A stretch of DNA of 51,341 nucleotides, from positions 1 through 51,341 of the forward strand of contig NZ_NFKR01000019.1 of assembly GCF_002160495.1 (NCBI RefSeq), written 5' to 3'. Shown here piece after piece: positions 1-51,341 of this stretch (position 1 is its first letter; each line of letters starts with the position of its first letter). The translations under genes were made by a program, and so were the position numbers. The stretch is from Erysipelatoclostridium sp. An173 (GTDB taxonomy: Bacteria > Bacillota_I > Bacilli_A > Erysipelotrichales > Coprobacillaceae). The notes below the pieces were generated by a model. It was given only the letters and a program-made list of their open reading frames with translations. It was not told the origin of the DNA and searched no databases.

Positions 1-12
1 GGTTTCTTCATC

Positions 13-1572
13 ATGGAAAGTATAACACAAATTTTACAATCTATAAATTCTTTTTCTAAACAATCTTTTAAATTCTCTCAATTTATCGAACCTTTGCTTC
101 TCCTTAAGATGCTTCCTTCTGATATCTCTTATGAATTGAACGATGAAGACTTTATCTTTAATCTTCAACAGGCTTTTAAACATATCGATTGGCTGAATGA
201 TTATTTTAAAAATAATCTTCTAAAAAAAGAAATATGCAAACTTAAAAATCATAAACCTAAGGATAATACTATCCCTTATGCTGATTTCACTATTGATAAA
301 CCTCCGCTGTTTAAAAAGAATTTACCTGTTCGGCTTGATTTCCAGTCTATTCTGAACGATTCTTCTATCAACGGCAAACCTTTAAAACCTGTCAAACGCA
401 GAAATCCTGATTCTTTTGGTTTTATAGTTGTTTGCCCTTTTTGTGGCGCTCCAAAAGAGTATATCTATGATAACAACAATGGTAAAGGTCAATTTCAATG
501 CAAGGCCTGTAAGCATACTTTTACTGTTAAGACTTCTTTATCCGGTCAAACCGGTCTGTATTGTCCTTACTGTAATACCAAACTCGATTTGAAACATGAT
601 AGAAAAGGTTATCTTGTTTTTGCATGCGCCAATAAAAAATGTCCTCATTTCAAAGCCAACAAGAAGCTTTTACAGGAAGGTAATGCTGAACATCTGAAAA
701 CTTCTAGTGGTCAGTATCTTCTTCACTACCATTATCGAGAATTCAAGTTCGATCTGGAAACTTTACGTAAGGTCGATGAGGTCATCTCCGGTCCTGTCAA
801 CTTGTCTCGTATCCACTTCGATCAGAGGGTTCTGGATCTTGCTTTGACCTATTATGTCAACTATGGATTATCTTCCAGAAAAACTGCTTTGATCCTTAAA
901 CAGGTCCATGGTTTACGTATTTCCCATCAGACTGTCATTAATTATGCCAGTTCTGTTTCTGCTGTCATAAAATCACTGGTCGATAAATATCCTTATAAAA
1001 TCGGTAGTACTCTTTCTTGCGATGAAACATATATCAAGATCAGAGGAAAGAATCATTATGTATTCTTTTGGTCTGATCCAGTAAGCAAGATCATTACTTC
1101 CTATACGATATATTCGATCAGAGATACTGAATGTGCATGTAAATCAATATGTGATTGTCTCAACAAATATAGCGAGATCCCTGATGATCTGACCTTGATC
1201 ACCGATGGTAATCCTATTTACAATGCAGCTCAGGTTTTCTTTGAATTAAACGACATCAAATTTGATCTGCATCAAGTAATTGGTGTTAAAAACAAAGATG
1301 AAGAGTCCAAGAAATATCGTCCTTTCAAACAGATCGAAGAACGTCTTAATAGAACATATAAACGAAACTACTATGGTACGAATGGTTATGATAAGCTTGA
1401 ATGTGCTAATAGCTATATGGTTCTGTTTGTATGCTTCTTTAATTTTTTGAGACAACATTCATCATTAGACTTTAAAACACCTGTAGATGATGATCTTTTT
1501 GATAATTCAATGCTTATGCCAGATAGATGGTTAAAGCTGATTGAATTAAGTTCACAATATCACATTAATTAG
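13..1572 (+). CDS. DDE-type transposase with two N-terminal zinc ribbons
   Basis: This 519-residue transposase would cut and join the ends of its own insertion sequence. Two four-cysteine zinc ribbons are visible around residues 140-215 (CPFC...CKAC and CPYC...CANKKC). They are followed by a helix-turn-helix-like stretch (SSRKTALILKQVHG) and an rve/DDE catalytic core. Candidate catalytic residues are Asp337 (SCDETYIKI), Asp398 (ITDGNPIYNAA) and Glu442 or Glu443 (QIEERLNRTYKRNY). The C-terminal FFNFLRQHSSL segment is typical of such cores. The frame is intact and full length, so the copy may be active. The ATG at 13 follows only 12 visible bases, so an upstream start cannot be excluded. Confidence 0.88.
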   Translation: MESITQILQSINSFSKQSFKFSQFIEPLLLLKMLPSDISYELNDEDFIFNLQQAFKHIDWLNDYFKNNLLKKEICKLKNHKPKDNTIPYADFTIDKPPLFKKNLPVRLDFQSILNDSSINGKPLKPVKRRNPDSFGFIVVCPFCGAPKEYIYDNNNGKGQFQCKACKHTFTVKTSLSGQTGLYCPYCNTKLDLKHDRKGYLVFACANKKCPHFKANKKLLQEGNAEHLKTSSGQYLLHYHYREFKFDLETLRKVDEVISGPVNLSRIHFDQRVLDLALTYYVNYGLSSRKTALILKQVHGLRISHQTVINYASSVSAVIKSLVDKYPYKIGSTLSCDETYIKIRGKNHYVFFWSDPVSKIITSYTIYSIRDTECACKSICDCLNKYSEIPDDLTLITDGNPIYNAAQVFFELNDIKFDLHQVIGVKNKDEESKKYRPFKQIEERLNRTYKRNYYGTNGYDKLECANSYMVLFVCFFNFLRQHSSLDFKTPVDDDLFDNSMLMPDRWLKLIELSSQYHIN

Positions 1573-1613
1573 CATTGTTTAAAAATTACTGTGAGACCCG
1601 ATACCCTCATTGC

Positions 1614-1635
1614 GCCCTTTTTTAGGGCTTTTTTT
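1614..1635 (+). terminator. Intrinsic terminator after the transposase
   Basis: The arms GCCCT (1614-1618) and AGGGC (1624-1628) enclose a five-T loop and are followed by seven Ts. The hairpin is short but has a good U-tract. Confidence 0.6.
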
Positions 1636-1762
1636 ATCATTTTTCCAGTCTTACGATTTACGATTTTTCAAAACTGGATTTTACTCTTTTTATTTTTGCG
1701 GATTCGTGTAAAAAAGTACAAAAATTTTCAGTTCGATATTAATTTTTCATAAATTCTTTACA

Positions 1763-1867
1763 CTACCCAATTGTATTTCCACTCTTTTGATTTTCTACTG
1801 TTGCCCCACATTCAGGACAAAACTTAGCACCCTCTTCTAATTTAGTTCCACATTTACTACAAAACAT
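1763..1867 (-). pseudogene. Truncated zinc-ribbon gene, 34 codons
   Basis: This short minus-strand frame starts MFCSKCGTKLEEGAKFCPEC, which is the same four-cysteine zinc ribbon found at the start of the next four genes. A strong SD (AAGAAGGGGA) precedes the ATG. The frame ends after 34 residues, just past the ribbon, where its relatives continue into a linker and membrane segment. The insertion sequence lies directly downstream, so the rest of the gene was probably lost on insertion. It sits 34 bp behind the neighbouring zinc-ribbon gene on the same strand. A real mini-protein with only the ribbon is possible. Confidence 0.55.
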
Positions 1868-1901
1868 TTTTTCCCCTTCTTTCATGAATTTTAATTATTC
1901 A

Positions 1902-2687
1902 TTAGCGATTTTCATGACTAGTAATAAAATCAGCATTTTTCTTTTCAATCTCGTTTAAAACTCCCTCATCAAAAGCATCCGCTTCAACAGTACCGCTATA
2001 CCATGATTTAGAATTAAAGTAATTTTGTAATGCTTCATCATTAAATTTTCTGCCATGACGAGCATAGATTTCATTTCTACCAATTCTTAACTGTTCAGCA
2101 GTTTTTCCTTGAAGATCAGCTTCTGTCAATAATTGAGTATTACTATTTGGAAAAACGTAATCCTCACTATTTTGTAAAGCTGCTGTTGCATCTTCCTTAA
2201 CAACCACTTTACATGTTACTTTTTGATCACCATAAGTAACAGTTACTTCTGTTTCTCCCGCTTTTATCCCTTTAACACGTCCAGAATCAGATACTGTCGC
2301 TATATTACGATCCTTGCTTTTATAAGTCACATCATCTTGATTACAATCAAGAAACTGGTTTTCACCAACTTCTATTTCTAATTCATCTGGTGAAACTTTT
2401 AATTTTGAACTCTTACTATCACTATCTTTGCTATCTTCTTCGCTTTCTTGGGCAGTGTATTCTGGTTTATCATTTGCGATAAAATTTTGATAAACGAAAA
2501 ATCCACCGCCACCAATTACAAGTAGCGCTATAACAGCAATGATAATGATCTTTACATCAATTCCTTTGCTTTGTTTATTTTGTGCATTTTTACTGCTTCT
2601 TGTAAGCTCTGGTTCAACTTTTGCCCCACAGTTTTCACAAAACAAATCACCTTGCTGTATTTCATGTCCACAGTTTTTACATTTCAT
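1902..2687 (-). CDS. Zinc-ribbon membrane protein with Big2-like and YARHG domains
   Basis: This 261-residue protein has a modular layout. A cytoplasmic zinc ribbon (Cys3, Cys6, Cys17, Cys20) is followed by a Lys/Asn-rich linker and one membrane helix at about 44-70. Outside the membrane come an acidic Ser/Asp linker, a Big2/Ig-like domain at about 96-163 (IATVSDSGRVKGIKAGETEV) and a C-terminal YARHG domain from about 185 (IYARHGRKF...WYSGTVEADAF). YARHG domains are thought to be extracellular and linked to envelope or peptidoglycan functions. The exact role is unknown. The SD is GAGGAG six bases before the ATG. The gene shares its ribbon, helix and Big2 segment with the gene at 4252-5124 but has a different C-terminal domain. 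Confidence 0.85.
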   Translation of the reverse strand: MKCKNCGHEIQQGDLFCENCGAKVEPELTRSSKNAQNKQSKGIDVKIIIIAVIALLVIGGGGFFVYQNFIANDKPEYTAQESEEDSKDSDSKSSKLKVSPDELEIEVGENQFLDCNQDDVTYKSKDRNIATVSDSGRVKGIKAGETEVTVTYGDQKVTCKVVVKEDATAALQNSEDYVFPNSNTQLLTEADLQGKTAEQLRIGRNEIYARHGRKFNDEALQNYFNSKSWYSGTVEADAFDEGVLNEIEKKNADFITSHENR

Positions 2688-2733
2688 ATTTTACTCCTCA
2701 ACCCTCATTTTTTTACCTTCTAACAATAAAGAA

Positions 2734-2762
2734 ATTATAGCATAAATCATCATATTTGTATA
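2734..2762 (-). promoter_or_regulatory. Promoter of the YARHG gene
   Basis: Minus-strand TATACA (-35) is followed by a 17-nt spacer and an extended -10, TGC-TATAAT, about 50 bp upstream of the ATG. Confidence 0.45.
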
Positions 2763-2773
2763 GATTTGTCAAA

Positions 2774-2807
2774 ACATGTAGGCTTCAAATACATGCAAAC
2801 TTCAAAT
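2774..2807. repeat. Two tandem 17-bp direct repeats in a divergent promoter region
   Basis: Positions 2774-2790 and 2791-2807 match at 14 of 17 bases (ACATGTAGGCTTCAAAT and ACATGCAAACTTCAAAT). They lie between the divergent zinc-ribbon genes, just upstream of the minus-strand -35 box. They may bind a regulator. Confidence 0.4.
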
Positions 2808-2848
2808 AATTAAAACACAAATATTATATTTTTTACCAACACTTAATA

Positions 2849-2878
2849 TTGGCATTCTGATAATACAAATAATAATAT
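2849..2878 (+). promoter_or_regulatory. Promoter of the zinc-ribbon pseudogene
   Basis: TTGGCA, an 18-nt spacer, then TAATAT. It lies 22 bp before the ATG at 2900, which has the SD GAGGAGGG. The promoter appears intact although the gene is broken. Confidence 0.4.
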
Positions 2879-2899
2879 AGAAACGAGGAGGGATTAACT

Positions 2900-3491
2900 A
2901 TGTTTTGCATTAATTATGGTAAACAAATACCTGATGATGCCACTTTTTGTCCAAAATGCGGCACAAAAATATTTGTCGAATCAACTAATCAATCAAATAC
3001 TACTTATACAAACAATCAAAAAAACAAACAACAAAGTTAACTTAAACGAACCATTTAAATGGCATGCTGGAGCAATTATCTGGTTTATAATTTTAATCAT
3101 AATATGCCTTTATACTATCTTTTTCCATTTACAATTGAATGCTTTATTAAATATAGATGAGCTATCTTTAAACATTAATGCATTCTATCCGATAAATCAG
3201 GTAACATTCTATCCGATAAATCAGGTAATTAGTTTAACGATTGCAACATTACAAATTTTATCTATTATATTCCTATTAATAAAAAGACTTCGCTTTTGTG
3301 TCTATTCATTTTTCATTTTAGAAGCTGGCGCTATGATTTATAATTTTTATCAAATTTATAATCTTAGTCAATTACACCCATATGCTAGTTATATAGCTCC
3401 ATCTTTTATTTTTATAAACTTTGTTAAAATACTTATTTGCGCTACAATTACATATTTAGTGCTAAGAAATCATTGGCAAGATTTAAAATAA
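2900..3491 (+). pseudogene. Zinc-ribbon membrane protein, frameshifted
   Basis: This is a decayed or switched-off paralogue of the gene at 3660-4211. The first frame starts MFCINYGKQIPDDATFCPKC and stops at 3040 after 46 codons. The rest of the protein (NLNEPFKWHAGAIIWF and four hydrophobic segments) continues in the next frame to 3491. Removing one A from the A7 run near 3020 would join them as NNQKTNNKVNLNEPFKW, matching the paralogue's linker and first helix. The second ribbon cysteine is also replaced by Tyr (CINY instead of CTNC). A perfect 24-bp tandem duplication at 3181-3228 repeats FYPINQV. The promoter and SD remain. Confidence 0.8.
3181..3228 (+). repeat. Perfect 24-bp tandem duplication
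   Basis: Positions 3181-3204 and 3205-3228 are identical. The duplication is in frame and doubles the peptide FYPINQV in the loop after the first membrane segment of the pseudogene. Confidence 0.9.
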
Positions 3492-3607
3492 TATAATATT
3501 AATAAAGTAAAAAATTGTTGTTTTTATTGTTGTGATAACTAATATTATGAAATATCAGTTATTTATATACTATTTATAATACATAAAATTGAAAAAATAA
3601 TTTATAT

Positions 3608-3636
3608 TTGACAATTTTTGTAATATTATTAATAAT
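3608..3636 (+). promoter_or_regulatory. Sigma-A type promoter of the gene at 3660
   Basis: A perfect TTGACA at 3608-3613, a 17-nt spacer and AATAAT at 3631-3636, followed by the SD GAGGAGG and the ATG. Confidence 0.65.
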
Positions 3637-3659
3637 ATATAAAAAGAGGAGGAATTAAT

Positions 3660-4211
3660 ATGTTTTGTACTAACTGTGGTAAACAAATACCTGATGATGC
3701 TCGTTTTTGTCCTGAATGTGGTGCTCAAACAGAACCACGAGCAAATACAGCATCCACTGCTAATCAAGCAAATACATATAGCCAGCAAAATCAAGGTTAT
3801 AACAATTATCAGCAAATGAACCGCCAACAAAATATGAATATGCCAGGGGTTTTTAAATGGGGAACTGGAGCAATTGTATGGTTTGTTATTTTGATTTTGG
3901 GATGTCTTGCTTCGATTGGAATCTATTCTCAAGAAGAATTTTTGTACATGCAATTAGTTGGCTTTAATCCTAATATCGTTAAAATATTAGAAGGCTTAGC
4001 ATTAGTTGCGATAGTTATTTTAATCATTAAAAGATTACGTCTTTGTATTTATGCATTTTATGGTTTAAAATTAGCTGAGGCTATTTATATTTTTATGACA
4101 TTAGGTGCCTATATGCAATCTGAAATGTTAATAACAACAGTTGCTGGTTTACTAATTAATGTTGTAATTACATATTTAGTTTTAAAAAATTACTGGCATC
4201 AGTTAAGTTAA
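3660..4211 (+). CDS. Zinc-ribbon membrane protein
   Basis: This 183-residue protein starts with a four-cysteine zinc ribbon (MFCTNCGKQIPDDARFCPEC). A Gln/Asn-rich linker at about 27-60 follows, and then a membrane domain with four likely helices (GTGAIVWFVILILG, VKILEGLALVAIVILII, LCIYAFYGLKLAEAIYIF and TTVAGLLINVVITYLVL). It is the intact counterpart of the pseudogene just upstream, with which it shares strand, ribbon, FKWG(T/A)GAIVWF entry helix and the final LKNYWHQL-like end. The function is unknown. The ribbon probably faces the cytoplasm and could bind a partner protein. It converges on the gene at 4252, with which it shares a terminator. Confidence 0.85.
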   Translation: MFCTNCGKQIPDDARFCPECGAQTEPRANTASTANQANTYSQQNQGYNNYQQMNRQQNMNMPGVFKWGTGAIVWFVILILGCLASIGIYSQEEFLYMQLVGFNPNIVKILEGLALVAIVILIIKRLRLCIYAFYGLKLAEAIYIFMTLGAYMQSEMLITTVAGLLINVVITYLVLKNYWHQLS

Positions 4212-4249
4212 AAAAAACCAATAGAGCAGCAATGCTTTATTGGGTTTTT
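4211..4249. terminator. Bidirectional terminator between convergent genes
   Basis: CCAATA-g-AGCA, loop GCAA, TGCT-t-TATTGG (4218-4243), with an A-run before and a T-run after. It can serve both the gene ending at 4211 and the minus-strand gene ending at 4252. Confidence 0.75.
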
Positions 4250-4251
4250 CA

Positions 4252-5124
4252 CTATTTAACACTTATTTCACTTACGCAAGTATCACTATATTTATTTCCT
4301 GTATAAACCTCATCAATTCTTAAAACCATTTGTTTACTTTGATGTTGATTAGCTAACTTAAATGACTGACTTTGATTATAAATATCTTCAATATCAATTT
4401 GTTCTTCACCATCATCAAAAATCAATGTTACCTTTTTAATACGACTATTTTTATAATATAAATCTTCACTTTTACAATAACCGTTTAAAATATTAATCTC
4501 ATTAATTGAACTTTCTTGTTCAAAAACAAATGTCAACGTTTCTCCAATACCATCACCATCAATACCATCACTCCAAGCTGTTGAATTATTTTGGTCTATT
4601 AAATTATTAGCTGAATAATCATAATTTTCCTGCATTAACGTTGATGAAGCATTAATAGCAGTGATTACAGCCTGGCTAGATTTAACCGTAACCTGACAGG
4701 TCTCTTTTTGATTGCCTGCAGTAACTGTTATTGTCGTTGTACCGTTTTTAATCCCTTTAACTCGACCAGAATCAGATACTGTTGCAATATTATGATCATC
4801 ACTTTTAAAAGTTACATCTTTTAAATTAGTTTCAATAAATTGATTTTCCCCAACATCAATTTCCATTTTTTCTGGTGTTATTTCTAAACTTGTTATTTGC
4901 TCTTTAGTAACTTGTTTATTTGTATCATATTCCGGTTTATCATTTTTAAAAACATTCTGGTATAAAAAATAGCCACCACTTCCCACAACAATTACTATAA
5001 TCAACGTTATAATAATTATCTTAATCTTTTTATTATCAATTCTATTTTTTCCTAGTTTAGTACCACAGTTTTCACAAAAAAAACTAGCTTTTTCATTTTC
5101 AAAACCACATTTTGGACATTTCAT
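4252..5124 (-). CDS. Zinc-ribbon membrane protein with Big2-like and NADase-type glycan-binding-like domains
   Basis: The layout is zinc ribbon (KCPKCG...FCENC), a Lys/Ile-rich linker, one membrane helix at about 34-58 and an extracellular Big2-like domain (LEITPEKMEIDVGENQF...IATVSDSGRVKGIKNGTTTI). The C-terminal beta-rich domain of about 140 residues (YSANNLIDQNNSTAWSDG...LTFVFEQ) resembles discoidin/NADase-type glycan-binding domains. The first half is close to the YARHG gene at 1902, down to shared blocks such as IATVSDSGRVKGI, so the two arose by duplication and domain exchange. The ATG at 5124 (SD AAGGGAG, eight bases) is preferred over the adjacent GTG because the paralogue also begins MKC. 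It probably displays a carbohydrate-binding module at the surface. The role is otherwise unknown. Confidence 0.82.
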   Translation of the reverse strand: MKCPKCGFENEKASFFCENCGTKLGKNRIDNKKIKIIIITLIIVIVVGSGGYFLYQNVFKNDKPEYDTNKQVTKEQITSLEITPEKMEIDVGENQFIETNLKDVTFKSDDHNIATVSDSGRVKGIKNGTTTITVTAGNQKETCQVTVKSSQAVITAINASSTLMQENYDYSANNLIDQNNSTAWSDGIDGDGIGETLTFVFEQESSINEINILNGYCKSEDLYYKNSRIKKVTLIFDDGEEQIDIEDIYNQSQSFKLANQHQSKQMVLRIDEVYTGNKYSDTCVSEISVK

Positions 5125-5209
5125 CACTAATACTCCCTTCTTTTAGTTTTATTTTATCATGATTTTAAAATAGAATATATAAATTTTTTTATCAACAATT
5201 AAAGTATCA

Positions 5210-5218
5210 TGTTATAAT
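5210..5218 (+). promoter_or_regulatory. Extended -10 element of the ABC-F gene
   Basis: TG-T-TATAAT, 40 bp before the ATG. No convincing -35 box is seen. Confidence 0.4.
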
Positions 5219-5257
5219 ACAATAACATAGAAAATAAAAGCAAAGGATGGAAAGAAA

Positions 5258-7033
5258 ATGTTAATAACTGTTAATAATTTATCAAAATCTAATGGTATTA
5301 AAAAAATAGTTGATAATGTTTCTTTTACAATTGAAGAAAATGATAAAATCGCTTTAGTAGGTGTTAATGGTACCGGGAAAAGTACTGTTTTAAAAATATT
5401 GGCTGGTAAGGAAAACTATGAAGGTACACTATTACAAAAAAAGGATATCTCGATTTCATATTTACCACAAAATCCTGATTTCAATCCTAATAATACAGTC
5501 CTTGAACAAGTACATCACGATTTAAAAGATCATAAAGTAAATGAATATGAAATAAAGGCCATTTTAAATCGTTTTAACATTACTAATCATCAAGCTAAAA
5601 TCAGCGAACTATCTGGTGGTCAACAAAAAAGAATTGCCCTGGCAATAACTTTATTACATCCCGGTGATTTATTAATTCTTGATGAGCCTACTAACCATCT
5701 TGATAATGAGATGATTGAATATTTAGAAAAATTTTTAATTAAGTTCAATAAAGCAATTTTCATGGTTACCCATGATCGTTATTTTCTAGAACGGGTAACT
5801 AATAAAATAATGGAAATTGATCGTACTAAAATTTATGAATATGAAGCTAATTATACTAAGTTTTTAGAATTAAAAGCAATTAGAGAAGAAAATGATTTAG
5901 CTTTACAGCATAAACGAAAACAATTTTTGAAAAAAGAATTAGAGTGGGTTCGAGCTGGGGTCCAAGCTAGAACAACTAAAAGCAAAGACCGGCTTCAGCG
6001 TTTTTATCAGCTAAGCAATATTGCTGATATCGAAACTGTTAATCAAGTAGAAATGATTAATATCGCTTCGCGACTAGGACGAAAAACCATTGAATTAGTT
6101 GATTTACAAATGCGTTATGAAAACAATATTTTATTTGATCATTTTTCATACTTGTTTAATCCCAATACTAGAATTGGTATTTTAGGTAATAATGGTTGTG
6201 GAAAAAGCACCTTATTAAAAATAATCGCTAAAGAATTGCCACCTACTCATGGTGAAGTAATTCATGGCCAAACAGTAAAAATTGGTTTTTTTAAACAAAT
6301 GAGTGATGATCTTGACGAGTCACTTACTGTCATCGATTATATTAAAAAAACTAGTAACTATTTGCAAACCAGCGAAGGAAGTTTTAGCGCTAAACAAATG
6401 TGTGAACGCTTTTTATTTGATACTACTTTACAACATACTCAAATTTCGCGTTTATCCGGTGGTGAAAAAAGACGTTTATACTTATTAAATATATTAATGC
6501 AGGCTCCTAATGTTTTATTACTTGACGAACCAACCAATGATCTCGATATTACAACTTTAACTATTTTAGAAGATTATTTAGATAGCTTTAATGGGTTAGT
6601 AATTACTGTATCCCATGATAGATATTTCTTAGATCGAGTTTGTGATGGCCTTTTCGTCTTTAAAAATCAACAAATAACTTATCATAACGGCGGTTATAGC
6701 AGTTATATTGATTTAAAAGAAGAAAATAAAGTTAAAGAAAAAAGTGATGGTGCTAAACGTTATCAAGAACAAAAGCAAAAACAGCGCGAAACAAGAGTCC
6801 GCTTAACTTCTAAAGAACAAAAAGAATTAGAAACAATGGAAGATACTATTTTAGATTTAGAAAATCAAATTAATGAATTAAATCAACAAATGAGTTTATA
6901 TCAAAACTATTATGATAAATTAGTTGAAATCTCAAATCTTGCCAGCAAACTAAACAGTGAATTGGAAGCAAAAAATGAACGCTGGTTAGAATTATTAGAA
7001 AAACAAGAACAAAGTCAAAACAATTCCCGATAA
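5258..7033 (+). CDS. ABC-F family ATPase (translation factor type)
   Basis: This 591-residue soluble protein has two ATP-binding domains and no membrane segment. Domain 1 has Walker A GVNGTGKST at 35-43, signature LSGGQ at 118-122 and Walker B LILDEPTNHLD near 139-149. Domain 2 has Walker A GNNGCGKST from 310, LSGGEKRR and LLLDEPTNDLD. The Lys/Arg-rich linker between them (about 225-250) is the region that reaches into the ribosome in ABC-F proteins. A C-terminal coiled coil (about 510-585, rich in Glu, Gln and Lys) is like that of Uup/EttA relatives. It probably acts on stalled or translating ribosomes. Whether it gives antibiotic resistance cannot be told from sequence. Confidence 0.92.
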   Translation: MLITVNNLSKSNGIKKIVDNVSFTIEENDKIALVGVNGTGKSTVLKILAGKENYEGTLLQKKDISISYLPQNPDFNPNNTVLEQVHHDLKDHKVNEYEIKAILNRFNITNHQAKISELSGGQQKRIALAITLLHPGDLLILDEPTNHLDNEMIEYLEKFLIKFNKAIFMVTHDRYFLERVTNKIMEIDRTKIYEYEANYTKFLELKAIREENDLALQHKRKQFLKKELEWVRAGVQARTTKSKDRLQRFYQLSNIADIETVNQVEMINIASRLGRKTIELVDLQMRYENNILFDHFSYLFNPNTRIGILGNNGCGKSTLLKIIAKELPPTHGEVIHGQTVKIGFFKQMSDDLDESLTVIDYIKKTSNYLQTSEGSFSAKQMCERFLFDTTLQHTQISRLSGGEKRRLYLLNILMQAPNVLLLDEPTNDLDITTLTILEDYLDSFNGLVITVSHDRYFLDRVCDGLFVFKNQQITYHNGGYSSYIDLKEENKVKEKSDGAKRYQEQKQKQRETRVRLTSKEQKELETMEDTILDLENQINELNQQMSLYQNYYDKLVEISNLASKLNSELEAKNERWLELLEKQEQSQNNSR

Positions 7034-7053
7034 TTTTAATCGGGAATTGTTTA
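7019..7053. terminator. Bidirectional terminator
   Basis: The 13-bp arms AACAATTCCCGAT and ATCGGGAATTGTT enclose a seven-base loop. The hairpin overlaps the ABC-F stop codon and abuts the stop codon of the convergent GNAT gene. Confidence 0.75.
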
Positions 7054-7737
7054 TTCATACCAGCTAATAATATCATCAGCCTTTTTAAAACCTAATTTTT
7101 CATGAAATTTCATTGATCCAAAATTATTACACTCAACTTGAAGATAAACAATCTCTTTATTTTTTAATAAATTTGCAATCAATGTCGTTTCTAACATCGT
7201 ACCGATTTTCATGCGCCGATATTGTTCAAGAACCTCAACAAAACCAATCGTTCCTTCACTATGAATACCAGCAAAACCAACAATTTCATCTTCAATAAAA
7301 GCCCCAATAAAAACATTAGCTTCTAGTCGCGTAATTAAATACTCTTTAGTAACCGGTGCTTTATAATTAGCCATAATAAAATCTAAATAGTTTTTATCAA
7401 GCAATTTAATTTTAACTTTAGGATTATTTATTGGGAAAATATCGTCTTTTAAATAACTATATTGATAAGCACTAATTACTTTATCTAATTTAAATTTATC
7501 TTTTATTAGTGAATCAAAAATACTATTATGAATGACTAACGACTTGCAATTTGGTAGTTGATTTAAATATTTGGCTATTTGCTGATTAGTTCCTTTAATA
7601 AAATAAGTACCATTAAAATACATAACAATTAAATTTTCATTACAACAAATAACTTTTGCCCCATGAAAATAAACATAAATAAAATCAACATTATTTAAAT
7701 AATCTTTTTTCAATTGTTTAGATATTAATTCATCCAT
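7051..7737 (-). CDS. GNAT family N-acetyltransferase
   Basis: A 228-residue acyltransferase-like protein. The C-terminal half carries the GNAT fold: FIGAFIEDEIVGFAGIHSEG (beta 2-4), then the acetyl-CoA pyrophosphate-binding region VLEQYRRMKIGTMLETTLI and the terminal VYLQVECNNFGSMKFHEKLGF. The N-terminal ~115 residues are not recognised and may set substrate specificity. The ATG at 7737 is preferred over an in-frame ATG 11 codons upstream because AGGAG lies five bases before it. The upstream codons also fall in the ftsX terminator. The substrate is unknown. Confidence 0.82.
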   Translation of the reverse strand: MDELISKQLKKDYLNNVDFIYVYFHGAKVICCNENLIVMYFNGTYFIKGTNQQIAKYLNQLPNCKSLVIHNSIFDSLIKDKFKLDKVISAYQYSYLKDDIFPINNPKVKIKLLDKNYLDFIMANYKAPVTKEYLITRLEANVFIGAFIEDEIVGFAGIHSEGTIGFVEVLEQYRRMKIGTMLETTLIANLLKNKEIVYLQVECNNFGSMKFHEKLGFKKADDIISWYE

Positions 7738-7747
7738 TTTATCTCCT

Positions 7748-7780
7748 AAAAAAAACAGGATTGATTTCAATCTATCCTGT
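7748..7780 (-). terminator. ftsEX terminator
   Basis: On the minus strand ACAGGAT-a-GAT, loop TGAA, ATC-a-ATCCTGT is followed by eight Ts. It ends right before the SD of the next gene, so GNAT transcription may depend on readthrough or its own start. Confidence 0.8.
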
Positions 7781-7795
7781 CTTTAATAAATAATA

Positions 7796-8707
7796 TTACA
7801 TCTTCAAGAAACGTCTAATTGATACAAAACTTCCAATTAAACCTACTCCTGCACCAATAGCAGCAAGAATTAATGAGAAATCACGAATAAAAGGCATTGG
7901 TTCTTTTAATGCTAACATCGCCGATAATAAAGCACCGCCAGCATAATCATAAATCGTTTGATATCCATATATTAATACAATAATCGGGATAATAGAACCA
8001 ATCAATCCAATTAACATTCCCTCTAGCATAAATGGAATTCTAATATACCAGTTACTAGCACCAACCATACGCATGATACTAATTTCTGTTTGTCTTGCAG
8101 TAATAGTAATCTTAATTGTATTTGCAATCATGAATAGGGCAACTACAGATAATCCAACAATGAAAACAGTTCCACCAGTTTGAATTGTTTGTAATGTTTG
8201 AACCATGTTTTCAGTTGACTCCCCACCATAAGTAGCACTATTTACATTAGGAATTTCTTCGATTTTTTTAGAAATAGCTTCGATTTGACTAGCATCTTTA
8301 ACTTCTACTTCATAAGCTGCTCCTAATGGATTTTCATCACGATATGATTCAAATAACTCTGCTCCATCTTCACCTTGTTTTTCGATTAATTTATCCAATT
8401 CCTGATCTTTAGTATAATAAGTACTCTTAGTTACTCCATTAATCGCATTAATTTGATCACCAACAGCTAATTCAGCTTCACTATCAATATTTCGTTCAAG
8501 TTTAACATAAATACTAACACCTTCTTCAATATTAGCACTAATATCTTGAACATTTAACGCTAAAACACCAATTACCCCAATTAACAATAATGTAATTGTA
8601 ACAGCAAAAATTGATGAAAATGACATAACTCCATTACGCCAGATATTTTGAACGGCAGTTACAAAATGTCTCGGTAAGTTTTTTATACAGCTAACAAATT
8701 CTTTCAT
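7796..8707 (-). CDS. ftsX: Cell division protein FtsX
   Basis: This is the membrane partner of FtsE. In Firmicutes the FtsEX complex activates peptidoglycan hydrolases during division or elongation. The 303-residue protein has a short cytoplasmic N-terminus and a first helix (VMSFSSIFAVTITLLLIGVIG). A large extracellular domain at about 55-175 (VSIYVKLERNIDSEAE...) is followed by three C-terminal helices (GTVFIVGLSVVALFMIANTIK; IPFMLEGMLIGLIGSIIPIIVLI; FSLILAAIGAGVGLIGSFVSI). ITARQTEISIMRMVGASNWYI is the typical FtsX/MacB coupling motif. It overlaps ftsE by one base (TAATG), so the two are translationally coupled. Confidence 0.95.
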   Translation of the reverse strand: MKEFVSCIKNLPRHFVTAVQNIWRNGVMSFSSIFAVTITLLLIGVIGVLALNVQDISANIEEGVSIYVKLERNIDSEAELAVGDQINAINGVTKSTYYTKDQELDKLIEKQGEDGAELFESYRDENPLGAAYEVEVKDASQIEAISKKIEEIPNVNSATYGGESTENMVQTLQTIQTGGTVFIVGLSVVALFMIANTIKITITARQTEISIMRMVGASNWYIRIPFMLEGMLIGLIGSIIPIIVLIYGYQTIYDYAGGALLSAMLALKEPMPFIRDFSLILAAIGAGVGLIGSFVSIRRFLKM

Positions 8708-9390
8708 TAAATTTCATAACCTCCTAAACTAGTATCAGCATTAATACATCCATTTTCAATTAAAATGGTTCTCTTTTTATGTTCTTGAACAATTTTACTA
8801 TCATGAGTAACAACTAGAATAGTGGTATTTTGTTTTTCATTAATTCGTTCTAAGATCTTAATAATTTCTTCAGATGTTTCTGGATCTAGATTCCCTGTTG
8901 GTTCATCAGCAATTAATACTTTAGGACGATTAACGATCGCACGAGCAATTGCTACCCGTTGTTGTTGTCCCCCTGATAATTCATGAGGAAAAGAATTTAC
9001 TTTATCCTCTAAACCAACTAATTCTAATGTAGCTCTAACACGTTGACGAATCTCAGCTCTTGGTGTATCAATTACTTCCAAGGCAAAAGCAACATTTTCA
9101 AATACAGTCTTTTTAGGTAATAATCTAAAATTTTGGAAAACTACACCGATATTACGACGGAAATAAGGGATCTTACTATTACGTAATTTAGATACATCCT
9201 GCCCAACTACTTCTACTTTCCCTGAAGTAACCTTTTCTTCCCGATATAATAATTTGATAAAAGTAGACTTTCCTGATCCAGTAGAACCGATGACATAAAC
9301 AAATTCACCAGGTTCAATGGTAAGATTTATGTTATTAAGTGCTCTTACACCAGTTTTGTAAATTTTTGTAACGTTTGTAAGTTTTATCAT
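8707..9390 (-). CDS. ftsE: Cell division ATP-binding protein FtsE
   Basis: The 227-residue ABC ATPase of the FtsEX complex. Visible motifs are Walker [10 protein letters not shown] (about 35-43), the Q-loop (VFQNFRLLP), signature LSGGQQQR, Walker [13 protein letters not shown] and the switch His (VVTHDS). The best SD match (AAAGGAGAT) lies about 20 bases before the ATG, unusually far. No in-frame alternative start exists in between, so the start is kept. An extended -10 element lies about 100 bp upstream. Confidence 0.95.
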
Positions 9391-9486
9391 ATTGTTGTCG
9401 TTTAGACTATCTCCTTTCTTATTTTTATTTATATATATTTAGTTTTCAAATATTCAATTTTCCAAGAGCCCTTTTGCTCCACGGTT

Positions 9487-9495
9487 ATTATAGCA
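9487..9495 (-). promoter_or_regulatory. Extended -10 element of ftsEX
   Basis: Minus-strand TGC-TATAAT about 100 bp upstream of ftsE, giving a leader of about 90 nt. No good -35 box is seen at the usual distance. Confidence 0.4.
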
Positions 9496-9570
9496 CACTT
9501 TGTCAAATAAGGGCATAAATACTGTCATTATCACTTAATTTTTGATACAATAAAATAAAGAGGTGACAAT

Positions 9571-9774
9571 ATGAAAAGAATATGTCCAATATGCCAAACA
9601 GAACTAAAAAATAATTGTTTTATCAAAGACAATGGCATGTCAAGTCTAAGTTATCTTGAGTTAATTATTAAAAATGATGATTTAAAAAAAACTAACTATG
9701 AACTAAAAAGCTGCTATTGTCCTAACTGTGGCCACGTTGATTTTTACATCGATTTAAATAGTCATAATAAATAA
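9571..9774 (+). CDS. Small zinc-ribbon protein
   Basis: A 67-residue protein with two CxxC knuckles: CPIC at 5-8 and CPNC near 51-54. They are separated by about 42 residues that include a helix-prone SYLELIIKNDDLKK stretch. It ends right after a short beta-like VDFYIDL. An SD (AGAGGTGA) and a downstream hairpin terminator support a real gene. The function is unknown; similar small proteins may be nucleic-acid or protein adaptors. It lies alone on the plus strand between the minus-strand ftsEX and secA-prfB-yitT blocks. Confidence 0.75.
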   Translation: MKRICPICQTELKNNCFIKDNGMSSLSYLELIIKNDDLKKTNYELKSCYCPNCGHVDFYIDLNSHNK

Positions 9775-9785
9775 ATCAACGGTAG

Positions 9786-9811
9786 AAAAGAAATCGCGAG
9801 ATTTCTTTTTT
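9786..9811 (+). terminator. Terminator of the small zinc-ribbon gene
   Basis: A 10-bp stem AAAAGAAATC/GATTTCTTTT with a GNRA-type GCGA tetraloop, running into a T-tract. Confidence 0.75.
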
Positions 9812-9845
9812 ATTTAAAGAAACCAAATATTTTTGATAATGATTT

Positions 9846-9876
9846 AAAAGTGTTGACTTTTTAAATCAACACTTTA
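9846..9876 (-). terminator. Hairpin after yitT, weak terminator
   Basis: The arms AAAGTGTTGA (9847-9856) and TCAACACTTT (9866-9875) lie just past the yitT stop codon. The U-tract is short (TTTT). Confidence 0.55.
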
Positions 9877-9882
9877 ATTAAT

Positions 9883-10740
9883 TTATAAATCAATTGATGG
9901 TAGCGTAAAGCCACGTCCTTTTACACTATGAGTAGCATTACTAATGATAAAAGCCGTTGGATCGATTTCTAGAACCATATCATTTAATAAATGTAATTCC
10001 CGTTTAGATACTACTGACATTACTGCATATTGATCTTTTTGCTGGTATCCAGTAGTAATATTTAATAAAGTACAGCCACGATTAATATTATCGAAAACAA
10101 CTTTACGAATCTCTTTCCATTTCGGTGAAATAATCGTTACTTGAACTTTTGTTTCACCAAGCATCATTACTTGATCCATTACAATTGTTAAGATAATAAC
10201 AACAGCTATGGCGTATAAAACTTCTTCGATTGTAATTGGACAAAAGATTACCTGAATTACTAAAACTAAACAATCAAATATATTTATTAACCAGGCTAAT
10301 GAAATTCCAGTTTTTTTACTAATGATCATTGGTGGAATATCCATTCCCCCAGTACTACCACCGACTCTAAAAACCAGCCCAGCTCCAATTCCCATACAAA
10401 GTCCCGCATAAATTGTCGCTAAGATTGGGTCATTAGTAATAGTTGAAAATGCATCAACTCGTTCTAATAACGCTAAAAAAGTCGGATAAATAAAAGTACT
10501 CAATAATGTTCCATAAGCAAACTTTTTACCTAAGTAAAAATACCCAATAATAAACATAATGATGTTAATTGCATAAACAGTATAAGAAATGTTGATTCCT
10601 GTTACTGCTTTAACTGCAATCCCAATACCAGAAGCACCACCAGTAATAAATCCTGCCGGTGTAATAAATGCACAAATACCTAGTGCTAAAATAAAGTTAC
10701 CTAAAATAATAATTAATGTTTCTTTTAATATTTTCTTCAT
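9883..10740 (-). CDS. YitT family membrane protein (DUF161/DUF2179)
   Basis: This 285-residue protein has five or six membrane segments in its first ~200 residues. The glycine-rich motif GFITGGASGIGIAVKA near 30-45 and the repeat-like GLVFRVGGSTGGMDIPPMII are typical of the YitT family. The cytoplasmic DUF2179 domain from about 200 (VTIISPKWKEIRKVVFDNINRGCTLLNITTGY) ends in the family's AFIISNATHSVKGRGF. The function is unknown; the family is widespread in Firmicutes, often with several copies. It follows prfB by 10 bp with the SD AGGAGGGTG, so it is cotranscribed with secA-prfB. Confidence 0.9.
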   Translation of the reverse strand: MKKILKETLIIILGNFILALGICAFITPAGFITGGASGIGIAVKAVTGINISYTVYAINIIMFIIGYFYLGKKFAYGTLLSTFIYPTFLALLERVDAFSTITNDPILATIYAGLCMGIGAGLVFRVGGSTGGMDIPPMIISKKTGISLAWLINIFDCLVLVIQVIFCPITIEEVLYAIAVVIILTIVMDQVMMLGETKVQVTIISPKWKEIRKVVFDNINRGCTLLNITTGYQQKDQYAVMSVVSKRELHLLNDMVLEIDPTAFIISNATHSVKGRGFTLPSIDL

Positions 10741-10750
10741 TACACCCTCC

Positions 10751-11848
10751 TTATAAACTTGTTTTTAAATATGCATAAATAAAATCATCTAAATCACCAT
10801 CTAAAACTGCTTTTGGGTTATTAGATTCATAATTACTACGATTATCCTTTACTAAAGAATATGGATGTAATACATATGATCTAATTTGCGAACCCCAGGC
10901 AATCTCTTTTTGTTCACCTTTTAATTCTTGTAATTGACTAGCCTGTTTTTCTAACATCAATTGATATAATTTACTCTTTAACATGATCATTGCCTGCTCA
11001 CGGTTTTGAATTTGACTACGCTGACTTTGACAAGTAACAACAATATTTGTCGGTAAGTGCGTTATTCTAACAGCAGAATCAGTTTTATTAATATGCTGTC
11101 CTCCAGCACCACTAGCACGATAAGTATCAATTTTTAAATCACTACTTTGAATTTCAATTTCGATTTCATTATTAAACTCCGGCATAACATCAACAGAAGC
11201 AAATGATGTATGACGCCGTTTAGCTGAATCAAATGGTGATAACCGCACTAATCGATGAACACCTTTTTCTGCTTTTAAATGACCATATGCCATGTCGCCT
11301 TTAATCAGCATAGTTACTGACTTAATACCAGCAACATCACCATCTAAATAATCAAGAACTTCAACTTTCCAGCCTTTATTGGTTGCATAACGCTGATACA
11401 TTCTAAATAACATATCGGCCCAATCCTGGCTTTCAGTACCACCAGCACCTGGATGAATTTCTACGATAGCATTTAAATCATCATGTTCACCTGATAGTAA
11501 CATTGTTTTTTCAAACTCACCTAAATCATGTTGAAAAGTTAAAAAATCGCTTTCAAGAATTTCCATGAACTCTTTATCTTCAGTATTTTTTACTAATTCA
11601 TAAGTTTCATTTAATTCATCAAGTTTTTGTTTTAGTGAATCATATTGTTCAACTGTTTTTTTCATTCGATTTAACTTATCGTAAATCCCTTTAGCTTTAT
11701 TAGCATCATTCCAAAATCCCTCTTGTAATGTAATAACAGTTAGTCCTTCAATCTCTCGACGATATGCTTCAATATCGATTGATTGATAAAACTCATCTAT
11801 TAATAAATGGGCTTTAGAAAGCCCATTTTTAATTTCATATAATTCCAT
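10751..11848 (-). CDS. prfB: Peptide chain release factor 2
   Basis: RF2 ends translation at UGA and UAA. The 365-residue protein has the stop-codon-reading tripeptide SPF at 204-206 and the catalytic GGQ at 249-251 (SGAGGQHINKTDSAVRITH). It has the usual N-terminal helical domain. The start MELYEIKNGL matches the normal RF2 N-terminus and reads straight through. The in-frame UGA and +1 shift near codon 25 that regulate most bacterial prfB genes are absent (codons 23-26 read S-I-D-I). It overlaps the secA stop codon by one base (TAATG). Confidence 0.96.
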   Translation of the reverse strand: MELYEIKNGLSKAHLLIDEFYQSIDIEAYRREIEGLTVITLQEGFWNDANKAKGIYDKLNRMKKTVEQYDSLKQKLDELNETYELVKNTEDKEFMEILESDFLTFQHDLGEFEKTMLLSGEHDDLNAIVEIHPGAGGTESQDWADMLFRMYQRYATNKGWKVEVLDYLDGDVAGIKSVTMLIKGDMAYGHLKAEKGVHRLVRLSPFDSAKRRHTSFASVDVMPEFNNEIEIEIQSSDLKIDTYRASGAGGQHINKTDSAVRITHLPTNIVVTCQSQRSQIQNREQAMIMLKSKLYQLMLEKQASQLQELKGEQKEIAWGSQIRSYVLHPYSLVKDNRSNYESNNPKAVLDGDLDDFIYAYLKTSL

Positions 11849-14481
11849 TATTTAAACGTTAATTCCATTTTTAAATGAGGAATTTTTTGCTCAGTTTCAC
11901 TACCTGGACGCACTCCCATATGAACAATATTACGAGAAATCGTATCAGCAATACTGCTAGTCATTTGTTCAAACATATAGAATGCTTCTTCAGTATACTC
12001 AGCTAAAGGATCTTTTTGGGCATAAGCTCTCAAATAAATACCATTACGTAACTTAGTCATGGCATCAATATGATTGATCCAAGTATAATCAATTACTCCT
12101 AAAAGAATACTTCTTTCATATTGTAATTTCTTTTCTGGTGGTAAATCTTTATTAAAACGACTAGTATATTGATTGAATACTAAATCTGTTAAGGTATCAG
12201 TTAATTTTTTAGGATCATGTTGTAAGGATTCACAGTTATTAGCATGAATTTCTACTAATAACATGTAGTTTTTAGCAACAAAATCAACAACTCCAGCAAC
12301 ATCAATCGTATCATGTTTACCATCATGTTTAGTATATTGACGCACTGTCATTTCAATAGCTTGATTGAACATTCCTTTAACAATATCATCTAAACTATCT
12401 TCAGACATGATATCATCACGTTCTTTATACATAATTTCACGTTGTTGACGCATAACATCATCGTATTCCAAAATATGTTTACGAGCATCAAAGTTTTGTC
12501 CTTCAACTCGTTTTTGGGCACTTTCAATGGCTTTAGTAACCATTTTATTTTCAATTGCCTGATCATCATCTAAATAATCTTTAAATGAACTTAATCTTTC
12601 ACCAGCGAAACGTTCCATTAATTCATCTTCAAAAGATACATAGAATACTGAATACCCAGGATCTCCTTGACGACCAGAACGTCCTCTTAACTGATTATCA
12701 ATACGTCTAGATTCATGTCGTTCAGAACCGATAACTGCTAAACCACCAATTTCGGCAACACCTTCACCTAATTTGATGTCAGTACCACGACCAGCCATGT
12801 TAGTAGCAATTGTAACTGCTCCACGTTGACCAGCTTTTTCAATAATTTCAGCTTCTTTAGCATGATTTTTAGCATTTAAAACGTTATGTTTAATTTTACG
12901 ACGATTTAACATTTTTGATAAAACTTCTGATGTTTCAACAGATACTGTACCAATCAAAATTGGCTGTCCATAAGAATTACGGGCAACAACTTCATCACAT
13001 AAAGCTTTAAATTTATTTGCTTTAGTTGAATAAATTTTATCATTGCGGTCATCTCTAATAACTGGTCGATTAGTTGGAATTTCAATAACACGCATGTTGT
13101 AAATTAATCTAAATTCTTCTTCTTCAGTTTTAGCAGTACCAGTCATCCCTGCTAATTTATTAAATAATCTAAAGAAGTTTTGATAAGTAATTGTGGCACG
13201 AGTTTCAGTTTCTTCTTTGATTGGAACTCCTTCTTTTGCTTCGATTGCTTGATGTAATCCATCTGAATATGCACGTCCTGGCATAACACGACCAGTGAAT
13301 TGGTCAATGATCATGATCTTAGCATTTTTAATATCATGACTACCATCATCAGTAGCAATCATATATTCAACATCACGAGTCATAACATAATTAGCTTTTA
13401 AGGCCTGATTAATACGATGTACTAATGATGTATGTTGTGGATCATATAAGTTATTTAATTTAAATCCTTTTTCTGCTTTAGCAATACCACTAGCAGTTAA
13501 AGCAACTGTTTTACTTTCAATATCAACTTCATAATCTTTATCTGCCTGTAAAGATTTAACAAACTTATCAGCTTGTAAATAAAGGGCAGCAGTATTCTTT
13601 CTACCACCAGAAATAATTAATGGTGTTCTTGATTCATCAATTAAAATTGAGTCAACCTCATCAATTAATGCATAATTTAACCCTTTTACTAACACTTTAT
13701 CTTCTAAACGAGTTACCATGTTATCACGTAAATAGTCAAAACCTAATTCTGCATTAGTAGTATAAGTAATGTCACATCCGTGAGCCTGTTGTTTTTGTAA
13801 TGGGGTTAATTCACGTTTATTTAAACCAACTGTAAGTCCTAAAAAATTAAATACTAAACCGTTATTTTGGGCATCACGTCCAGCTAAATAATCATTAACT
13901 GTTACAACATGTACCCCTTTATTAGTTAAAGCATTTAAATAAACTGGAAAGATTGATGTTAATGTTTTACCTTCACCAGTTTTCATTTCTGCAATATCAC
14001 CTTCGTGTAAAGTAATAGCCCCCATAATCTGTACCTTAAATGCTTTAAGGCCAAGTTTACGATAAGCCGCTTCACGAACTACTGCATAAGCATCAATAAT
14101 AATATCATCTAGAGTTTTTCCACTGGCTAAAGCTTCTTTAAAAACATTAGTTTGATTAGCTAATTCATCATCACTCATTGCTTGATATTTAGGTTCTAAG
14201 CTTAAAACTTCATCAGCCATCTTATCTAATTTTTTTAATTGCTTTCTTTCATCATCAAAGACTCCTTTGATCTTAGCAACTAATCCTTTTTTTGTTGAAT
14301 GAGGCGTAGTACTAAAAGGAATTACTTCTCCGTTATATTCACCATGGAAATCTTCTACTTTTATATCTTCCCCAGTATCATCTTTTAAATCAACGATATC
14401 TTTTACAGCATCTGGGTTAAGTCCTTCTTTTTCTTGTTTCTTTTTCAATTCTCTACGAATTTGCTCTTTTCTACTTGCCAT
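11848..14481 (-). CDS. secA: Preprotein translocase ATPase SecA
   Basis: SecA drives protein export through SecYEG. Nucleotide-binding motifs include Walker A MKTGEGKT (166-173), DEVDSILIDESRTP, MAGRGTDIKLG and QLRGRSGRQGDPG. The core aligns from about residue 74 (VFDDERKQLKKL), so there is an N-terminal extension of roughly 65-70 Lys/Asp/Glu-rich residues compared with ordinary SecA. The start is well supported by AAGGAG six to seven bases before the ATG. The C-terminal zinc/SecB-binding motif (CxCxnCH) is absent; the protein ends SETEQKIPHLKMELTFK. It is the first gene of a secA-prfB-yitT operon. Confidence 0.96.
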   Translation of the reverse strand: MASRKEQIRRELKKKQEKEGLNPDAVKDIVDLKDDTGEDIKVEDFHGEYNGEVIPFSTTPHSTKKGLVAKIKGVFDDERKQLKKLDKMADEVLSLEPKYQAMSDDELANQTNVFKEALASGKTLDDIIIDAYAVVREAAYRKLGLKAFKVQIMGAITLHEGDIAEMKTGEGKTLTSIFPVYLNALTNKGVHVVTVNDYLAGRDAQNNGLVFNFLGLTVGLNKRELTPLQKQQAHGCDITYTTNAELGFDYLRDNMVTRLEDKVLVKGLNYALIDEVDSILIDESRTPLIISGGRKNTAALYLQADKFVKSLQADKDYEVDIESKTVALTASGIAKAEKGFKLNNLYDPQHTSLVHRINQALKANYVMTRDVEYMIATDDGSHDIKNAKIMIIDQFTGRVMPGRAYSDGLHQAIEAKEGVPIKEETETRATITYQNFFRLFNKLAGMTGTAKTEEEEFRLIYNMRVIEIPTNRPVIRDDRNDKIYSTKANKFKALCDEVVARNSYGQPILIGTVSVETSEVLSKMLNRRKIKHNVLNAKNHAKEAEIIEKAGQRGAVTIATNMAGRGTDIKLGEGVAEIGGLAVIGSERHESRRIDNQLRGRSGRQGDPGYSVFYVSFEDELMERFAGERLSSFKDYLDDDQAIENKMVTKAIESAQKRVEGQNFDARKHILEYDDVMRQQREIMYKERDDIMSEDSLDDIVKGMFNQAIEMTVRQYTKHDGKHDTIDVAGVVDFVAKNYMLLVEIHANNCESLQHDPKKLTDTLTDLVFNQYTSRFNKDLPPEKKLQYERSILLGVIDYTWINHIDAMTKLRNGIYLRAYAQKDPLAEYTEEAFYMFEQMTSSIADTISRNIVHMGVRPGSETEQKIPHLKMELTFK

Positions 14482-14618
14482 GAAATACGCTCCTTATTCT
14501 TTGTCTATCGTATTATAACATTTAAAGTTATTAATTTAAACCCCTTAAGTGAATTAGTAAATTATATTCTAATTACGATGTAAAATCAAGATTAAATTAT
14601 TGTTTATAAATTGTAAAA

Positions 14619-14664
14619 TAAAAGCCAATATTCCTTGAATCACTTCAAGTCTATTGGCTTTTAA
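14619..14664 (-). terminator. Terminator of the cold-shock gene
   Basis: The long outer stem AAAAGCCAATA/TATTGGCTTTT encloses an inner stem TTGAA/TTCAA. T-rich sequence follows on the minus strand. Confidence 0.75.
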
Positions 14665-14670
14665 ATATTT

Positions 14671-14868
14671 TTAAACTTTTACTACATGTTTGGCCTGCAT
14701 CCCACGATCACTTTTATAAAGCTCAAATTCAACTAATTCGCCTTCATTTAAAGTTTTATATCCATCTTGTAAGATTTGACTATAATGTACAAATACATCT
14801 TTTCCATCGCCACGGTCAATAAATCCAAAACCTTTTTCCGCATTAAACCATTTTACTTTTCCTTGCAT
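14671..14868 (-). CDS. Cold shock protein (Csp family)
   Basis: A 65-residue single-domain OB-fold RNA chaperone: [17 protein letters not shown] with RNP1 (KGFGFI) and RNP2 (VFVHY), which bind single-stranded RNA or DNA. The length equals CspB/CspD-type proteins. The ATG at 14868 follows AAAGGGGTGA, so the seven upstream in-frame codons are leader, not protein. The 269 bp between this gene and comFA hold both divergent promoters. No unusually long conserved cold-shock leader could be recognised. Confidence 0.93.
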
Positions 14869-15114
14869 TTCATTCACCCCTTTAATCATCTGGTCAACTT
14901 TAGTATATTACTATTATTTTTTAAGATAAATTAATTTCACTCGACAAAAAATGCATCGTTACCTTTTTTAGCTTATTTTGGCTTATTCATTGTCAAAATA
15001 ACAATCAATAACTAAAAAAACAAATAAAATTATCATATTTTAACTAAACAAAAATAAAACATCAACGAGACAAATTTATCACCAATTTAAGACAAAAATC
15101 ACCACAATTTGCGT

Positions 15115-15120
15115 TATAAT
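15115..15120 (+). promoter_or_regulatory. -10 element of comFA-comFC
   Basis: TATAAT 18 bp before the comFA ATG gives a very short leader. A poor -35-like GACAAA lies 18 nt upstream. Confidence 0.35.
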
Positions 15121-15137
15121 ATAGTCAGGTGATAAAG

Positions 15138-16241
15138 ATGATTTGTCCACGATGTAAAAATCAAGATCCAAAATATTTTTATACTTTCAACCAAATAACA
15201 TATTGCCGTAAATGCATTAATGTTGGTAGCAAACAAATAGTCAAAAACAGCTTTAATCTGCCAAAAGCCAAGATAGATTATCATTTAGACTATCAGCTAA
15301 CCCCCTTACAACAAAAGATTTCTAAAGATCTTTTAAATCGCTATATTAACAACAAAAATACTAATTTAAAAGCGGTATGCGGTGCCGGTAAAACAGAAAT
15401 AACCTATGAAGTAATCAAATATGCCCTTAACAATAATCATTGTGTTTGTTTTACGACCCCACGTAAGGAATTAGTAATTGAATTAGCTAATCGAATTCAA
15501 AGTCAATTTTCAAACATTGACATTACATGTGTTTATGGTGGTCATACCAAAATCACCTCAGGACAATTTATTATTTGTACAACTCATCAGCTTTATCGAT
15601 ATCCCAATACTTTTGATTTATTGATTTTAGACGAACTAGATGCTTTCCCATATGCCAACAATGACGTTCTTCAAAGTATTTTAGAAAATAGTATTAAAGG
15701 TAACTATATTTATATGTCAGCAACAATGAATGATAACCCGGATTTATTAATGACTAAACGTTATCACGGTCACTTATTAGACATCCCTAAATGTTATATC
15801 ACACCTAACTGGCTCGCTTACATAATTGCTGTTTTTAAAATAAAAGCAAATGTAAAAAACAGCAAGCCTACAATAGTTTTTGTTCCCAGTATTAAACAAA
15901 CTTACAAATGCACTAAAATCTTTAAATTATTTAAGCTGAAGTGTTTAGAATGTAGTTCTAAAACTACTAAAATTGAAAAAAGATTAGCTGCTTTAAAAAA
16001 CGGAAAACTTGATGTTATCGTTGCAACAACAATATTAGAGCGCGGAATTACCGTTGATAATGTTCAAGTAATTGTTTTACAAGGCAATAATCGTGTTTTC
16101 AATCAAAGCACCTTGATTCAAATATGTGGACGAGTGGGACGAAATATAAATCACCCAAATGGCTCGATAAGTATTTTTACCCCATATAAAACTAAGGCGA
16201 TAAAAAAATGCATATCTACAATAAAGCAAGACAATGCTTAA
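15138..16241 (+). CDS. comFA: ComFA-like DNA translocase/helicase of competence
   Basis: ComFA is the ATP-driven helicase-like protein that helps pull single-stranded DNA into competent cells. The 367-residue protein starts with a four-cysteine zinc finger (CPRC...YCRKC, about 2-30) as in Bacillus ComFA. Walker A AVCGAGKTE, the DExD box LLILDELDAF, motif III YMSATM and motif VI QICGRVGRN follow. It is shorter than the ~460-residue Bacillus protein. The ATG at 15138 (SD AGGTGA, five bases) is preferred over a GTG nine bases upstream that overlaps the SD. It overlaps comFC by 34 bp. Confidence 0.88.
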   Translation: MICPRCKNQDPKYFYTFNQITYCRKCINVGSKQIVKNSFNLPKAKIDYHLDYQLTPLQQKISKDLLNRYINNKNTNLKAVCGAGKTEITYEVIKYALNNNHCVCFTTPRKELVIELANRIQSQFSNIDITCVYGGHTKITSGQFIICTTHQLYRYPNTFDLLILDELDAFPYANNDVLQSILENSIKGNYIYMSATMNDNPDLLMTKRYHGHLLDIPKCYITPNWLAYIIAVFKIKANVKNSKPTIVFVPSIKQTYKCTKIFKLFKLKCLECSSKTTKIEKRLAALKNGKLDVIVATTILERGITVDNVQVIVLQGNNRVFNQSTLIQICGRVGRNINHPNGSISIFTPYKTKAIKKCISTIKQDNA

Positions 16242-16837
16242 TTTGTTTTCAAGAAATTGAAAGCCAGCCTAGTTTATATCATTTTTGTCACCAGTCATCA
16301 CTATGTTTAGATTGCCTTAACAAATTTGATATCTATAATCAACAACACTACTTTCACAATTATCCTTTGACTATTTTATATTATTACAATAGCTTTTTTA
16401 AAAAAATATTATTTCAATACAAAGGACAAGATGATTATGCTTTAAAAGATGCCTTTTTAAATCCTTTCTATGATTTTAAAACCCGATATCGGCGTCACTT
16501 AATTGCCATTGTTCCTAGTAGCGATGAAGATAATAAGCGACGGGGTTTTAATCCTAATGAAATGATCGTTCAAAGTTTTAGTAATAATATTTTTACTGGT
16601 TTATATAAAACTTCTTCATATAAACAAGCTAGTCAAAACGATCGTAGTTTAATTAAACAGCATATCAAAATTAAAGATGGTCATCGATTATTTAATCAAG
16701 ATGTAATTATTTTTGATGATGTTATTACATCTGGTAATACTATCATGGCTTGTGCAAATCTAATTGCATCTTTTCACCCCAAATCGATTTCAATCATTGT
16801 TTTGGCAAGTAATCAAATTGATAATTTGTTTACATGA
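16208..16837 (+). CDS. comFC: ComFC-like phosphoribosyltransferase-fold protein
   Basis: A 209-residue ComF-family protein. It has an N-terminal CxxC...CxxC zinc site (CLIC...LCLDCLNKF) and a C-terminal PRTase fold with the PRPP-binding signature VIIFDDVITSGNTIMACANL at about 168-187. ComFC is needed for efficient DNA uptake and binds ComFA. The reading frame overlaps the end of comFA by 34 bp, showing tight coupling. Other competence genes are not in the window. Confidence 0.88.
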   Translation: MHIYNKARQCLICFQEIESQPSLYHFCHQSSLCLDCLNKFDIYNQQHYFHNYPLTILYYYNSFFKKILFQYKGQDDYALKDAFLNPFYDFKTRYRRHLIAIVPSSDEDNKRRGFNPNEMIVQSFSNNIFTGLYKTSSYKQASQNDRSLIKQHIKIKDGHRLFNQDVIIFDDVITSGNTIMACANLIASFHPKSISIIVLASNQIDNLFT

Positions 16838-16885
16838 TATCACACACCAGATATTTCACTAATGATATGTAATATAGTGATAAAG

Positions 16886-16912
16886 AAAATAGTGGCATCA
16901 CGCCACTATTTT
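16886..16912. terminator. Bidirectional terminator of comFC and the MarR gene
   Basis: The 11-bp arms AAAATAGTGGC and GCCACTATTTT enclose a five-base loop. The MarR stop codon lies inside the hairpin. Confidence 0.65.
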
Positions 16913-17361
16913 GCTTCTAATTCTTTTTTGAAACTTTCAAGATCAATTTTAATTTTTTTTAAAGTATCAAAAACCCAGTCAAGTCGTTCGTCTGGAATTG
17001 CTGATTTATAAATATTAGCTAATTCACGATGAAAATTTTCATGAACTACTAAAGCTTCATGCCCTTTTTTGGTTAATTTCAATAAAAAAACTCGTTGATC
17101 TTTTGTAGAACGTTCTTTAACTAAAAATCCCTTTTCAGCTATCTTTTTTACAGCAGTTGTTAAAGTACCTACAGTAATATGCAATTCTTTAGCAACATTT
17201 GTCATTGAAGGAAAATCGACTTTATCAATGGCATCAAGAACATGGGTTTCACTCATCGACAATTCTTTAAACTTACCTTTTTTTAAATATATTTCTTGAA
17301 TTGCCATTGCTTCGTTAAAAACTGCTACTACGGTTTCAATTGCATCTAAACGTCTACTCAC
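16906..17361 (-). CDS. MarR family regulator, FabT-like
   Basis: A 151-residue winged-helix dimer-type regulator. The HTH and wing are clear (SMTNVAKELHITVGTLTTAVKKIAEKGFLVKERSTKDQRVFLLKLTKKG). The block FKELSMSETHVLDAIDK, the GTLTTA recognition helix and the HENFHRELA segment resemble FabT, the regulator of fatty-acid synthesis genes in streptococci and relatives. No fab gene lies nearby in this window; the divergent neighbour is a ClC antiporter. The GTG at 17361 is chosen because GGTGATA precedes it. Two earlier GTGs are possible starts. The FabT assignment is from memory of the family and moderately sure. Confidence 0.8.
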   Translation of the reverse strand: MSRRLDAIETVVAVFNEAMAIQEIYLKKGKFKELSMSETHVLDAIDKVDFPSMTNVAKELHITVGTLTTAVKKIAEKGFLVKERSTKDQRVFLLKLTKKGHEALVVHENFHRELANIYKSAIPDERLDWVFDTLKKIKIDLESFKKELEAK

Positions 17362-17433
17362 TTCTATCACCACTTTAATTGTACCTTATTTTTTTGAGAA
17401 ATAAAACAATTATTCACCAAATAAAAAACAGCC

Positions 17434-17463
17434 TTTACTAATTCACACATTTCGATTTATAAT
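17434..17463 (+). promoter_or_regulatory. Promoter of the ClC gene with flanking inverted repeat
   Basis: TTTACT, an 18-nt spacer, then TATAAT. An inverted repeat CATTTC...GAAATG (17448-17475) brackets the -10 box and is a possible operator for the divergent MarR protein. Confidence 0.5.
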
Positions 17464-17484
17464 AATTTTGAAATGGGGAATTTT

Positions 17485-19032
17485 ATGAAAAACAGATTAA
17501 CAAAAATATTAGATTCAAAAAGATTTAAGTTAGTTTTATTATTGGAGGGATTAATTGTTGGTATTGCCAGTGGTTTTATTATTGTTGGCTATCGAGTTTG
17601 TTTAAGCCAGGGTGCCCTGTGGCTTAATAAAATTTTAACCTTTTGTAAAGAATCAATTTTTACAATTGCATTATGGTTTGTAATTTTAATAATACTTGCT
17701 AAGATCGTCTCTAAACTAGTGACTTTTGAACCCTTGATATCAGGAAGTGGTATTCCACAGCTTGAAGGTGAACTTAGTGGTAAAATTGATGCTAACTGGT
17801 GGCGAGTTTTAATATGTAAATTTGCTGGTGGCTTTTTATCAAACATTGCCGGTCTAGCATTAGGACGTGAAGGTCCTTCTATCCAGTTAGGGGCAATGAC
17901 TGGTAAAGGAATTGGTCATATTTTAAAAAGAAATAAAACTGAAGAACGATATTTATTGACATGTGGGGCTAGTGCCGGTTTGGCTGCCGCCTTTCATGCT
18001 CCATTAGCTGGTGTAATGTTTGCTTTAGAAGAAGTTCATAAACATTTTTCCGCACCATTATTAGTATCGGTAATGACTTCATCAATTGCTGCAGATTATG
18101 TAATGAGCCAGCTTTTAGGAATGGATCCTGTTTTTAATTTTAATGTAGTTAGCACCATCCCAACTAATTATTACTGGATGTTATTAATTTTAGGAGCTGT
18201 TTTAGGATTATTAGGCGCTTTTTATAATAAATCATTGCTTTACATCCAAAATCTCTATAGTCATTTTAATCTGACTCCTTTTAAAAAATTATTAATTCCT
18301 TTTATTTTAGCAGGAGTTTTAGGGTTTACTATTCCAGAATTAATCGGCAATGGTGATACATTAGTTGACTTATTAACAGAAGGTAAACTTACAGTTTCCT
18401 TGATCTTATTTTTTCTAATTGGCAAATTTCTATTTGCTCAAATTAGTTTTGGTTCTGGCGCTCCAGGCGGAATTTTCTTCCCGTTATTAGTTATTGGCTG
18501 TATGATTGGGGGACTAATGGGTAATCTTGCTCATATTTATCTTGGTTTAGAAGCCCAATATATCAATAATTTTGTTTTACTAGCTATGGCTGGTTATTTT
18601 ACCGCAATCGTTAGAGCCCCAGTGACTGGAATAATTTTAATTTTTGAAATGACCGGTTCACTAAATCATCTTCTTTCAATTGCTTTAGTTACAATCGTTG
18701 CTTATATCGTAGCTGATTTATTAAAAGCTGAACCAATTTATGAAAGTCTATTAACAAATTTATTGAAAAAACGGAATTTCCCTATCCCACAAGGAGTTGG
18801 TGAAAAAGTACTTTTAGATTTTATGATTGTTCCTAATTGTAAGCTTGAAAACTGTCTTTTAAAAGAAGTTGATTGGCCTAGTCAATGTTTAATTGTATCT
18901 TTACAACGTGATGGAAAAGAATTTATTCCTCGTGGCGATACATATTTAAAAAGCGGTGATAGTATTATCGTTATGTGTGATAAAGCACAGGAAAGCTTGA
19001 TCTATGATCAAGTATCTGAATTGATTAGTTAA
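17485..19032 (+). CDS. ClC family chloride/proton antiporter with TrkA-C domain
   Basis: A 515-residue ClC protein with three ion-path motifs: GSGIP (87-91), GREGP (127-131, gating Glu129) and GSGAPGGIFFP from 323. Glu183 in ALEEVHK corresponds to the internal proton-pathway glutamate of exchanger-type ClC proteins, so it is probably a Cl-/H+ antiporter, not a channel. Halide specificity (chloride or fluoride) is not proven, but the GREGP motif argues for the ordinary chloride branch. The C-terminal ~80 residues form a TrkA-C-like regulatory domain (CLIVSLQRDGKEFIPRGDTYLKSGDSIIVM). The ATG at 17485 uses GGGGA as SD; an ATG 12 bases upstream overlaps that SD. Confidence 0.92.
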   Translation: MKNRLTKILDSKRFKLVLLLEGLIVGIASGFIIVGYRVCLSQGALWLNKILTFCKESIFTIALWFVILIILAKIVSKLVTFEPLISGSGIPQLEGELSGKIDANWWRVLICKFAGGFLSNIAGLALGREGPSIQLGAMTGKGIGHILKRNKTEERYLLTCGASAGLAAAFHAPLAGVMFALEEVHKHFSAPLLVSVMTSSIAADYVMSQLLGMDPVFNFNVVSTIPTNYYWMLLILGAVLGLLGAFYNKSLLYIQNLYSHFNLTPFKKLLIPFILAGVLGFTIPELIGNGDTLVDLLTEGKLTVSLILFFLIGKFLFAQISFGSGAPGGIFFPLLVIGCMIGGLMGNLAHIYLGLEAQYINNFVLLAMAGYFTAIVRAPVTGIILIFEMTGSLNHLLSIALVTIVAYIVADLLKAEPIYESLLTNLLKKRNFPIPQGVGEKVLLDFMIVPNCKLENCLLKEVDWPSQCLIVSLQRDGKEFIPRGDTYLKSGDSIIVMCDKAQESLIYDQVSELIS

Positions 19033-19058
19033 ACGTGAGATTAAAACTCACGTTTTAT
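19031..19058 (+). terminator. Terminator of the ClC gene
   Basis: AAACGTGAG/CTCACGTTT with a seven-base loop, followed by a short T-run. Confidence 0.75.
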
Positions 19059-19062
19059 TATA

Positions 19063-19094
19063 TAAAAAATCACTGACAAACAATGCCAGTGATT
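19063..19094 (-). terminator. Terminator of luxS
   Basis: On the minus strand AATCACTG/CAGTGATT encloses a 10-base loop and is followed by TTTTTTATA. Confidence 0.7.
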
Positions 19095-19106
19095 ATAAGA
19101 TTTCTA

Positions 19107-19553
19107 TTATAAATAATGGTACTGATGTTCCCATTTGCTTTCAAGAAAATTGGTTGCCACATTTTTAGCTGTCTTTAAATCCATAAATGTATAATTACCA
19201 CATTCTTCTTTTTTAGCCCCCGGAATTTCTTGATCCCAGTTGGCAATTTGGATAAAAGTTTCTTTAACAAGTTCAATAACTGTATCAAAATCTAAATCTT
19301 TAGTAATTAAATAAAACCCTGTCATACAACCCATTGGCCCGAAATAAATTATTTTATCACGGTACTTACCATTTCTTAATAACGTTGCCCCAATATGTTC
19401 AATTGTATGAGCTGCTTCTGGTTTTAAAGCCGGTTCGATATTTGGTGAAGTCATACGAATATCATAAGTAGTTAAATTATCATCAACTCGAGAAATATAA
19501 ACTCCCTTAGTTAATTTAGTATGGTCAACACTAAAACTTGTTATTCGTTCCAT
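19107..19553 (-). CDS. luxS: S-ribosylhomocysteine lyase (AI-2 synthase)
   Basis: LuxS cleaves S-ribosylhomocysteine to homocysteine and DPD, the precursor of the AI-2 signal, and so recycles the methyl cycle. The 148-residue protein has the metal site HTIEH (49-53) and a distal Cys in EECGNY. The catalytic region GPMGCMTGF (Cys76) is also present. It is nearly the usual length. Its ATG lies inside the last codons of the upstream degV gene (13-nt overlap) without a strong SD of its own, so its translation is probably coupled to DegV. No pfs gene is in the window. Confidence 0.96.
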   Translation of the reverse strand: MERITSFSVDHTKLTKGVYISRVDDNLTTYDIRMTSPNIEPALKPEAAHTIEHIGATLLRNGKYRDKIIYFGPMGCMTGFYLITKDLDFDTVIELVKETFIQIANWDQEIPGAKKEECGNYTFMDLKTAKNVATNFLESKWEHQYHYL

Positions 19554-20422
19554 GATAACCCTTGATATTTACGTATATATTGATATCCAATACCGCCAAC
19601 ACCCATATGTGCACCAACTACAGCTGGTAACTCACGAACTGTAATATAACAATCTCCAATTCTTTTAATTAATTCTTCTTTCATTTGATTTGCAAGATCA
19701 TTAACTAAAACATGTTCAATGGCAATAACATAATCTTTATTATTAACTCCACAATCATTAACTAAATGATCAATAATTCTTAAGTTTGCTTTTTTTACTG
19801 TTCTTACTTTATCAAAAGTATCAATCTTACCACCAAGTTTATAATTCAGTTTCATAACTGGAACAATTTTTAATAAATTTCCTAAAATAGCAACCGCTGG
19901 AGTAATACGTCCGCCTTTTTTTAGATGATCAAGATTAGGAACCATGATCAATGTTCCGGAATCTTCAACCAATAAAGTTAAAATAGATTCAATTTCAGCA
20001 ACACTTTTACCATCATCAATCAATTTTTTAGCTACTCTAATTAAATAACGCTGAATACAAGCTGTTGCCTTAGTATCAATCAAAGTGATTGGAATTCCCA
20101 CCATATCACAAGCTAACTTCATCCCATTTAAGGTAGAAGATAAACCAGTAGCAATTGGTAAACCAATAATATGGTCATAACCTGCATCTTTGATTCTACG
20201 AACTGTTCTTTGGATTGAACCAGTTGATGGTTGTGATGTTAATACCATCTCATTAGTTCTTTCCATACGCCGAAAAACTTCCTCGGCACTTATTTCTTCT
20301 AAATCTAAATATGACTGTTCTCCCATTGTTATTGTAAGAGGAACAATATAAATTCCCTCAGCTTCTAATGATCCGATTGGAAATTGACAACCACTATCAG
20401 CTAAAACTGCTATCTTTTTCAT
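19541..20422 (-). CDS. DegV family fatty-acid-binding protein
   Basis: A 293-residue DegV/FakB-type protein. Proteins of this family hold a fatty acid between two domains and, as FakB, present it to the kinase FakA. Visible features are an N-terminal ADSGCQFP loop (usual DSxxD/LP motif), the TSQPSTG acyl-binding loop near 62-68 and the LPIATGLSSTLNG loop. A C-terminal LPAVVGAHMGVGGIGY motif ends the domain. Whether it serves phospholipid synthesis here is inferred from family. The SD is AGGAGG. It overlaps luxS. Confidence 0.9.
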   Translation of the reverse strand: MKKIAVLADSGCQFPIGSLEAEGIYIVPLTITMGEQSYLDLEEISAEEVFRRMERTNEMVLTSQPSTGSIQRTVRRIKDAGYDHIIGLPIATGLSSTLNGMKLACDMVGIPITLIDTKATACIQRYLIRVAKKLIDDGKSVAEIESILTLLVEDSGTLIMVPNLDHLKKGGRITPAVAILGNLLKIVPVMKLNYKLGGKIDTFDKVRTVKKANLRIIDHLVNDCGVNNKDYVIAIEHVLVNDLANQMKEELIKRIGDCYITVRELPAVVGAHMGVGGIGYQYIRKYQGLSWNE

Positions 20423-20515
20423 AGTATGCCTCCTATAATTACGTTTCTAATATACCAAATTTATTAACTTTTTGCTAGTAATATGTGTTATGATAATAAA
20501 GAAATGAGGGATTAG

Positions 20516-21118
20516 ATGAAATCAGTACGTGAAATTACCGTTTATCGCTGGACGATTAAAAAATCAGAATTTATTTGTACTTTAATACCTTGCAATAATG
20601 AAGCACAAATTAATGATATAATTGATGAATATAAACAAAAATATCATGATGCTACTCATAACTGTGTTGCATACATCGTTCAAAATGCTAAAAGAGCTAA
20701 TGATGATGGTGAACCTAGCGGTACTGCCGGCTTACCAATGTTGGATGTTTTAGAAAAAAATGACTTATCTAATGTTATTGCAATTGTAACCCGTTATTTT
20801 GGTGGAATCAAACTAGGGGCTGGCGGTCTAACTAGGGCATATCGTCAAAGTGTTGCCGATGCTTTAAAAGAAGCAGACATCGTTGAAAAACATCTGGTAC
20901 CACTATATAAAATTACAATTGATTATTCTTATACTAAAAAATTTGATCATCTTTTAAAAGTTCATCAAATAAAATGTATAAATAAAGAATATTTAGATTG
21001 TGTTAATTATTATTGTTATCTAGAAAATCTGGATTTTTTAGATGTCGTTCAAGATTTAACTAATAACACCTACAAAAAAGAATATCTTCATGATGACTAT
21101 ATTGAACAAAATTCATGA
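20516..21118 (+). CDS. YigZ/IMPACT family protein (UPF0029)
   Basis: A 200-residue protein with the IMPACT/UPF0029 N-terminal domain. Conserved stretches are CVAYIV, the DDGEPSGTAGLPML motif near 63-76 and VTRYFGGIKLGAGGLTRAYRQ near 90-110. A ferredoxin-like C-terminal domain follows. The E. coli homologue YigZ and eukaryotic IMPACT have ill-defined roles linked to translation or stress. The start ATG has the SD GAGGGA. It is divergent from degV, with a 93-bp promoter region between them. Confidence 0.9.
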   Translation: MKSVREITVYRWTIKKSEFICTLIPCNNEAQINDIIDEYKQKYHDATHNCVAYIVQNAKRANDDGEPSGTAGLPMLDVLEKNDLSNVIAIVTRYFGGIKLGAGGLTRAYRQSVADALKEADIVEKHLVPLYKITIDYSYTKKFDHLLKVHQIKCINKEYLDCVNYYCYLENLDFLDVVQDLTNNTYKKEYLHDDYIEQNS

Positions 21119-21164
21119 AAAGGTCATAAAAAAGAGTATAATACTTAATAAGAGGTGAAAATCA

Positions 21165-21623
21165 ATGAATGAGATTAATAAAATTTATCAACAACACGTT
21201 ACTCATGAACTAAAATTAGTCAGTACTCCTGACCATGCCATTTTAAACAAGGATAAAGTAGAAGCTAAAGTTTTAGCATTCTTATGTGAACTTGGTAAAT
21301 TTGGTGAAGAAGCACATATTTTTAGTTTCTGGGATAATTCTTCAACTAATAGTAAGGATTTAATTGATTATTATATTGATGGATTGCATATGTTAATGTC
21401 AATTGGTTTTGAATTGCATGTTGATAATTTAAAAAATTATCAGGAAATAAATGACCAGATTAGTATCGCTAATCAATTAATCAAAGTTTATCAAAATGCT
21501 TTAAAAATCAATGAAACATATACTTTTGAAGCTTTCCAAAATTGTGTTGATGATTATTTTACGTTAGGATTTAAAGCTGGTATTGATTTTGATACTATTT
21601 TAGAAAACTATATCAAAGAATAA
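21165..21623 (+). CDS. Dimeric all-alpha dUTPase family protein
   Basis: A 152-residue all-alpha NTP pyrophosphatase of the dimeric dUTPase type (MazG-like superfamily). The metal-binding layout is visible: ELGKFGEEAHIFSFW (helix with the ExxxE pattern) and the second motif YYIDGLHMLMSIGFEL. It probably hydrolyses dUTP to dUMP, keeping uracil out of DNA. A TATAAT element between this gene and the YigZ-family gene suggests an extra promoter. The SD AGAGGTGA is seven bases from the ATG. Confidence 0.85.
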   Translation: MNEINKIYQQHVTHELKLVSTPDHAILNKDKVEAKVLAFLCELGKFGEEAHIFSFWDNSSTNSKDLIDYYIDGLHMLMSIGFELHVDNLKNYQEINDQISIANQLIKVYQNALKINETYTFEAFQNCVDDYFTLGFKAGIDFDTILENYIKE

Positions 21624-21626
21624 AAA

Positions 21627-21672
21627 TAAGGCCTGTAAAACTGTATTAATTACAATTTTATCTGGCCTTTTA
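21627..21672. terminator. Convergent terminator of the dUTPase and cotH genes
   Basis: The outer stem AAGGCC/GGCCTT (21628-21633 and 21664-21669) and an inner GTAAAA/TTTTAT pairing close a long loop. Ts follow on the plus strand. Confidence 0.6.
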
Positions 21673-21676
21673 TTAA

Positions 21677-23071
21677 CTAATCCTTCAAATCAGCAATTTC
21701 TCCCATATCCGGCAACCAAATATGATCAGCATTTATTTTAGTAGTATTTGTTTCTTGTTCTTTCCAGGTTGAAGCAATCTTGCCTTCTAATTGACCACGA
21801 ACACTTTGAAAGCGTAAACTGCAAAATTCTTTAAAAGTTTCTATCCCTAGTAAATAATCTTCATAACTACAAAAAGCAGTTGGATCTTTTTTTACATAAG
21901 GAGCAATCATTTTAGTTGTTTTAGCTATTTTCTTTTCAAAATAACCATTTCCATAATACTCTTTTACAAAATAATCAAAATATTCATGATACTTTTTATA
22001 ATAATCATCATTTTTCATTACATGATGGTATAAAGGACGATTTTTCATAATTGTTCCTGAAGCTGGCGTATTAATTGGATAATTAACATATAACGTTGCA
22101 TCATTAATAGGATTAGGCATTCCAAGTGAATAAGTAGCAAAAGCTAAATTATAATCCCAAGGAATCATTGTCATAATACCATCTTCTTCATACAAAAAAT
22201 AATTATGACCAGTTCGCCCTAAATAACTATCCATATTTACAACAAACACTTGAACCACAAAATATGCTAACACTTCATCAATATTAACTGCTGTTTCTAA
22301 GTTTTTGCCACTATCAAGTATTTTAATTGCTTCAATCAATCTTTTTTTATCTTCCAATGTAATATCAAATCGAGCATTATTAAAAATATTATTATAATTT
22401 TCAACATCATCACCAATATATTTAAGGGCAATATCAGCATTTTCATCATCTAAGCTTCGATAACCTGGTTTATATAATTTACCATAATTTTTGCCAAAGT
22501 TTCTTTTTACAAATGCTTCTTCTACTTCTTCAATCGCTAAAAAAAGCCCCCAATCCTTATCATTAATAGTTACCCAGGTATAACTACACAACGATGATGG
22601 TACTTCCATAAAACTCATCATCTGATAAGTCATATAGTTTTTTAGATAACTATTATCCTGAAACGAACAATCTAATGACATTTTATCCAAACCATAGTAA
22701 TTTAAATCCTTATTATAATGATCAAATTCAATTTTCATACTATATCTTGTCAAACCATAACGTTCAACTAAACGTAATGAATTATTTCCTTTTACTCGTA
22801 AACCTACATTTTCAAATACTTCACCATCGATCGTAATTGTTGCTTCAACATATTTTTCCTCTTTGGCATTTGCAAAAAAACTTTCCGGATCATTAAACTG
22901 CAAATCAATTTGATGAACATAACTATCATCAAATAATTTATTTGCATATGGTGGCATAGAATCAGTTGACTGTAATCCCCATTGTCCTTTAAAAAGTAGT
23001 CCAGTTGCAAAAATCAATGCTAAAACTGTTGTTACAATAACAATTTTATCAAAATGTTTATGCCTAATCAT
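21677..23071 (-). CDS. CotH family protein kinase-like membrane protein
   Basis: A 464-residue protein with a short basic N-terminus and one membrane anchor (about 9-27), so the catalytic domain faces outward. The CotH fold is seen in LRVKGNNSLRLV, RYSMKIEFDHYN, LYKPGYRSL and GRTGHNYFLYEEDGIMTMI. The metal/ATP-site motif PWDYNLAF follows. CotH proteins of Bacillus phosphorylate spore-coat proteins; homologues outside sporulation often travel with VTC and DUF4956 genes, as here. It is the last gene of the sigma-factor operon, four bases after the DUF4956 stop codon with a weak SD. The substrate is unknown; surface or secreted proteins are the natural guess. Confidence 0.88.
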   Translation of the reverse strand: MIRHKHFDKIVIVTTVLALIFATGLLFKGQWGLQSTDSMPPYANKLFDDSYVHQIDLQFNDPESFFANAKEEKYVEATITIDGEVFENVGLRVKGNNSLRLVERYGLTRYSMKIEFDHYNKDLNYYGLDKMSLDCSFQDNSYLKNYMTYQMMSFMEVPSSLCSYTWVTINDKDWGLFLAIEEVEEAFVKRNFGKNYGKLYKPGYRSLDDENADIALKYIGDDVENYNNIFNNARFDITLEDKKRLIEAIKILDSGKNLETAVNIDEVLAYFVVQVFVVNMDSYLGRTGHNYFLYEEDGIMTMIPWDYNLAFATYSLGMPNPINDATLYVNYPINTPASGTIMKNRPLYHHVMKNDDYYKKYHEYFDYFVKEYYGNGYFEKKIAKTTKMIAPYVKKDPTAFCSYEDYLLGIETFKEFCSLRFQSVRGQLEGKIASTWKEQETNTTKINADHIWLPDMGEIADLKD

Positions 23072-23074
23072 AAC

Positions 23075-23746
23075 TTATCCCATATAATCACCATTATAAG
23101 AAACTAAAACCGCATATGTGATTCCTTCCATATTCGATAATTCATTTATAAATAAAGCACTTTGATCTTTTATTCTTACTTCATAGTTCAATTCAATTGA
23201 TTGTTTTTTTATACTTTTACTCTTCAAAGAAAAAGCATCTACCTGTTCTTTAACAAACTGACTTGCTTTTTTTTCAATCTCATCATCTTGACAATGAACA
23301 ACTAAAATATATGGTCGTAAGACATTTTTCCGATTAGAAAAAATTATCAAAACTAACCCAACCATAACACTGCCAATTACCGCTAAAGGAATTAAACCCG
23401 CTGCTAAAACAATACCAGCAGCTATGCTCCAAAACAAAAATGCAATATCCATTGGTTCTTTAATTGCCGTTCTAAATCTGACTATTGATAACGCCCCTAC
23501 CATCCCTAGTGATAAAACAATATTACTAGTTACAGCTAAGATTACTAAAGTTGTAATCATCGTTAAAGCTATCAAAGTAGTACCAAAACTCGCTGAATAC
23601 ATTAAACCACTATAACTTTTTTTATACACAAAAAAGATAAACAAACCAATACTAAATGCCAATAATAAGGCCACTAGCATATCAAACAAAGAAATTGCTG
23701 TAGCATTTTCTAAAAAACTTGATTTAAAAATATCACTAAAATTCAT
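23075..23746 (-). CDS. DUF4956 membrane protein
   Basis: A 223-residue protein with four membrane helices in the first ~140 residues. Its signature is GALSIVRFRTAIKEP near 85-99, typical of DUF4956. A cytoplasmic C-terminal domain of about 80 residues follows (VVHCQDDEIEKKASQFVKEQV...). DUF4956 proteins are found beside VTC-domain polyphosphate polymerases and CotH kinases in many bacteria; their action is not established. A channel or scaffold for polyphosphate is possible but unproven. It lies between those two genes in a tight operon. Confidence 0.88.
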   Translation of the reverse strand: MNFSDIFKSSFLENATAISLFDMLVALLLAFSIGLFIFFVYKKSYSGLMYSASFGTTLIALTMITTLVILAVTSNIVLSLGMVGALSIVRFRTAIKEPMDIAFLFWSIAAGIVLAAGLIPLAVIGSVMVGLVLIIFSNRKNVLRPYILVVHCQDDEIEKKASQFVKEQVDAFSLKSKSIKKQSIELNYEVRIKDQSALFINELSNMEGITYAVLVSYNGDYMG

Positions 23747-23756
23747 TTTTCCTCTC

Positions 23757-24452
23757 CTACCAATGTTTCAATCGACATTGAGCAAATTTTGAATATGCTC
23801 CTGTTTTTTGAGAAATGCCTTGAACCATTTTTAATACAATATCTGGTAAAAATTCATCATATTTAACTTCTAAAATAGAAACACCTAGATCAGCTGCAAT
23901 TCCATTTGATAAATCAAAGAAATTCAAAACATTTGTTTCCGTATGTAAATCACGATCAATTGTAATCCTTACATTTCCTGGTAAATAACGATAAGCTTCC
24001 CGCCTGTAAAAAACTATTACTGAAGGTTGTAACATTTCCCCTTTGATCTTACTATAAAATTCAATTAATAACGGATTTTCACTAGCCAATAGAAAATCAA
24101 TATCTCCAGCTAATATTTTTTCAACTTCTTCTTTACTAAGTTGCGCACTTCTTTTAGCACATAATCCATTATTTTTTATCTTTTTTTCTAATCTTATAAA
24201 ACTAAAATCATTATTATAATAACGTATTCTAAACTTCTCACGTTTTTTAACACCATTCAATTTTTCAAATAACGCTTTATCTTCAGGAGTATCAAAATAT
24301 AAACTATTAACCTGATACATCCCATCTTCATTGCTATGATCATCTAAGTCAAATAACAATTTTAATCGATTTGAAATCCAAAAATCCTCACCACTATTCA
24401 TCCGATGTTTTAATTCATGGCGATAAGAAATTGGCTCTTTTTCAAGTAGCAT
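23757..24452 (-). CDS. VTC-domain polyphosphate polymerase
   Basis: A 231-residue protein made only of the VTC catalytic tunnel domain, without SPX or membrane parts. Basic and acidic residues expected in the tunnel are visible: YRHELKHRM at the start, REKFRIRYYN, RLEKKIKNNGLCAKRSA and FYRREAYRY. RITIDRDL and the C-terminal ILEVKYDEFLP complete the set. Family members make polyphosphate from ATP and may pass it through a membrane partner. Here the partner would be the DUF4956 protein encoded 10 bp downstream. The SD AAGGAGA precedes the ATG; a perfect hairpin separates it from the anti-sigma gene. Confidence 0.9.
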   Translation of the reverse strand: MLLEKEPISYRHELKHRMNSGEDFWISNRLKLLFDLDDHSNEDGMYQVNSLYFDTPEDKALFEKLNGVKKREKFRIRYYNNDFSFIRLEKKIKNNGLCAKRSAQLSKEEVEKILAGDIDFLLASENPLLIEFYSKIKGEMLQPSVIVFYRREAYRYLPGNVRITIDRDLHTETNVLNFFDLSNGIAADLGVSILEVKYDEFLPDIVLKMVQGISQKTGAYSKFAQCRLKHW

Positions 24453-24475
24453 AACTGTTCTCCTTATATTAAATT

Positions 24476-24499
24476 AGGAGTTTATTTTAATAAACTCCT
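24476..24499 (-). other. Perfect 11-bp hairpin between anti-sigma and VTC genes
   Basis: AGGAGTTTATT and AATAAACTCCT enclose a TT loop. The hairpin overlaps the anti-sigma stop codon. No U-tract follows, so it is more likely an intercistronic RNA hairpin (processing, stability or partial attenuation) than a terminator. Confidence 0.7.
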
Positions 24500-25484
24500 A
24501 TACATTTACTTCAACATTAAAAGTGATAATTTCACCACTAATAGCATTTAACTGATAATTATAAATAGCATAAGAATCTTGCATTTGAACATTAAAAATC
24601 AAACGATTATCATCACAATCCATATTTGATTGATAGCTAATAACTTCATTTTCAGATACTTTTGCATGTTCTAAAACCTTTTCTTTTACTTCTTCATCGC
24701 TTAAATATCCATCATGACTTTCAACACCATCAATTGTAATAGTTTTAAACTGAATATTTTTATAATGAACAAGTGTATTTAAATCATTGATCGTTAAATT
24801 AGTTAAATCACTAAACTCATAACTAGGATTGGCATTGATCAACTCTTGAATTAATGTTGCTTTACCAACAGAAATCTGATATTCATCAGCTAATTTTTTT
24901 ACTTTACTAGAGTAATCAATATCCTGGGAAACTACTGATGCTTGAATTGAATATCCATCTAATACTTCTTTTACATCATTAGCAACCCGTTTTTTCAATT
25001 CTTCACGAGTATTACGATCATCCCCTTGAACAGTAACTAAAACAGAGTTTTTAATTTCATCGATATACCCATTTTTAAACATACTACCGATAATAGCATT
25101 AACAGCAACATCAATATCAGTATCAATTAGATCCATATCTTTAAGAACTAATTTACCTTCTTCATTATGATAATCAAAATCCGTTACTCGATTTTCATCA
25201 TTAACTTCTAATTCAATATTAGGATTTACATCAAAAGAAACAATACAACCATCATGTGATCTTTGATTAAAATTAACAGTTACAAAACTTAATATAATTA
25301 TCATTGATAAACATATCGCACTCATTTTCCAATGACTAACCAGTTTACGATGAGTCTTTTTACTACTAGAAGCCTCTACTTGTTTAACATATTTAATTTC
25401 ATCTAGTAATTCCTTTTTTATATCATTCATCTGGAGTTGTCGAAATTCTTTTTTTAATTGATCTTTAATTTCACGATTTTTCAA
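24498..25484 (-). CDS. RsgI-like transmembrane anti-sigma factor with PepSY-like C-terminus
   Basis: This 328-residue protein has a cytoplasmic Lys/Glu-rich N-terminus (about 1-52, the likely sigma-binding part) and one membrane helix (about 53-71). An extracellular RsgI-type domain follows from about 80: SFDVNPNIELEVN with the Asn87-Pro88 pair. In RsgI proteins that pair is where self-cleavage occurs. The VGKATLIQELI motif and a PepSY-like end (YLSDEEVKEKVLEHAKVSENEV) come next. It starts with TTG, four bases after the sigma stop codon, using GGAGGTG that overlaps the sigma gene. It should hold the ECF factor inactive until an envelope signal triggers proteolysis. Confidence 0.85.
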   Translation of the reverse strand: MKNREIKDQLKKEFRQLQMNDIKKELLDEIKYVKQVEASSSKKTHRKLVSHWKMSAICLSMIIILSFVTVNFNQRSHDGCIVSFDVNPNIELEVNDENRVTDFDYHNEEGKLVLKDMDLIDTDIDVAVNAIIGSMFKNGYIDEIKNSVLVTVQGDDRNTREELKKRVANDVKEVLDGYSIQASVVSQDIDYSSKVKKLADEYQISVGKATLIQELINANPSYEFSDLTNLTINDLNTLVHYKNIQFKTITIDGVESHDGYLSDEEVKEKVLEHAKVSENEVISYQSNMDCDDNRLIFNVQMQDSYAIYNYQLNAISGEIITFNVEVNV

Positions 25485-25487
25485 TTT

Positions 25488-26009
25488 TTACACCTCCATG
25501 CTATTTCTTAATTTTTTTAATGAGCGATGATATTTACTAAGAACTGTTGATAAGCCAATATCCATGATGCTAGATATTTCTCGAAAGGCAAATCCTTCAA
25601 TGATATGCAAAACAATAATTTCCCTTTCTTCATTATTTAATAATGTCATCATTTTTTCAATTAAGATTTTATCATGAATTGTTTCTTTCATTCCTTGATC
25701 TGGATGATCAATTTCATAATCAACAAGCAGTTCCCGATTAGATTTACGTAAAGACATATAAGTTATATTTCGAGATATCGTTATCATCCATGCTTTAGCA
25801 TGACTTTTTTGATTATAACGTCCTGCGTTTTTATATATTTGAATAAAAGTATCATGAGTCAAATCTTGGGCATATTCTTTATTACGAACTATACTGTAAA
25901 TATATCGAAAGATTTCATCATGCATGATATCATATAATTCTGCAAAAACTTCTTGATTTTTTTCTTTTAATAAATTTAATAATTCATCTAATCGTTTATC
26001 CTTAACCAT
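25488..26009 (-). CDS. ECF-type RNA polymerase sigma factor
   Basis: A 173-residue sigma factor with only regions 2 and 4. Region 2 is seen in VFAELYDIMHDEIFRYIYSIV and YAQDLTHDTFIQIYKNAGRY. Region 4 is EEREIIVLHIIEGFAFREISSIMDIGLSTVLSKYHRSLKKLR. It is the first gene of an operon with its anti-sigma factor, VTC polymerase, DUF4956 and CotH. A GGAAAA-N16-CGTTTT sequence upstream resembles an ECF promoter, which fits autoregulation. The SD is GGAAGGA, somewhat far. RsgI proteins classically pair with SigI; here the partner is ECF-like. Confidence 0.92.
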   Translation of the reverse strand: MVKDKRLDELLNLLKEKNQEVFAELYDIMHDEIFRYIYSIVRNKEYAQDLTHDTFIQIYKNAGRYNQKSHAKAWMITISRNITYMSLRKSNRELLVDYEIDHPDQGMKETIHDKILIEKMMTLLNNEEREIIVLHIIEGFAFREISSIMDIGLSTVLSKYHRSLKKLRNSMEV

Positions 26010-26038
26010 CCAACTTCTTTCCTTCCCATTTCAAAAAA

Positions 26039-26047
26039 ATTATAGCA
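26039..26047 (-). promoter_or_regulatory. Extended -10 element upstream of the ECF sigma gene
   Basis: Minus-strand TGC-TATAAT, 30 bp before the ATG. It could give basal housekeeping-sigma transcription. Confidence 0.4.
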
Positions 26048-26102
26048 AATTTACAATGTCGCTATGTTAAGCTCATGTAAATTTTGTATTAATTATGTTA
26101 AG

Positions 26103-26130
26103 AAAACGTTGGATTTTACTACGTTTTTCC
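26103..26130 (-). promoter_or_regulatory. Candidate ECF-type autoregulatory promoter
   Basis: On the minus strand GGAAAA (26125-26130), a 16-nt spacer and CGTTTT (26103-26108) resemble the GGAAC-N16-CGTC class. The two boxes also form an inverted repeat AAAACGT/ACGTTTT. Confidence 0.4.
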
Positions 26131-26257
26131 AATAAATATCTTTACATTACTAAAATTTTACGATCATGATTTTCCACTATTTTTAACCTATAATTTACAA
26201 TCTTTTTTAAATCATAAATTAATCACTAATTAATCTCAACTTTATAAAAATATCAGG

Positions 26258-26283
26258 AAAAGTGAATCATATGATTCACTTTT
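26258..26283 (-). terminator. Hairpin after the RsgI-like lipoprotein gene
   Basis: A perfect 26-bp palindrome (arms AAAAGTGAATCAT/ATGATTCACTTTT) right after the stop codon. Only four Ts follow on the minus strand, seven on the plus strand. Confidence 0.6.
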
Positions 26284-26284
26284 T

Positions 26285-27427
26285 TTAATCATCGTAATCA
26301 GTATCGTCGTAGTTAGTATCCCCATCATCATCGTTATCATCATAATCAGTCACACCATCATTATTTGGTCCATAATCAGTGTCATCATAGTTTGTTACAC
26401 CATCATTATTTGGTCCATAATCAGTATCATCATAGTTTGTCACACCATCGTTATTTGGTCCATAATCAGTATCATCATAATTTGTTACACCATCATTATT
26501 TGGCCCATAGTCACTATCATCATAGTTACCGCCACCAGAATTAGAGCTGGCATTTGGTGTTACTGCTGGTGTTGCTGGTGATGAAGAAGCACTTTCTATT
26601 TCTCTTTCGATAACTCCTTTAGAAGCATTGATTTCATATTCGTATTCTTTACCATTACCTTTAAATTCAATTTCATATGTTAAAACACCATTTTCAATAT
26701 CATAATCAATTTCTAAATCAGCAATTTGATTTTGAGCTAAACCAGCATCACTTAATGCTACTGCTAAAGCTTCATCACTAGTAATGTATTTTGATGTACT
26801 AACACTACCTAATAATATATCATCATCATCTTTTCTTTCCATTGACTGATAAATCATGATTAATTCCTGAGCATTTAATTTTACTAAATCTTCAACTTTA
26901 TAAGCTTTTTGATTATCATCATTTTCATCTAAGATCTTTTCAATTAAAGTAGCTTTACCATAAGAAATATCATATTTTTTAATTAAACTTTCAACATCGT
27001 CATCAATATCCATATCTTGTGAAAAGATTGCGCCATCAATTGAATTTTCTTTTAATGATGATTGAATTGTTTCACCTAATTTTTGTTCTAATTCAATTCT
27101 TTTATCATCATCATCGTTATCAACTGATAATAAAACAGTATTATTTTCTGTTGATAAATGCCCCTCATCTACTAAAGAATCAACAATTTTATCAACTGCC
27201 TTATTAGCATCATCATCTTCAACATCAACTTTTTCTAAAATCTTTTTAGCATCTTCATTTCCAGCACTAATTCCAACTACTTCATCATTCTGATTTAATT
27301 CAAATTGGATGCTTGGATTAACATCCATTGTAACTATTGTTTCTGTCTTTGATGCTGTATTGCTACCACAGCCACTCAAGATAACCATTAACATCGTTCC
27401 ACAAATTAATAAACTAACCTTTTTCAT
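26285..27427 (-). CDS. Lipoprotein with RsgI-like domain and Asp-rich 15-residue repeats
   Basis: A 380-residue lipoprotein: signal MKKVSLLICGTMLMVILSGC with lipidated Cys20. An RsgI-like domain starts at TMDVNPSIQFELN (Asn37-Pro38), continues through YGKATLIEKIL and is followed by a PepSY-like region (ITSDEALAVALSDAGLAQNQ). A Ser/Pro linker (about 278-300) leads to four copies of NYDDTDYGPNNDGVT and an Asp-rich end. It has the same outer domains as the anti-sigma factor two genes away but a lipid anchor in place of the membrane helix and cytoplasmic sigma-binding part. The acidic repeats may bind Ca2+ or cell-wall polymers (inference). The ATG at 27427 uses AAAGGGGA; an in-frame TTG six codons upstream overlaps that SD. 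Confidence 0.82.
   Translation of the reverse strand: MKKVSLLICGTMLMVILSGCGSNTASKTETIVTMDVNPSIQFELNQNDEVVGISAGNEDAKKILEKVDVEDDDANKAVDKIVDSLVDEGHLSTENNTVLLSVDNDDDDKRIELEQKLGETIQSSLKENSIDGAIFSQDMDIDDDVESLIKKYDISYGKATLIEKILDENDDNQKAYKVEDLVKLNAQELIMIYQSMERKDDDDILLGSVSTSKYITSDEALAVALSDAGLAQNQIADLEIDYDIENGVLTYEIEFKGNGKEYEYEINASKGVIEREIESASSSPATPAVTPNASSNSGGGNYDDSDYGPNNDGVTNYDDTDYGPNNDGVTNYDDTDYGPNNDGVTNYDDTDYGPNNDGVTDYDDNDDDGDTNYDDTDYDD
26348..26527 (-). repeat. Four 45-bp in-frame tandem repeats
   Basis: Each unit codes for NYDD(S/T)DYGPNNDGVT. The units differ at a few mostly synonymous positions. A degenerate partial unit (DYDDNDDDGDT, NYDDTDYDD) follows at the protein end. Confidence 0.9.
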
Positions 27428-27554
27428 TTTATTTTCCCCTTTCAATTTTCTTTTGTTTTGCTTTTCACTATATCAATGCTTTAATATCCTGCTCTATTGC
27501 ATAAATTTTAAAATTTTTTATAAAAAATTAAATATAGTAAAAAAATAATTATAT

Positions 27555-27572
27555 ACATCAAATATTTGATGT
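27555..27572. other. 18-bp perfect palindrome
   Basis: ACATCAAATATTTGATGT, about 130 bp upstream of the RsgI-like lipoprotein gene. It may be an operator. It lies between that gene's upstream region and the mfd terminator. Confidence 0.45.
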
Positions 27573-27593
27573 TTTTATTGCTTAAAATTATAA

Positions 27594-27644
27594 AATAAAA
27601 ACAGAAGCTTAAAATCATTTAAAAATGATATCCACTTCTGTTTT
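27594..27644 (-). terminator. Terminator of mfd
   Basis: The outer stem AAAACAGAAG/CTTCTGTTTT contains an inner ATCATTT/AAATGAT pairing. The 3' arm runs into TTTTTATTTT on the minus strand. Confidence 0.75.
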
Positions 27645-27666
27645 CATAAATTTAATTTTTAATATC

Positions 27667-30600
27667 CTAAGAAGCACTTAATGTTGATATTAATTGATTA
27701 ATTCGTTCTAACCATTGATCAGATTTAGGCAATAATAACATAACCTGTCCACCACTTTGTTTAAAGCCAGGTCGTGTAAATAAACGATTAACTAATTCAA
27801 ATAATTGATCACCTTTTAATTCTTTACTATATTGTTTTGTAAAAGTAACCTGCATTTTCCCTTTAACTTCAACAATATCTTCTATTATTTCACTATTAGC
27901 TAAAATATCTAACTTTCTCTTTTCAATTAATACGGCAACCTCTTTAGGTAATTTACCATAATAATCAATAAATTCTGATTTTAAATGATCGATAGCTACA
28001 ATTGTCTTAGCCTGATCAAGGCGTTGATATAATTCTAATTTTTCAATATCACTTGAAACATAGTCATGAGGAATATAACCGTCAACATTAACATTAACTG
28101 ACTTAATTTCTTTTTCCTCATTAACTTTACCCATTTTTTCATTAACAGCTTCTTGAAGAATTTTCATATACATGTCAAAACCAATCGAATCAATAAATCC
28201 AGATTGAGTACCACCTAAAATATCACCAGCACCACGAATCGCTAAATCACGCATTGCAATTTTATAACCGCTACCCAATTCTGTAAATTCTTTAATCGCT
28301 TTTAAACGTTTACTAGCTTCTTCATTTAAAATCTTGCCTGGATTATATAATAAATAAGCATAAGCACCACGATTACTGCGGCCAACGCGTCCTTTAATCT
28401 GGTATAACTGGCTTAAACCAAAACGATCAGCATCTTCAACAATTATAGTATTCGCATTAGGAATATCAATTCCAGTTTCAATAATTGTTGTACAAACCAA
28501 AACATTAAACTCTTTATTTACAAAGCGCATCATAACATCTTCAAGTTCATTTTTATCCATTTGACCATGCCCAATCGCCACTTTAGCTTGAGGTACTGCC
28601 AAAGAAATATTATATGCAACATTAGCAATTTGGTTAGTTCGATTATATAAATAGAAAACCTGACCATCACGTGCTAATTCACGTTCAATAATCTGTTTAA
28701 TTAAAACATTACTTTTACCAACCACATATGTTTGTACTGGTTGACGGTTTTTAGGTGGCGTTTCAATTTGTGATAGTCCCCTAATTCCCATCAATGACAT
28801 TTGTAAAGTACGTGGAATTGGTGTTGCTGTCAATGTTAAAACATCAATTGTTTTTCGATATTCTTTGATACGTTCTTTTTGACGTACTCCAAAACGCTGT
28901 TCCTCATCGATACATAATAAACCAATATCTTTAAAAATAACATCTTTAGATAAAATCCGATGTGTTCCCACTAATAAATCGATATTACCTTGTTTTAAAT
29001 CAGATAAAATCTGTTTTTTATTTTTTGAAGAAGTAAAACGATTCAATAAAGCAATCCTTACTGGAAAATCTTTAAATCTAGCTTCCATGGTTTTATAATG
29101 CTGCATCGATAAAATTGTCGTTGGACATAAGAAAGCTACCTGCTTATTAGCTAAGATTGCTTTAAAAGCAGCCCGTAAAGCTACCTCAGTTTTTCCAAAA
29201 CCAACATCCCCACATAACAAGCGATCCATTGGAGTTGGCTTTTCCATATCAGCCTTTATTTCATCAACTGAACGCTGTTGATCAGGCGTTAATTCATAAC
29301 CAAATGCCTGTTCAAATTCTAATTGAATTTGATCATCTGGCGGAAAAGCAAAACCAGGCTGGTTAATTCTCGCTGAATAAATTTCGATTAATTTATCAGC
29401 AATATCATCAACTTTATTACGGGCCTTAGCCTTAGTCTTTTGCCAATTAGAGCTTCCTAATTTATTAACTTTAGGGATTTTTCCCTCACTGCTTGAATAT
29501 TTTCTAATTAATTTAAATTGTTCTACTGGGATATATAAAGTATCATTATTAGCATAAGCCACATACAAATAATCTTTATGAAAACCTTGAACCTCTAAAG
29601 TTTTGATTCCTAAATACTGACCGATTCCATAGTTGTCATGAACTACATAATCACCAACATTTAACTCTTGATAATCTTTAATTATCTTAGCGTTCTTATA
29701 TTTTAAATACTTAGGTTTATTTAAATTACGAGTTTTAAATAACTCATTAGCACTGATGATTACTAGTTTTTCATCAACTAACTCAATCCCCGCATTTAAT
29801 CGATAAATACCAATATTTAATCCTGGATATAATTCATCCTTGATACCAACTAATGTATATAACATTTCATGACGATCAAATAATTCACACATAAGTTTTA
29901 TTTGATGTTCATCATCTAATGCAATTAATACTTTAGAAACTTTTAGATAATCCCTAATTTCTTTGATCAACAGATTTTCATCATTATTATCTAACATGAT
30001 ACCCCGAGCATTAAAGAAGACATCTTTGTCATCTTTAGCAAACGGATTAAAGAATACTGCATCCTGATCTAAAATTTGATACAAATCACTAAATAAATTT
30101 AATCCTTTAACACTTTTACCAATACTAGCTAGTTCTTGATAATAATAAAAGTTTTCTTCTAAGTAATTCTTATATGCTATTTCAATATCATGACGATTTA
30201 CTTGAATAATTAATGGATCATTAACATACTCCAACAAATTAGCAGTTTGATTAAACAAATTATAATAGCTATACATATTAAAGCTAGTATCATGATTACG
30301 TAAATTTTCCTGGTCAATAGCAACCTTGTTTAAATATTCATCCTGATACATTTCTTCTAATTCTTCAAACTGCTGATCACGTAAATCATTTATTTTTCCT
30401 AATACTGCTCGTACTTCTTTTTCTTCATATAAAATATCACTAGCAGGTATAATTGTAATTTGATTTACATGTTCAATTGTTCGCTGGCTGTTTTGATCAT
30501 AGAAACGAATATTATCAATTTCATCATCAAAAAACTCAATTCTAACTGGATTTTCATATTGAATCGAAAAAACGTCAATAACTCCACCACGCTTAGAAAA

Positions 30601-31098
30601 ATAAAATGGCTGATCGACTCGCATCGCATTTTGATATCCCGCATTAATTAATTTTGTTTGTAACTGATAGATATCGATATGATCGCCAACTTTAATATCC
30701 AAACAATTATCACAAAATAATTGTTTTGTTGGTAAATATCGAACCAGTGCCTGACCGTGAGTAATTAAAATTTTAGGCTTATTTTGGCTCAATTGATATA
30801 ATGCATCAATTCTTTGTCCTAATAATTCTGGTGATGAAGCCAATGTTTCAATTCGATATGACTCATCAACTGGAAAAAATAAACAATCCTGTTCATTGAT
30901 CAAAGCTAATTGCTGATACAATAGATTGGCTTCATATTGATTCGGCTTAATAACAACAATATCTTTTTTCAAGTGCAAAAAGGCACCAGCTATTAATAGT
31001 GCCTCATCATTTACATTGTTTACAACGATACTTCCCTGGCCATTAAGCAGAGTCTTAAAAGCCAGATTTTTCTTTAAAATCTCATCTATTTTTTTCAT
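27667..31098 (-). CDS. mfd: Transcription-repair coupling factor Mfd
   Basis: Mfd removes RNA polymerase stalled at DNA damage and recruits UvrA. The 1143-residue protein has the UvrB-like N-terminal modules and an RNA polymerase-interacting domain (VGDYVVHDNYGIGQYLGI). The translocase motor carries Walker A GDVGFGKTEVA near residue 630 and the DEEQRFG box, with TATPIPRTL and QIKGRVGRSN following. The TRCF C-terminal domain starts at SVNVNVDGYIPHDYV. Length is as expected. It follows pth by eight bases. Confidence 0.97.
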   Translation of the reverse strand: MKKIDEILKKNLAFKTLLNGQGSIVVNNVNDEALLIAGAFLHLKKDIVVIKPNQYEANLLYQQLALINEQDCLFFPVDESYRIETLASSPELLGQRIDALYQLSQNKPKILITHGQALVRYLPTKQLFCDNCLDIKVGDHIDIYQLQTKLINAGYQNAMRVDQPFYFSKRGGVIDVFSIQYENPVRIEFFDDEIDNIRFYDQNSQRTIEHVNQITIIPASDILYEEKEVRAVLGKINDLRDQQFEELEEMYQDEYLNKVAIDQENLRNHDTSFNMYSYYNLFNQTANLLEYVNDPLIIQVNRHDIEIAYKNYLEENFYYYQELASIGKSVKGLNLFSDLYQILDQDAVFFNPFAKDDKDVFFNARGIMLDNNDENLLIKEIRDYLKVSKVLIALDDEHQIKLMCELFDRHEMLYTLVGIKDELYPGLNIGIYRLNAGIELVDEKLVIISANELFKTRNLNKPKYLKYKNAKIIKDYQELNVGDYVVHDNYGIGQYLGIKTLEVQGFHKDYLYVAYANNDTLYIPVEQFKLIRKYSSSEGKIPKVNKLGSSNWQKTKAKARNKVDDIADKLIEIYSARINQPGFAFPPDDQIQLEFEQAFGYELTPDQQRSVDEIKADMEKPTPMDRLLCGDVGFGKTEVALRAAFKAILANKQVAFLCPTTILSMQHYKTMEARFKDFPVRIALLNRFTSSKNKKQILSDLKQGNIDLLVGTHRILSKDVIFKDIGLLCIDEEQRFGVRQKERIKEYRKTIDVLTLTATPIPRTLQMSLMGIRGLSQIETPPKNRQPVQTYVVGKSNVLIKQIIERELARDGQVFYLYNRTNQIANVAYNISLAVPQAKVAIGHGQMDKNELEDVMMRFVNKEFNVLVCTTIIETGIDIPNANTIIVEDADRFGLSQLYQIKGRVGRSNRGAYAYLLYNPGKILNEEASKRLKAIKEFTELGSGYKIAMRDLAIRGAGDILGGTQSGFIDSIGFDMYMKILQEAVNEKMGKVNEEKEIKSVNVNVDGYIPHDYVSSDIEKLELYQRLDQAKTIVAIDHLKSEFIDYYGKLPKEVAVLIEKRKLDILANSEIIEDIVEVKGKMQVTFTKQYSKELKGDQLFELVNRLFTRPGFKQSGGQVMLLLPKSDQWLERINQLISTLSAS

Positions 31099-31106
31099 AA
31101 TTACCT

Positions 31107-31661
31107 CTAATTATAATGATTCATAGCATAATCAAAATCATGATCCAGACAATCTATAACAGCATCACAAGCTCGATCAATACCTTCCCTAATAGCCGCT
31201 GTTTCTTCTTTAGTAAATTTTGATAATACATAATCTACTACTTTTATATAGGGATGACGGTCAATTCCAACACGAATTCGTTTAAAATTCTGTGATGATA
31301 CATGTGAGATAATATTTTTTATTCCATTATGACCCCCGGCACTTCCACTTTTACGTAAACGTAATTTACCAACCGGCATATCTAAATCATCATAAATAAC
31401 TAGAATATCATCGATATCAATTTTGAAAAAATTCATTGCAGCAATAACTGCTTCCCCTGATAAATTCATATATGTTTGCGGCTTTAATAAAATAACATCT
31501 TCACCATGATATTTAAATTTAGTATATAAACTTTTAAATTTCTTTTGATCAACTGTTACATTTAATTTATCGGCAAGCTCATCAATAACCATAAAACCAC
31601 AATTATGACGTGTTGCTTCATATTCCTTACCAGGATTTCCTAGTCCAACAATTAATTTCAA
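31107..31661 (-). CDS. pth: Peptidyl-tRNA hydrolase
   Basis: Pth frees tRNA from prematurely released peptidyl-tRNA. The 184-residue enzyme shows LIVGLGNPGKEYEATRHNCGF with catalytic His19 and MNLSGEAV. The substrate-binding block DDLDMPVGKLRLRKSGSAGGHNGIK is also present. It is full length. It lies between the pullulanase gene (21 bp upstream) and mfd, the common pth-mfd order of Firmicutes. Confidence 0.97.
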   Translation of the reverse strand: MKLIVGLGNPGKEYEATRHNCGFMVIDELADKLNVTVDQKKFKSLYTKFKYHGEDVILLKPQTYMNLSGEAVIAAMNFFKIDIDDILVIYDDLDMPVGKLRLRKSGSAGGHNGIKNIISHVSSQNFKRIRVGIDRHPYIKVVDYVLSKFTKEETAAIREGIDRACDAVIDCLDHDFDYAMNHYN

Positions 31662-31682
31662 TTTAATTCTCCTTATCTAATA

Positions 31683-33767
31683 TTATTTAGCTAATACAAC
31701 GACTGTTTTAGCTCCAATTTGACTATCAGTAATCAATCCATAAAGAAGCTGATAATCAGTTTCGTCATAATCAAACGTAAAATTAGACGGATTAATATAG
31801 ATTACAAATTTCTGATATTCTCCCTCATCTTGTTTGAGAGTATATTTTAACATCTTAAAGTCAATATTTTCAACTATTATATTTTTTTCTATATCTTCTA
31901 CCGTAGAATAACGGAAGCATTTATTATTTTTCCTTAATTGAATAATCTTTTTAATGTCTTCAACATCATCTTTATATATATCTCGAAAATCCCAATTTAT
32001 AGAATTGATATTATCTGGAGAATTATAACTATTACCAATTCCTCCTTTGGTACGATAAAATTCTTGACCAGCATGAATAAAAGGAATACCTTGTGATAGT
32101 AATGTTACAATAGTTAAATTTTTCTGCCGTTCTAAAATTCCATTTAACCCTTCTTCAACATTAGAAATATATAATTTATCAAAGATAGTTGCATTATCAT
32201 GACATTCTACATAATTTATAGATTGATCTGGTGATGTATAACGATTACATGCCATAATACAATTACGTGCTCGTTCAGTTTCATAAAGATTTCCAGTAAT
32301 AAATCCCTTATTAACCAAAACACCATCACTGCTGCCACCTTTAATAACTTCACGAAATTCATCATTGAAAAAACTAATATTTGGCATTTTATAATGATTA
32401 AACTGCATCGCCTTTTGATCATCAGGTAAACTAGTTGGCATATTCCATCCTTCACCATAGACCATAAATGATTTATCATATGAATGGCAAATTTGATATA
32501 CTTGATTTATTGTTTCAATATCAATGATTCCCATTAAATCAAAACGATAACCATCAACACCATAAAAACTTTGCCATCTTCTTGACATATCAATAATATA
32601 CTTACGAACCATATAATTACAGCTTTCTAAATCATTACCACACCAAGAACCATTTGACAAAGTACCATCCATATTTTTTCTAAAATAATAACCAGGCACA
32701 ATTCGTTCAAATGGACTAGCATTTACATCATACATATGATTATAAACCACATCCATAATAACTCTTAAACCATGACGATGTAATCGAGCAATCATTTCTT
32801 TACACTCTAAAACACGGCTATAACCATCATTAGGATCACTGCAATAACTTCCTTCAGGAACATTATACTGCGCTGGATCATAACCCCAGTTATATAATAG
32901 ATGAGGCTGATTTTCATCAACCGTTGCAAAATCAAAAATCGGCATTAGCTGAACATGCGTAATCCCTAAATTTACTAAGTAATCTAATCCAGCGTTATTT
33001 CCATGTTTAGTAATTAAGCCAGCTTCACTAACACCTAAAAACTTCCCCTTATGTTTACTTGGGCTATTTTCATACATCGTAAAATCACGGACACTAAGTT
33101 CATATAAAATGGCATCCGTTTTTTGTTTCAATGGTTTTAAATATTGACGATTCAAATCGATCATACATTTATTCAAGTCAATTATTATACTACTTCTACC
33201 ATTTGCTGAAGAACTATATGCATATGGATCTAATGCATTAATAAAACTATCATGATGCCTTACTTGATAAAGATATTCACAATTATCATAATCTCCTGAT
33301 AAATATAAACTAAAAACGCCATTTTCTACTCTTTTCATGTCATAGCTAATGAACTCATGGTTTTTCTTTACCATTACCTTAACCTCTAAAGCAGTTGGCG
33401 CCCAAACTTTAAAAACAGTATAATCAGGATAGTAAGTACTTCCTAAATCATGTCCGTCATAATAATTAACTTTCATAAACTCGGGATCATTAATAAGTGG
33501 GGTATACTGTAATGTCTCACTTAAACCATAAGCATCTAAAACTTGATAAACTTGTGTAAAATCAATATTGACATCATCAAAAAAATAATGCGTATACTTC
33601 TCTTCAACATATTTAGCTGAAATCATAATTTCTTGTAAATCACCAGTCAATACATTGCGTAAATAAAATCTATCTGAATTTCCATCATAATATTGTCTAA
33701 CTAGTAATACTTCCATTTTGTTTGCTAAAATCATTTTAGCAATCATTCTTACAGCACTATTTTCCAT
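31683..33767 (-). CDS. pulA: Type I pullulanase (GH13), intracellular
   Basis: It hydrolyses alpha-1,6 branches in pullulan, glycogen or limit dextrins. The 694-residue protein has a CBM48-like domain (VFKVWAPTALEVKVMV, about 120-200) before the GH13 barrel. The type I marker YNWGYDPAQYNVPEG is present. Catalytic-site regions are GYRFDLMG (nucleophile Asp), VYGEGWN (acid Glu) and ECHDNAT. There is no signal peptide, so it acts inside the cell, likely with the nearby GlgP and GlgB in glycogen breakdown. The ATG at 33767 (AAAGG, nine bases) is preferred; an ATG three codons upstream overlaps the SD. Confidence 0.93.
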   Translation of the reverse strand: MENSAVRMIAKMILANKMEVLLVRQYYDGNSDRFYLRNVLTGDLQEIMISAKYVEEKYTHYFFDDVNIDFTQVYQVLDAYGLSETLQYTPLINDPEFMKVNYYDGHDLGSTYYPDYTVFKVWAPTALEVKVMVKKNHEFISYDMKRVENGVFSLYLSGDYDNCEYLYQVRHHDSFINALDPYAYSSSANGRSSIIIDLNKCMIDLNRQYLKPLKQKTDAILYELSVRDFTMYENSPSKHKGKFLGVSEAGLITKHGNNAGLDYLVNLGITHVQLMPIFDFATVDENQPHLLYNWGYDPAQYNVPEGSYCSDPNDGYSRVLECKEMIARLHRHGLRVIMDVVYNHMYDVNASPFERIVPGYYFRKNMDGTLSNGSWCGNDLESCNYMVRKYIIDMSRRWQSFYGVDGYRFDLMGIIDIETINQVYQICHSYDKSFMVYGEGWNMPTSLPDDQKAMQFNHYKMPNISFFNDEFREVIKGGSSDGVLVNKGFITGNLYETERARNCIMACNRYTSPDQSINYVECHDNATIFDKLYISNVEEGLNGILERQKNLTIVTLLSQGIPFIHAGQEFYRTKGGIGNSYNSPDNINSINWDFRDIYKDDVEDIKKIIQLRKNNKCFRYSTVEDIEKNIIVENIDFKMLKYTLKQDEGEYQKFVIYINPSNFTFDYDETDYQLLYGLITDSQIGAKTVVVLAK

Positions 33768-33793
33768 GACATTCATCCTTTCATCTCGAACTC

Positions 33794-33822
33794 ATTATAT
33801 CTTATCATTTACAATAAGGCAA
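33794..33822 (-). promoter_or_regulatory. Promoter of pulA-pth-mfd
   Basis: Minus-strand TTGCCT, a 17-nt spacer, then TATAAT, 27 bp before the pulA start. Confidence 0.55.
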
Positions 33823-33914
33823 TGAAATGAGTGAAGTTAACAAGCCATTTATTAAGATTTTATTAATATAATTTAAATAACTTTTTTATAAAAAATAATT
33901 TAGTTATTTTCAAT

Positions 33915-33951
33915 AAAACAAGGATAAATCCCCAATCGATTTATCCTTGTT
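33915..33951 (-). terminator. Terminator of glgB-glgP
   Basis: Perfect 14-bp arms AACAAGGATAAATC/GATTTATCCTTGTT with a seven-base loop, followed by TTAT on the minus strand. Confidence 0.75.
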
Positions 33952-33967
33952 AATATTTAGCTTAAAA

Positions 33968-36364
33968 CTAGAATTTAAGTTTTTCTAAATGCCAGATATC
34001 ATCAACATATTGTTGAATTGTACGATCTGATGAGAAGAATCCACTTTTAGCAATATTTACAAGACATGCTCTAGCCCAGCGATTACGATCTTGATATAAA
34101 TCACGTACTTTTCTTTGTGTTTCACAATAAGATTCATAATCAGCTAAAACAAAGTATTCATCATTTTTGTTCATTAATTCTTCAAAAATAACTCTGAATT
34201 CTTCACGATTATCGATGAATGTTCCATCCATCAAACTATCAATAACACGTTTTAATCTTGGATTATTGTTGTAGTAATCCCATGCCCGATAAGTTCCGCT
34301 ATCACGTAATTCTTTTACTTCGAAATCTTTCAAACCAAAGATTAAGCAGTTATCTTCACCAACAAGTTCAGAAATTTCAACATTAGCACCATCTAAAGTA
34401 CCTAAAGTAATTGCACCGTTCATCATGAATTTCATATTTCCAGTACCACTAGCTTCTTTACCTGCTGTTGAAATTTGTTCTGAAACATCAGCTGCTGGCA
34501 TAATTTTTTCTGCCAATGTTACTCCATAGTTTTCTAAGAAAACAACTTTTAAGTATTTATTAGTTTCTGGATCGTTATTTACAACTTCTCCAACGCTATT
34601 GATTAATTTGATAACTTTTTTAGCAAAATAGTATCCGCTTGCTGCTTTTGCTCCAAAAATGAATGTTCTTGGTTCAATACGATAATCAGGATTATCTTTC
34701 ATTCTAAAATATAAATCAATAATGTGTAATACATTTAATAATTGACGTTTATATGCATGTAGACGTTTTACTTGAATGTCAAAGATACTATCAACATCTA
34801 CTGTAATACCATTATGTTCTTTGATATAGTCAGCAAGAATTTGTTTTCTTTCTCTTTTAACATCTAAGAAACGTTCTTGAAGTACCGGATCATCAACATG
34901 ATCTAGTAAATCTTCTAATTTTTCTGGATGTTTGATCCAGCTATCACCAATATATTCAGTGATTAATGATGATAATTCAGGGTTACAATATGCTAACCAG
35001 CGACGATGAGTTACCCCATTTGTTTTATTGTTGAATTTATTTGGGTATAAAACGGCAAAATCTCTTAATTCACGTTCAGCTAAAATATCTGAGTGTAATT
35101 TAGCAACACCGTTAACACTAAAGCTTCCAACAATTGCAAGTTTTGCCATATATACAGTACCATCGCGTAAAATCATTACTCGATCTACTAATTCATCATC
35201 GTGTCCACTAACCATTTTAGCATACCCAACAAAACGACGATGAATTTCTTCAATAATCTGATAAACTCTTGGCAATAATGATTGCATTACATCAATTGGC
35301 CAAGTTTCCATTGCTTCAGCTAAGATAGTGTGGTTTGTATAAGCAAATGTTTGAGTAGTAATATCCCAAGCTTCTTCCCATTCATAATCATGTTCATCAA
35401 TTAAGATTCTCATCAATTCTGGAATTGCTAAAACTGGATGAGTATCGTTTAATTGAATAACATTTTTTTCATGGAAATTACTTAAACTAGGATATTGTCT
35501 TAAATGTGCTTTAACAATAGAAGCTAATCCTGCACATGTAAAGAAATATTCTTGTTTTAAACGCAACACTTTTCCTGCTGGTGTTGAATCATCAGGATAA
35601 AGCATTTGACAAATATCGCGAACATTTTGAACGTATTGTCTAAAATCCTGATTTGCAGGAATATTATCACTAGCTTCTGCAGACCACAAACGTAATGTGT
35701 TTGTTGTTACTGTATCATTACCAACGATAGGTACATCATAAGGAACTGCAAATACTTCTTCAGCATCTACATGTTCATATTTTCCTGTTTCTTCATTGAA
35801 AACAATTTTTCCAAAGAATTTTACTGGTACACGATGTTTTGGTTTTCTTACTTCCCAGTTAAATCCTACCTGCATCCATTGATCAGGTAATTCAATTTGA
35901 TAACCATTTTCGATCTTTTGTTTAAATAAACCATATTCATAACGAATAGTATGTCCATGACCTGGATATTTTAATGAAGCTAAAGAATCCATAAAGCAAG
36001 CTGCTAAACGACCTAAACCACCGTTTCCAAGTCCAGCATCGCTTTCTAATTCTTCTAAATCATGAATGTTAATACCATATTCAGCTAATCCTTCTTTAGC
36101 AATTTGATAAATACCAAGATTCATCATATTATTTACTAGAAGACGTCCCATTAAAAATTCCATTGAAAAATAATGCATTTGTTTTTGACAATTGTTACGA
36201 ATCATAGCTTTACTAGTTGCCCAGTTAACTGAAGCATAGTCACGAACCATTGTTTCTAATACTAAGAAACGTTCAGTAATATGACTTTCTTCAACAGTAC
36301 GTCCATATGATTCAATAATTCTACGTGAAAACTCAAATTTAAATTCTTCTTTGTTCTTAAACAT
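33968..36364 (-). CDS. glgP: Glycogen/starch/alpha-glucan phosphorylase
   Basis: GlgP releases glucose-1-phosphate from the non-reducing ends of alpha-1,4-glucans. The 798-residue protein is full length. Seen are MHYFSMEFLMGRLL, GLGNGGLGRLAACF (active-site loop), VIQLNDTHPVLAIPELMRIL and VKRLHAYKRQLLN. The PLP site ASGTGNMKFMMNGA has its lysine near residue 645. It follows glgB by 24 bp and ends in a strong terminator. Confidence 0.97.
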   Translation of the reverse strand: MFKNKEEFKFEFSRRIIESYGRTVEESHITERFLVLETMVRDYASVNWATSKAMIRNNCQKQMHYFSMEFLMGRLLVNNMMNLGIYQIAKEGLAEYGINIHDLEELESDAGLGNGGLGRLAACFMDSLASLKYPGHGHTIRYEYGLFKQKIENGYQIELPDQWMQVGFNWEVRKPKHRVPVKFFGKIVFNEETGKYEHVDAEEVFAVPYDVPIVGNDTVTTNTLRLWSAEASDNIPANQDFRQYVQNVRDICQMLYPDDSTPAGKVLRLKQEYFFTCAGLASIVKAHLRQYPSLSNFHEKNVIQLNDTHPVLAIPELMRILIDEHDYEWEEAWDITTQTFAYTNHTILAEAMETWPIDVMQSLLPRVYQIIEEIHRRFVGYAKMVSGHDDELVDRVMILRDGTVYMAKLAIVGSFSVNGVAKLHSDILAERELRDFAVLYPNKFNNKTNGVTHRRWLAYCNPELSSLITEYIGDSWIKHPEKLEDLLDHVDDPVLQERFLDVKRERKQILADYIKEHNGITVDVDSIFDIQVKRLHAYKRQLLNVLHIIDLYFRMKDNPDYRIEPRTFIFGAKAASGYYFAKKVIKLINSVGEVVNNDPETNKYLKVVFLENYGVTLAEKIMPAADVSEQISTAGKEASGTGNMKFMMNGAITLGTLDGANVEISELVGEDNCLIFGLKDFEVKELRDSGTYRAWDYYNNNPRLKRVIDSLMDGTFIDNREEFRVIFEELMNKNDEYFVLADYESYCETQRKVRDLYQDRNRWARACLVNIAKSGFFSSDRTIQQYVDDIWHLEKLKF

Positions 36365-36388
36365 ATTATCTCCTTTTTGATACCAGTT

Positions 36389-38251
36389 TTATTTTGGTGC
36401 TTTATATTCGAAAATCATGCTGCCAAAAGGAGCAATATTCACTGGTATATAATATTCTTTATTTAAAGTTTGACCTTTTTTAGCTCTAATAGCACGTTTG
36501 TTAGTATAGTTACTTCCACTATAAATATCAGTATCGCTATTAAGAATTTCTTTATAAGATCCTGGTTTGTTTACTGGAATCTTATAACCTTCATGCTTAT
36601 TAGCAGTAAAGTTCATTACTGCAATCAATGAACTACCATCAGTTCCTTTTCTTTCTATTGCAAAGACGCTTTGAGCCCGATCATCAACAACAAGCCATTC
36701 AAAACCGTCCATGCCATAGTCTTGTTCATACATACATTGATAATTTTTATAGATTTCATTTAATCTAATCATGAAATGATGGAAAGAATCATGAATTGGG
36801 TATTTTAAAATATTCCATCCCAATGCCACTTTTTCGTCCCATTCCTTATATTCACCTAATTCATTTCCCATAAAGTTTAATTTCTTACCTGGATGAATCA
36901 TCATATAAGTATATAGCGTTTTTAATTGCGCAAATTTTTGTTCATGAGTACCCCAGATTTTATCAACAATGGTACCTTTACTATGAACAACTTCATCATG
37001 TGAAAATGGCAATATAAAGTTTTCGCTATAAAAATATGCCATTGAAAAAGTAATTAAATTGTGGTCACTTTGACGATATACTGGATCCAATTTCATGTAC
37101 TTCAAAGTATCATTCATCCAACCTAAATCCCATTTGTAGTCAAATCCTAGACCACCAACGTCTGGTGATTTAGTAACGCCATTAAAATCACTAGAATCTT
37201 CTGCAATTAACATAACCCCAGGGAAATATCCTTTCATGTGGTTATTCATTCTACGCATAAATTCTACTGCTCCGTCGTTTAGACCAGCTTCTTTATTTCC
37301 CTTCCAATAAATTAAATTGCTTACTGCATCAAATCTAATTCCATCAACGTGGAAATATTTAGCAAAAAAGCCAACGCTACTCATCAAAAAGCTGCGTACT
37401 TCTTCGCGCCCAACATCAAAATAAACACTATCCCATTCTGTATAACGGCGATTAATATCTGGATAATCATAAACAAAACCGCCATCAAATTGATATAAAC
37501 CATGTCCATCTTTTACAAAATGAGCTGGAACAAAATCCATGATAACACCAATTCCAGCTTTATGACAAGCATTTATGAATTTCATCAATCCCTTTGGTTC
37601 ACCATAACGGCTTGTTACACTAAAGTAACCAGTTGCCTGATATCCCCAAGAACCGTCGAATGGAAACTCAGTTAATGGCATTAATTCAAGATGAGTATAA
37701 TGATTTTCAACTAAATAAGGAATGATCAAGTCTATCATTTCTTCATAAGTATAAAATTCACCATCTTCTTCATCTGTAAAATCTTTTTTCATTTTCCAGG
37801 AACCAATATTTGCTTCATAAATATTCATTGGTTTATCAAAGTTTTTAGTTCTGGCATTTAACCAGCGTTTATCCGACCAGCGGAAATTTTCAATATTGTA
37901 TACTCTTGATGCAGTTCCAGGCCGTAATTCACTATAAAAAGCGTATGGATCTGCACGATCAACAGTCGCAAAATTTTGGGTTTCAATTCGATATTTATAC
38001 AATGCTTTTTCCTTAACTCCAGGAATAAACAAAGTCCAAATACCACCATCGGTATATTTTTCCATATAGTGATTGCTTCCATCCCAATCATTAAAATCAC
38101 CTACGACTTGTACACTACGTGCATTAGGTGCATAAACGGTGAAGCGGACACCTTTTTTATGGTTGTTTGTCTCCAAATGAGCACCAAAAATTTTATACGC
38201 CTCTAAAGTATTTCCTTTATGAAATACGTGAATCAAAAAATCATCGAGCAT
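36389..38251 (-). CDS. glgB: 1,4-alpha-glucan branching enzyme
   Basis: GlgB makes the alpha-1,6 branches of glycogen. The 620-residue protein has an N-terminal CBM48 domain (GVRFTVYAPNARSVQVVGDFNDW) and a GH13 barrel. The barrel motifs are DFVPAHFV, the nucleophile region GIRFDAVSN near 304, the acid Glu in LIAEDSS near 350 and LPFSHDEVVH. An all-beta C-terminal domain follows. It is the first gene of a two-gene glgB-glgP operon. glgC, glgD and glgA are not in the window. A cre-like site lies upstream, suggesting catabolite control. Confidence 0.96.
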   Translation of the reverse strand: MLDDFLIHVFHKGNTLEAYKIFGAHLETNNHKKGVRFTVYAPNARSVQVVGDFNDWDGSNHYMEKYTDGGIWTLFIPGVKEKALYKYRIETQNFATVDRADPYAFYSELRPGTASRVYNIENFRWSDKRWLNARTKNFDKPMNIYEANIGSWKMKKDFTDEEDGEFYTYEEMIDLIIPYLVENHYTHLELMPLTEFPFDGSWGYQATGYFSVTSRYGEPKGLMKFINACHKAGIGVIMDFVPAHFVKDGHGLYQFDGGFVYDYPDINRRYTEWDSVYFDVGREEVRSFLMSSVGFFAKYFHVDGIRFDAVSNLIYWKGNKEAGLNDGAVEFMRRMNNHMKGYFPGVMLIAEDSSDFNGVTKSPDVGGLGFDYKWDLGWMNDTLKYMKLDPVYRQSDHNLITFSMAYFYSENFILPFSHDEVVHSKGTIVDKIWGTHEQKFAQLKTLYTYMMIHPGKKLNFMGNELGEYKEWDEKVALGWNILKYPIHDSFHHFMIRLNEIYKNYQCMYEQDYGMDGFEWLVVDDRAQSVFAIERKGTDGSSLIAVMNFTANKHEGYKIPVNKPGSYKEILNSDTDIYSGSNYTNKRAIRAKKGQTLNKEYYIPVNIAPFGSMIFEYKAPK

Positions 38252-38281
38252 GTGTCACTCCCCCTTTTCTAAGATAAAATC

Positions 38282-38313
38282 ATTATATCATAATTAAAGG
38301 TGCATTTCATCAA
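38282..38313 (-). promoter_or_regulatory. Tentative glgB promoter
   Basis: Minus-strand TTGATG and TATAAT, but with a wide 20-nt spacer. The -10 box is good; the -35 box is uncertain. Confidence 0.35.
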
Positions 38314-38317
38314 AAAA

Positions 38318-38331
38318 TGATAACGCTTTCA
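38318..38331. promoter_or_regulatory. cre-like site upstream of glgB
   Basis: TGATAACGCTTTCA fits the CcpA consensus TGWNANCGNTNWCA at every fixed position. It lies about 70 bp upstream of glgB, just upstream of the tentative -35 box. Confidence 0.6.
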
Positions 38332-38613
38332 GAGTGCTGGTAAAAATATATAGTAATCAAAACAAGTATTCTTTTACTATGATCGACTACTTATCTTGAT
38401 TAAATCAGTAAAACTTAAAAAATTGTTGGATTGGACCCGCTCCCTATTCTAACAAAATATCAAAAAAATGAAAAGCAATTTTTTTACTTTCAAACCTAAT
38501 TAATAGTCATTCTATCAATAAAAATCATATTTTTACTTAATATTCAGCCTTGTTGACTTATTAAAAAACCATATTTTTATTAAATTCATCTTTTTGTATC
38601 AATCTTTAAAAGA

Positions 38614-38658
38614 ATAAAAAAACAAGTAGATATTATTTGATAATATCAAACTTGTTTT
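38614..38658 (-). terminator. Terminator of the lysR-type gene
   Basis: The outer stem AACAAGT/ACTTGTT and inner stem GATATTAT/ATAATATC end in a T7-rich tail on the minus strand. Confidence 0.75.
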
Positions 38659-39545
38659 TATTTACCATCTTTAATCTCTTTAGAAATAAAATCAATAAAT
38701 CTTGAAATTGTATAACTAAAAGACTGATATTTTTTCCAGATAACTATTGAAGCTGTTGTCATTTTAGGATAAAGCGGTCTAAAACATAGCTGGTCACTAA
38801 TAACATTGCTTGTAGAACCTTCAATAACGATTGCATAACCTACATCATTTTCTACTAAAGTAGCCGCAGTAGATGATAATTCAGAGACTGCAACAAAATT
38901 AAGTTTTTCATAATCGTTTCCCATCCAGTTTTTCAACTGATTTTGTGTTTCAATTCTTGCGGTATTTATTAATGGTATATTTATTAAATCTGATGCTTCT
39001 AAATAATCTTTACTAGCTAGCGGTGAATCGGCTTTCATCAATATTCCCCATGTTTCTAATTGATTCATTTTCAAAAAATTTAATTTTTCCGAATCAATTG
39101 GTTCAATAACAAAACCCAGATCAACTAAACCATTATCGATTGCTTCCATGATAAAATCAGAATTTCCGTTTTTTACTTTAAAAACCACATCTGGATATAT
39201 TTCCTTAAATTCTTTAATATATCTTCCCATGGTTTGAGTTGCTTCAGTTAAACCACAAGCTAAAACAATTTCACCACTCACATCATTATCTTGATTACTA
39301 ATTTCCAGCTCGGTTTTTTCAGCTAAACTAACAATTTCTTCAGCTCTTCTTTTTAATAACATTCCAACATCTGTCAAAATCATTTTTCTTTTGCCACGAA
39401 TAAATAACGCTACACCTAATTCATCTTCTAATTGCATTAACTGACGACTAAGGGTTGGCTGGGTAATATGTAATACTTCTGCAGCTCTAGTAATATTTCC
39501 TTCTCTAGCTACAGCTAAAAAATATTTTAAAACTCGTATTTCCAT
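38658..39545 (-). CDS. LysR-type transcriptional regulator
   Basis: A 295-residue LTTR. The N-terminal winged helix is MEIRVLKYFLAVAREGNITRAAEVLHITQPTLSRQLMQLEDELG. The periplasmic-binding-protein-like effector domain follows from about 90 (GEIVLACGLTEATQTMGRYI). The ATG at 39545 (GAGGTGA, five bases) fits the usual MEIR start; an ATG lies one codon upstream. Related regulators often sit beside aldo/keto reductase genes, as here. The effector is unknown. Confidence 0.92.
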   Translation of the reverse strand: MEIRVLKYFLAVAREGNITRAAEVLHITQPTLSRQLMQLEDELGVALFIRGKRKMILTDVGMLLKRRAEEIVSLAEKTELEISNQDNDVSGEIVLACGLTEATQTMGRYIKEFKEIYPDVVFKVKNGNSDFIMEAIDNGLVDLGFVIEPIDSEKLNFLKMNQLETWGILMKADSPLASKDYLEASDLINIPLINTARIETQNQLKNWMGNDYEKLNFVAVSELSSTAATLVENDVGYAIVIEGSTSNVISDQLCFRPLYPKMTTASIVIWKKYQSFSYTISRFIDFISKEIKDGK

Positions 39546-39669
39546 CATGATCACCTCAATTTTTATTTAATTTTATCATTGATGTTAGCTTGTTGTAAAC
39601 AAAAACGGCTAACTATAATAATCTAGTTTTCATCAAATAAACAGAGTAAATATTAATCAATATAATATA

Positions 39670-39721
39670 GAAAAATCCCACTAAAGCAGATACATTTATT
39701 TTATATATCTACTTTAGCGGG
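39670..39721 (-). terminator. Terminator of the DUF3737 gene
   Basis: CCCACTAAAG/CTTTAGCGGG with the inner pairing AGATA/TATCT. TTTTT follows on the minus strand. Confidence 0.65.
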
Positions 39722-39752
39722 AACCTATCATAAGTTAGTTTTTAAGCTCTAT

Positions 39753-40628
39753 TTAATTTGTGATAGTACACTCTTTGCATTCTTGATTAAAATTCATAAC
39801 ATTGCAGCAATGAATTTGACATTTTGTTGGTGCATCTAATACGATTTGATCAATGCTATCAGCACAAATATAACCTGATTCAGGATTTTTTACACTAACA
39901 ATATTTCCTTTAATTGTTGCTTGAACATCACTTTTTTCAAAACTCAAATCAGTATCGATCATTTCACAATCTTCTAAAATTAATCCTTTAGCATAACATA
40001 GCGGCTGAGTACCAATGATTTTACAACGTACTAATTTTAAATTCTCACTATACCAGGCTAAATATTCTCCTTTTAAAACACTATCATAAACAGTAACATT
40101 TTTACTATGCCAAAAAGCATCTTTAGTATCTAAATATGAATTTTTAATAACCATATTTTCTACATATTGAAAAGAATATTTACCACTTAACTCAAAATGA
40201 TCCAACTCAATATCATTACTGTGTAAAAATGGATACTCACCAGTTAATTTACAATTGCTCAATTTTAAATTAGCACTCATCCAGCCAAATTCTGGTGAAA
40301 TAATATCACAATTATTCAATGAAACATTGTGACATTCACGGACTGCTTTAATACCATGTAATTTACTATTTTCAATAGTGACATCATTATCATACCATAA
40401 AGCTGCCCGGCATAAATCAGTCATTTCAGTATTTATAATCTTAGCATGATTAACATGCCAAAATGGATATCTTAATGCAAAATAACAACTATCTACAAGA
40501 ATATCATGGGTTTCTTTAAATGGTGATTCACCATCTTGAGGACCTTGAAAATTACAACTAATTACTTCACTATCATGAAGCCCATATAAAGCTCTTTCTT
40601 CATCGAAATTTTGATTTACTATTTTCAT
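39753..40628 (-). CDS. DUF3737 family protein (right-handed beta-helix type)
   Basis: A 291-residue soluble protein built of repeated short strands (LKLSNCKLTGEYPFLHSNDIELDHFELSGKYSFQYVENMVIKN), the pattern of pentapeptide-like beta-helices. The start FDEERALYGLHDSEVISCNFQGPQDGESPFK is the DUF3737 hallmark. Many Trp/Phe/His residues recur in the same register (YPFWH, DAFWHS, LAWYS). Function unknown. Its promoter matches that of the aldo/keto reductase gene upstream, so the two are probably coregulated. Confidence 0.88.
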   Translation of the reverse strand: MKIVNQNFDEERALYGLHDSEVISCNFQGPQDGESPFKETHDILVDSCYFALRYPFWHVNHAKIINTEMTDLCRAALWYDNDVTIENSKLHGIKAVRECHNVSLNNCDIISPEFGWMSANLKLSNCKLTGEYPFLHSNDIELDHFELSGKYSFQYVENMVIKNSYLDTKDAFWHSKNVTVYDSVLKGEYLAWYSENLKLVRCKIIGTQPLCYAKGLILEDCEMIDTDLSFEKSDVQATIKGNIVSVKNPESGYICADSIDQIVLDAPTKCQIHCCNVMNFNQECKECTITN

Positions 40629-40667
40629 AATCTCACTTCTTTCTAATTGTATTCTTTTGACAATATT

Positions 40668-40700
40668 ATCTTAAACCTGTTTTTTATATATGTCTAATAC
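40668..40700 (-). promoter_or_regulatory. Promoter of the DUF3737 gene with shared GTATTAGACAT element
   Basis: On the minus strand TAGACA, a 17-nt spacer, then TAAGAT. The 11-mer GTATTAGACAT around the -35 box is identical to that upstream of the aldo/keto reductase gene. Confidence 0.55.
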
Positions 40701-40717
40701 TTATTAATTATCCTTTC

Positions 40718-40734
40718 TATACCTTAAAGGTATA
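40718..40734. other. 17-bp palindrome upstream of the DUF3737 promoter
   Basis: TATACCTT-A-AAGGTATA, just upstream of the -35 region. It is a candidate regulator-binding site. Confidence 0.5.
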
Positions 40735-40736
40735 CC

Positions 40737-40763
40737 AAAACAAGAGCGGTTACGCTCTTGTTT
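40737..40763 (-). terminator. Terminator of the aldo/keto reductase gene
   Basis: AAACAAGAGCG/CGCTCTTGTTT with a GTTA loop. Confidence 0.75.
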
Positions 40764-40770
40764 GAAATAT

Positions 40771-41754
<984 letters not shown>

Positions 41755-41796
41755 AACTTATCTTCCTTTCTAAGTATCTTTTTTCTTGACACTTAT

Positions 41797-41829
41797 ATTT
41801 TAACTAGCACAATTTAAAATGTCTAATAC
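41797..41829 (-). promoter_or_regulatory. Promoter of the aldo/keto reductase gene with shared GTATTAGACAT element
   Basis: On the minus strand TAGACA, a 17-nt spacer, then TAAAAT. Upstream, TATAGGTATT (overlapping the shared 11-mer) and TATAGGCATT form a direct repeat, as expected for a LysR-type activator site. Confidence 0.6.
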
Positions 41830-41873
41830 CTATAGTAAATATATACAATGCCTATAAGCTATGATTTTTAGAA

Positions 41874-42416
41874 TTACTTTTCATATTTAAAAATAATTTT
41901 TAAAGCATGATATAGATATTCTTCACATGTAGCAATATTATGGCGGCCATTTTTTCTAATAGCATAACAAAAATTATTTTCATTAAAAGTTTGACTTTGC
42001 ATCATTTCTACCATCTGGCTATTGACCTGATTAAATACTTGAATTTCTGCTACAGAGCGCATAAAATTTTGGGGCTGATTTAAAGCATCAAAAGTAGCAC
42101 TAACAACAATTAGTGGTTGAATGTCTTTATTTTCAATCATTCGATCTAATAAATTAATTAAATTTCCTTTTTTACGGTCAAAAAAATCACCTGCATGCTC
42201 CAGCCATGCATCAAATACAAAATATTATATTTAATGTGATGATGATTTTTATTATAACCAAATGGTAAATACACATAAGCTGGTTGGGTTATTTTTAATT
42301 GTGTAATCAACCGAATCATAAAATACATGAATAACTGTTCCTTTATTATTAGCTTTTTTAAAATACAAATCAGGAATTTTATTTATAAATTCAATTTCTC
42401 TTATTTTATTAATCAT
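41874..42416 (-). pseudogene. Decayed alpha/beta-hydrolase (esterase-like) gene
   Basis: The 5' part (ATG at 42416) reads GTVIHVFYDSVDYT and stops at 42252. A second frame carries on with QPAYVYLPFGYNK...YNILYLMHGWS. A third frame from about 42190 holds HAGDFFDRKKGN...LLDRMIENKDIQPLIVV and runs to the end at 41874. These pieces line up in order with feruloyl/acetyl-xylan esterase-like proteins. At least two frameshifts and an internal deletion are needed; the stretch that would carry the nucleophile GxSxG is missing. The last 88 codons are open but are not an intact enzyme. Confidence 0.75.
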
Positions 42417-42439
42417 TATTTTATCGCCATCCTTTTATC

Positions 42440-42461
42440 ATATTTTGATATATCAAAATAT
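42440..42461. other. 22-bp perfect palindrome
   Basis: The half-site ATATTTTGATA is followed directly by its reverse complement. It lies 24 bp upstream of the esterase pseudogene start, where an operator would be expected. Confidence 0.5.
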
Positions 42462-42510
42462 AAAAGTACAATATCAATAATTAATAAAACTATTACTATA
42501 ACGCATAATA

Positions 42511-42542
42511 AAAACCCTAGTATTTAAATACCTAAATACCAG
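42511..42542 (-). terminator. Terminator of the glycyl radical operon
   Basis: On the minus strand CTGGTATTTA/TAAATACTAG (one mismatch) is followed by GGTTTTTATT. Confidence 0.6.
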
Positions 42543-42564
42543 AGCTTATATCAATCATAATTTT

Positions 42565-43245
42565 TTATAAATCACAAATTCCTTTATTCTCACCATAGAT
42601 TGCATACCAGTCATTATTAAAATCTGCTACTGCTTTTTCAATGTTTGGATTCTTGAAGATTTGATTTAATACAGCTACTGGTGCTGTTATTGCATGTGAG
42701 CCACTATTAAGGGCATCTCGAACTTGTTGTACCCCTTTAAAGCTTGCTGCTAATATTTTACAATCATATCCATCTACTTCAATTCTTGATGATAATTCAT
42801 GGATCAATTCAAATGGATCACTTCCTAGATTACCGATACGATTTACATATGGAGCAATATAATCAGCTCCGGCTTCTAATGCCATATAGGCTTGCATTAA
42901 ATCATAAACAGCTGTCGCCGTTACATTCATGCCACGATTTTTTAATTCTTTAATAGCTTTAATTCCTTCATATGAAACTGGTACTTTAATATATACTAAA
43001 TCATCGATTTCCTTTACAATTCGTTTAGCTTCTTTAACCATAGTTTCACAATCCAAACCAGTTACCTGGATATGCAAACTGTTTTCCATTCCAATCATTT
43101 CTCTGATTTTACGCATATGATCAAAGAAATTTTCAGGATTAGTTGCTTTTACTATTGAAGGATTACTAGTAACCCCCATAATTGGTAAATACTCTACTGC
43201 TTCTTTAATTTCATTTAAATCTACTGTATCAATTATAAATTCCAT
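42565..43245 (-). CDS. Fructose-6-phosphate aldolase-like transaldolase
   Basis: A 226-residue class I aldolase with the Schiff-base lysine at 87 (DDLVYIKVPVS). The N-terminal MEFIIDTVDLNEIKEA...GVTSNPSIV pattern is that of the FSA/TalC family. Gln60 (HIQVTG) is the residue that marks FSA-type aldolases rather than true transaldolases. It would split or form dihydroxyacetone- or hydroxyacetone-type bonds with glyceraldehyde-3-phosphate. It lies nine bases after the activase gene and ends the operon. The actual substrate depends on the product of the glycyl radical enzyme. Confidence 0.88.
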   Translation of the reverse strand: MEFIIDTVDLNEIKEAVEYLPIMGVTSNPSIVKATNPENFFDHMRKIREMIGMENSLHIQVTGLDCETMVKEAKRIVKEIDDLVYIKVPVSYEGIKAIKELKNRGMNVTATAVYDLMQAYMALEAGADYIAPYVNRIGNLGSDPFELIHELSSRIEVDGYDCKILAASFKGVQQVRDALNSGSHAITAPVAVLNQIFKNPNIEKAVADFNNDWYAIYGENKGICDL

Positions 43246-43254
43246 AACTATCTC

Positions 43255-44169
43255 CTATTCTTTAATTATATTTTTTAATCCATTTTGATTAACTAGCTGA
43301 TAAAAATGTTCCATTTGTTCATTATTAAACATTTTTAATTTACTATCTAATGTATATTGCTCATTTATTAATTCATATTTAGACGCTGCTAGTGGATTAT
43401 AATTTAATAATTCATATTTAACATCTGGATATATATTTACTAAAAACTGCACAATTTGACTAATATTACTATCTGTTGCCGTCATTGATGGTATCAATGG
43501 TGTTCTAATAATTACTTTATCTTTATAAGGACTCGTTAAAACATAAGTAATATTTTCTTTAATCAGTTTTGGTAAAACACCTGTATATTGTTGATGCAAC
43601 TTTTCATCAAATAACTTTAGATCAATATATATTAAGTCTAAATACGGTAAAATACTTTTAATTAAATCTAAAGATGCATACATAGTCGTTTCAATTGCCG
43701 TATGAATTTTTTCATCTTTACAACGTTTCAATATTTCTAATAAAAACGCCCCTTGTAATAATGGTTCACCTCCAGAAAAAGTAACCCCACCATCATCACG
43801 ATAAAAAACCTGATCATCTTTAATTTTTTCAATTAAAGTTTCAACATCATATTCAATACTATCATAACGAATCGCCCCACTAGGACAAGCATCAATTAAA
43901 TTGTCAAAACTTCCTATATAATCATAATTAAAATATGGTCGTTGCTTTAAATATTCTATTTGACCAGGTTTACTAAATTCAAGGCATCTTTGACAATGAA
44001 TACAATCATTTTTAAAATATAGCGGTTGTCTTTTAGGTGATAATCCTTCGGGATTTTGACACCATTTACATCTAAGAGGACATCCTTTAAAAAATATCGT
44101 TGTTCTAAGTCCAGTACCATCATGAACCGCAAACCTTTTAATATCAAACACTAATGCTTTAGATGTCAC
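43255..44169 (-). CDS. Glycyl radical enzyme activase (radical SAM)
   Basis: This 304-residue enzyme makes the glycyl radical in its partner by reductive cleavage of S-adenosylmethionine. The radical SAM cluster motif is C30-PLR-C34-KW-C37 after FDIKRFAVHDGTGLRTTIFFKG. A ferredoxin-like insert with extra Cys (CIHCQRC...ACPSGAI) follows, as in activases of glycerol dehydratase-type and PflC-type enzymes. The GTG at 44169 is chosen: AAAGGA lies nine bases before it and it overlaps the stop codon of the glycyl radical gene. The longer open frame upstream is inside that gene. Confidence 0.9.
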   Translation of the reverse strand: MTSKALVFDIKRFAVHDGTGLRTTIFFKGCPLRCKWCQNPEGLSPKRQPLYFKNDCIHCQRCLEFSKPGQIEYLKQRPYFNYDYIGSFDNLIDACPSGAIRYDSIEYDVETLIEKIKDDQVFYRDDGGVTFSGGEPLLQGAFLLEILKRCKDEKIHTAIETTMYASLDLIKSILPYLDLIYIDLKLFDEKLHQQYTGVLPKLIKENITYVLTSPYKDKVIIRTPLIPSMTATDSNISQIVQFLVNIYPDVKYELLNYNPLAASKYELINEQYTLDSKLKMFNNEQMEHFYQLVNQNGLKNIIKE

Positions 44170-46513
44170 TATAAGTCGTCCTTTCAATAATTTCATTTTG
44201 TAATTTATCGGCTAACTCAACAAAATATGCAGTATATCCAGCAACCCGAATCGTTAAAGAACGATGTCTTTCAGGATGAATTTTAGCATCTAATAAATCT
44301 TCACGATTAACGACATTAAATTGAATATGAGGTACTTTTAAATCAACAAATGCCCGCAAGAAGTTTTCAAATTTTTGCATTCCAGTTTTAGTAGCAAAAA
44401 ATTCTGGTAAAAACTTCATATTCAAAAGACCACCATTTGTAGTATATGAGTTTTTCATCCGTGATACTGATTTTAATACTGCTGTTGGCCCCGCTAAATC
44501 GCGACCATAAACCGGTGACATCCCACCATCAGCTAAAGGTGTCAAAGCATTTCTACCATCTGGTGATGCCCCAAGATTTTCTCCCATTGGTACATGGGCA
44601 GAAACAGTATACATACCAGTATGATATAGACCACCTCGATAATTAGTATAGTCATTCATTCGACTTCTAAAATATCCAGCCCACTTACTACCTAATTCAT
44701 CAACCCATTTAACATCATTTCCATACTTAGGAACTTTACGCAATAGCATTGTTTGAATAATTTCATAACCTTTAAAGTCAGCTTGTAAAGCTTCTAGTAA
44801 CTGAGATCTTGAAATCATTTTTTTATCATAAACTAATTGTTTTATAGCGGCTAATGAATCAGCTAAATTGGCAACTTGAATCATTTGAATACCTGATAAA
44901 TTATATTTAGCACCGCCTCTTGTAACATCAATACCATTTTCTAAACAATCATCGATTACAGTAGATAAAAAGGCTGTTGGTAAACATTCTTGATGAATTC
45001 TTTCAACTACTTCTTCAGCTTTCATCATTTCATCAATAAAATAATCAATTTGTTTTTTAAATGCTGCTTCTAATTCTTCAAAATTATTATATGTTTCTAA
45101 ACTGCCTAAATCCAAACCAATTTGTTTTCCGCTAAGCAAACACTTACCATGATTTAATGTCAATTCTAATGCTTTATTCAAATTAAACATCGCTGCATCT
45201 GACCAGCCTAAATTATTACCATGGGTTGTTAGTTCTACACATCCAACAATAGCATAGTTACGAGCGTCTTTTTCTTCAATTTTTAAATCATTGATCATCG
45301 CTGGAATAATTGCTTCATCATTGAAAAACTGTGGCATGCCACTACCTTTAGCGACTACTTTAATTGCTTCTTGCATTAATTCATGTGATGTATTTTTGTT
45401 TAATCGCACTGATAAATTAGGTTGTGGTAATCCTAGATGATATTGTGCTTTTAAACATAACAATGATAATTCATTGTACGTATCATTATCATCTTCATCT
45501 TGTCCCCCAATAGCTACATTAAAACCAATTGGAAAACCGGCAAAATATTTAGCACTGTTTTGATTTCTTAAATAGACAATCTGATTAAATTTTAACCATA
45601 AGCATTCTAATATTTCTAAAGCCTGTTGTTTAGTAATTATATTATTAGTAATATCATGATAATAATATGGATATAAATATTGATCAATTCGTCCTGGTGA
45701 AAACGAAGAAGCATTAGATTCCATATGCAAGATTACAAATAAAAACCATAGTGACTGAATAGCTTCATGAAAAGTCTCGGGCGGTCTTTTAGCTAAGTTA
45801 TAACAATTATTAGCAACCTGCTTTAATGATTCTTGATATTTAAAATCAACATCATCAATAATCTCCATAATGTAATCATGATAGCGAATCATAAAATTAC
45901 AAGCGCCCTGTAAGACTAGAATAGTACATTGGTAAAATTCTTGATGTTCTTTACAACAAGTTTTCAATTTTTCTTGGGCTTTTTCCATCAAACCCTGAGG
46001 TCCTAAACGTAGCCATAAAGCAGTATCAGGACAAATATGACCTTGAGCATGATCTTTTTGATTAATTTTTACAACTTTACTAATTGCATTAATTTTATCA
46101 CCATACTCTTGTTTAATTTTATCTTCCAATGATTTACCTTGCCAATAAGGATAAATTTTTTCTTTAAATTCTTTAATATCTTCATCATTAACTAAAAATT
46201 TATCCTGAGGTCTAGTTGGTAAAGTTTCAAACTCTTTTACTACCCAGGAACTACCACTTTCAGGAAATACAACTCCCGCTCTAACTCCTTTAGTTCGATT
46301 CCCTACAATTAGTTCTTCTGGTTCTACTGCTATTTCCATTTGTTCTAAAGCTGCTTTTAAAGATAATGCTCTTTTTTTGCTAATTGATAACCCTTCGTTT
46401 TCTTGATAAACCTTTGTAATAATTCTAGCTTGTTCAATCGAAGCATAACGCGGTGCCTTTAGCATCTTATCTTTTAAAATTCCAATTCTTTCACTTTGGT
46501 ACAAATCATCCAT
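44159..46513 (-). CDS. Glycyl radical enzyme (PflD/PflF-like, not classical PFL)
   Basis: The 784-residue protein has the active-site Cys near 423 in VGCVELTTHG and the radical-bearing Gly near 757 in RVAGYTAYFVELADKLQNEI. The single Cys followed by Val-Glu is the dehydratase-type signature; classical pyruvate formate-lyase has two adjacent Cys. Other family blocks are SGMPQFFNDEAIIPAM, RGGAKYNLSGIQMIQVANLADSL and NLGASPDGR. E. coli PflD/YbiW-type enzymes sit with an activase and an FSA-type aldolase, as here. The substrate is unproven. The gene is expressed from a region with three copies of a 13-bp word, probably bound by the upstream DeoR protein. Confidence 0.92.
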   Translation of the reverse strand: MDDLYQSERIGILKDKMLKAPRYASIEQARIITKVYQENEGLSISKKRALSLKAALEQMEIAVEPEELIVGNRTKGVRAGVVFPESGSSWVVKEFETLPTRPQDKFLVNDEDIKEFKEKIYPYWQGKSLEDKIKQEYGDKINAISKVVKINQKDHAQGHICPDTALWLRLGPQGLMEKAQEKLKTCCKEHQEFYQCTILVLQGACNFMIRYHDYIMEIIDDVDFKYQESLKQVANNCYNLAKRPPETFHEAIQSLWFLFVILHMESNASSFSPGRIDQYLYPYYYHDITNNIITKQQALEILECLWLKFNQIVYLRNQNSAKYFAGFPIGFNVAIGGQDEDDNDTYNELSLLCLKAQYHLGLPQPNLSVRLNKNTSHELMQEAIKVVAKGSGMPQFFNDEAIIPAMINDLKIEEKDARNYAIVGCVELTTHGNNLGWSDAAMFNLNKALELTLNHGKCLLSGKQIGLDLGSLETYNNFEELEAAFKKQIDYFIDEMMKAEEVVERIHQECLPTAFLSTVIDDCLENGIDVTRGGAKYNLSGIQMIQVANLADSLAAIKQLVYDKKMISRSQLLEALQADFKGYEIIQTMLLRKVPKYGNDVKWVDELGSKWAGYFRSRMNDYTNYRGGLYHTGMYTVSAHVPMGENLGASPDGRNALTPLADGGMSPVYGRDLAGPTAVLKSVSRMKNSYTTNGGLLNMKFLPEFFATKTGMQKFENFLRAFVDLKVPHIQFNVVNREDLLDAKIHPERHRSLTIRVAGYTAYFVELADKLQNEIIERTTYSDI

Positions 46514-46531
46514 CTAAGAAACCCCCTTTTT

Positions 46532-46595
46532 ATTGTTTTTTATTGATTACATCTTAATTATACATTGTTTTTTATTAAAATAAATAAAAAACAAT
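46532..46595. promoter_or_regulatory. Triple 13-bp operator-like repeat at the glycyl radical operon promoter
   Basis: ATTGTTTTTTATT occurs at 46532-46544 and 46564-46576, and inverted at 46583-46595. The two direct copies are 32 bp apart, about three helical turns. The minus-strand -10 box TATAAT (46557-46562) lies between copies 1 and 2. Copies 2 and 3 cover the -35 and spacer region. Confidence 0.7.
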
Positions 46596-46613
46596 AAATT
46601 TCACTAATTTTTC

Positions 46614-46646
46614 AATAAAAAAAAGAAATCATCGCTAAATGATTTC
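46614..46646 (-). terminator. Terminator of the deoR-type gene
   Basis: On the minus strand GAAATCAT/ATGATTTC with a six-base loop is followed by eight Ts. The stop codon lies in the loop. Confidence 0.8.
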
Positions 46647-47396
46647 AATTCCAATATCTTTTAATTTATTTTCTATTCTACTATCTAGTCCACCTTCGCA
46701 AATATAACCACTAAAATCACTAATATCACCAAACAAATAATTACCATCTAATTCAAACTTAATCGTTTCACCTGCCATATAACATTTTCGACTGGCATTA
46801 AGAACTTCTTTTTTTGTTAAACCATCATTAATATCATAAGTAGCTACTTTATTATTAAAAACATCAATTCCAACTACCCCTAAAAAAGAAAGATCAAACT
46901 TATATTTCTTTATTTGTTCAATAGTAATAGCACCAATAAATCCATCACGAGCCCGATTCAATTCACCACCAATAAAAATCAAATTAGTATTACAATCACG
47001 GGTAAAAATTTCCATAATATCAATCATATTTGTAACAACAGTTATTTTTAAATTGCGCTGATAAATTAATTTAGCGATTTCTAAAGTAACTGTAGAAATA
47101 TCTAAAAAAATCATCATCCCTGGTTTAATTAACTCAATCGCTTTTAAAGCAATTGCCTTTTTTTCTTCTACCCGAACATCTCGTCGTTGACTTACATTTA
47201 CTGTATGTAAATTTGAACGCATGCAGGTTGCCCCACCATGAATTCTTTTTAATTTATTGGCTTTTTCTAAAATATTTAAATCTTTTCTAATACAGTCTTC
47301 AGTAACATTAAAATCTTTACTTAAATCTTTTACTCTAACTTGACCTTCTAAATTCAATCGAGCCAAAATTTGATTATGTCTTTCTTGTTGTAGCAT
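46635..47396 (-). CDS. DeoR family transcriptional regulator
   Basis: A 253-residue sugar-phosphate-responsive repressor type. N-terminal HTH: RHNQILARLNLEGQVRVKDLSKDFNVTEDCIRKDLNILEKANKLKRIHGGA. The effector domain follows with FLDISTVTLEIAKLI, VVTNMIDIM and FIGGELN. GFIGAITIEQIKKYKFDLSFLGVVGID completes it. It lies directly upstream of the glycyl radical operon on the same strand but is closed by its own terminator. Local regulation of that operon is the natural inference. The effector may be the phosphorylated sugar used by the operon. Confidence 0.92.
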   Translation of the reverse strand: MLQQERHNQILARLNLEGQVRVKDLSKDFNVTEDCIRKDLNILEKANKLKRIHGGATCMRSNLHTVNVSQRRDVRVEEKKAIALKAIELIKPGMMIFLDISTVTLEIAKLIYQRNLKITVVTNMIDIMEIFTRDCNTNLIFIGGELNRARDGFIGAITIEQIKKYKFDLSFLGVVGIDVFNNKVATYDINDGLTKKEVLNASRKCYMAGETIKFELDGNYLFGDISDFSGYICEGGLDSRIENKLKDIGIEII

Positions 47397-47458
47397 AGTA
47401 GCTTACCTCCTTGTTTTATTATGCCATTATCTTTTTTAAAAAACAAGAACGATACTAA

Positions 47459-47487
47459 TTGTCAAAGTCAATCTAATTTGATACATT
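47459..47487 (+). promoter_or_regulatory. Promoter of the lipoprotein at 47542
   Basis: TTGTCA, a 17-nt spacer, then TACATT. The SD AAAGGAGG follows before the ATG. Confidence 0.45.
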
Positions 47488-47541
47488 TTAATTAGAAAAA
47501 CAATTAAACTTTTTAGCACCACTTTTATAAAAGGAGGACAA

Positions 47542-48033
47542 ATGAAAAAATTAAAAATAATTTTATCACTGATCTTTGTTTTAACTATATTTACTGGTTG
47601 TCAAAACAATAATCAAGATAGTGGTTATAATGTTATCATTGATGATAGTAATATAATTACCGTTAATCATAACATAGATGATCATGATGGCTTTTTTAAT
47701 CAAGATTTTCTAACTACTACAAATAATGATACTACTATTTATTCAAACGATGATATGGTAATAACCGTGGATCCTTCGAACTTAATTCAAGAAATTGTTT
47801 TAAAAACTGATCATTATCAATTAGATAATGGGGCAAAAACAAAAATGAATTACCAGGATATTTGTGATCTTTTTAACCAGGAATATTATAGTCAAATTAT
47901 CAAAGATCAAAAAGATAATGTTGTCTCTGGACAAATCGGTATTACTTATAATGAAGCTAACATCAAAGTAGTCTATGACTTTAATGATAACAAATTAGAC
48001 ACTATTACAATTTCTCCAATTTTTACTTTTTAA
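47542..48033 (+). CDS. Small lipoprotein of unknown function
   Basis: A 163-residue protein with a lipoprotein signal (MKKLKIILSLIFVLTIFTGC, lipidated Cys20) and an Asn/Asp-rich body. No family was recognised. The mature part is beta-prone, with two similar halves of strand pattern (NIITVNHNI, DDMVITVDPSN; GQIGITYNEANIKVVYDF, DTITISPIF). It is divergent from deoR, from which a 145-bp promoter region separates it. It has a strong SD and its own terminator, so it is a real gene. Confidence 0.8.
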   Translation: MKKLKIILSLIFVLTIFTGCQNNNQDSGYNVIIDDSNIITVNHNIDDHDGFFNQDFLTTTNNDTTIYSNDDMVITVDPSNLIQEIVLKTDHYQLDNGAKTKMNYQDICDLFNQEYYSQIIKDQKDNVVSGQIGITYNEANIKVVYDFNDNKLDTITISPIFTF

Positions 48034-48034
48034 T

Positions 48035-48062
48035 AAAGGATGCTACAACTAGCATCCTTTAT
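48035..48062 (+). terminator. Terminator of the lipoprotein gene
   Basis: AAAGGATGCT/AGCATCCTTT with a six-base loop. The U-tract is short and interrupted. Confidence 0.7.
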
Positions 48063-48080
48063 CCTTATTTATTTTTTCTT

Positions 48081-48623
48081 TTAATCAGCTTCTTTAGAGT
48101 ATACATCAATAAACGGAACATCTTCAACACTATGTAGCGGGAATTCAGATTTAGCCGTAATATTAGCTAAATCACATTCAACCATACCAATATACATTGG
48201 TGGTATGGCTGGGCGATTTTCTAATGATTTTATTTCACGGTTATTACATAGATACAATAAATCATATCTTCGTTTAAATGTTTCATAATCTTTATTACCA
48301 TCTATTAATTTCATAGTCCCCTTGGCAATAACACTACGATAATCATGATAATGCCCTTTATATTTATGATCAGGAAAATCATTAAAAGCACTAAATTCCA
48401 GACATACTTTTGGATTTTTTTTGATTAAATCAACTTTCAAGCCTCTTTTCATAAAATGAGTGTAAAAAATAAACTTGTTGTCTTTTACCTCAAAACCAAA
48501 ATTAAGTGGTACGACATAAGGATAACCATCATCACCATTGATACCCACATTTACAATATTAAACATCTTTAACATTTCTTCAATTAATACTGGATCTTTA
48601 ACTTCTCTTTCAAAATTAATCAT
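48081..48623 (-). CDS. Pyridoxamine 5'-phosphate oxidase-like flavoprotein
   Basis: A 180-residue split-barrel FMN-binding protein. The pattern INFEREVKDPVLIEEML, GINGDDGYPYVVPLNFGFE, FIFYTHFMKRGLKVDLIKKNPKVCLEFSAF and YRSVIAKGTMKLI is that of the PNPOx-like/NimA group. Members reduce nitro compounds or other small molecules, or bind F420/FMN. It is not the vitamin B6 enzyme PdxH (too divergent). A PerR-like box and a long inverted repeat lie just upstream. The SD is AAAAGGGGAG. Confidence 0.87.
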   Translation of the reverse strand: MINFEREVKDPVLIEEMLKMFNIVNVGINGDDGYPYVVPLNFGFEVKDNKFIFYTHFMKRGLKVDLIKKNPKVCLEFSAFNDFPDHKYKGHYHDYRSVIAKGTMKLIDGNKDYETFKRRYDLLYLCNNREIKSLENRPAIPPMYIGMVECDLANITAKSEFPLHSVEDVPFIDVYSKEAD

Positions 48624-48635
48624 AATTTTCTCCCC

Positions 48636-48672
48636 TTTTGATAATAATTATAAAATTAAATTATTATCAAAA
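48636..48672. repeat. 13-bp inverted repeat upstream of the PNPOx-like gene
   Basis: The arms TTTTGATAATAAT and ATTATTATCAAAA are separated by 11 bases. The repeat ends at the SD of the gene. It includes the PerR-like box. Confidence 0.65.
48639..48653. promoter_or_regulatory. PerR/Fur-type box
   Basis: TGATAATAATTATAA matches the PerR box TTATAATNATTATAA at all fixed positions except the second. It lies between the flavodoxin-like gene and the PNPOx-like gene. Confidence 0.5.
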
Positions 48673-48708
48673 CGATAATCCTTTAAACAAATAACCAGTA
48701 CTAATCTT

Positions 48709-49254
48709 TTAAACTATACTCTTTCCTAATTCATAAGCTTCATTTAAAAACTTTTTATCAACAATTTTATTTCCTATCTGTCCACTACAACCATCAGCAA
48801 GTACCATGCCCTTATCATTCCAGCCTAAAGCCTTTGTTAAAAAGCGATAAAATGATACTGACTGTTCAAAAGCATAAAATTCATCACTTCCACTTGTCAT
48901 TAATAATACTGTATCTTTACTAGGATATTTATCATCTGTAGAAATAGCATATAAACGATCAATAAATGATTTTAACCTTCCAGAAATACTCCAAAAATAA
49001 AGCGGTGAAGCTAAAACAAGCACATCAGCATCTTCAAATAAAGAATAATAGTCTTGCATAGCATCTTTAATAACACATTGATGTCCATTATGTTGACAAG
49101 CCTGACAACCTTGACAGCCTATAATATTTTTATTTAATATAATTTTAGTAACATCATGATTAGCTTCCTTAGCCCCTTTGATAAAAGCATCTGATAATTG
49201 ATCAGTATTACCATGAACGTTTCCACTACCAACAACAACTAATATTTTACTCAT
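48709..49254 (-). CDS. Flavodoxin-like NAD(P)H-dependent oxidoreductase
   Basis: A 181-residue FMN reductase-type protein. The FMN-phosphate loop is GSGNVHGNTDQLSDAF near the N-terminus; a Cys-rich stretch IIGCQGCQACQHNGHQC follows, then ASPLYFWSISGRLKSFIDRLYA. The CxxCxxC run is common in iron-sulfur-flavoprotein-like or quinone reductase relatives and may be redox active. The ATG at 49254 overlaps the stop codon of the cyclophilin-like gene by eight bases and uses AAAGGTGG. A longer open frame upstream lies in that gene. Confidence 0.88.
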   Translation of the reverse strand: MSKILVVVGSGNVHGNTDQLSDAFIKGAKEANHDVTKIILNKNIIGCQGCQACQHNGHQCVIKDAMQDYYSLFEDADVLVLASPLYFWSISGRLKSFIDRLYAISTDDKYPSKDTVLLMTSGSDEFYAFEQSVSFYRFLTKALGWNDKGMVLADGCSGQIGNKIVDKKFLNEAYELGKSIV

Positions 49255-49606
49255 CTTCATTTTCCACCTTTTCAATAAGGATCGTACCTGATAAATTTTT
49301 AATATTTTCTTTTCCCTTAATGGCCTCACCTAAAACATATAAACCATTATAACTGCCACATCGATCATAATACATAACAACATTTTTCCATGGTGAAAAA
49401 TAACCTAAAGTACCTTCTTGTCCACTTGATAATAATGGCGTGTTTTTGGTAGCTAAAGACTTAGATGGATAAAAAATTTTTTCGTTATTTGAATAATTTT
49501 CTACTTTTGTTTCTAATGGTAATTGTTGATATAGTGATTTTGCTCCATCACTTTCATTTAAAGTAAAAATAATTTGTTTTGATTGATTTGTCACTTTTAT
49601 TTTCAT
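49247..49606 (-). CDS. Cyclophilin-like fold protein
   Basis: A 119-residue small beta-barrel protein of the bacterial cyclophilin-like family. The family markers are FTLNESDGAKSLYQQLPLETKVENYSNNEKIFYP, GTLGYFSPWKNVVMYY and YNGLYVLGEAI. Such proteins often accompany flavodoxin or PNPOx-like genes; a peptidyl-prolyl isomerase activity is not shown for them. The SD is AAGGAGTG. It is coupled to the flavodoxin-like gene by an eight-base overlap. Confidence 0.85.
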   Translation of the reverse strand: MKIKVTNQSKQIIFTLNESDGAKSLYQQLPLETKVENYSNNEKIFYPSKSLATKNTPLLSSGQEGTLGYFSPWKNVVMYYDRCGSYNGLYVLGEAIKGKENIKNLSGTILIEKVENEDE

Positions 49607-49742
49607 ATCATTACACTCCTTTATTTAAATATATTCTTATAATCAATACCGTTTAGCTTTATTAAATTATATATTTCAATATTTTTAATATCAAATGCTT
49701 ATATTGAAGTAGTAACTATACTTATAAAGCATATATACTACT

Positions 49743-49789
49743 AAAAAAATCTAGAATTAATGGCTTTTAATATCCACAATTCTAGATTT
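49743..49789 (-). terminator. Terminator of the EIIB-ROK gene
   Basis: Perfect 12-bp arms AAATCTAGAATT/AATTCTAGATTT with an 18-19-base loop, followed by a T-run on the minus strand. Confidence 0.7.
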
Positions 49790-49823
49790 GTTTTTAAAAT
49801 ATTTGATAAATATTAAAGGCATC

Positions 49824-51239
49824 TTACTCAAATGCCTCGTTTTGACTATTTTTAATATCATCAACACATAATTTAGTAGTTCCATCTAATAAATATGAAC
49901 TTACTTCTTTAATACAATAAAACTCTGGTAAAAATTCCGCTGGAATAAATGATTTCAACTTGTTTTTTATTTCATCCATATCTGGTGTCATTGGTGAAAA
50001 CAAAGCTACTGCTTCTGGTCCTACAGCACAAATAGTAGGTAAAAGGGCTTTAGTTACTAATTCTAAAACGCCCGGTTCACTCCATGCCAGTTTTTGAATA
50101 TCATCAGAAAATTGCATTCTACGCATAAAATATCTTATTTCACCAGCAATACCGTTTTTTCCAGTAATTAAATTACCATTAGAGATAATCCCTTGACCAC
50201 CAACACCATAGCCAAATGGTTGTGAATGGAAAACAATATTTTTATATTCAGGATGTTCCAAAGCAAAACCAACAACAGTTGCATTAGCATTATTATAAGT
50301 AAACACCTCAATACCATATTTCTTTTCAAAATCATTTTTTAAATCAATGTTTTTACCATCAATTGAGCTTTTTAACTGATTATCTCCTCTAACTATCCCC
50401 GGTATAGCAATTCCAATTACATCAATATATGAATGTTTCAATAAAACTGTATCAATAATATCGTATAAATCATAAACATTCATCGTTGGTTTAATTATCA
50501 TATTACTATCAATTATTTCACACTTATCATTTAAACGATAATAAATTCTTGTTTGCGCTTGATCAGTAGAAATGACAATCGATAAAATTCTTTTTTCATA
50601 TTGAATACAATGACTTTTTTCTTTTTTATCTTCAGTTTCCGCTTTTCTACTATAATATTTTTCAACCTCGCTACTTACAAACTTCAACGCTTCTAAAGCA
50701 TCATAGCTTGCAAAGATTGATGTTGGAATTTGTAGTACTAATTTATCTGATAAACTGTCTTGTAATCGTTGTAACATATAACCGATTTGCGGTGCAATCA
50801 ATACTACATCATATTTATCTACTTCTTCATAAATATTCAAATATGATACGGCATCAAATTGATAATCTAAATTCATCATACCAGCAATTGAATTTAAATT
50901 TTCAGCAAACATTGATGTTGTTAAACCGGCAGTACAAGATAAAAGAACTTTTATTGTTTTTTCATTTTTTAATGATAATAAAGTTCCAACCATTTCATCA
51001 TATAATTGTTTAGCGTGTTCTTCATCTTTTAATTCAAAATGTAAGTAGAATTTAACCGAATCATCTTTTTTAGATAATATTTTAAATTCAACTATTAGGC
51101 TTTCTTCAATCTTGATAAAATTAATCTTAGCTTCACCATATTCAGTTTTTAACTTAATAGTTTCATCACTAACAACTTCAACTTGATAATCATCGCTGTC
51201 ATGTTCTTTGATCCATGTTTTAAAGTCAAAATTGGTACT
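49824..51239 (-). pseudogene. PTS EIIB domain fused to a ROK-like domain, 5' end cut by an IS
   Basis: The open frame continues upstream of the internal ATG at 50993 to 51239, where the IS3-type end begins, so 471 residues remain and the true start is lost. The first ~82 are an unrecognised beta-rich domain (VEVVSDETIKLKTEYGEAKI). A lactose/cellobiose-type EIIB domain follows, with P-loop Cys102 in LLSCTAGLTTSMFAENL. A ROK-fold domain is last (GIAIPGIVRG, FGYGVGGQGIISNGNLITG, NGIAGEI). The ROK catalytic Asp (NDANA) is Asn here (YNNANATVVG). The N-terminal ATP loop and the zinc CxCGxxGC motif are absent. This suggests a sugar- or phosphorylation-sensing protein, not a kinase. A shortened product from the ATG at 50993 is possible. 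Confidence 0.75.
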
Positions 51240-51240
51240 A

Positions 51241-51341
51241 TGTCAAGATTTCGGACTACATAAATATGAGAAATTTAATTAATTGTTACTGATTAGATAG
51301 TTGTATTCATATTCATTTGGTGATTTGAAATCACAATGTGA
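51241..51341 (-). mobile_element. IS3-family element, 3' end
   Basis: The terminal repeat begins TGTCAAGATTTCGGACTACA at 51241, directly after the broken EIIB-ROK frame. It starts with the TGT end common in IS3-group elements. The transposase end follows. The rest lies outside the window, so the other inverted repeat and the target duplication cannot be checked. Confidence 0.75.
51279..51341 (-). CDS. IS3-family transposase, C-terminal end (partial)
   Basis: The last 20 codons of a minus-strand frame that enters from the right window edge: SHCDFKSPNEYEYNYLISNN and stop. The SPNEYEY segment is the typical end of IS3/IS150-type integrase-domain transposases (SPxEYR-like). The stop codon is 38 bp from the IS end. 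Confidence 0.7.
   Translation of the reverse strand, partial: SHCDFKSPNEYEYNYLISNN

Follow-up and report, generated by a model that had tools for sequence, protein, structure and literature searches.

The window, by which we mean the whole 51,341-nucleotide stretch of Erysipelatoclostridium sp. An173 DNA that was analysed, carries a gene that we read, with modest confidence, as belonging to a family of soluble signalling proteins, restricted to one lineage and coupled to the PTS, with a built-in switch resembling that between Mlc and EIIB. The encoded protein consists of an unnamed N-terminal domain, a cellobiose/chitobiose-type EIIB domain and a ROK-fold core, in that order. Our reading rests on domain content, predicted folds, conservation, motif losses, the existence of split gene pairs and purifying selection. 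The original prediction from this DNA had proposed a PTS-coupled sensor, and for the conserved fusion this is still the best reading, because the protein is neither a transporter component (from gene context) nor a ROK kinase (from motifs). We therefore class the fusion under PTS-coupled ROK regulation and not as a ROK kinase or a ROK repressor, since the defining features of both are missing. A literature search confined to open access found no paper on EIIB-ROK fusions, and in the open-access literature searched the architecture appears to be undescribed.

Pfam, PDB sequence searches and AlphaFold2 folds agree on the two recognisable domains, and we conclude from this agreement that both are present in the window protein. 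PTS_IIB (PF02302) matched residues 97-173 (E 5.4e-9, 37 bits against a curated cut-off of 23.6), and ROK (PF00480) matched residues 250-368 (E 3.4e-13, 50.2 bits against a curated cut-off of 22.9). PDB sequence searches with the window protein returned IIB-cellobiose/chitobiose and ROK kinases. The AlphaFold2 model of its 468 residues, for which an alignment of 45 relatives served as input, reached a mean pLDDT of 88 and a pTM of 0.82. Its EIIB part matched 2wy2 (Z 18.8, 1.1 Å, 103 residues) and its ROK part matched 2hoe (Z 21.7, 2.8 Å, 244 residues). An EIIB P-loop Cys followed by a ROK fold in one frame, as first proposed from the letters, is thus borne out by Pfam scores above the cut-offs and by the predicted folds. 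The features of the gene are collected in Table 1.

Table 1. Coordinates in the window of the fusion gene, its domains and key codons, and the adjoining mobile element
Feature	Position	Strand	Basis or remark
EIIB-ROK fusion gene, 5' end lost to IS3-family element	49824..51232	-	stop codon included
IS3-family element end: transposase C-terminus (..HCDFKSPNEYEYNYLISNN, then stop) and terminal sequence	51233..51341	-	repeats on contigs
Unnamed N-terminal domain, alpha-beta5-alpha; Glu48 and His64 (F-Y-L-H-F) invariant	50961..51230	-	model, alignment
EIIB domain, lactose/cellobiose/chitobiose type	50634..50957	-	Pfam, PDB sequence search, fold match
P-loop Cys99 codon (LLSCTAGLTTS)	50934..50936	-	Cys in 45/45 fusions
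His-Cys pair in EIIB-ROK linker	50607..50612	-	linker comparison
ROK-fold core without DxGxT, zinc CxCGxxGC or HTH	49839..50594	-	Pfam, fold match, motif counts
Asn314 codon at ROK catalytic Asp position (YNNANAT)	50289..50291	-	alignment
Glu364 codon (GE motif; equivalent of sugar-binding E566 of GNE)	50139..50141	-	invariant in 45/45

The ROK core departs from its relatives at the sites that define them. The reference residues of the GNE kinase are N516, D517, E566, H569 and E588, and the ROK zinc motif reads GHx9-11CxCGx2G(C/H)xE (PMC2742894). Neither the DxGxT ATP-binding motif nor the CxCGxxGC zinc motif occurs in any of the 45 fusions (0/45 each), and the absence of a canonical zinc Cys cluster, noticed at the outset in the window gene, is therefore a property of the whole set. 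The sugar-site residues Asn313 and Glu364 are kept in 45/45, and the His of the sugar and zinc site is replaced by Tyr, Phe or Leu in all 45. The position equivalent to E588 of GNE aligns ambiguously because the EIIB-ROK family is without about 40 residues there. The idea of a ROK sugar kinase that still works with ATP and is fused to EIIB could draw on a ROK fold that is closest to the NagK/NanK kinases and on the Asp that is kept in clade B (below), but the loss of the ATP and zinc motifs throughout the family largely refutes it, and we consider such a kinase extremely improbable.

In the ROK tree, the window gene and 13 relatives form clade A (SH-aLRT 100), and the rest make up clade B. Clade A is found in 19 of the 43 family genomes and in 10 of 20 genera; a single one of these genomes has more than one copy. 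At the catalytic Asp position, Asn is common to all 14 members of clade A (codon 50291-50289 in the window), as had been read from the window gene, and is hence no error of the window genome; the same position in clade B is Asp in 29, Glu in one and Asn in one (n = 31). The losses of the ATP and zinc motifs include fusions that keep the catalytic Asp. The Asp loss is therefore real but is not what makes the fusion a non-kinase, and in giving it as the cause the original prediction overstated its part. Judged from the aligned sequences, the change from Asp to Asn is a later step, taken within one clade of a core that was already without the ATP motif. The linker between EIIB and ROK also separates the clades, the pattern [HC]-x(0-2)-C being present in 14/14 clade A members versus 1/31 of clade B. 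The clade A linker Cys usually occurs as a His-Cys pair, with several Cys in some members, and is possibly a metal or redox site.

The invariance of the P-loop Cys, Asn313 and Glu364 in a core whose ATP motif is gone could also be expected of a PTS-driven cytosolic phosphotransferase, in which the phosphate of the EIIB Cys would pass to a sugar in the ROK cleft in place of ATP. Against such an enzyme, clade A has Asn as its catalytic base, no fusion keeps the sugar-site His, and HTH proteins are found among the partners encoded by the split pairs described below; we regard it as very unlikely.

The window copy itself is interrupted. Read on the minus strand, its frame stays open between 51239 and the stop codon at 49824, and the interval first assigned to it, 49824-51239, holds as an open frame, but its last 7 bp (51233-51239) belong to a mobile element. 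The terminal 109 bases of the window (51233-51341) are repeated on contigs C89, C84 and C47, one copy being 91% identical; they translate as an IS3-type transposase C-terminus followed by the end of the element, so that the window contig terminates inside an IS3-family element. Because the end of the element starts there, the gene is interrupted at 51232/51233 and has not merely run off the contig. Comparison with intact relatives indicates that the cut removed only about 8-9 residues: the start of intact clade A members lies about that far ahead of the cut, for instance MDTKKKELDFDFQSWI versus FDFKTWI in the window. No in-frame ATG, GTG or TTG lies upstream of 50993 in the window frame; this codon is that of residue 80, within the helix connecting the N-terminal domain and EIIB.

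It is likely that the IS3-family insertion took the start of the window copy and disabled it, so that the full protein is no longer made. The gene could then be dead, and the features seen in it, the Asn included, could be those of a decaying remnant. The element end within the frame and the lack of a start codon before codon 80 favour a dead copy, and they hold for this copy in this assembly. Yet the remaining frame is still open, the Asn is shared across clade A, and the family is under purifying selection; the last two observations argue that neither the fusion architecture nor the Asn is a product of decay, and our degree of belief in a disabled copy does not extend to them. For pairs of clade A genes, dN/dS (Nei-Gojobori) was mostly 0.05-0.2 in all three domains, in a set where some dS values approach saturation and few changes separate the closest pair, and purifying selection acts on each of the three domains. 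The gene nearest to the window copy (L021, 80% identical), from a metagenome assembly, has a frame break of its own in the N-terminal domain (L021:5975-6110). Elsewhere in the window, positions 42565-47396 encode a glycyl radical enzyme (PFL-like), a radical SAM activase, a transaldolase/FSA-type aldolase and a DeoR regulator, which looks like an ordinary anaerobic sugar or polyol cluster.

The N-terminal domain was called unrecognised from the start, and indeed no Pfam family matched it above its cut-off. Pfam TriTu matched 6 of 48 members, with a best E of 0.008. Modelled alone, the domain folds as a helix, five strands and a helix (pLDDT 84.5, pTM 0.71), and two of its residues, Glu48 and His64, are kept in 45/45 fusions. 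Foldseek returned no match at E <= 0.001. The best of the weaker fold matches was 7ui9 (Z 8.5, 3.6 Å over 97), followed by the TriTu immunity protein 7zhm (Z 8.2, 2.5 Å over 79) and DR_1245 4h5b (Z 7.0, 3.0 Å over 90); we assigned none of these as a known fold, since the resemblances lie in the range of what is possibly a mere common arrangement. A DNA-binding or PRD domain had been thought possible in the missing N-terminus. We reject such a hidden domain on the evidence of the intact homologues, which add only 8-9 residues and have the alpha-beta5-alpha fold with no HTH. By this model, the N-terminal domain is not an HTH; Pfam scans found no PRD in the fusion or its N-terminal domain, and neither Pfam nor the AlphaFold2 models revealed an N-terminal winged helix-turn-helix in the fusions. 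Among 296 genomes of the class, the domain alone was found in the same order only. We suggest that it may serve as an adaptor.

In the genomes sampled, the fusion is confined to one order. Members were matched in 37/37 Coprobacillaceae genomes, including the window genome; 30 of the 37 have a fusion-length match, and the other seven have split or stand-alone forms only. The fusion is often present in several copies per genome in Coprobacillaceae, and the window genome itself has, besides the window gene, three intact fusions as well as a split pair and stand-alone relatives. Part of a second family in this order, namely one genus and a few others, also gave matches. Among 392 genomes sampled across the phylum, no fusion was matched outside the order; one genome of another order in this sample gave a match to the ROK part only, which reads as an HTH-ROK-like protein. 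Named records with the family comprise Thomasclavelia, Massilimicrobiota, Stoquefichus, Kandleria and other Erysipelotrichaceae-labelled genomes.

At seven loci (L015 and L085-L090) the architecture is split, and a gene for the N-terminal domain plus EIIB (about 210 residues) directly adjoins, and often overlaps, a gene for a ROK-core protein (309-337 residues). The occurrence of separate EIIB and ROK genes in intact homologues had been named as grounds for rejecting the sensor; these grounds apply in part, as such genes do exist, in adjacent pairs and alongside the fusions. The P-loop Cys is kept in 7/7 of the N-domain+EIIB partners. All four split ROK partners scanned matched Pfam ROK (4/4); HTH_24 was above its cut-off in two of the four, and the others had a weak HTH match or none. 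Because the ROK partner carries an HTH in some pairs, the split pairs strengthen the functional link between EIIB and ROK. In the ROK tree, the split ROKs fall within the fusion family, in a topology whose deep forks are weak and whose long branches were flagged. L086_14218, a false match to the split-ROK pattern, was left out of the split set. A palindrome resembling a cre site, TGTAAACGTTTACA or a near variant of it, lies upstream of the split operon of N-EIIB and HTH-ROK genes in the window genome and one congener (L015:11654-11667 and L087:4656-4669). Its expected frequency is 0.01 per 20 kb, so that its occurrence is far above chance, and it counts as one observation because the two loci are orthologous. 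The palindrome suggests CcpA-type catabolite control of the split operon.

N-EIIB genes that stand alone are common, and nearby there is often a GH1 glycosidase, a calcineurin-like phosphoesterase or a regulator of the RpiR type. In an arrangement that recurs at L137, L139, L140, L144, L145, L147, L148, L152 and L153, the stand-alone gene is divergent from a conserved calcineurin-like phosphoesterase ('VISDLHGQFVLLQLLLE'), and in several of these loci an RpiR-type HTH gene comes next. The stand-alone proteins at L152:8498-9100 and L153:8946-9548 differ from the other members examined in carrying Ser at the position of the P-loop Cys. At L093:8148-11484, an N-EIIB gene is flanked on one side by genes for a canonical EIIB of 102 residues and a GH1 glycosidase and on the other by an RpiR-type gene; this is possibly a cellobiose-type operon with both forms of EIIB. 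Clade B fusion genes adjoin GH1 and HAD genes in some genomes, an association with sugar genes that covers a minority of the fusion loci and is a plain reading of the listed loci. Clade A fusion genes have no conserved neighbours in the loci compared, and thus no target is indicated; no shared operator was found upstream of them.

These neighbourhoods bear on whether the EIIB domain is an ordinary PTS subunit working for an EIIC of the cell, with the ROK core merely tuning it. The intact EIIB fold and P-loop would fit such a role, as would the window genome, which has 17 EIIC matches and one Lac/Cel EIIA, and the stand-alone N-EIIB gene in the apparent RpiR-EIIB-GH1 operon of L093. That operon, however, has its own canonical EIIB alongside; no EIIC stood out next to the fusions in the listed loci, whose neighbours were scanned in part; and several copies per genome together with HTH-ROK split partners point to regulation. 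We consider a plain transporter subunit unlikely. With its Lac/Cel EIIA, the window genome has a possible phosphate donor.

For the phosphorylation, ligand, partner and output of the fusion, we infer a scheme with three parts: an N-terminal adaptor, EIIB, and a repressor-type ROK core stripped of its HTH, ATP site and zinc site. The genome's Lac/Cel-type EIIA would phosphorylate the P-loop Cys of the fusion. Beta-glucoside-type sugars entering through the PTS would leave EIIB dephosphorylated and so alter how it touches the ROK core; this core may have kept the ability to bind a sugar or sugar phosphate. The ROK core could relay the signal by protein contact to DNA-binding partners, for which the HTH-ROK proteins of the split pairs or the RpiR-type regulators are candidates. 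The fusion would then contain within itself a switch like that of E. coli Mlc and EIIB(Glc). Against this scheme, the HTH-less fusion has no visible output domain besides the unnamed N-terminal domain, the surroundings of the clade A genes indicate no target, sugar genes adjoin a minority of the fusion loci, and the EIIB of the Mlc precedent is of another fold. A more specific proposal, which we put forward tentatively and hold to be somewhat short of an even bet, is a one-polypeptide PTS sensor with EIIB in cis with an enzymatically dead, HTH-less ROK, signalling in trans via partner repressors within a lineage-expanded sugar network of Coprobacillaceae, where clade A would have a second switch (the invariant linker Cys and the Asp-to-Asn change).

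If PTS-coupled signalling by this family is correct, the EIIB-ROK contact so far known from E. coli Mlc would have natural fusions and operon pairs, in a soluble form small enough for direct study. It would help to explain how uptake and regulation are coupled in PTS-rich gut Bacillota (Thomasclavelia, Massilimicrobiota, Stoquefichus and relatives), and a domain without a Pfam family would gain its first functional setting.

Each part of the fusion has known counterparts. With IIB-cellobiose and IIB-chitobiose (1iib, 1h9c and 2wy2; PF02302), it shares the fold of the whole domain (1.1-1.5 Å over 103-106 residues) and the P-loop Cys, but it lies outside a transporter operon at most loci and is joined to a new N-terminal domain and a ROK core. 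With ROK sugar kinases and ROK repressors of the XylR/Mlc/NagC type (PF00480), it shares the fold and the PG, N-x-x-N, GxG and GE motifs, whereas DxGxT, the zinc motif and the HTH are missing, and clade A has Asn for Asp. Some PTS-regulated activators and antiterminators of the MtlR/LicR/BglG type carry EIIB-like domains that are phosphorylated by the PTS. These regulators depend on PRD and DNA- or RNA-binding domains; in contrast, no PRD or DNA/RNA-binding domain was found in the fusion. A further counterpart is MecR2 of Staphylococcus aureus, one variant of which has no HTH and acts on another repressor via protein contact (PMC3406092). This XylR-derived, ROK-family anti-repressor (4ija) resembles the ROK part of the fusion (Z 20.8, 3.1 Å, 237 residues) but is without an EIIB or a PTS link, and its targets differ. 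The EIIB(Glc) of the Mlc precedent has a different fold from the Cel/Chb-type EIIB. Mlc, a ROK repressor of E. coli, is sequestered by EIICB(Glc) when the latter is dephosphorylated (PMC3901232), and the Mlc-EIIB(Glc) complex is PDB entry 3bp8. There, EIIB is part of a membrane transporter and Mlc has an HTH and a zinc site, whereas in the fusion family EIIB is of the Cel/Chb type, on the same polypeptide or on an adjacent soluble protein, and the fused ROK is without an HTH or zinc motif. Common to both is the cooperation of a ROK-fold regulator with a PTS EIIB, and the signal, in the fusion as in Mlc, would be the phosphorylation state of EIIB.
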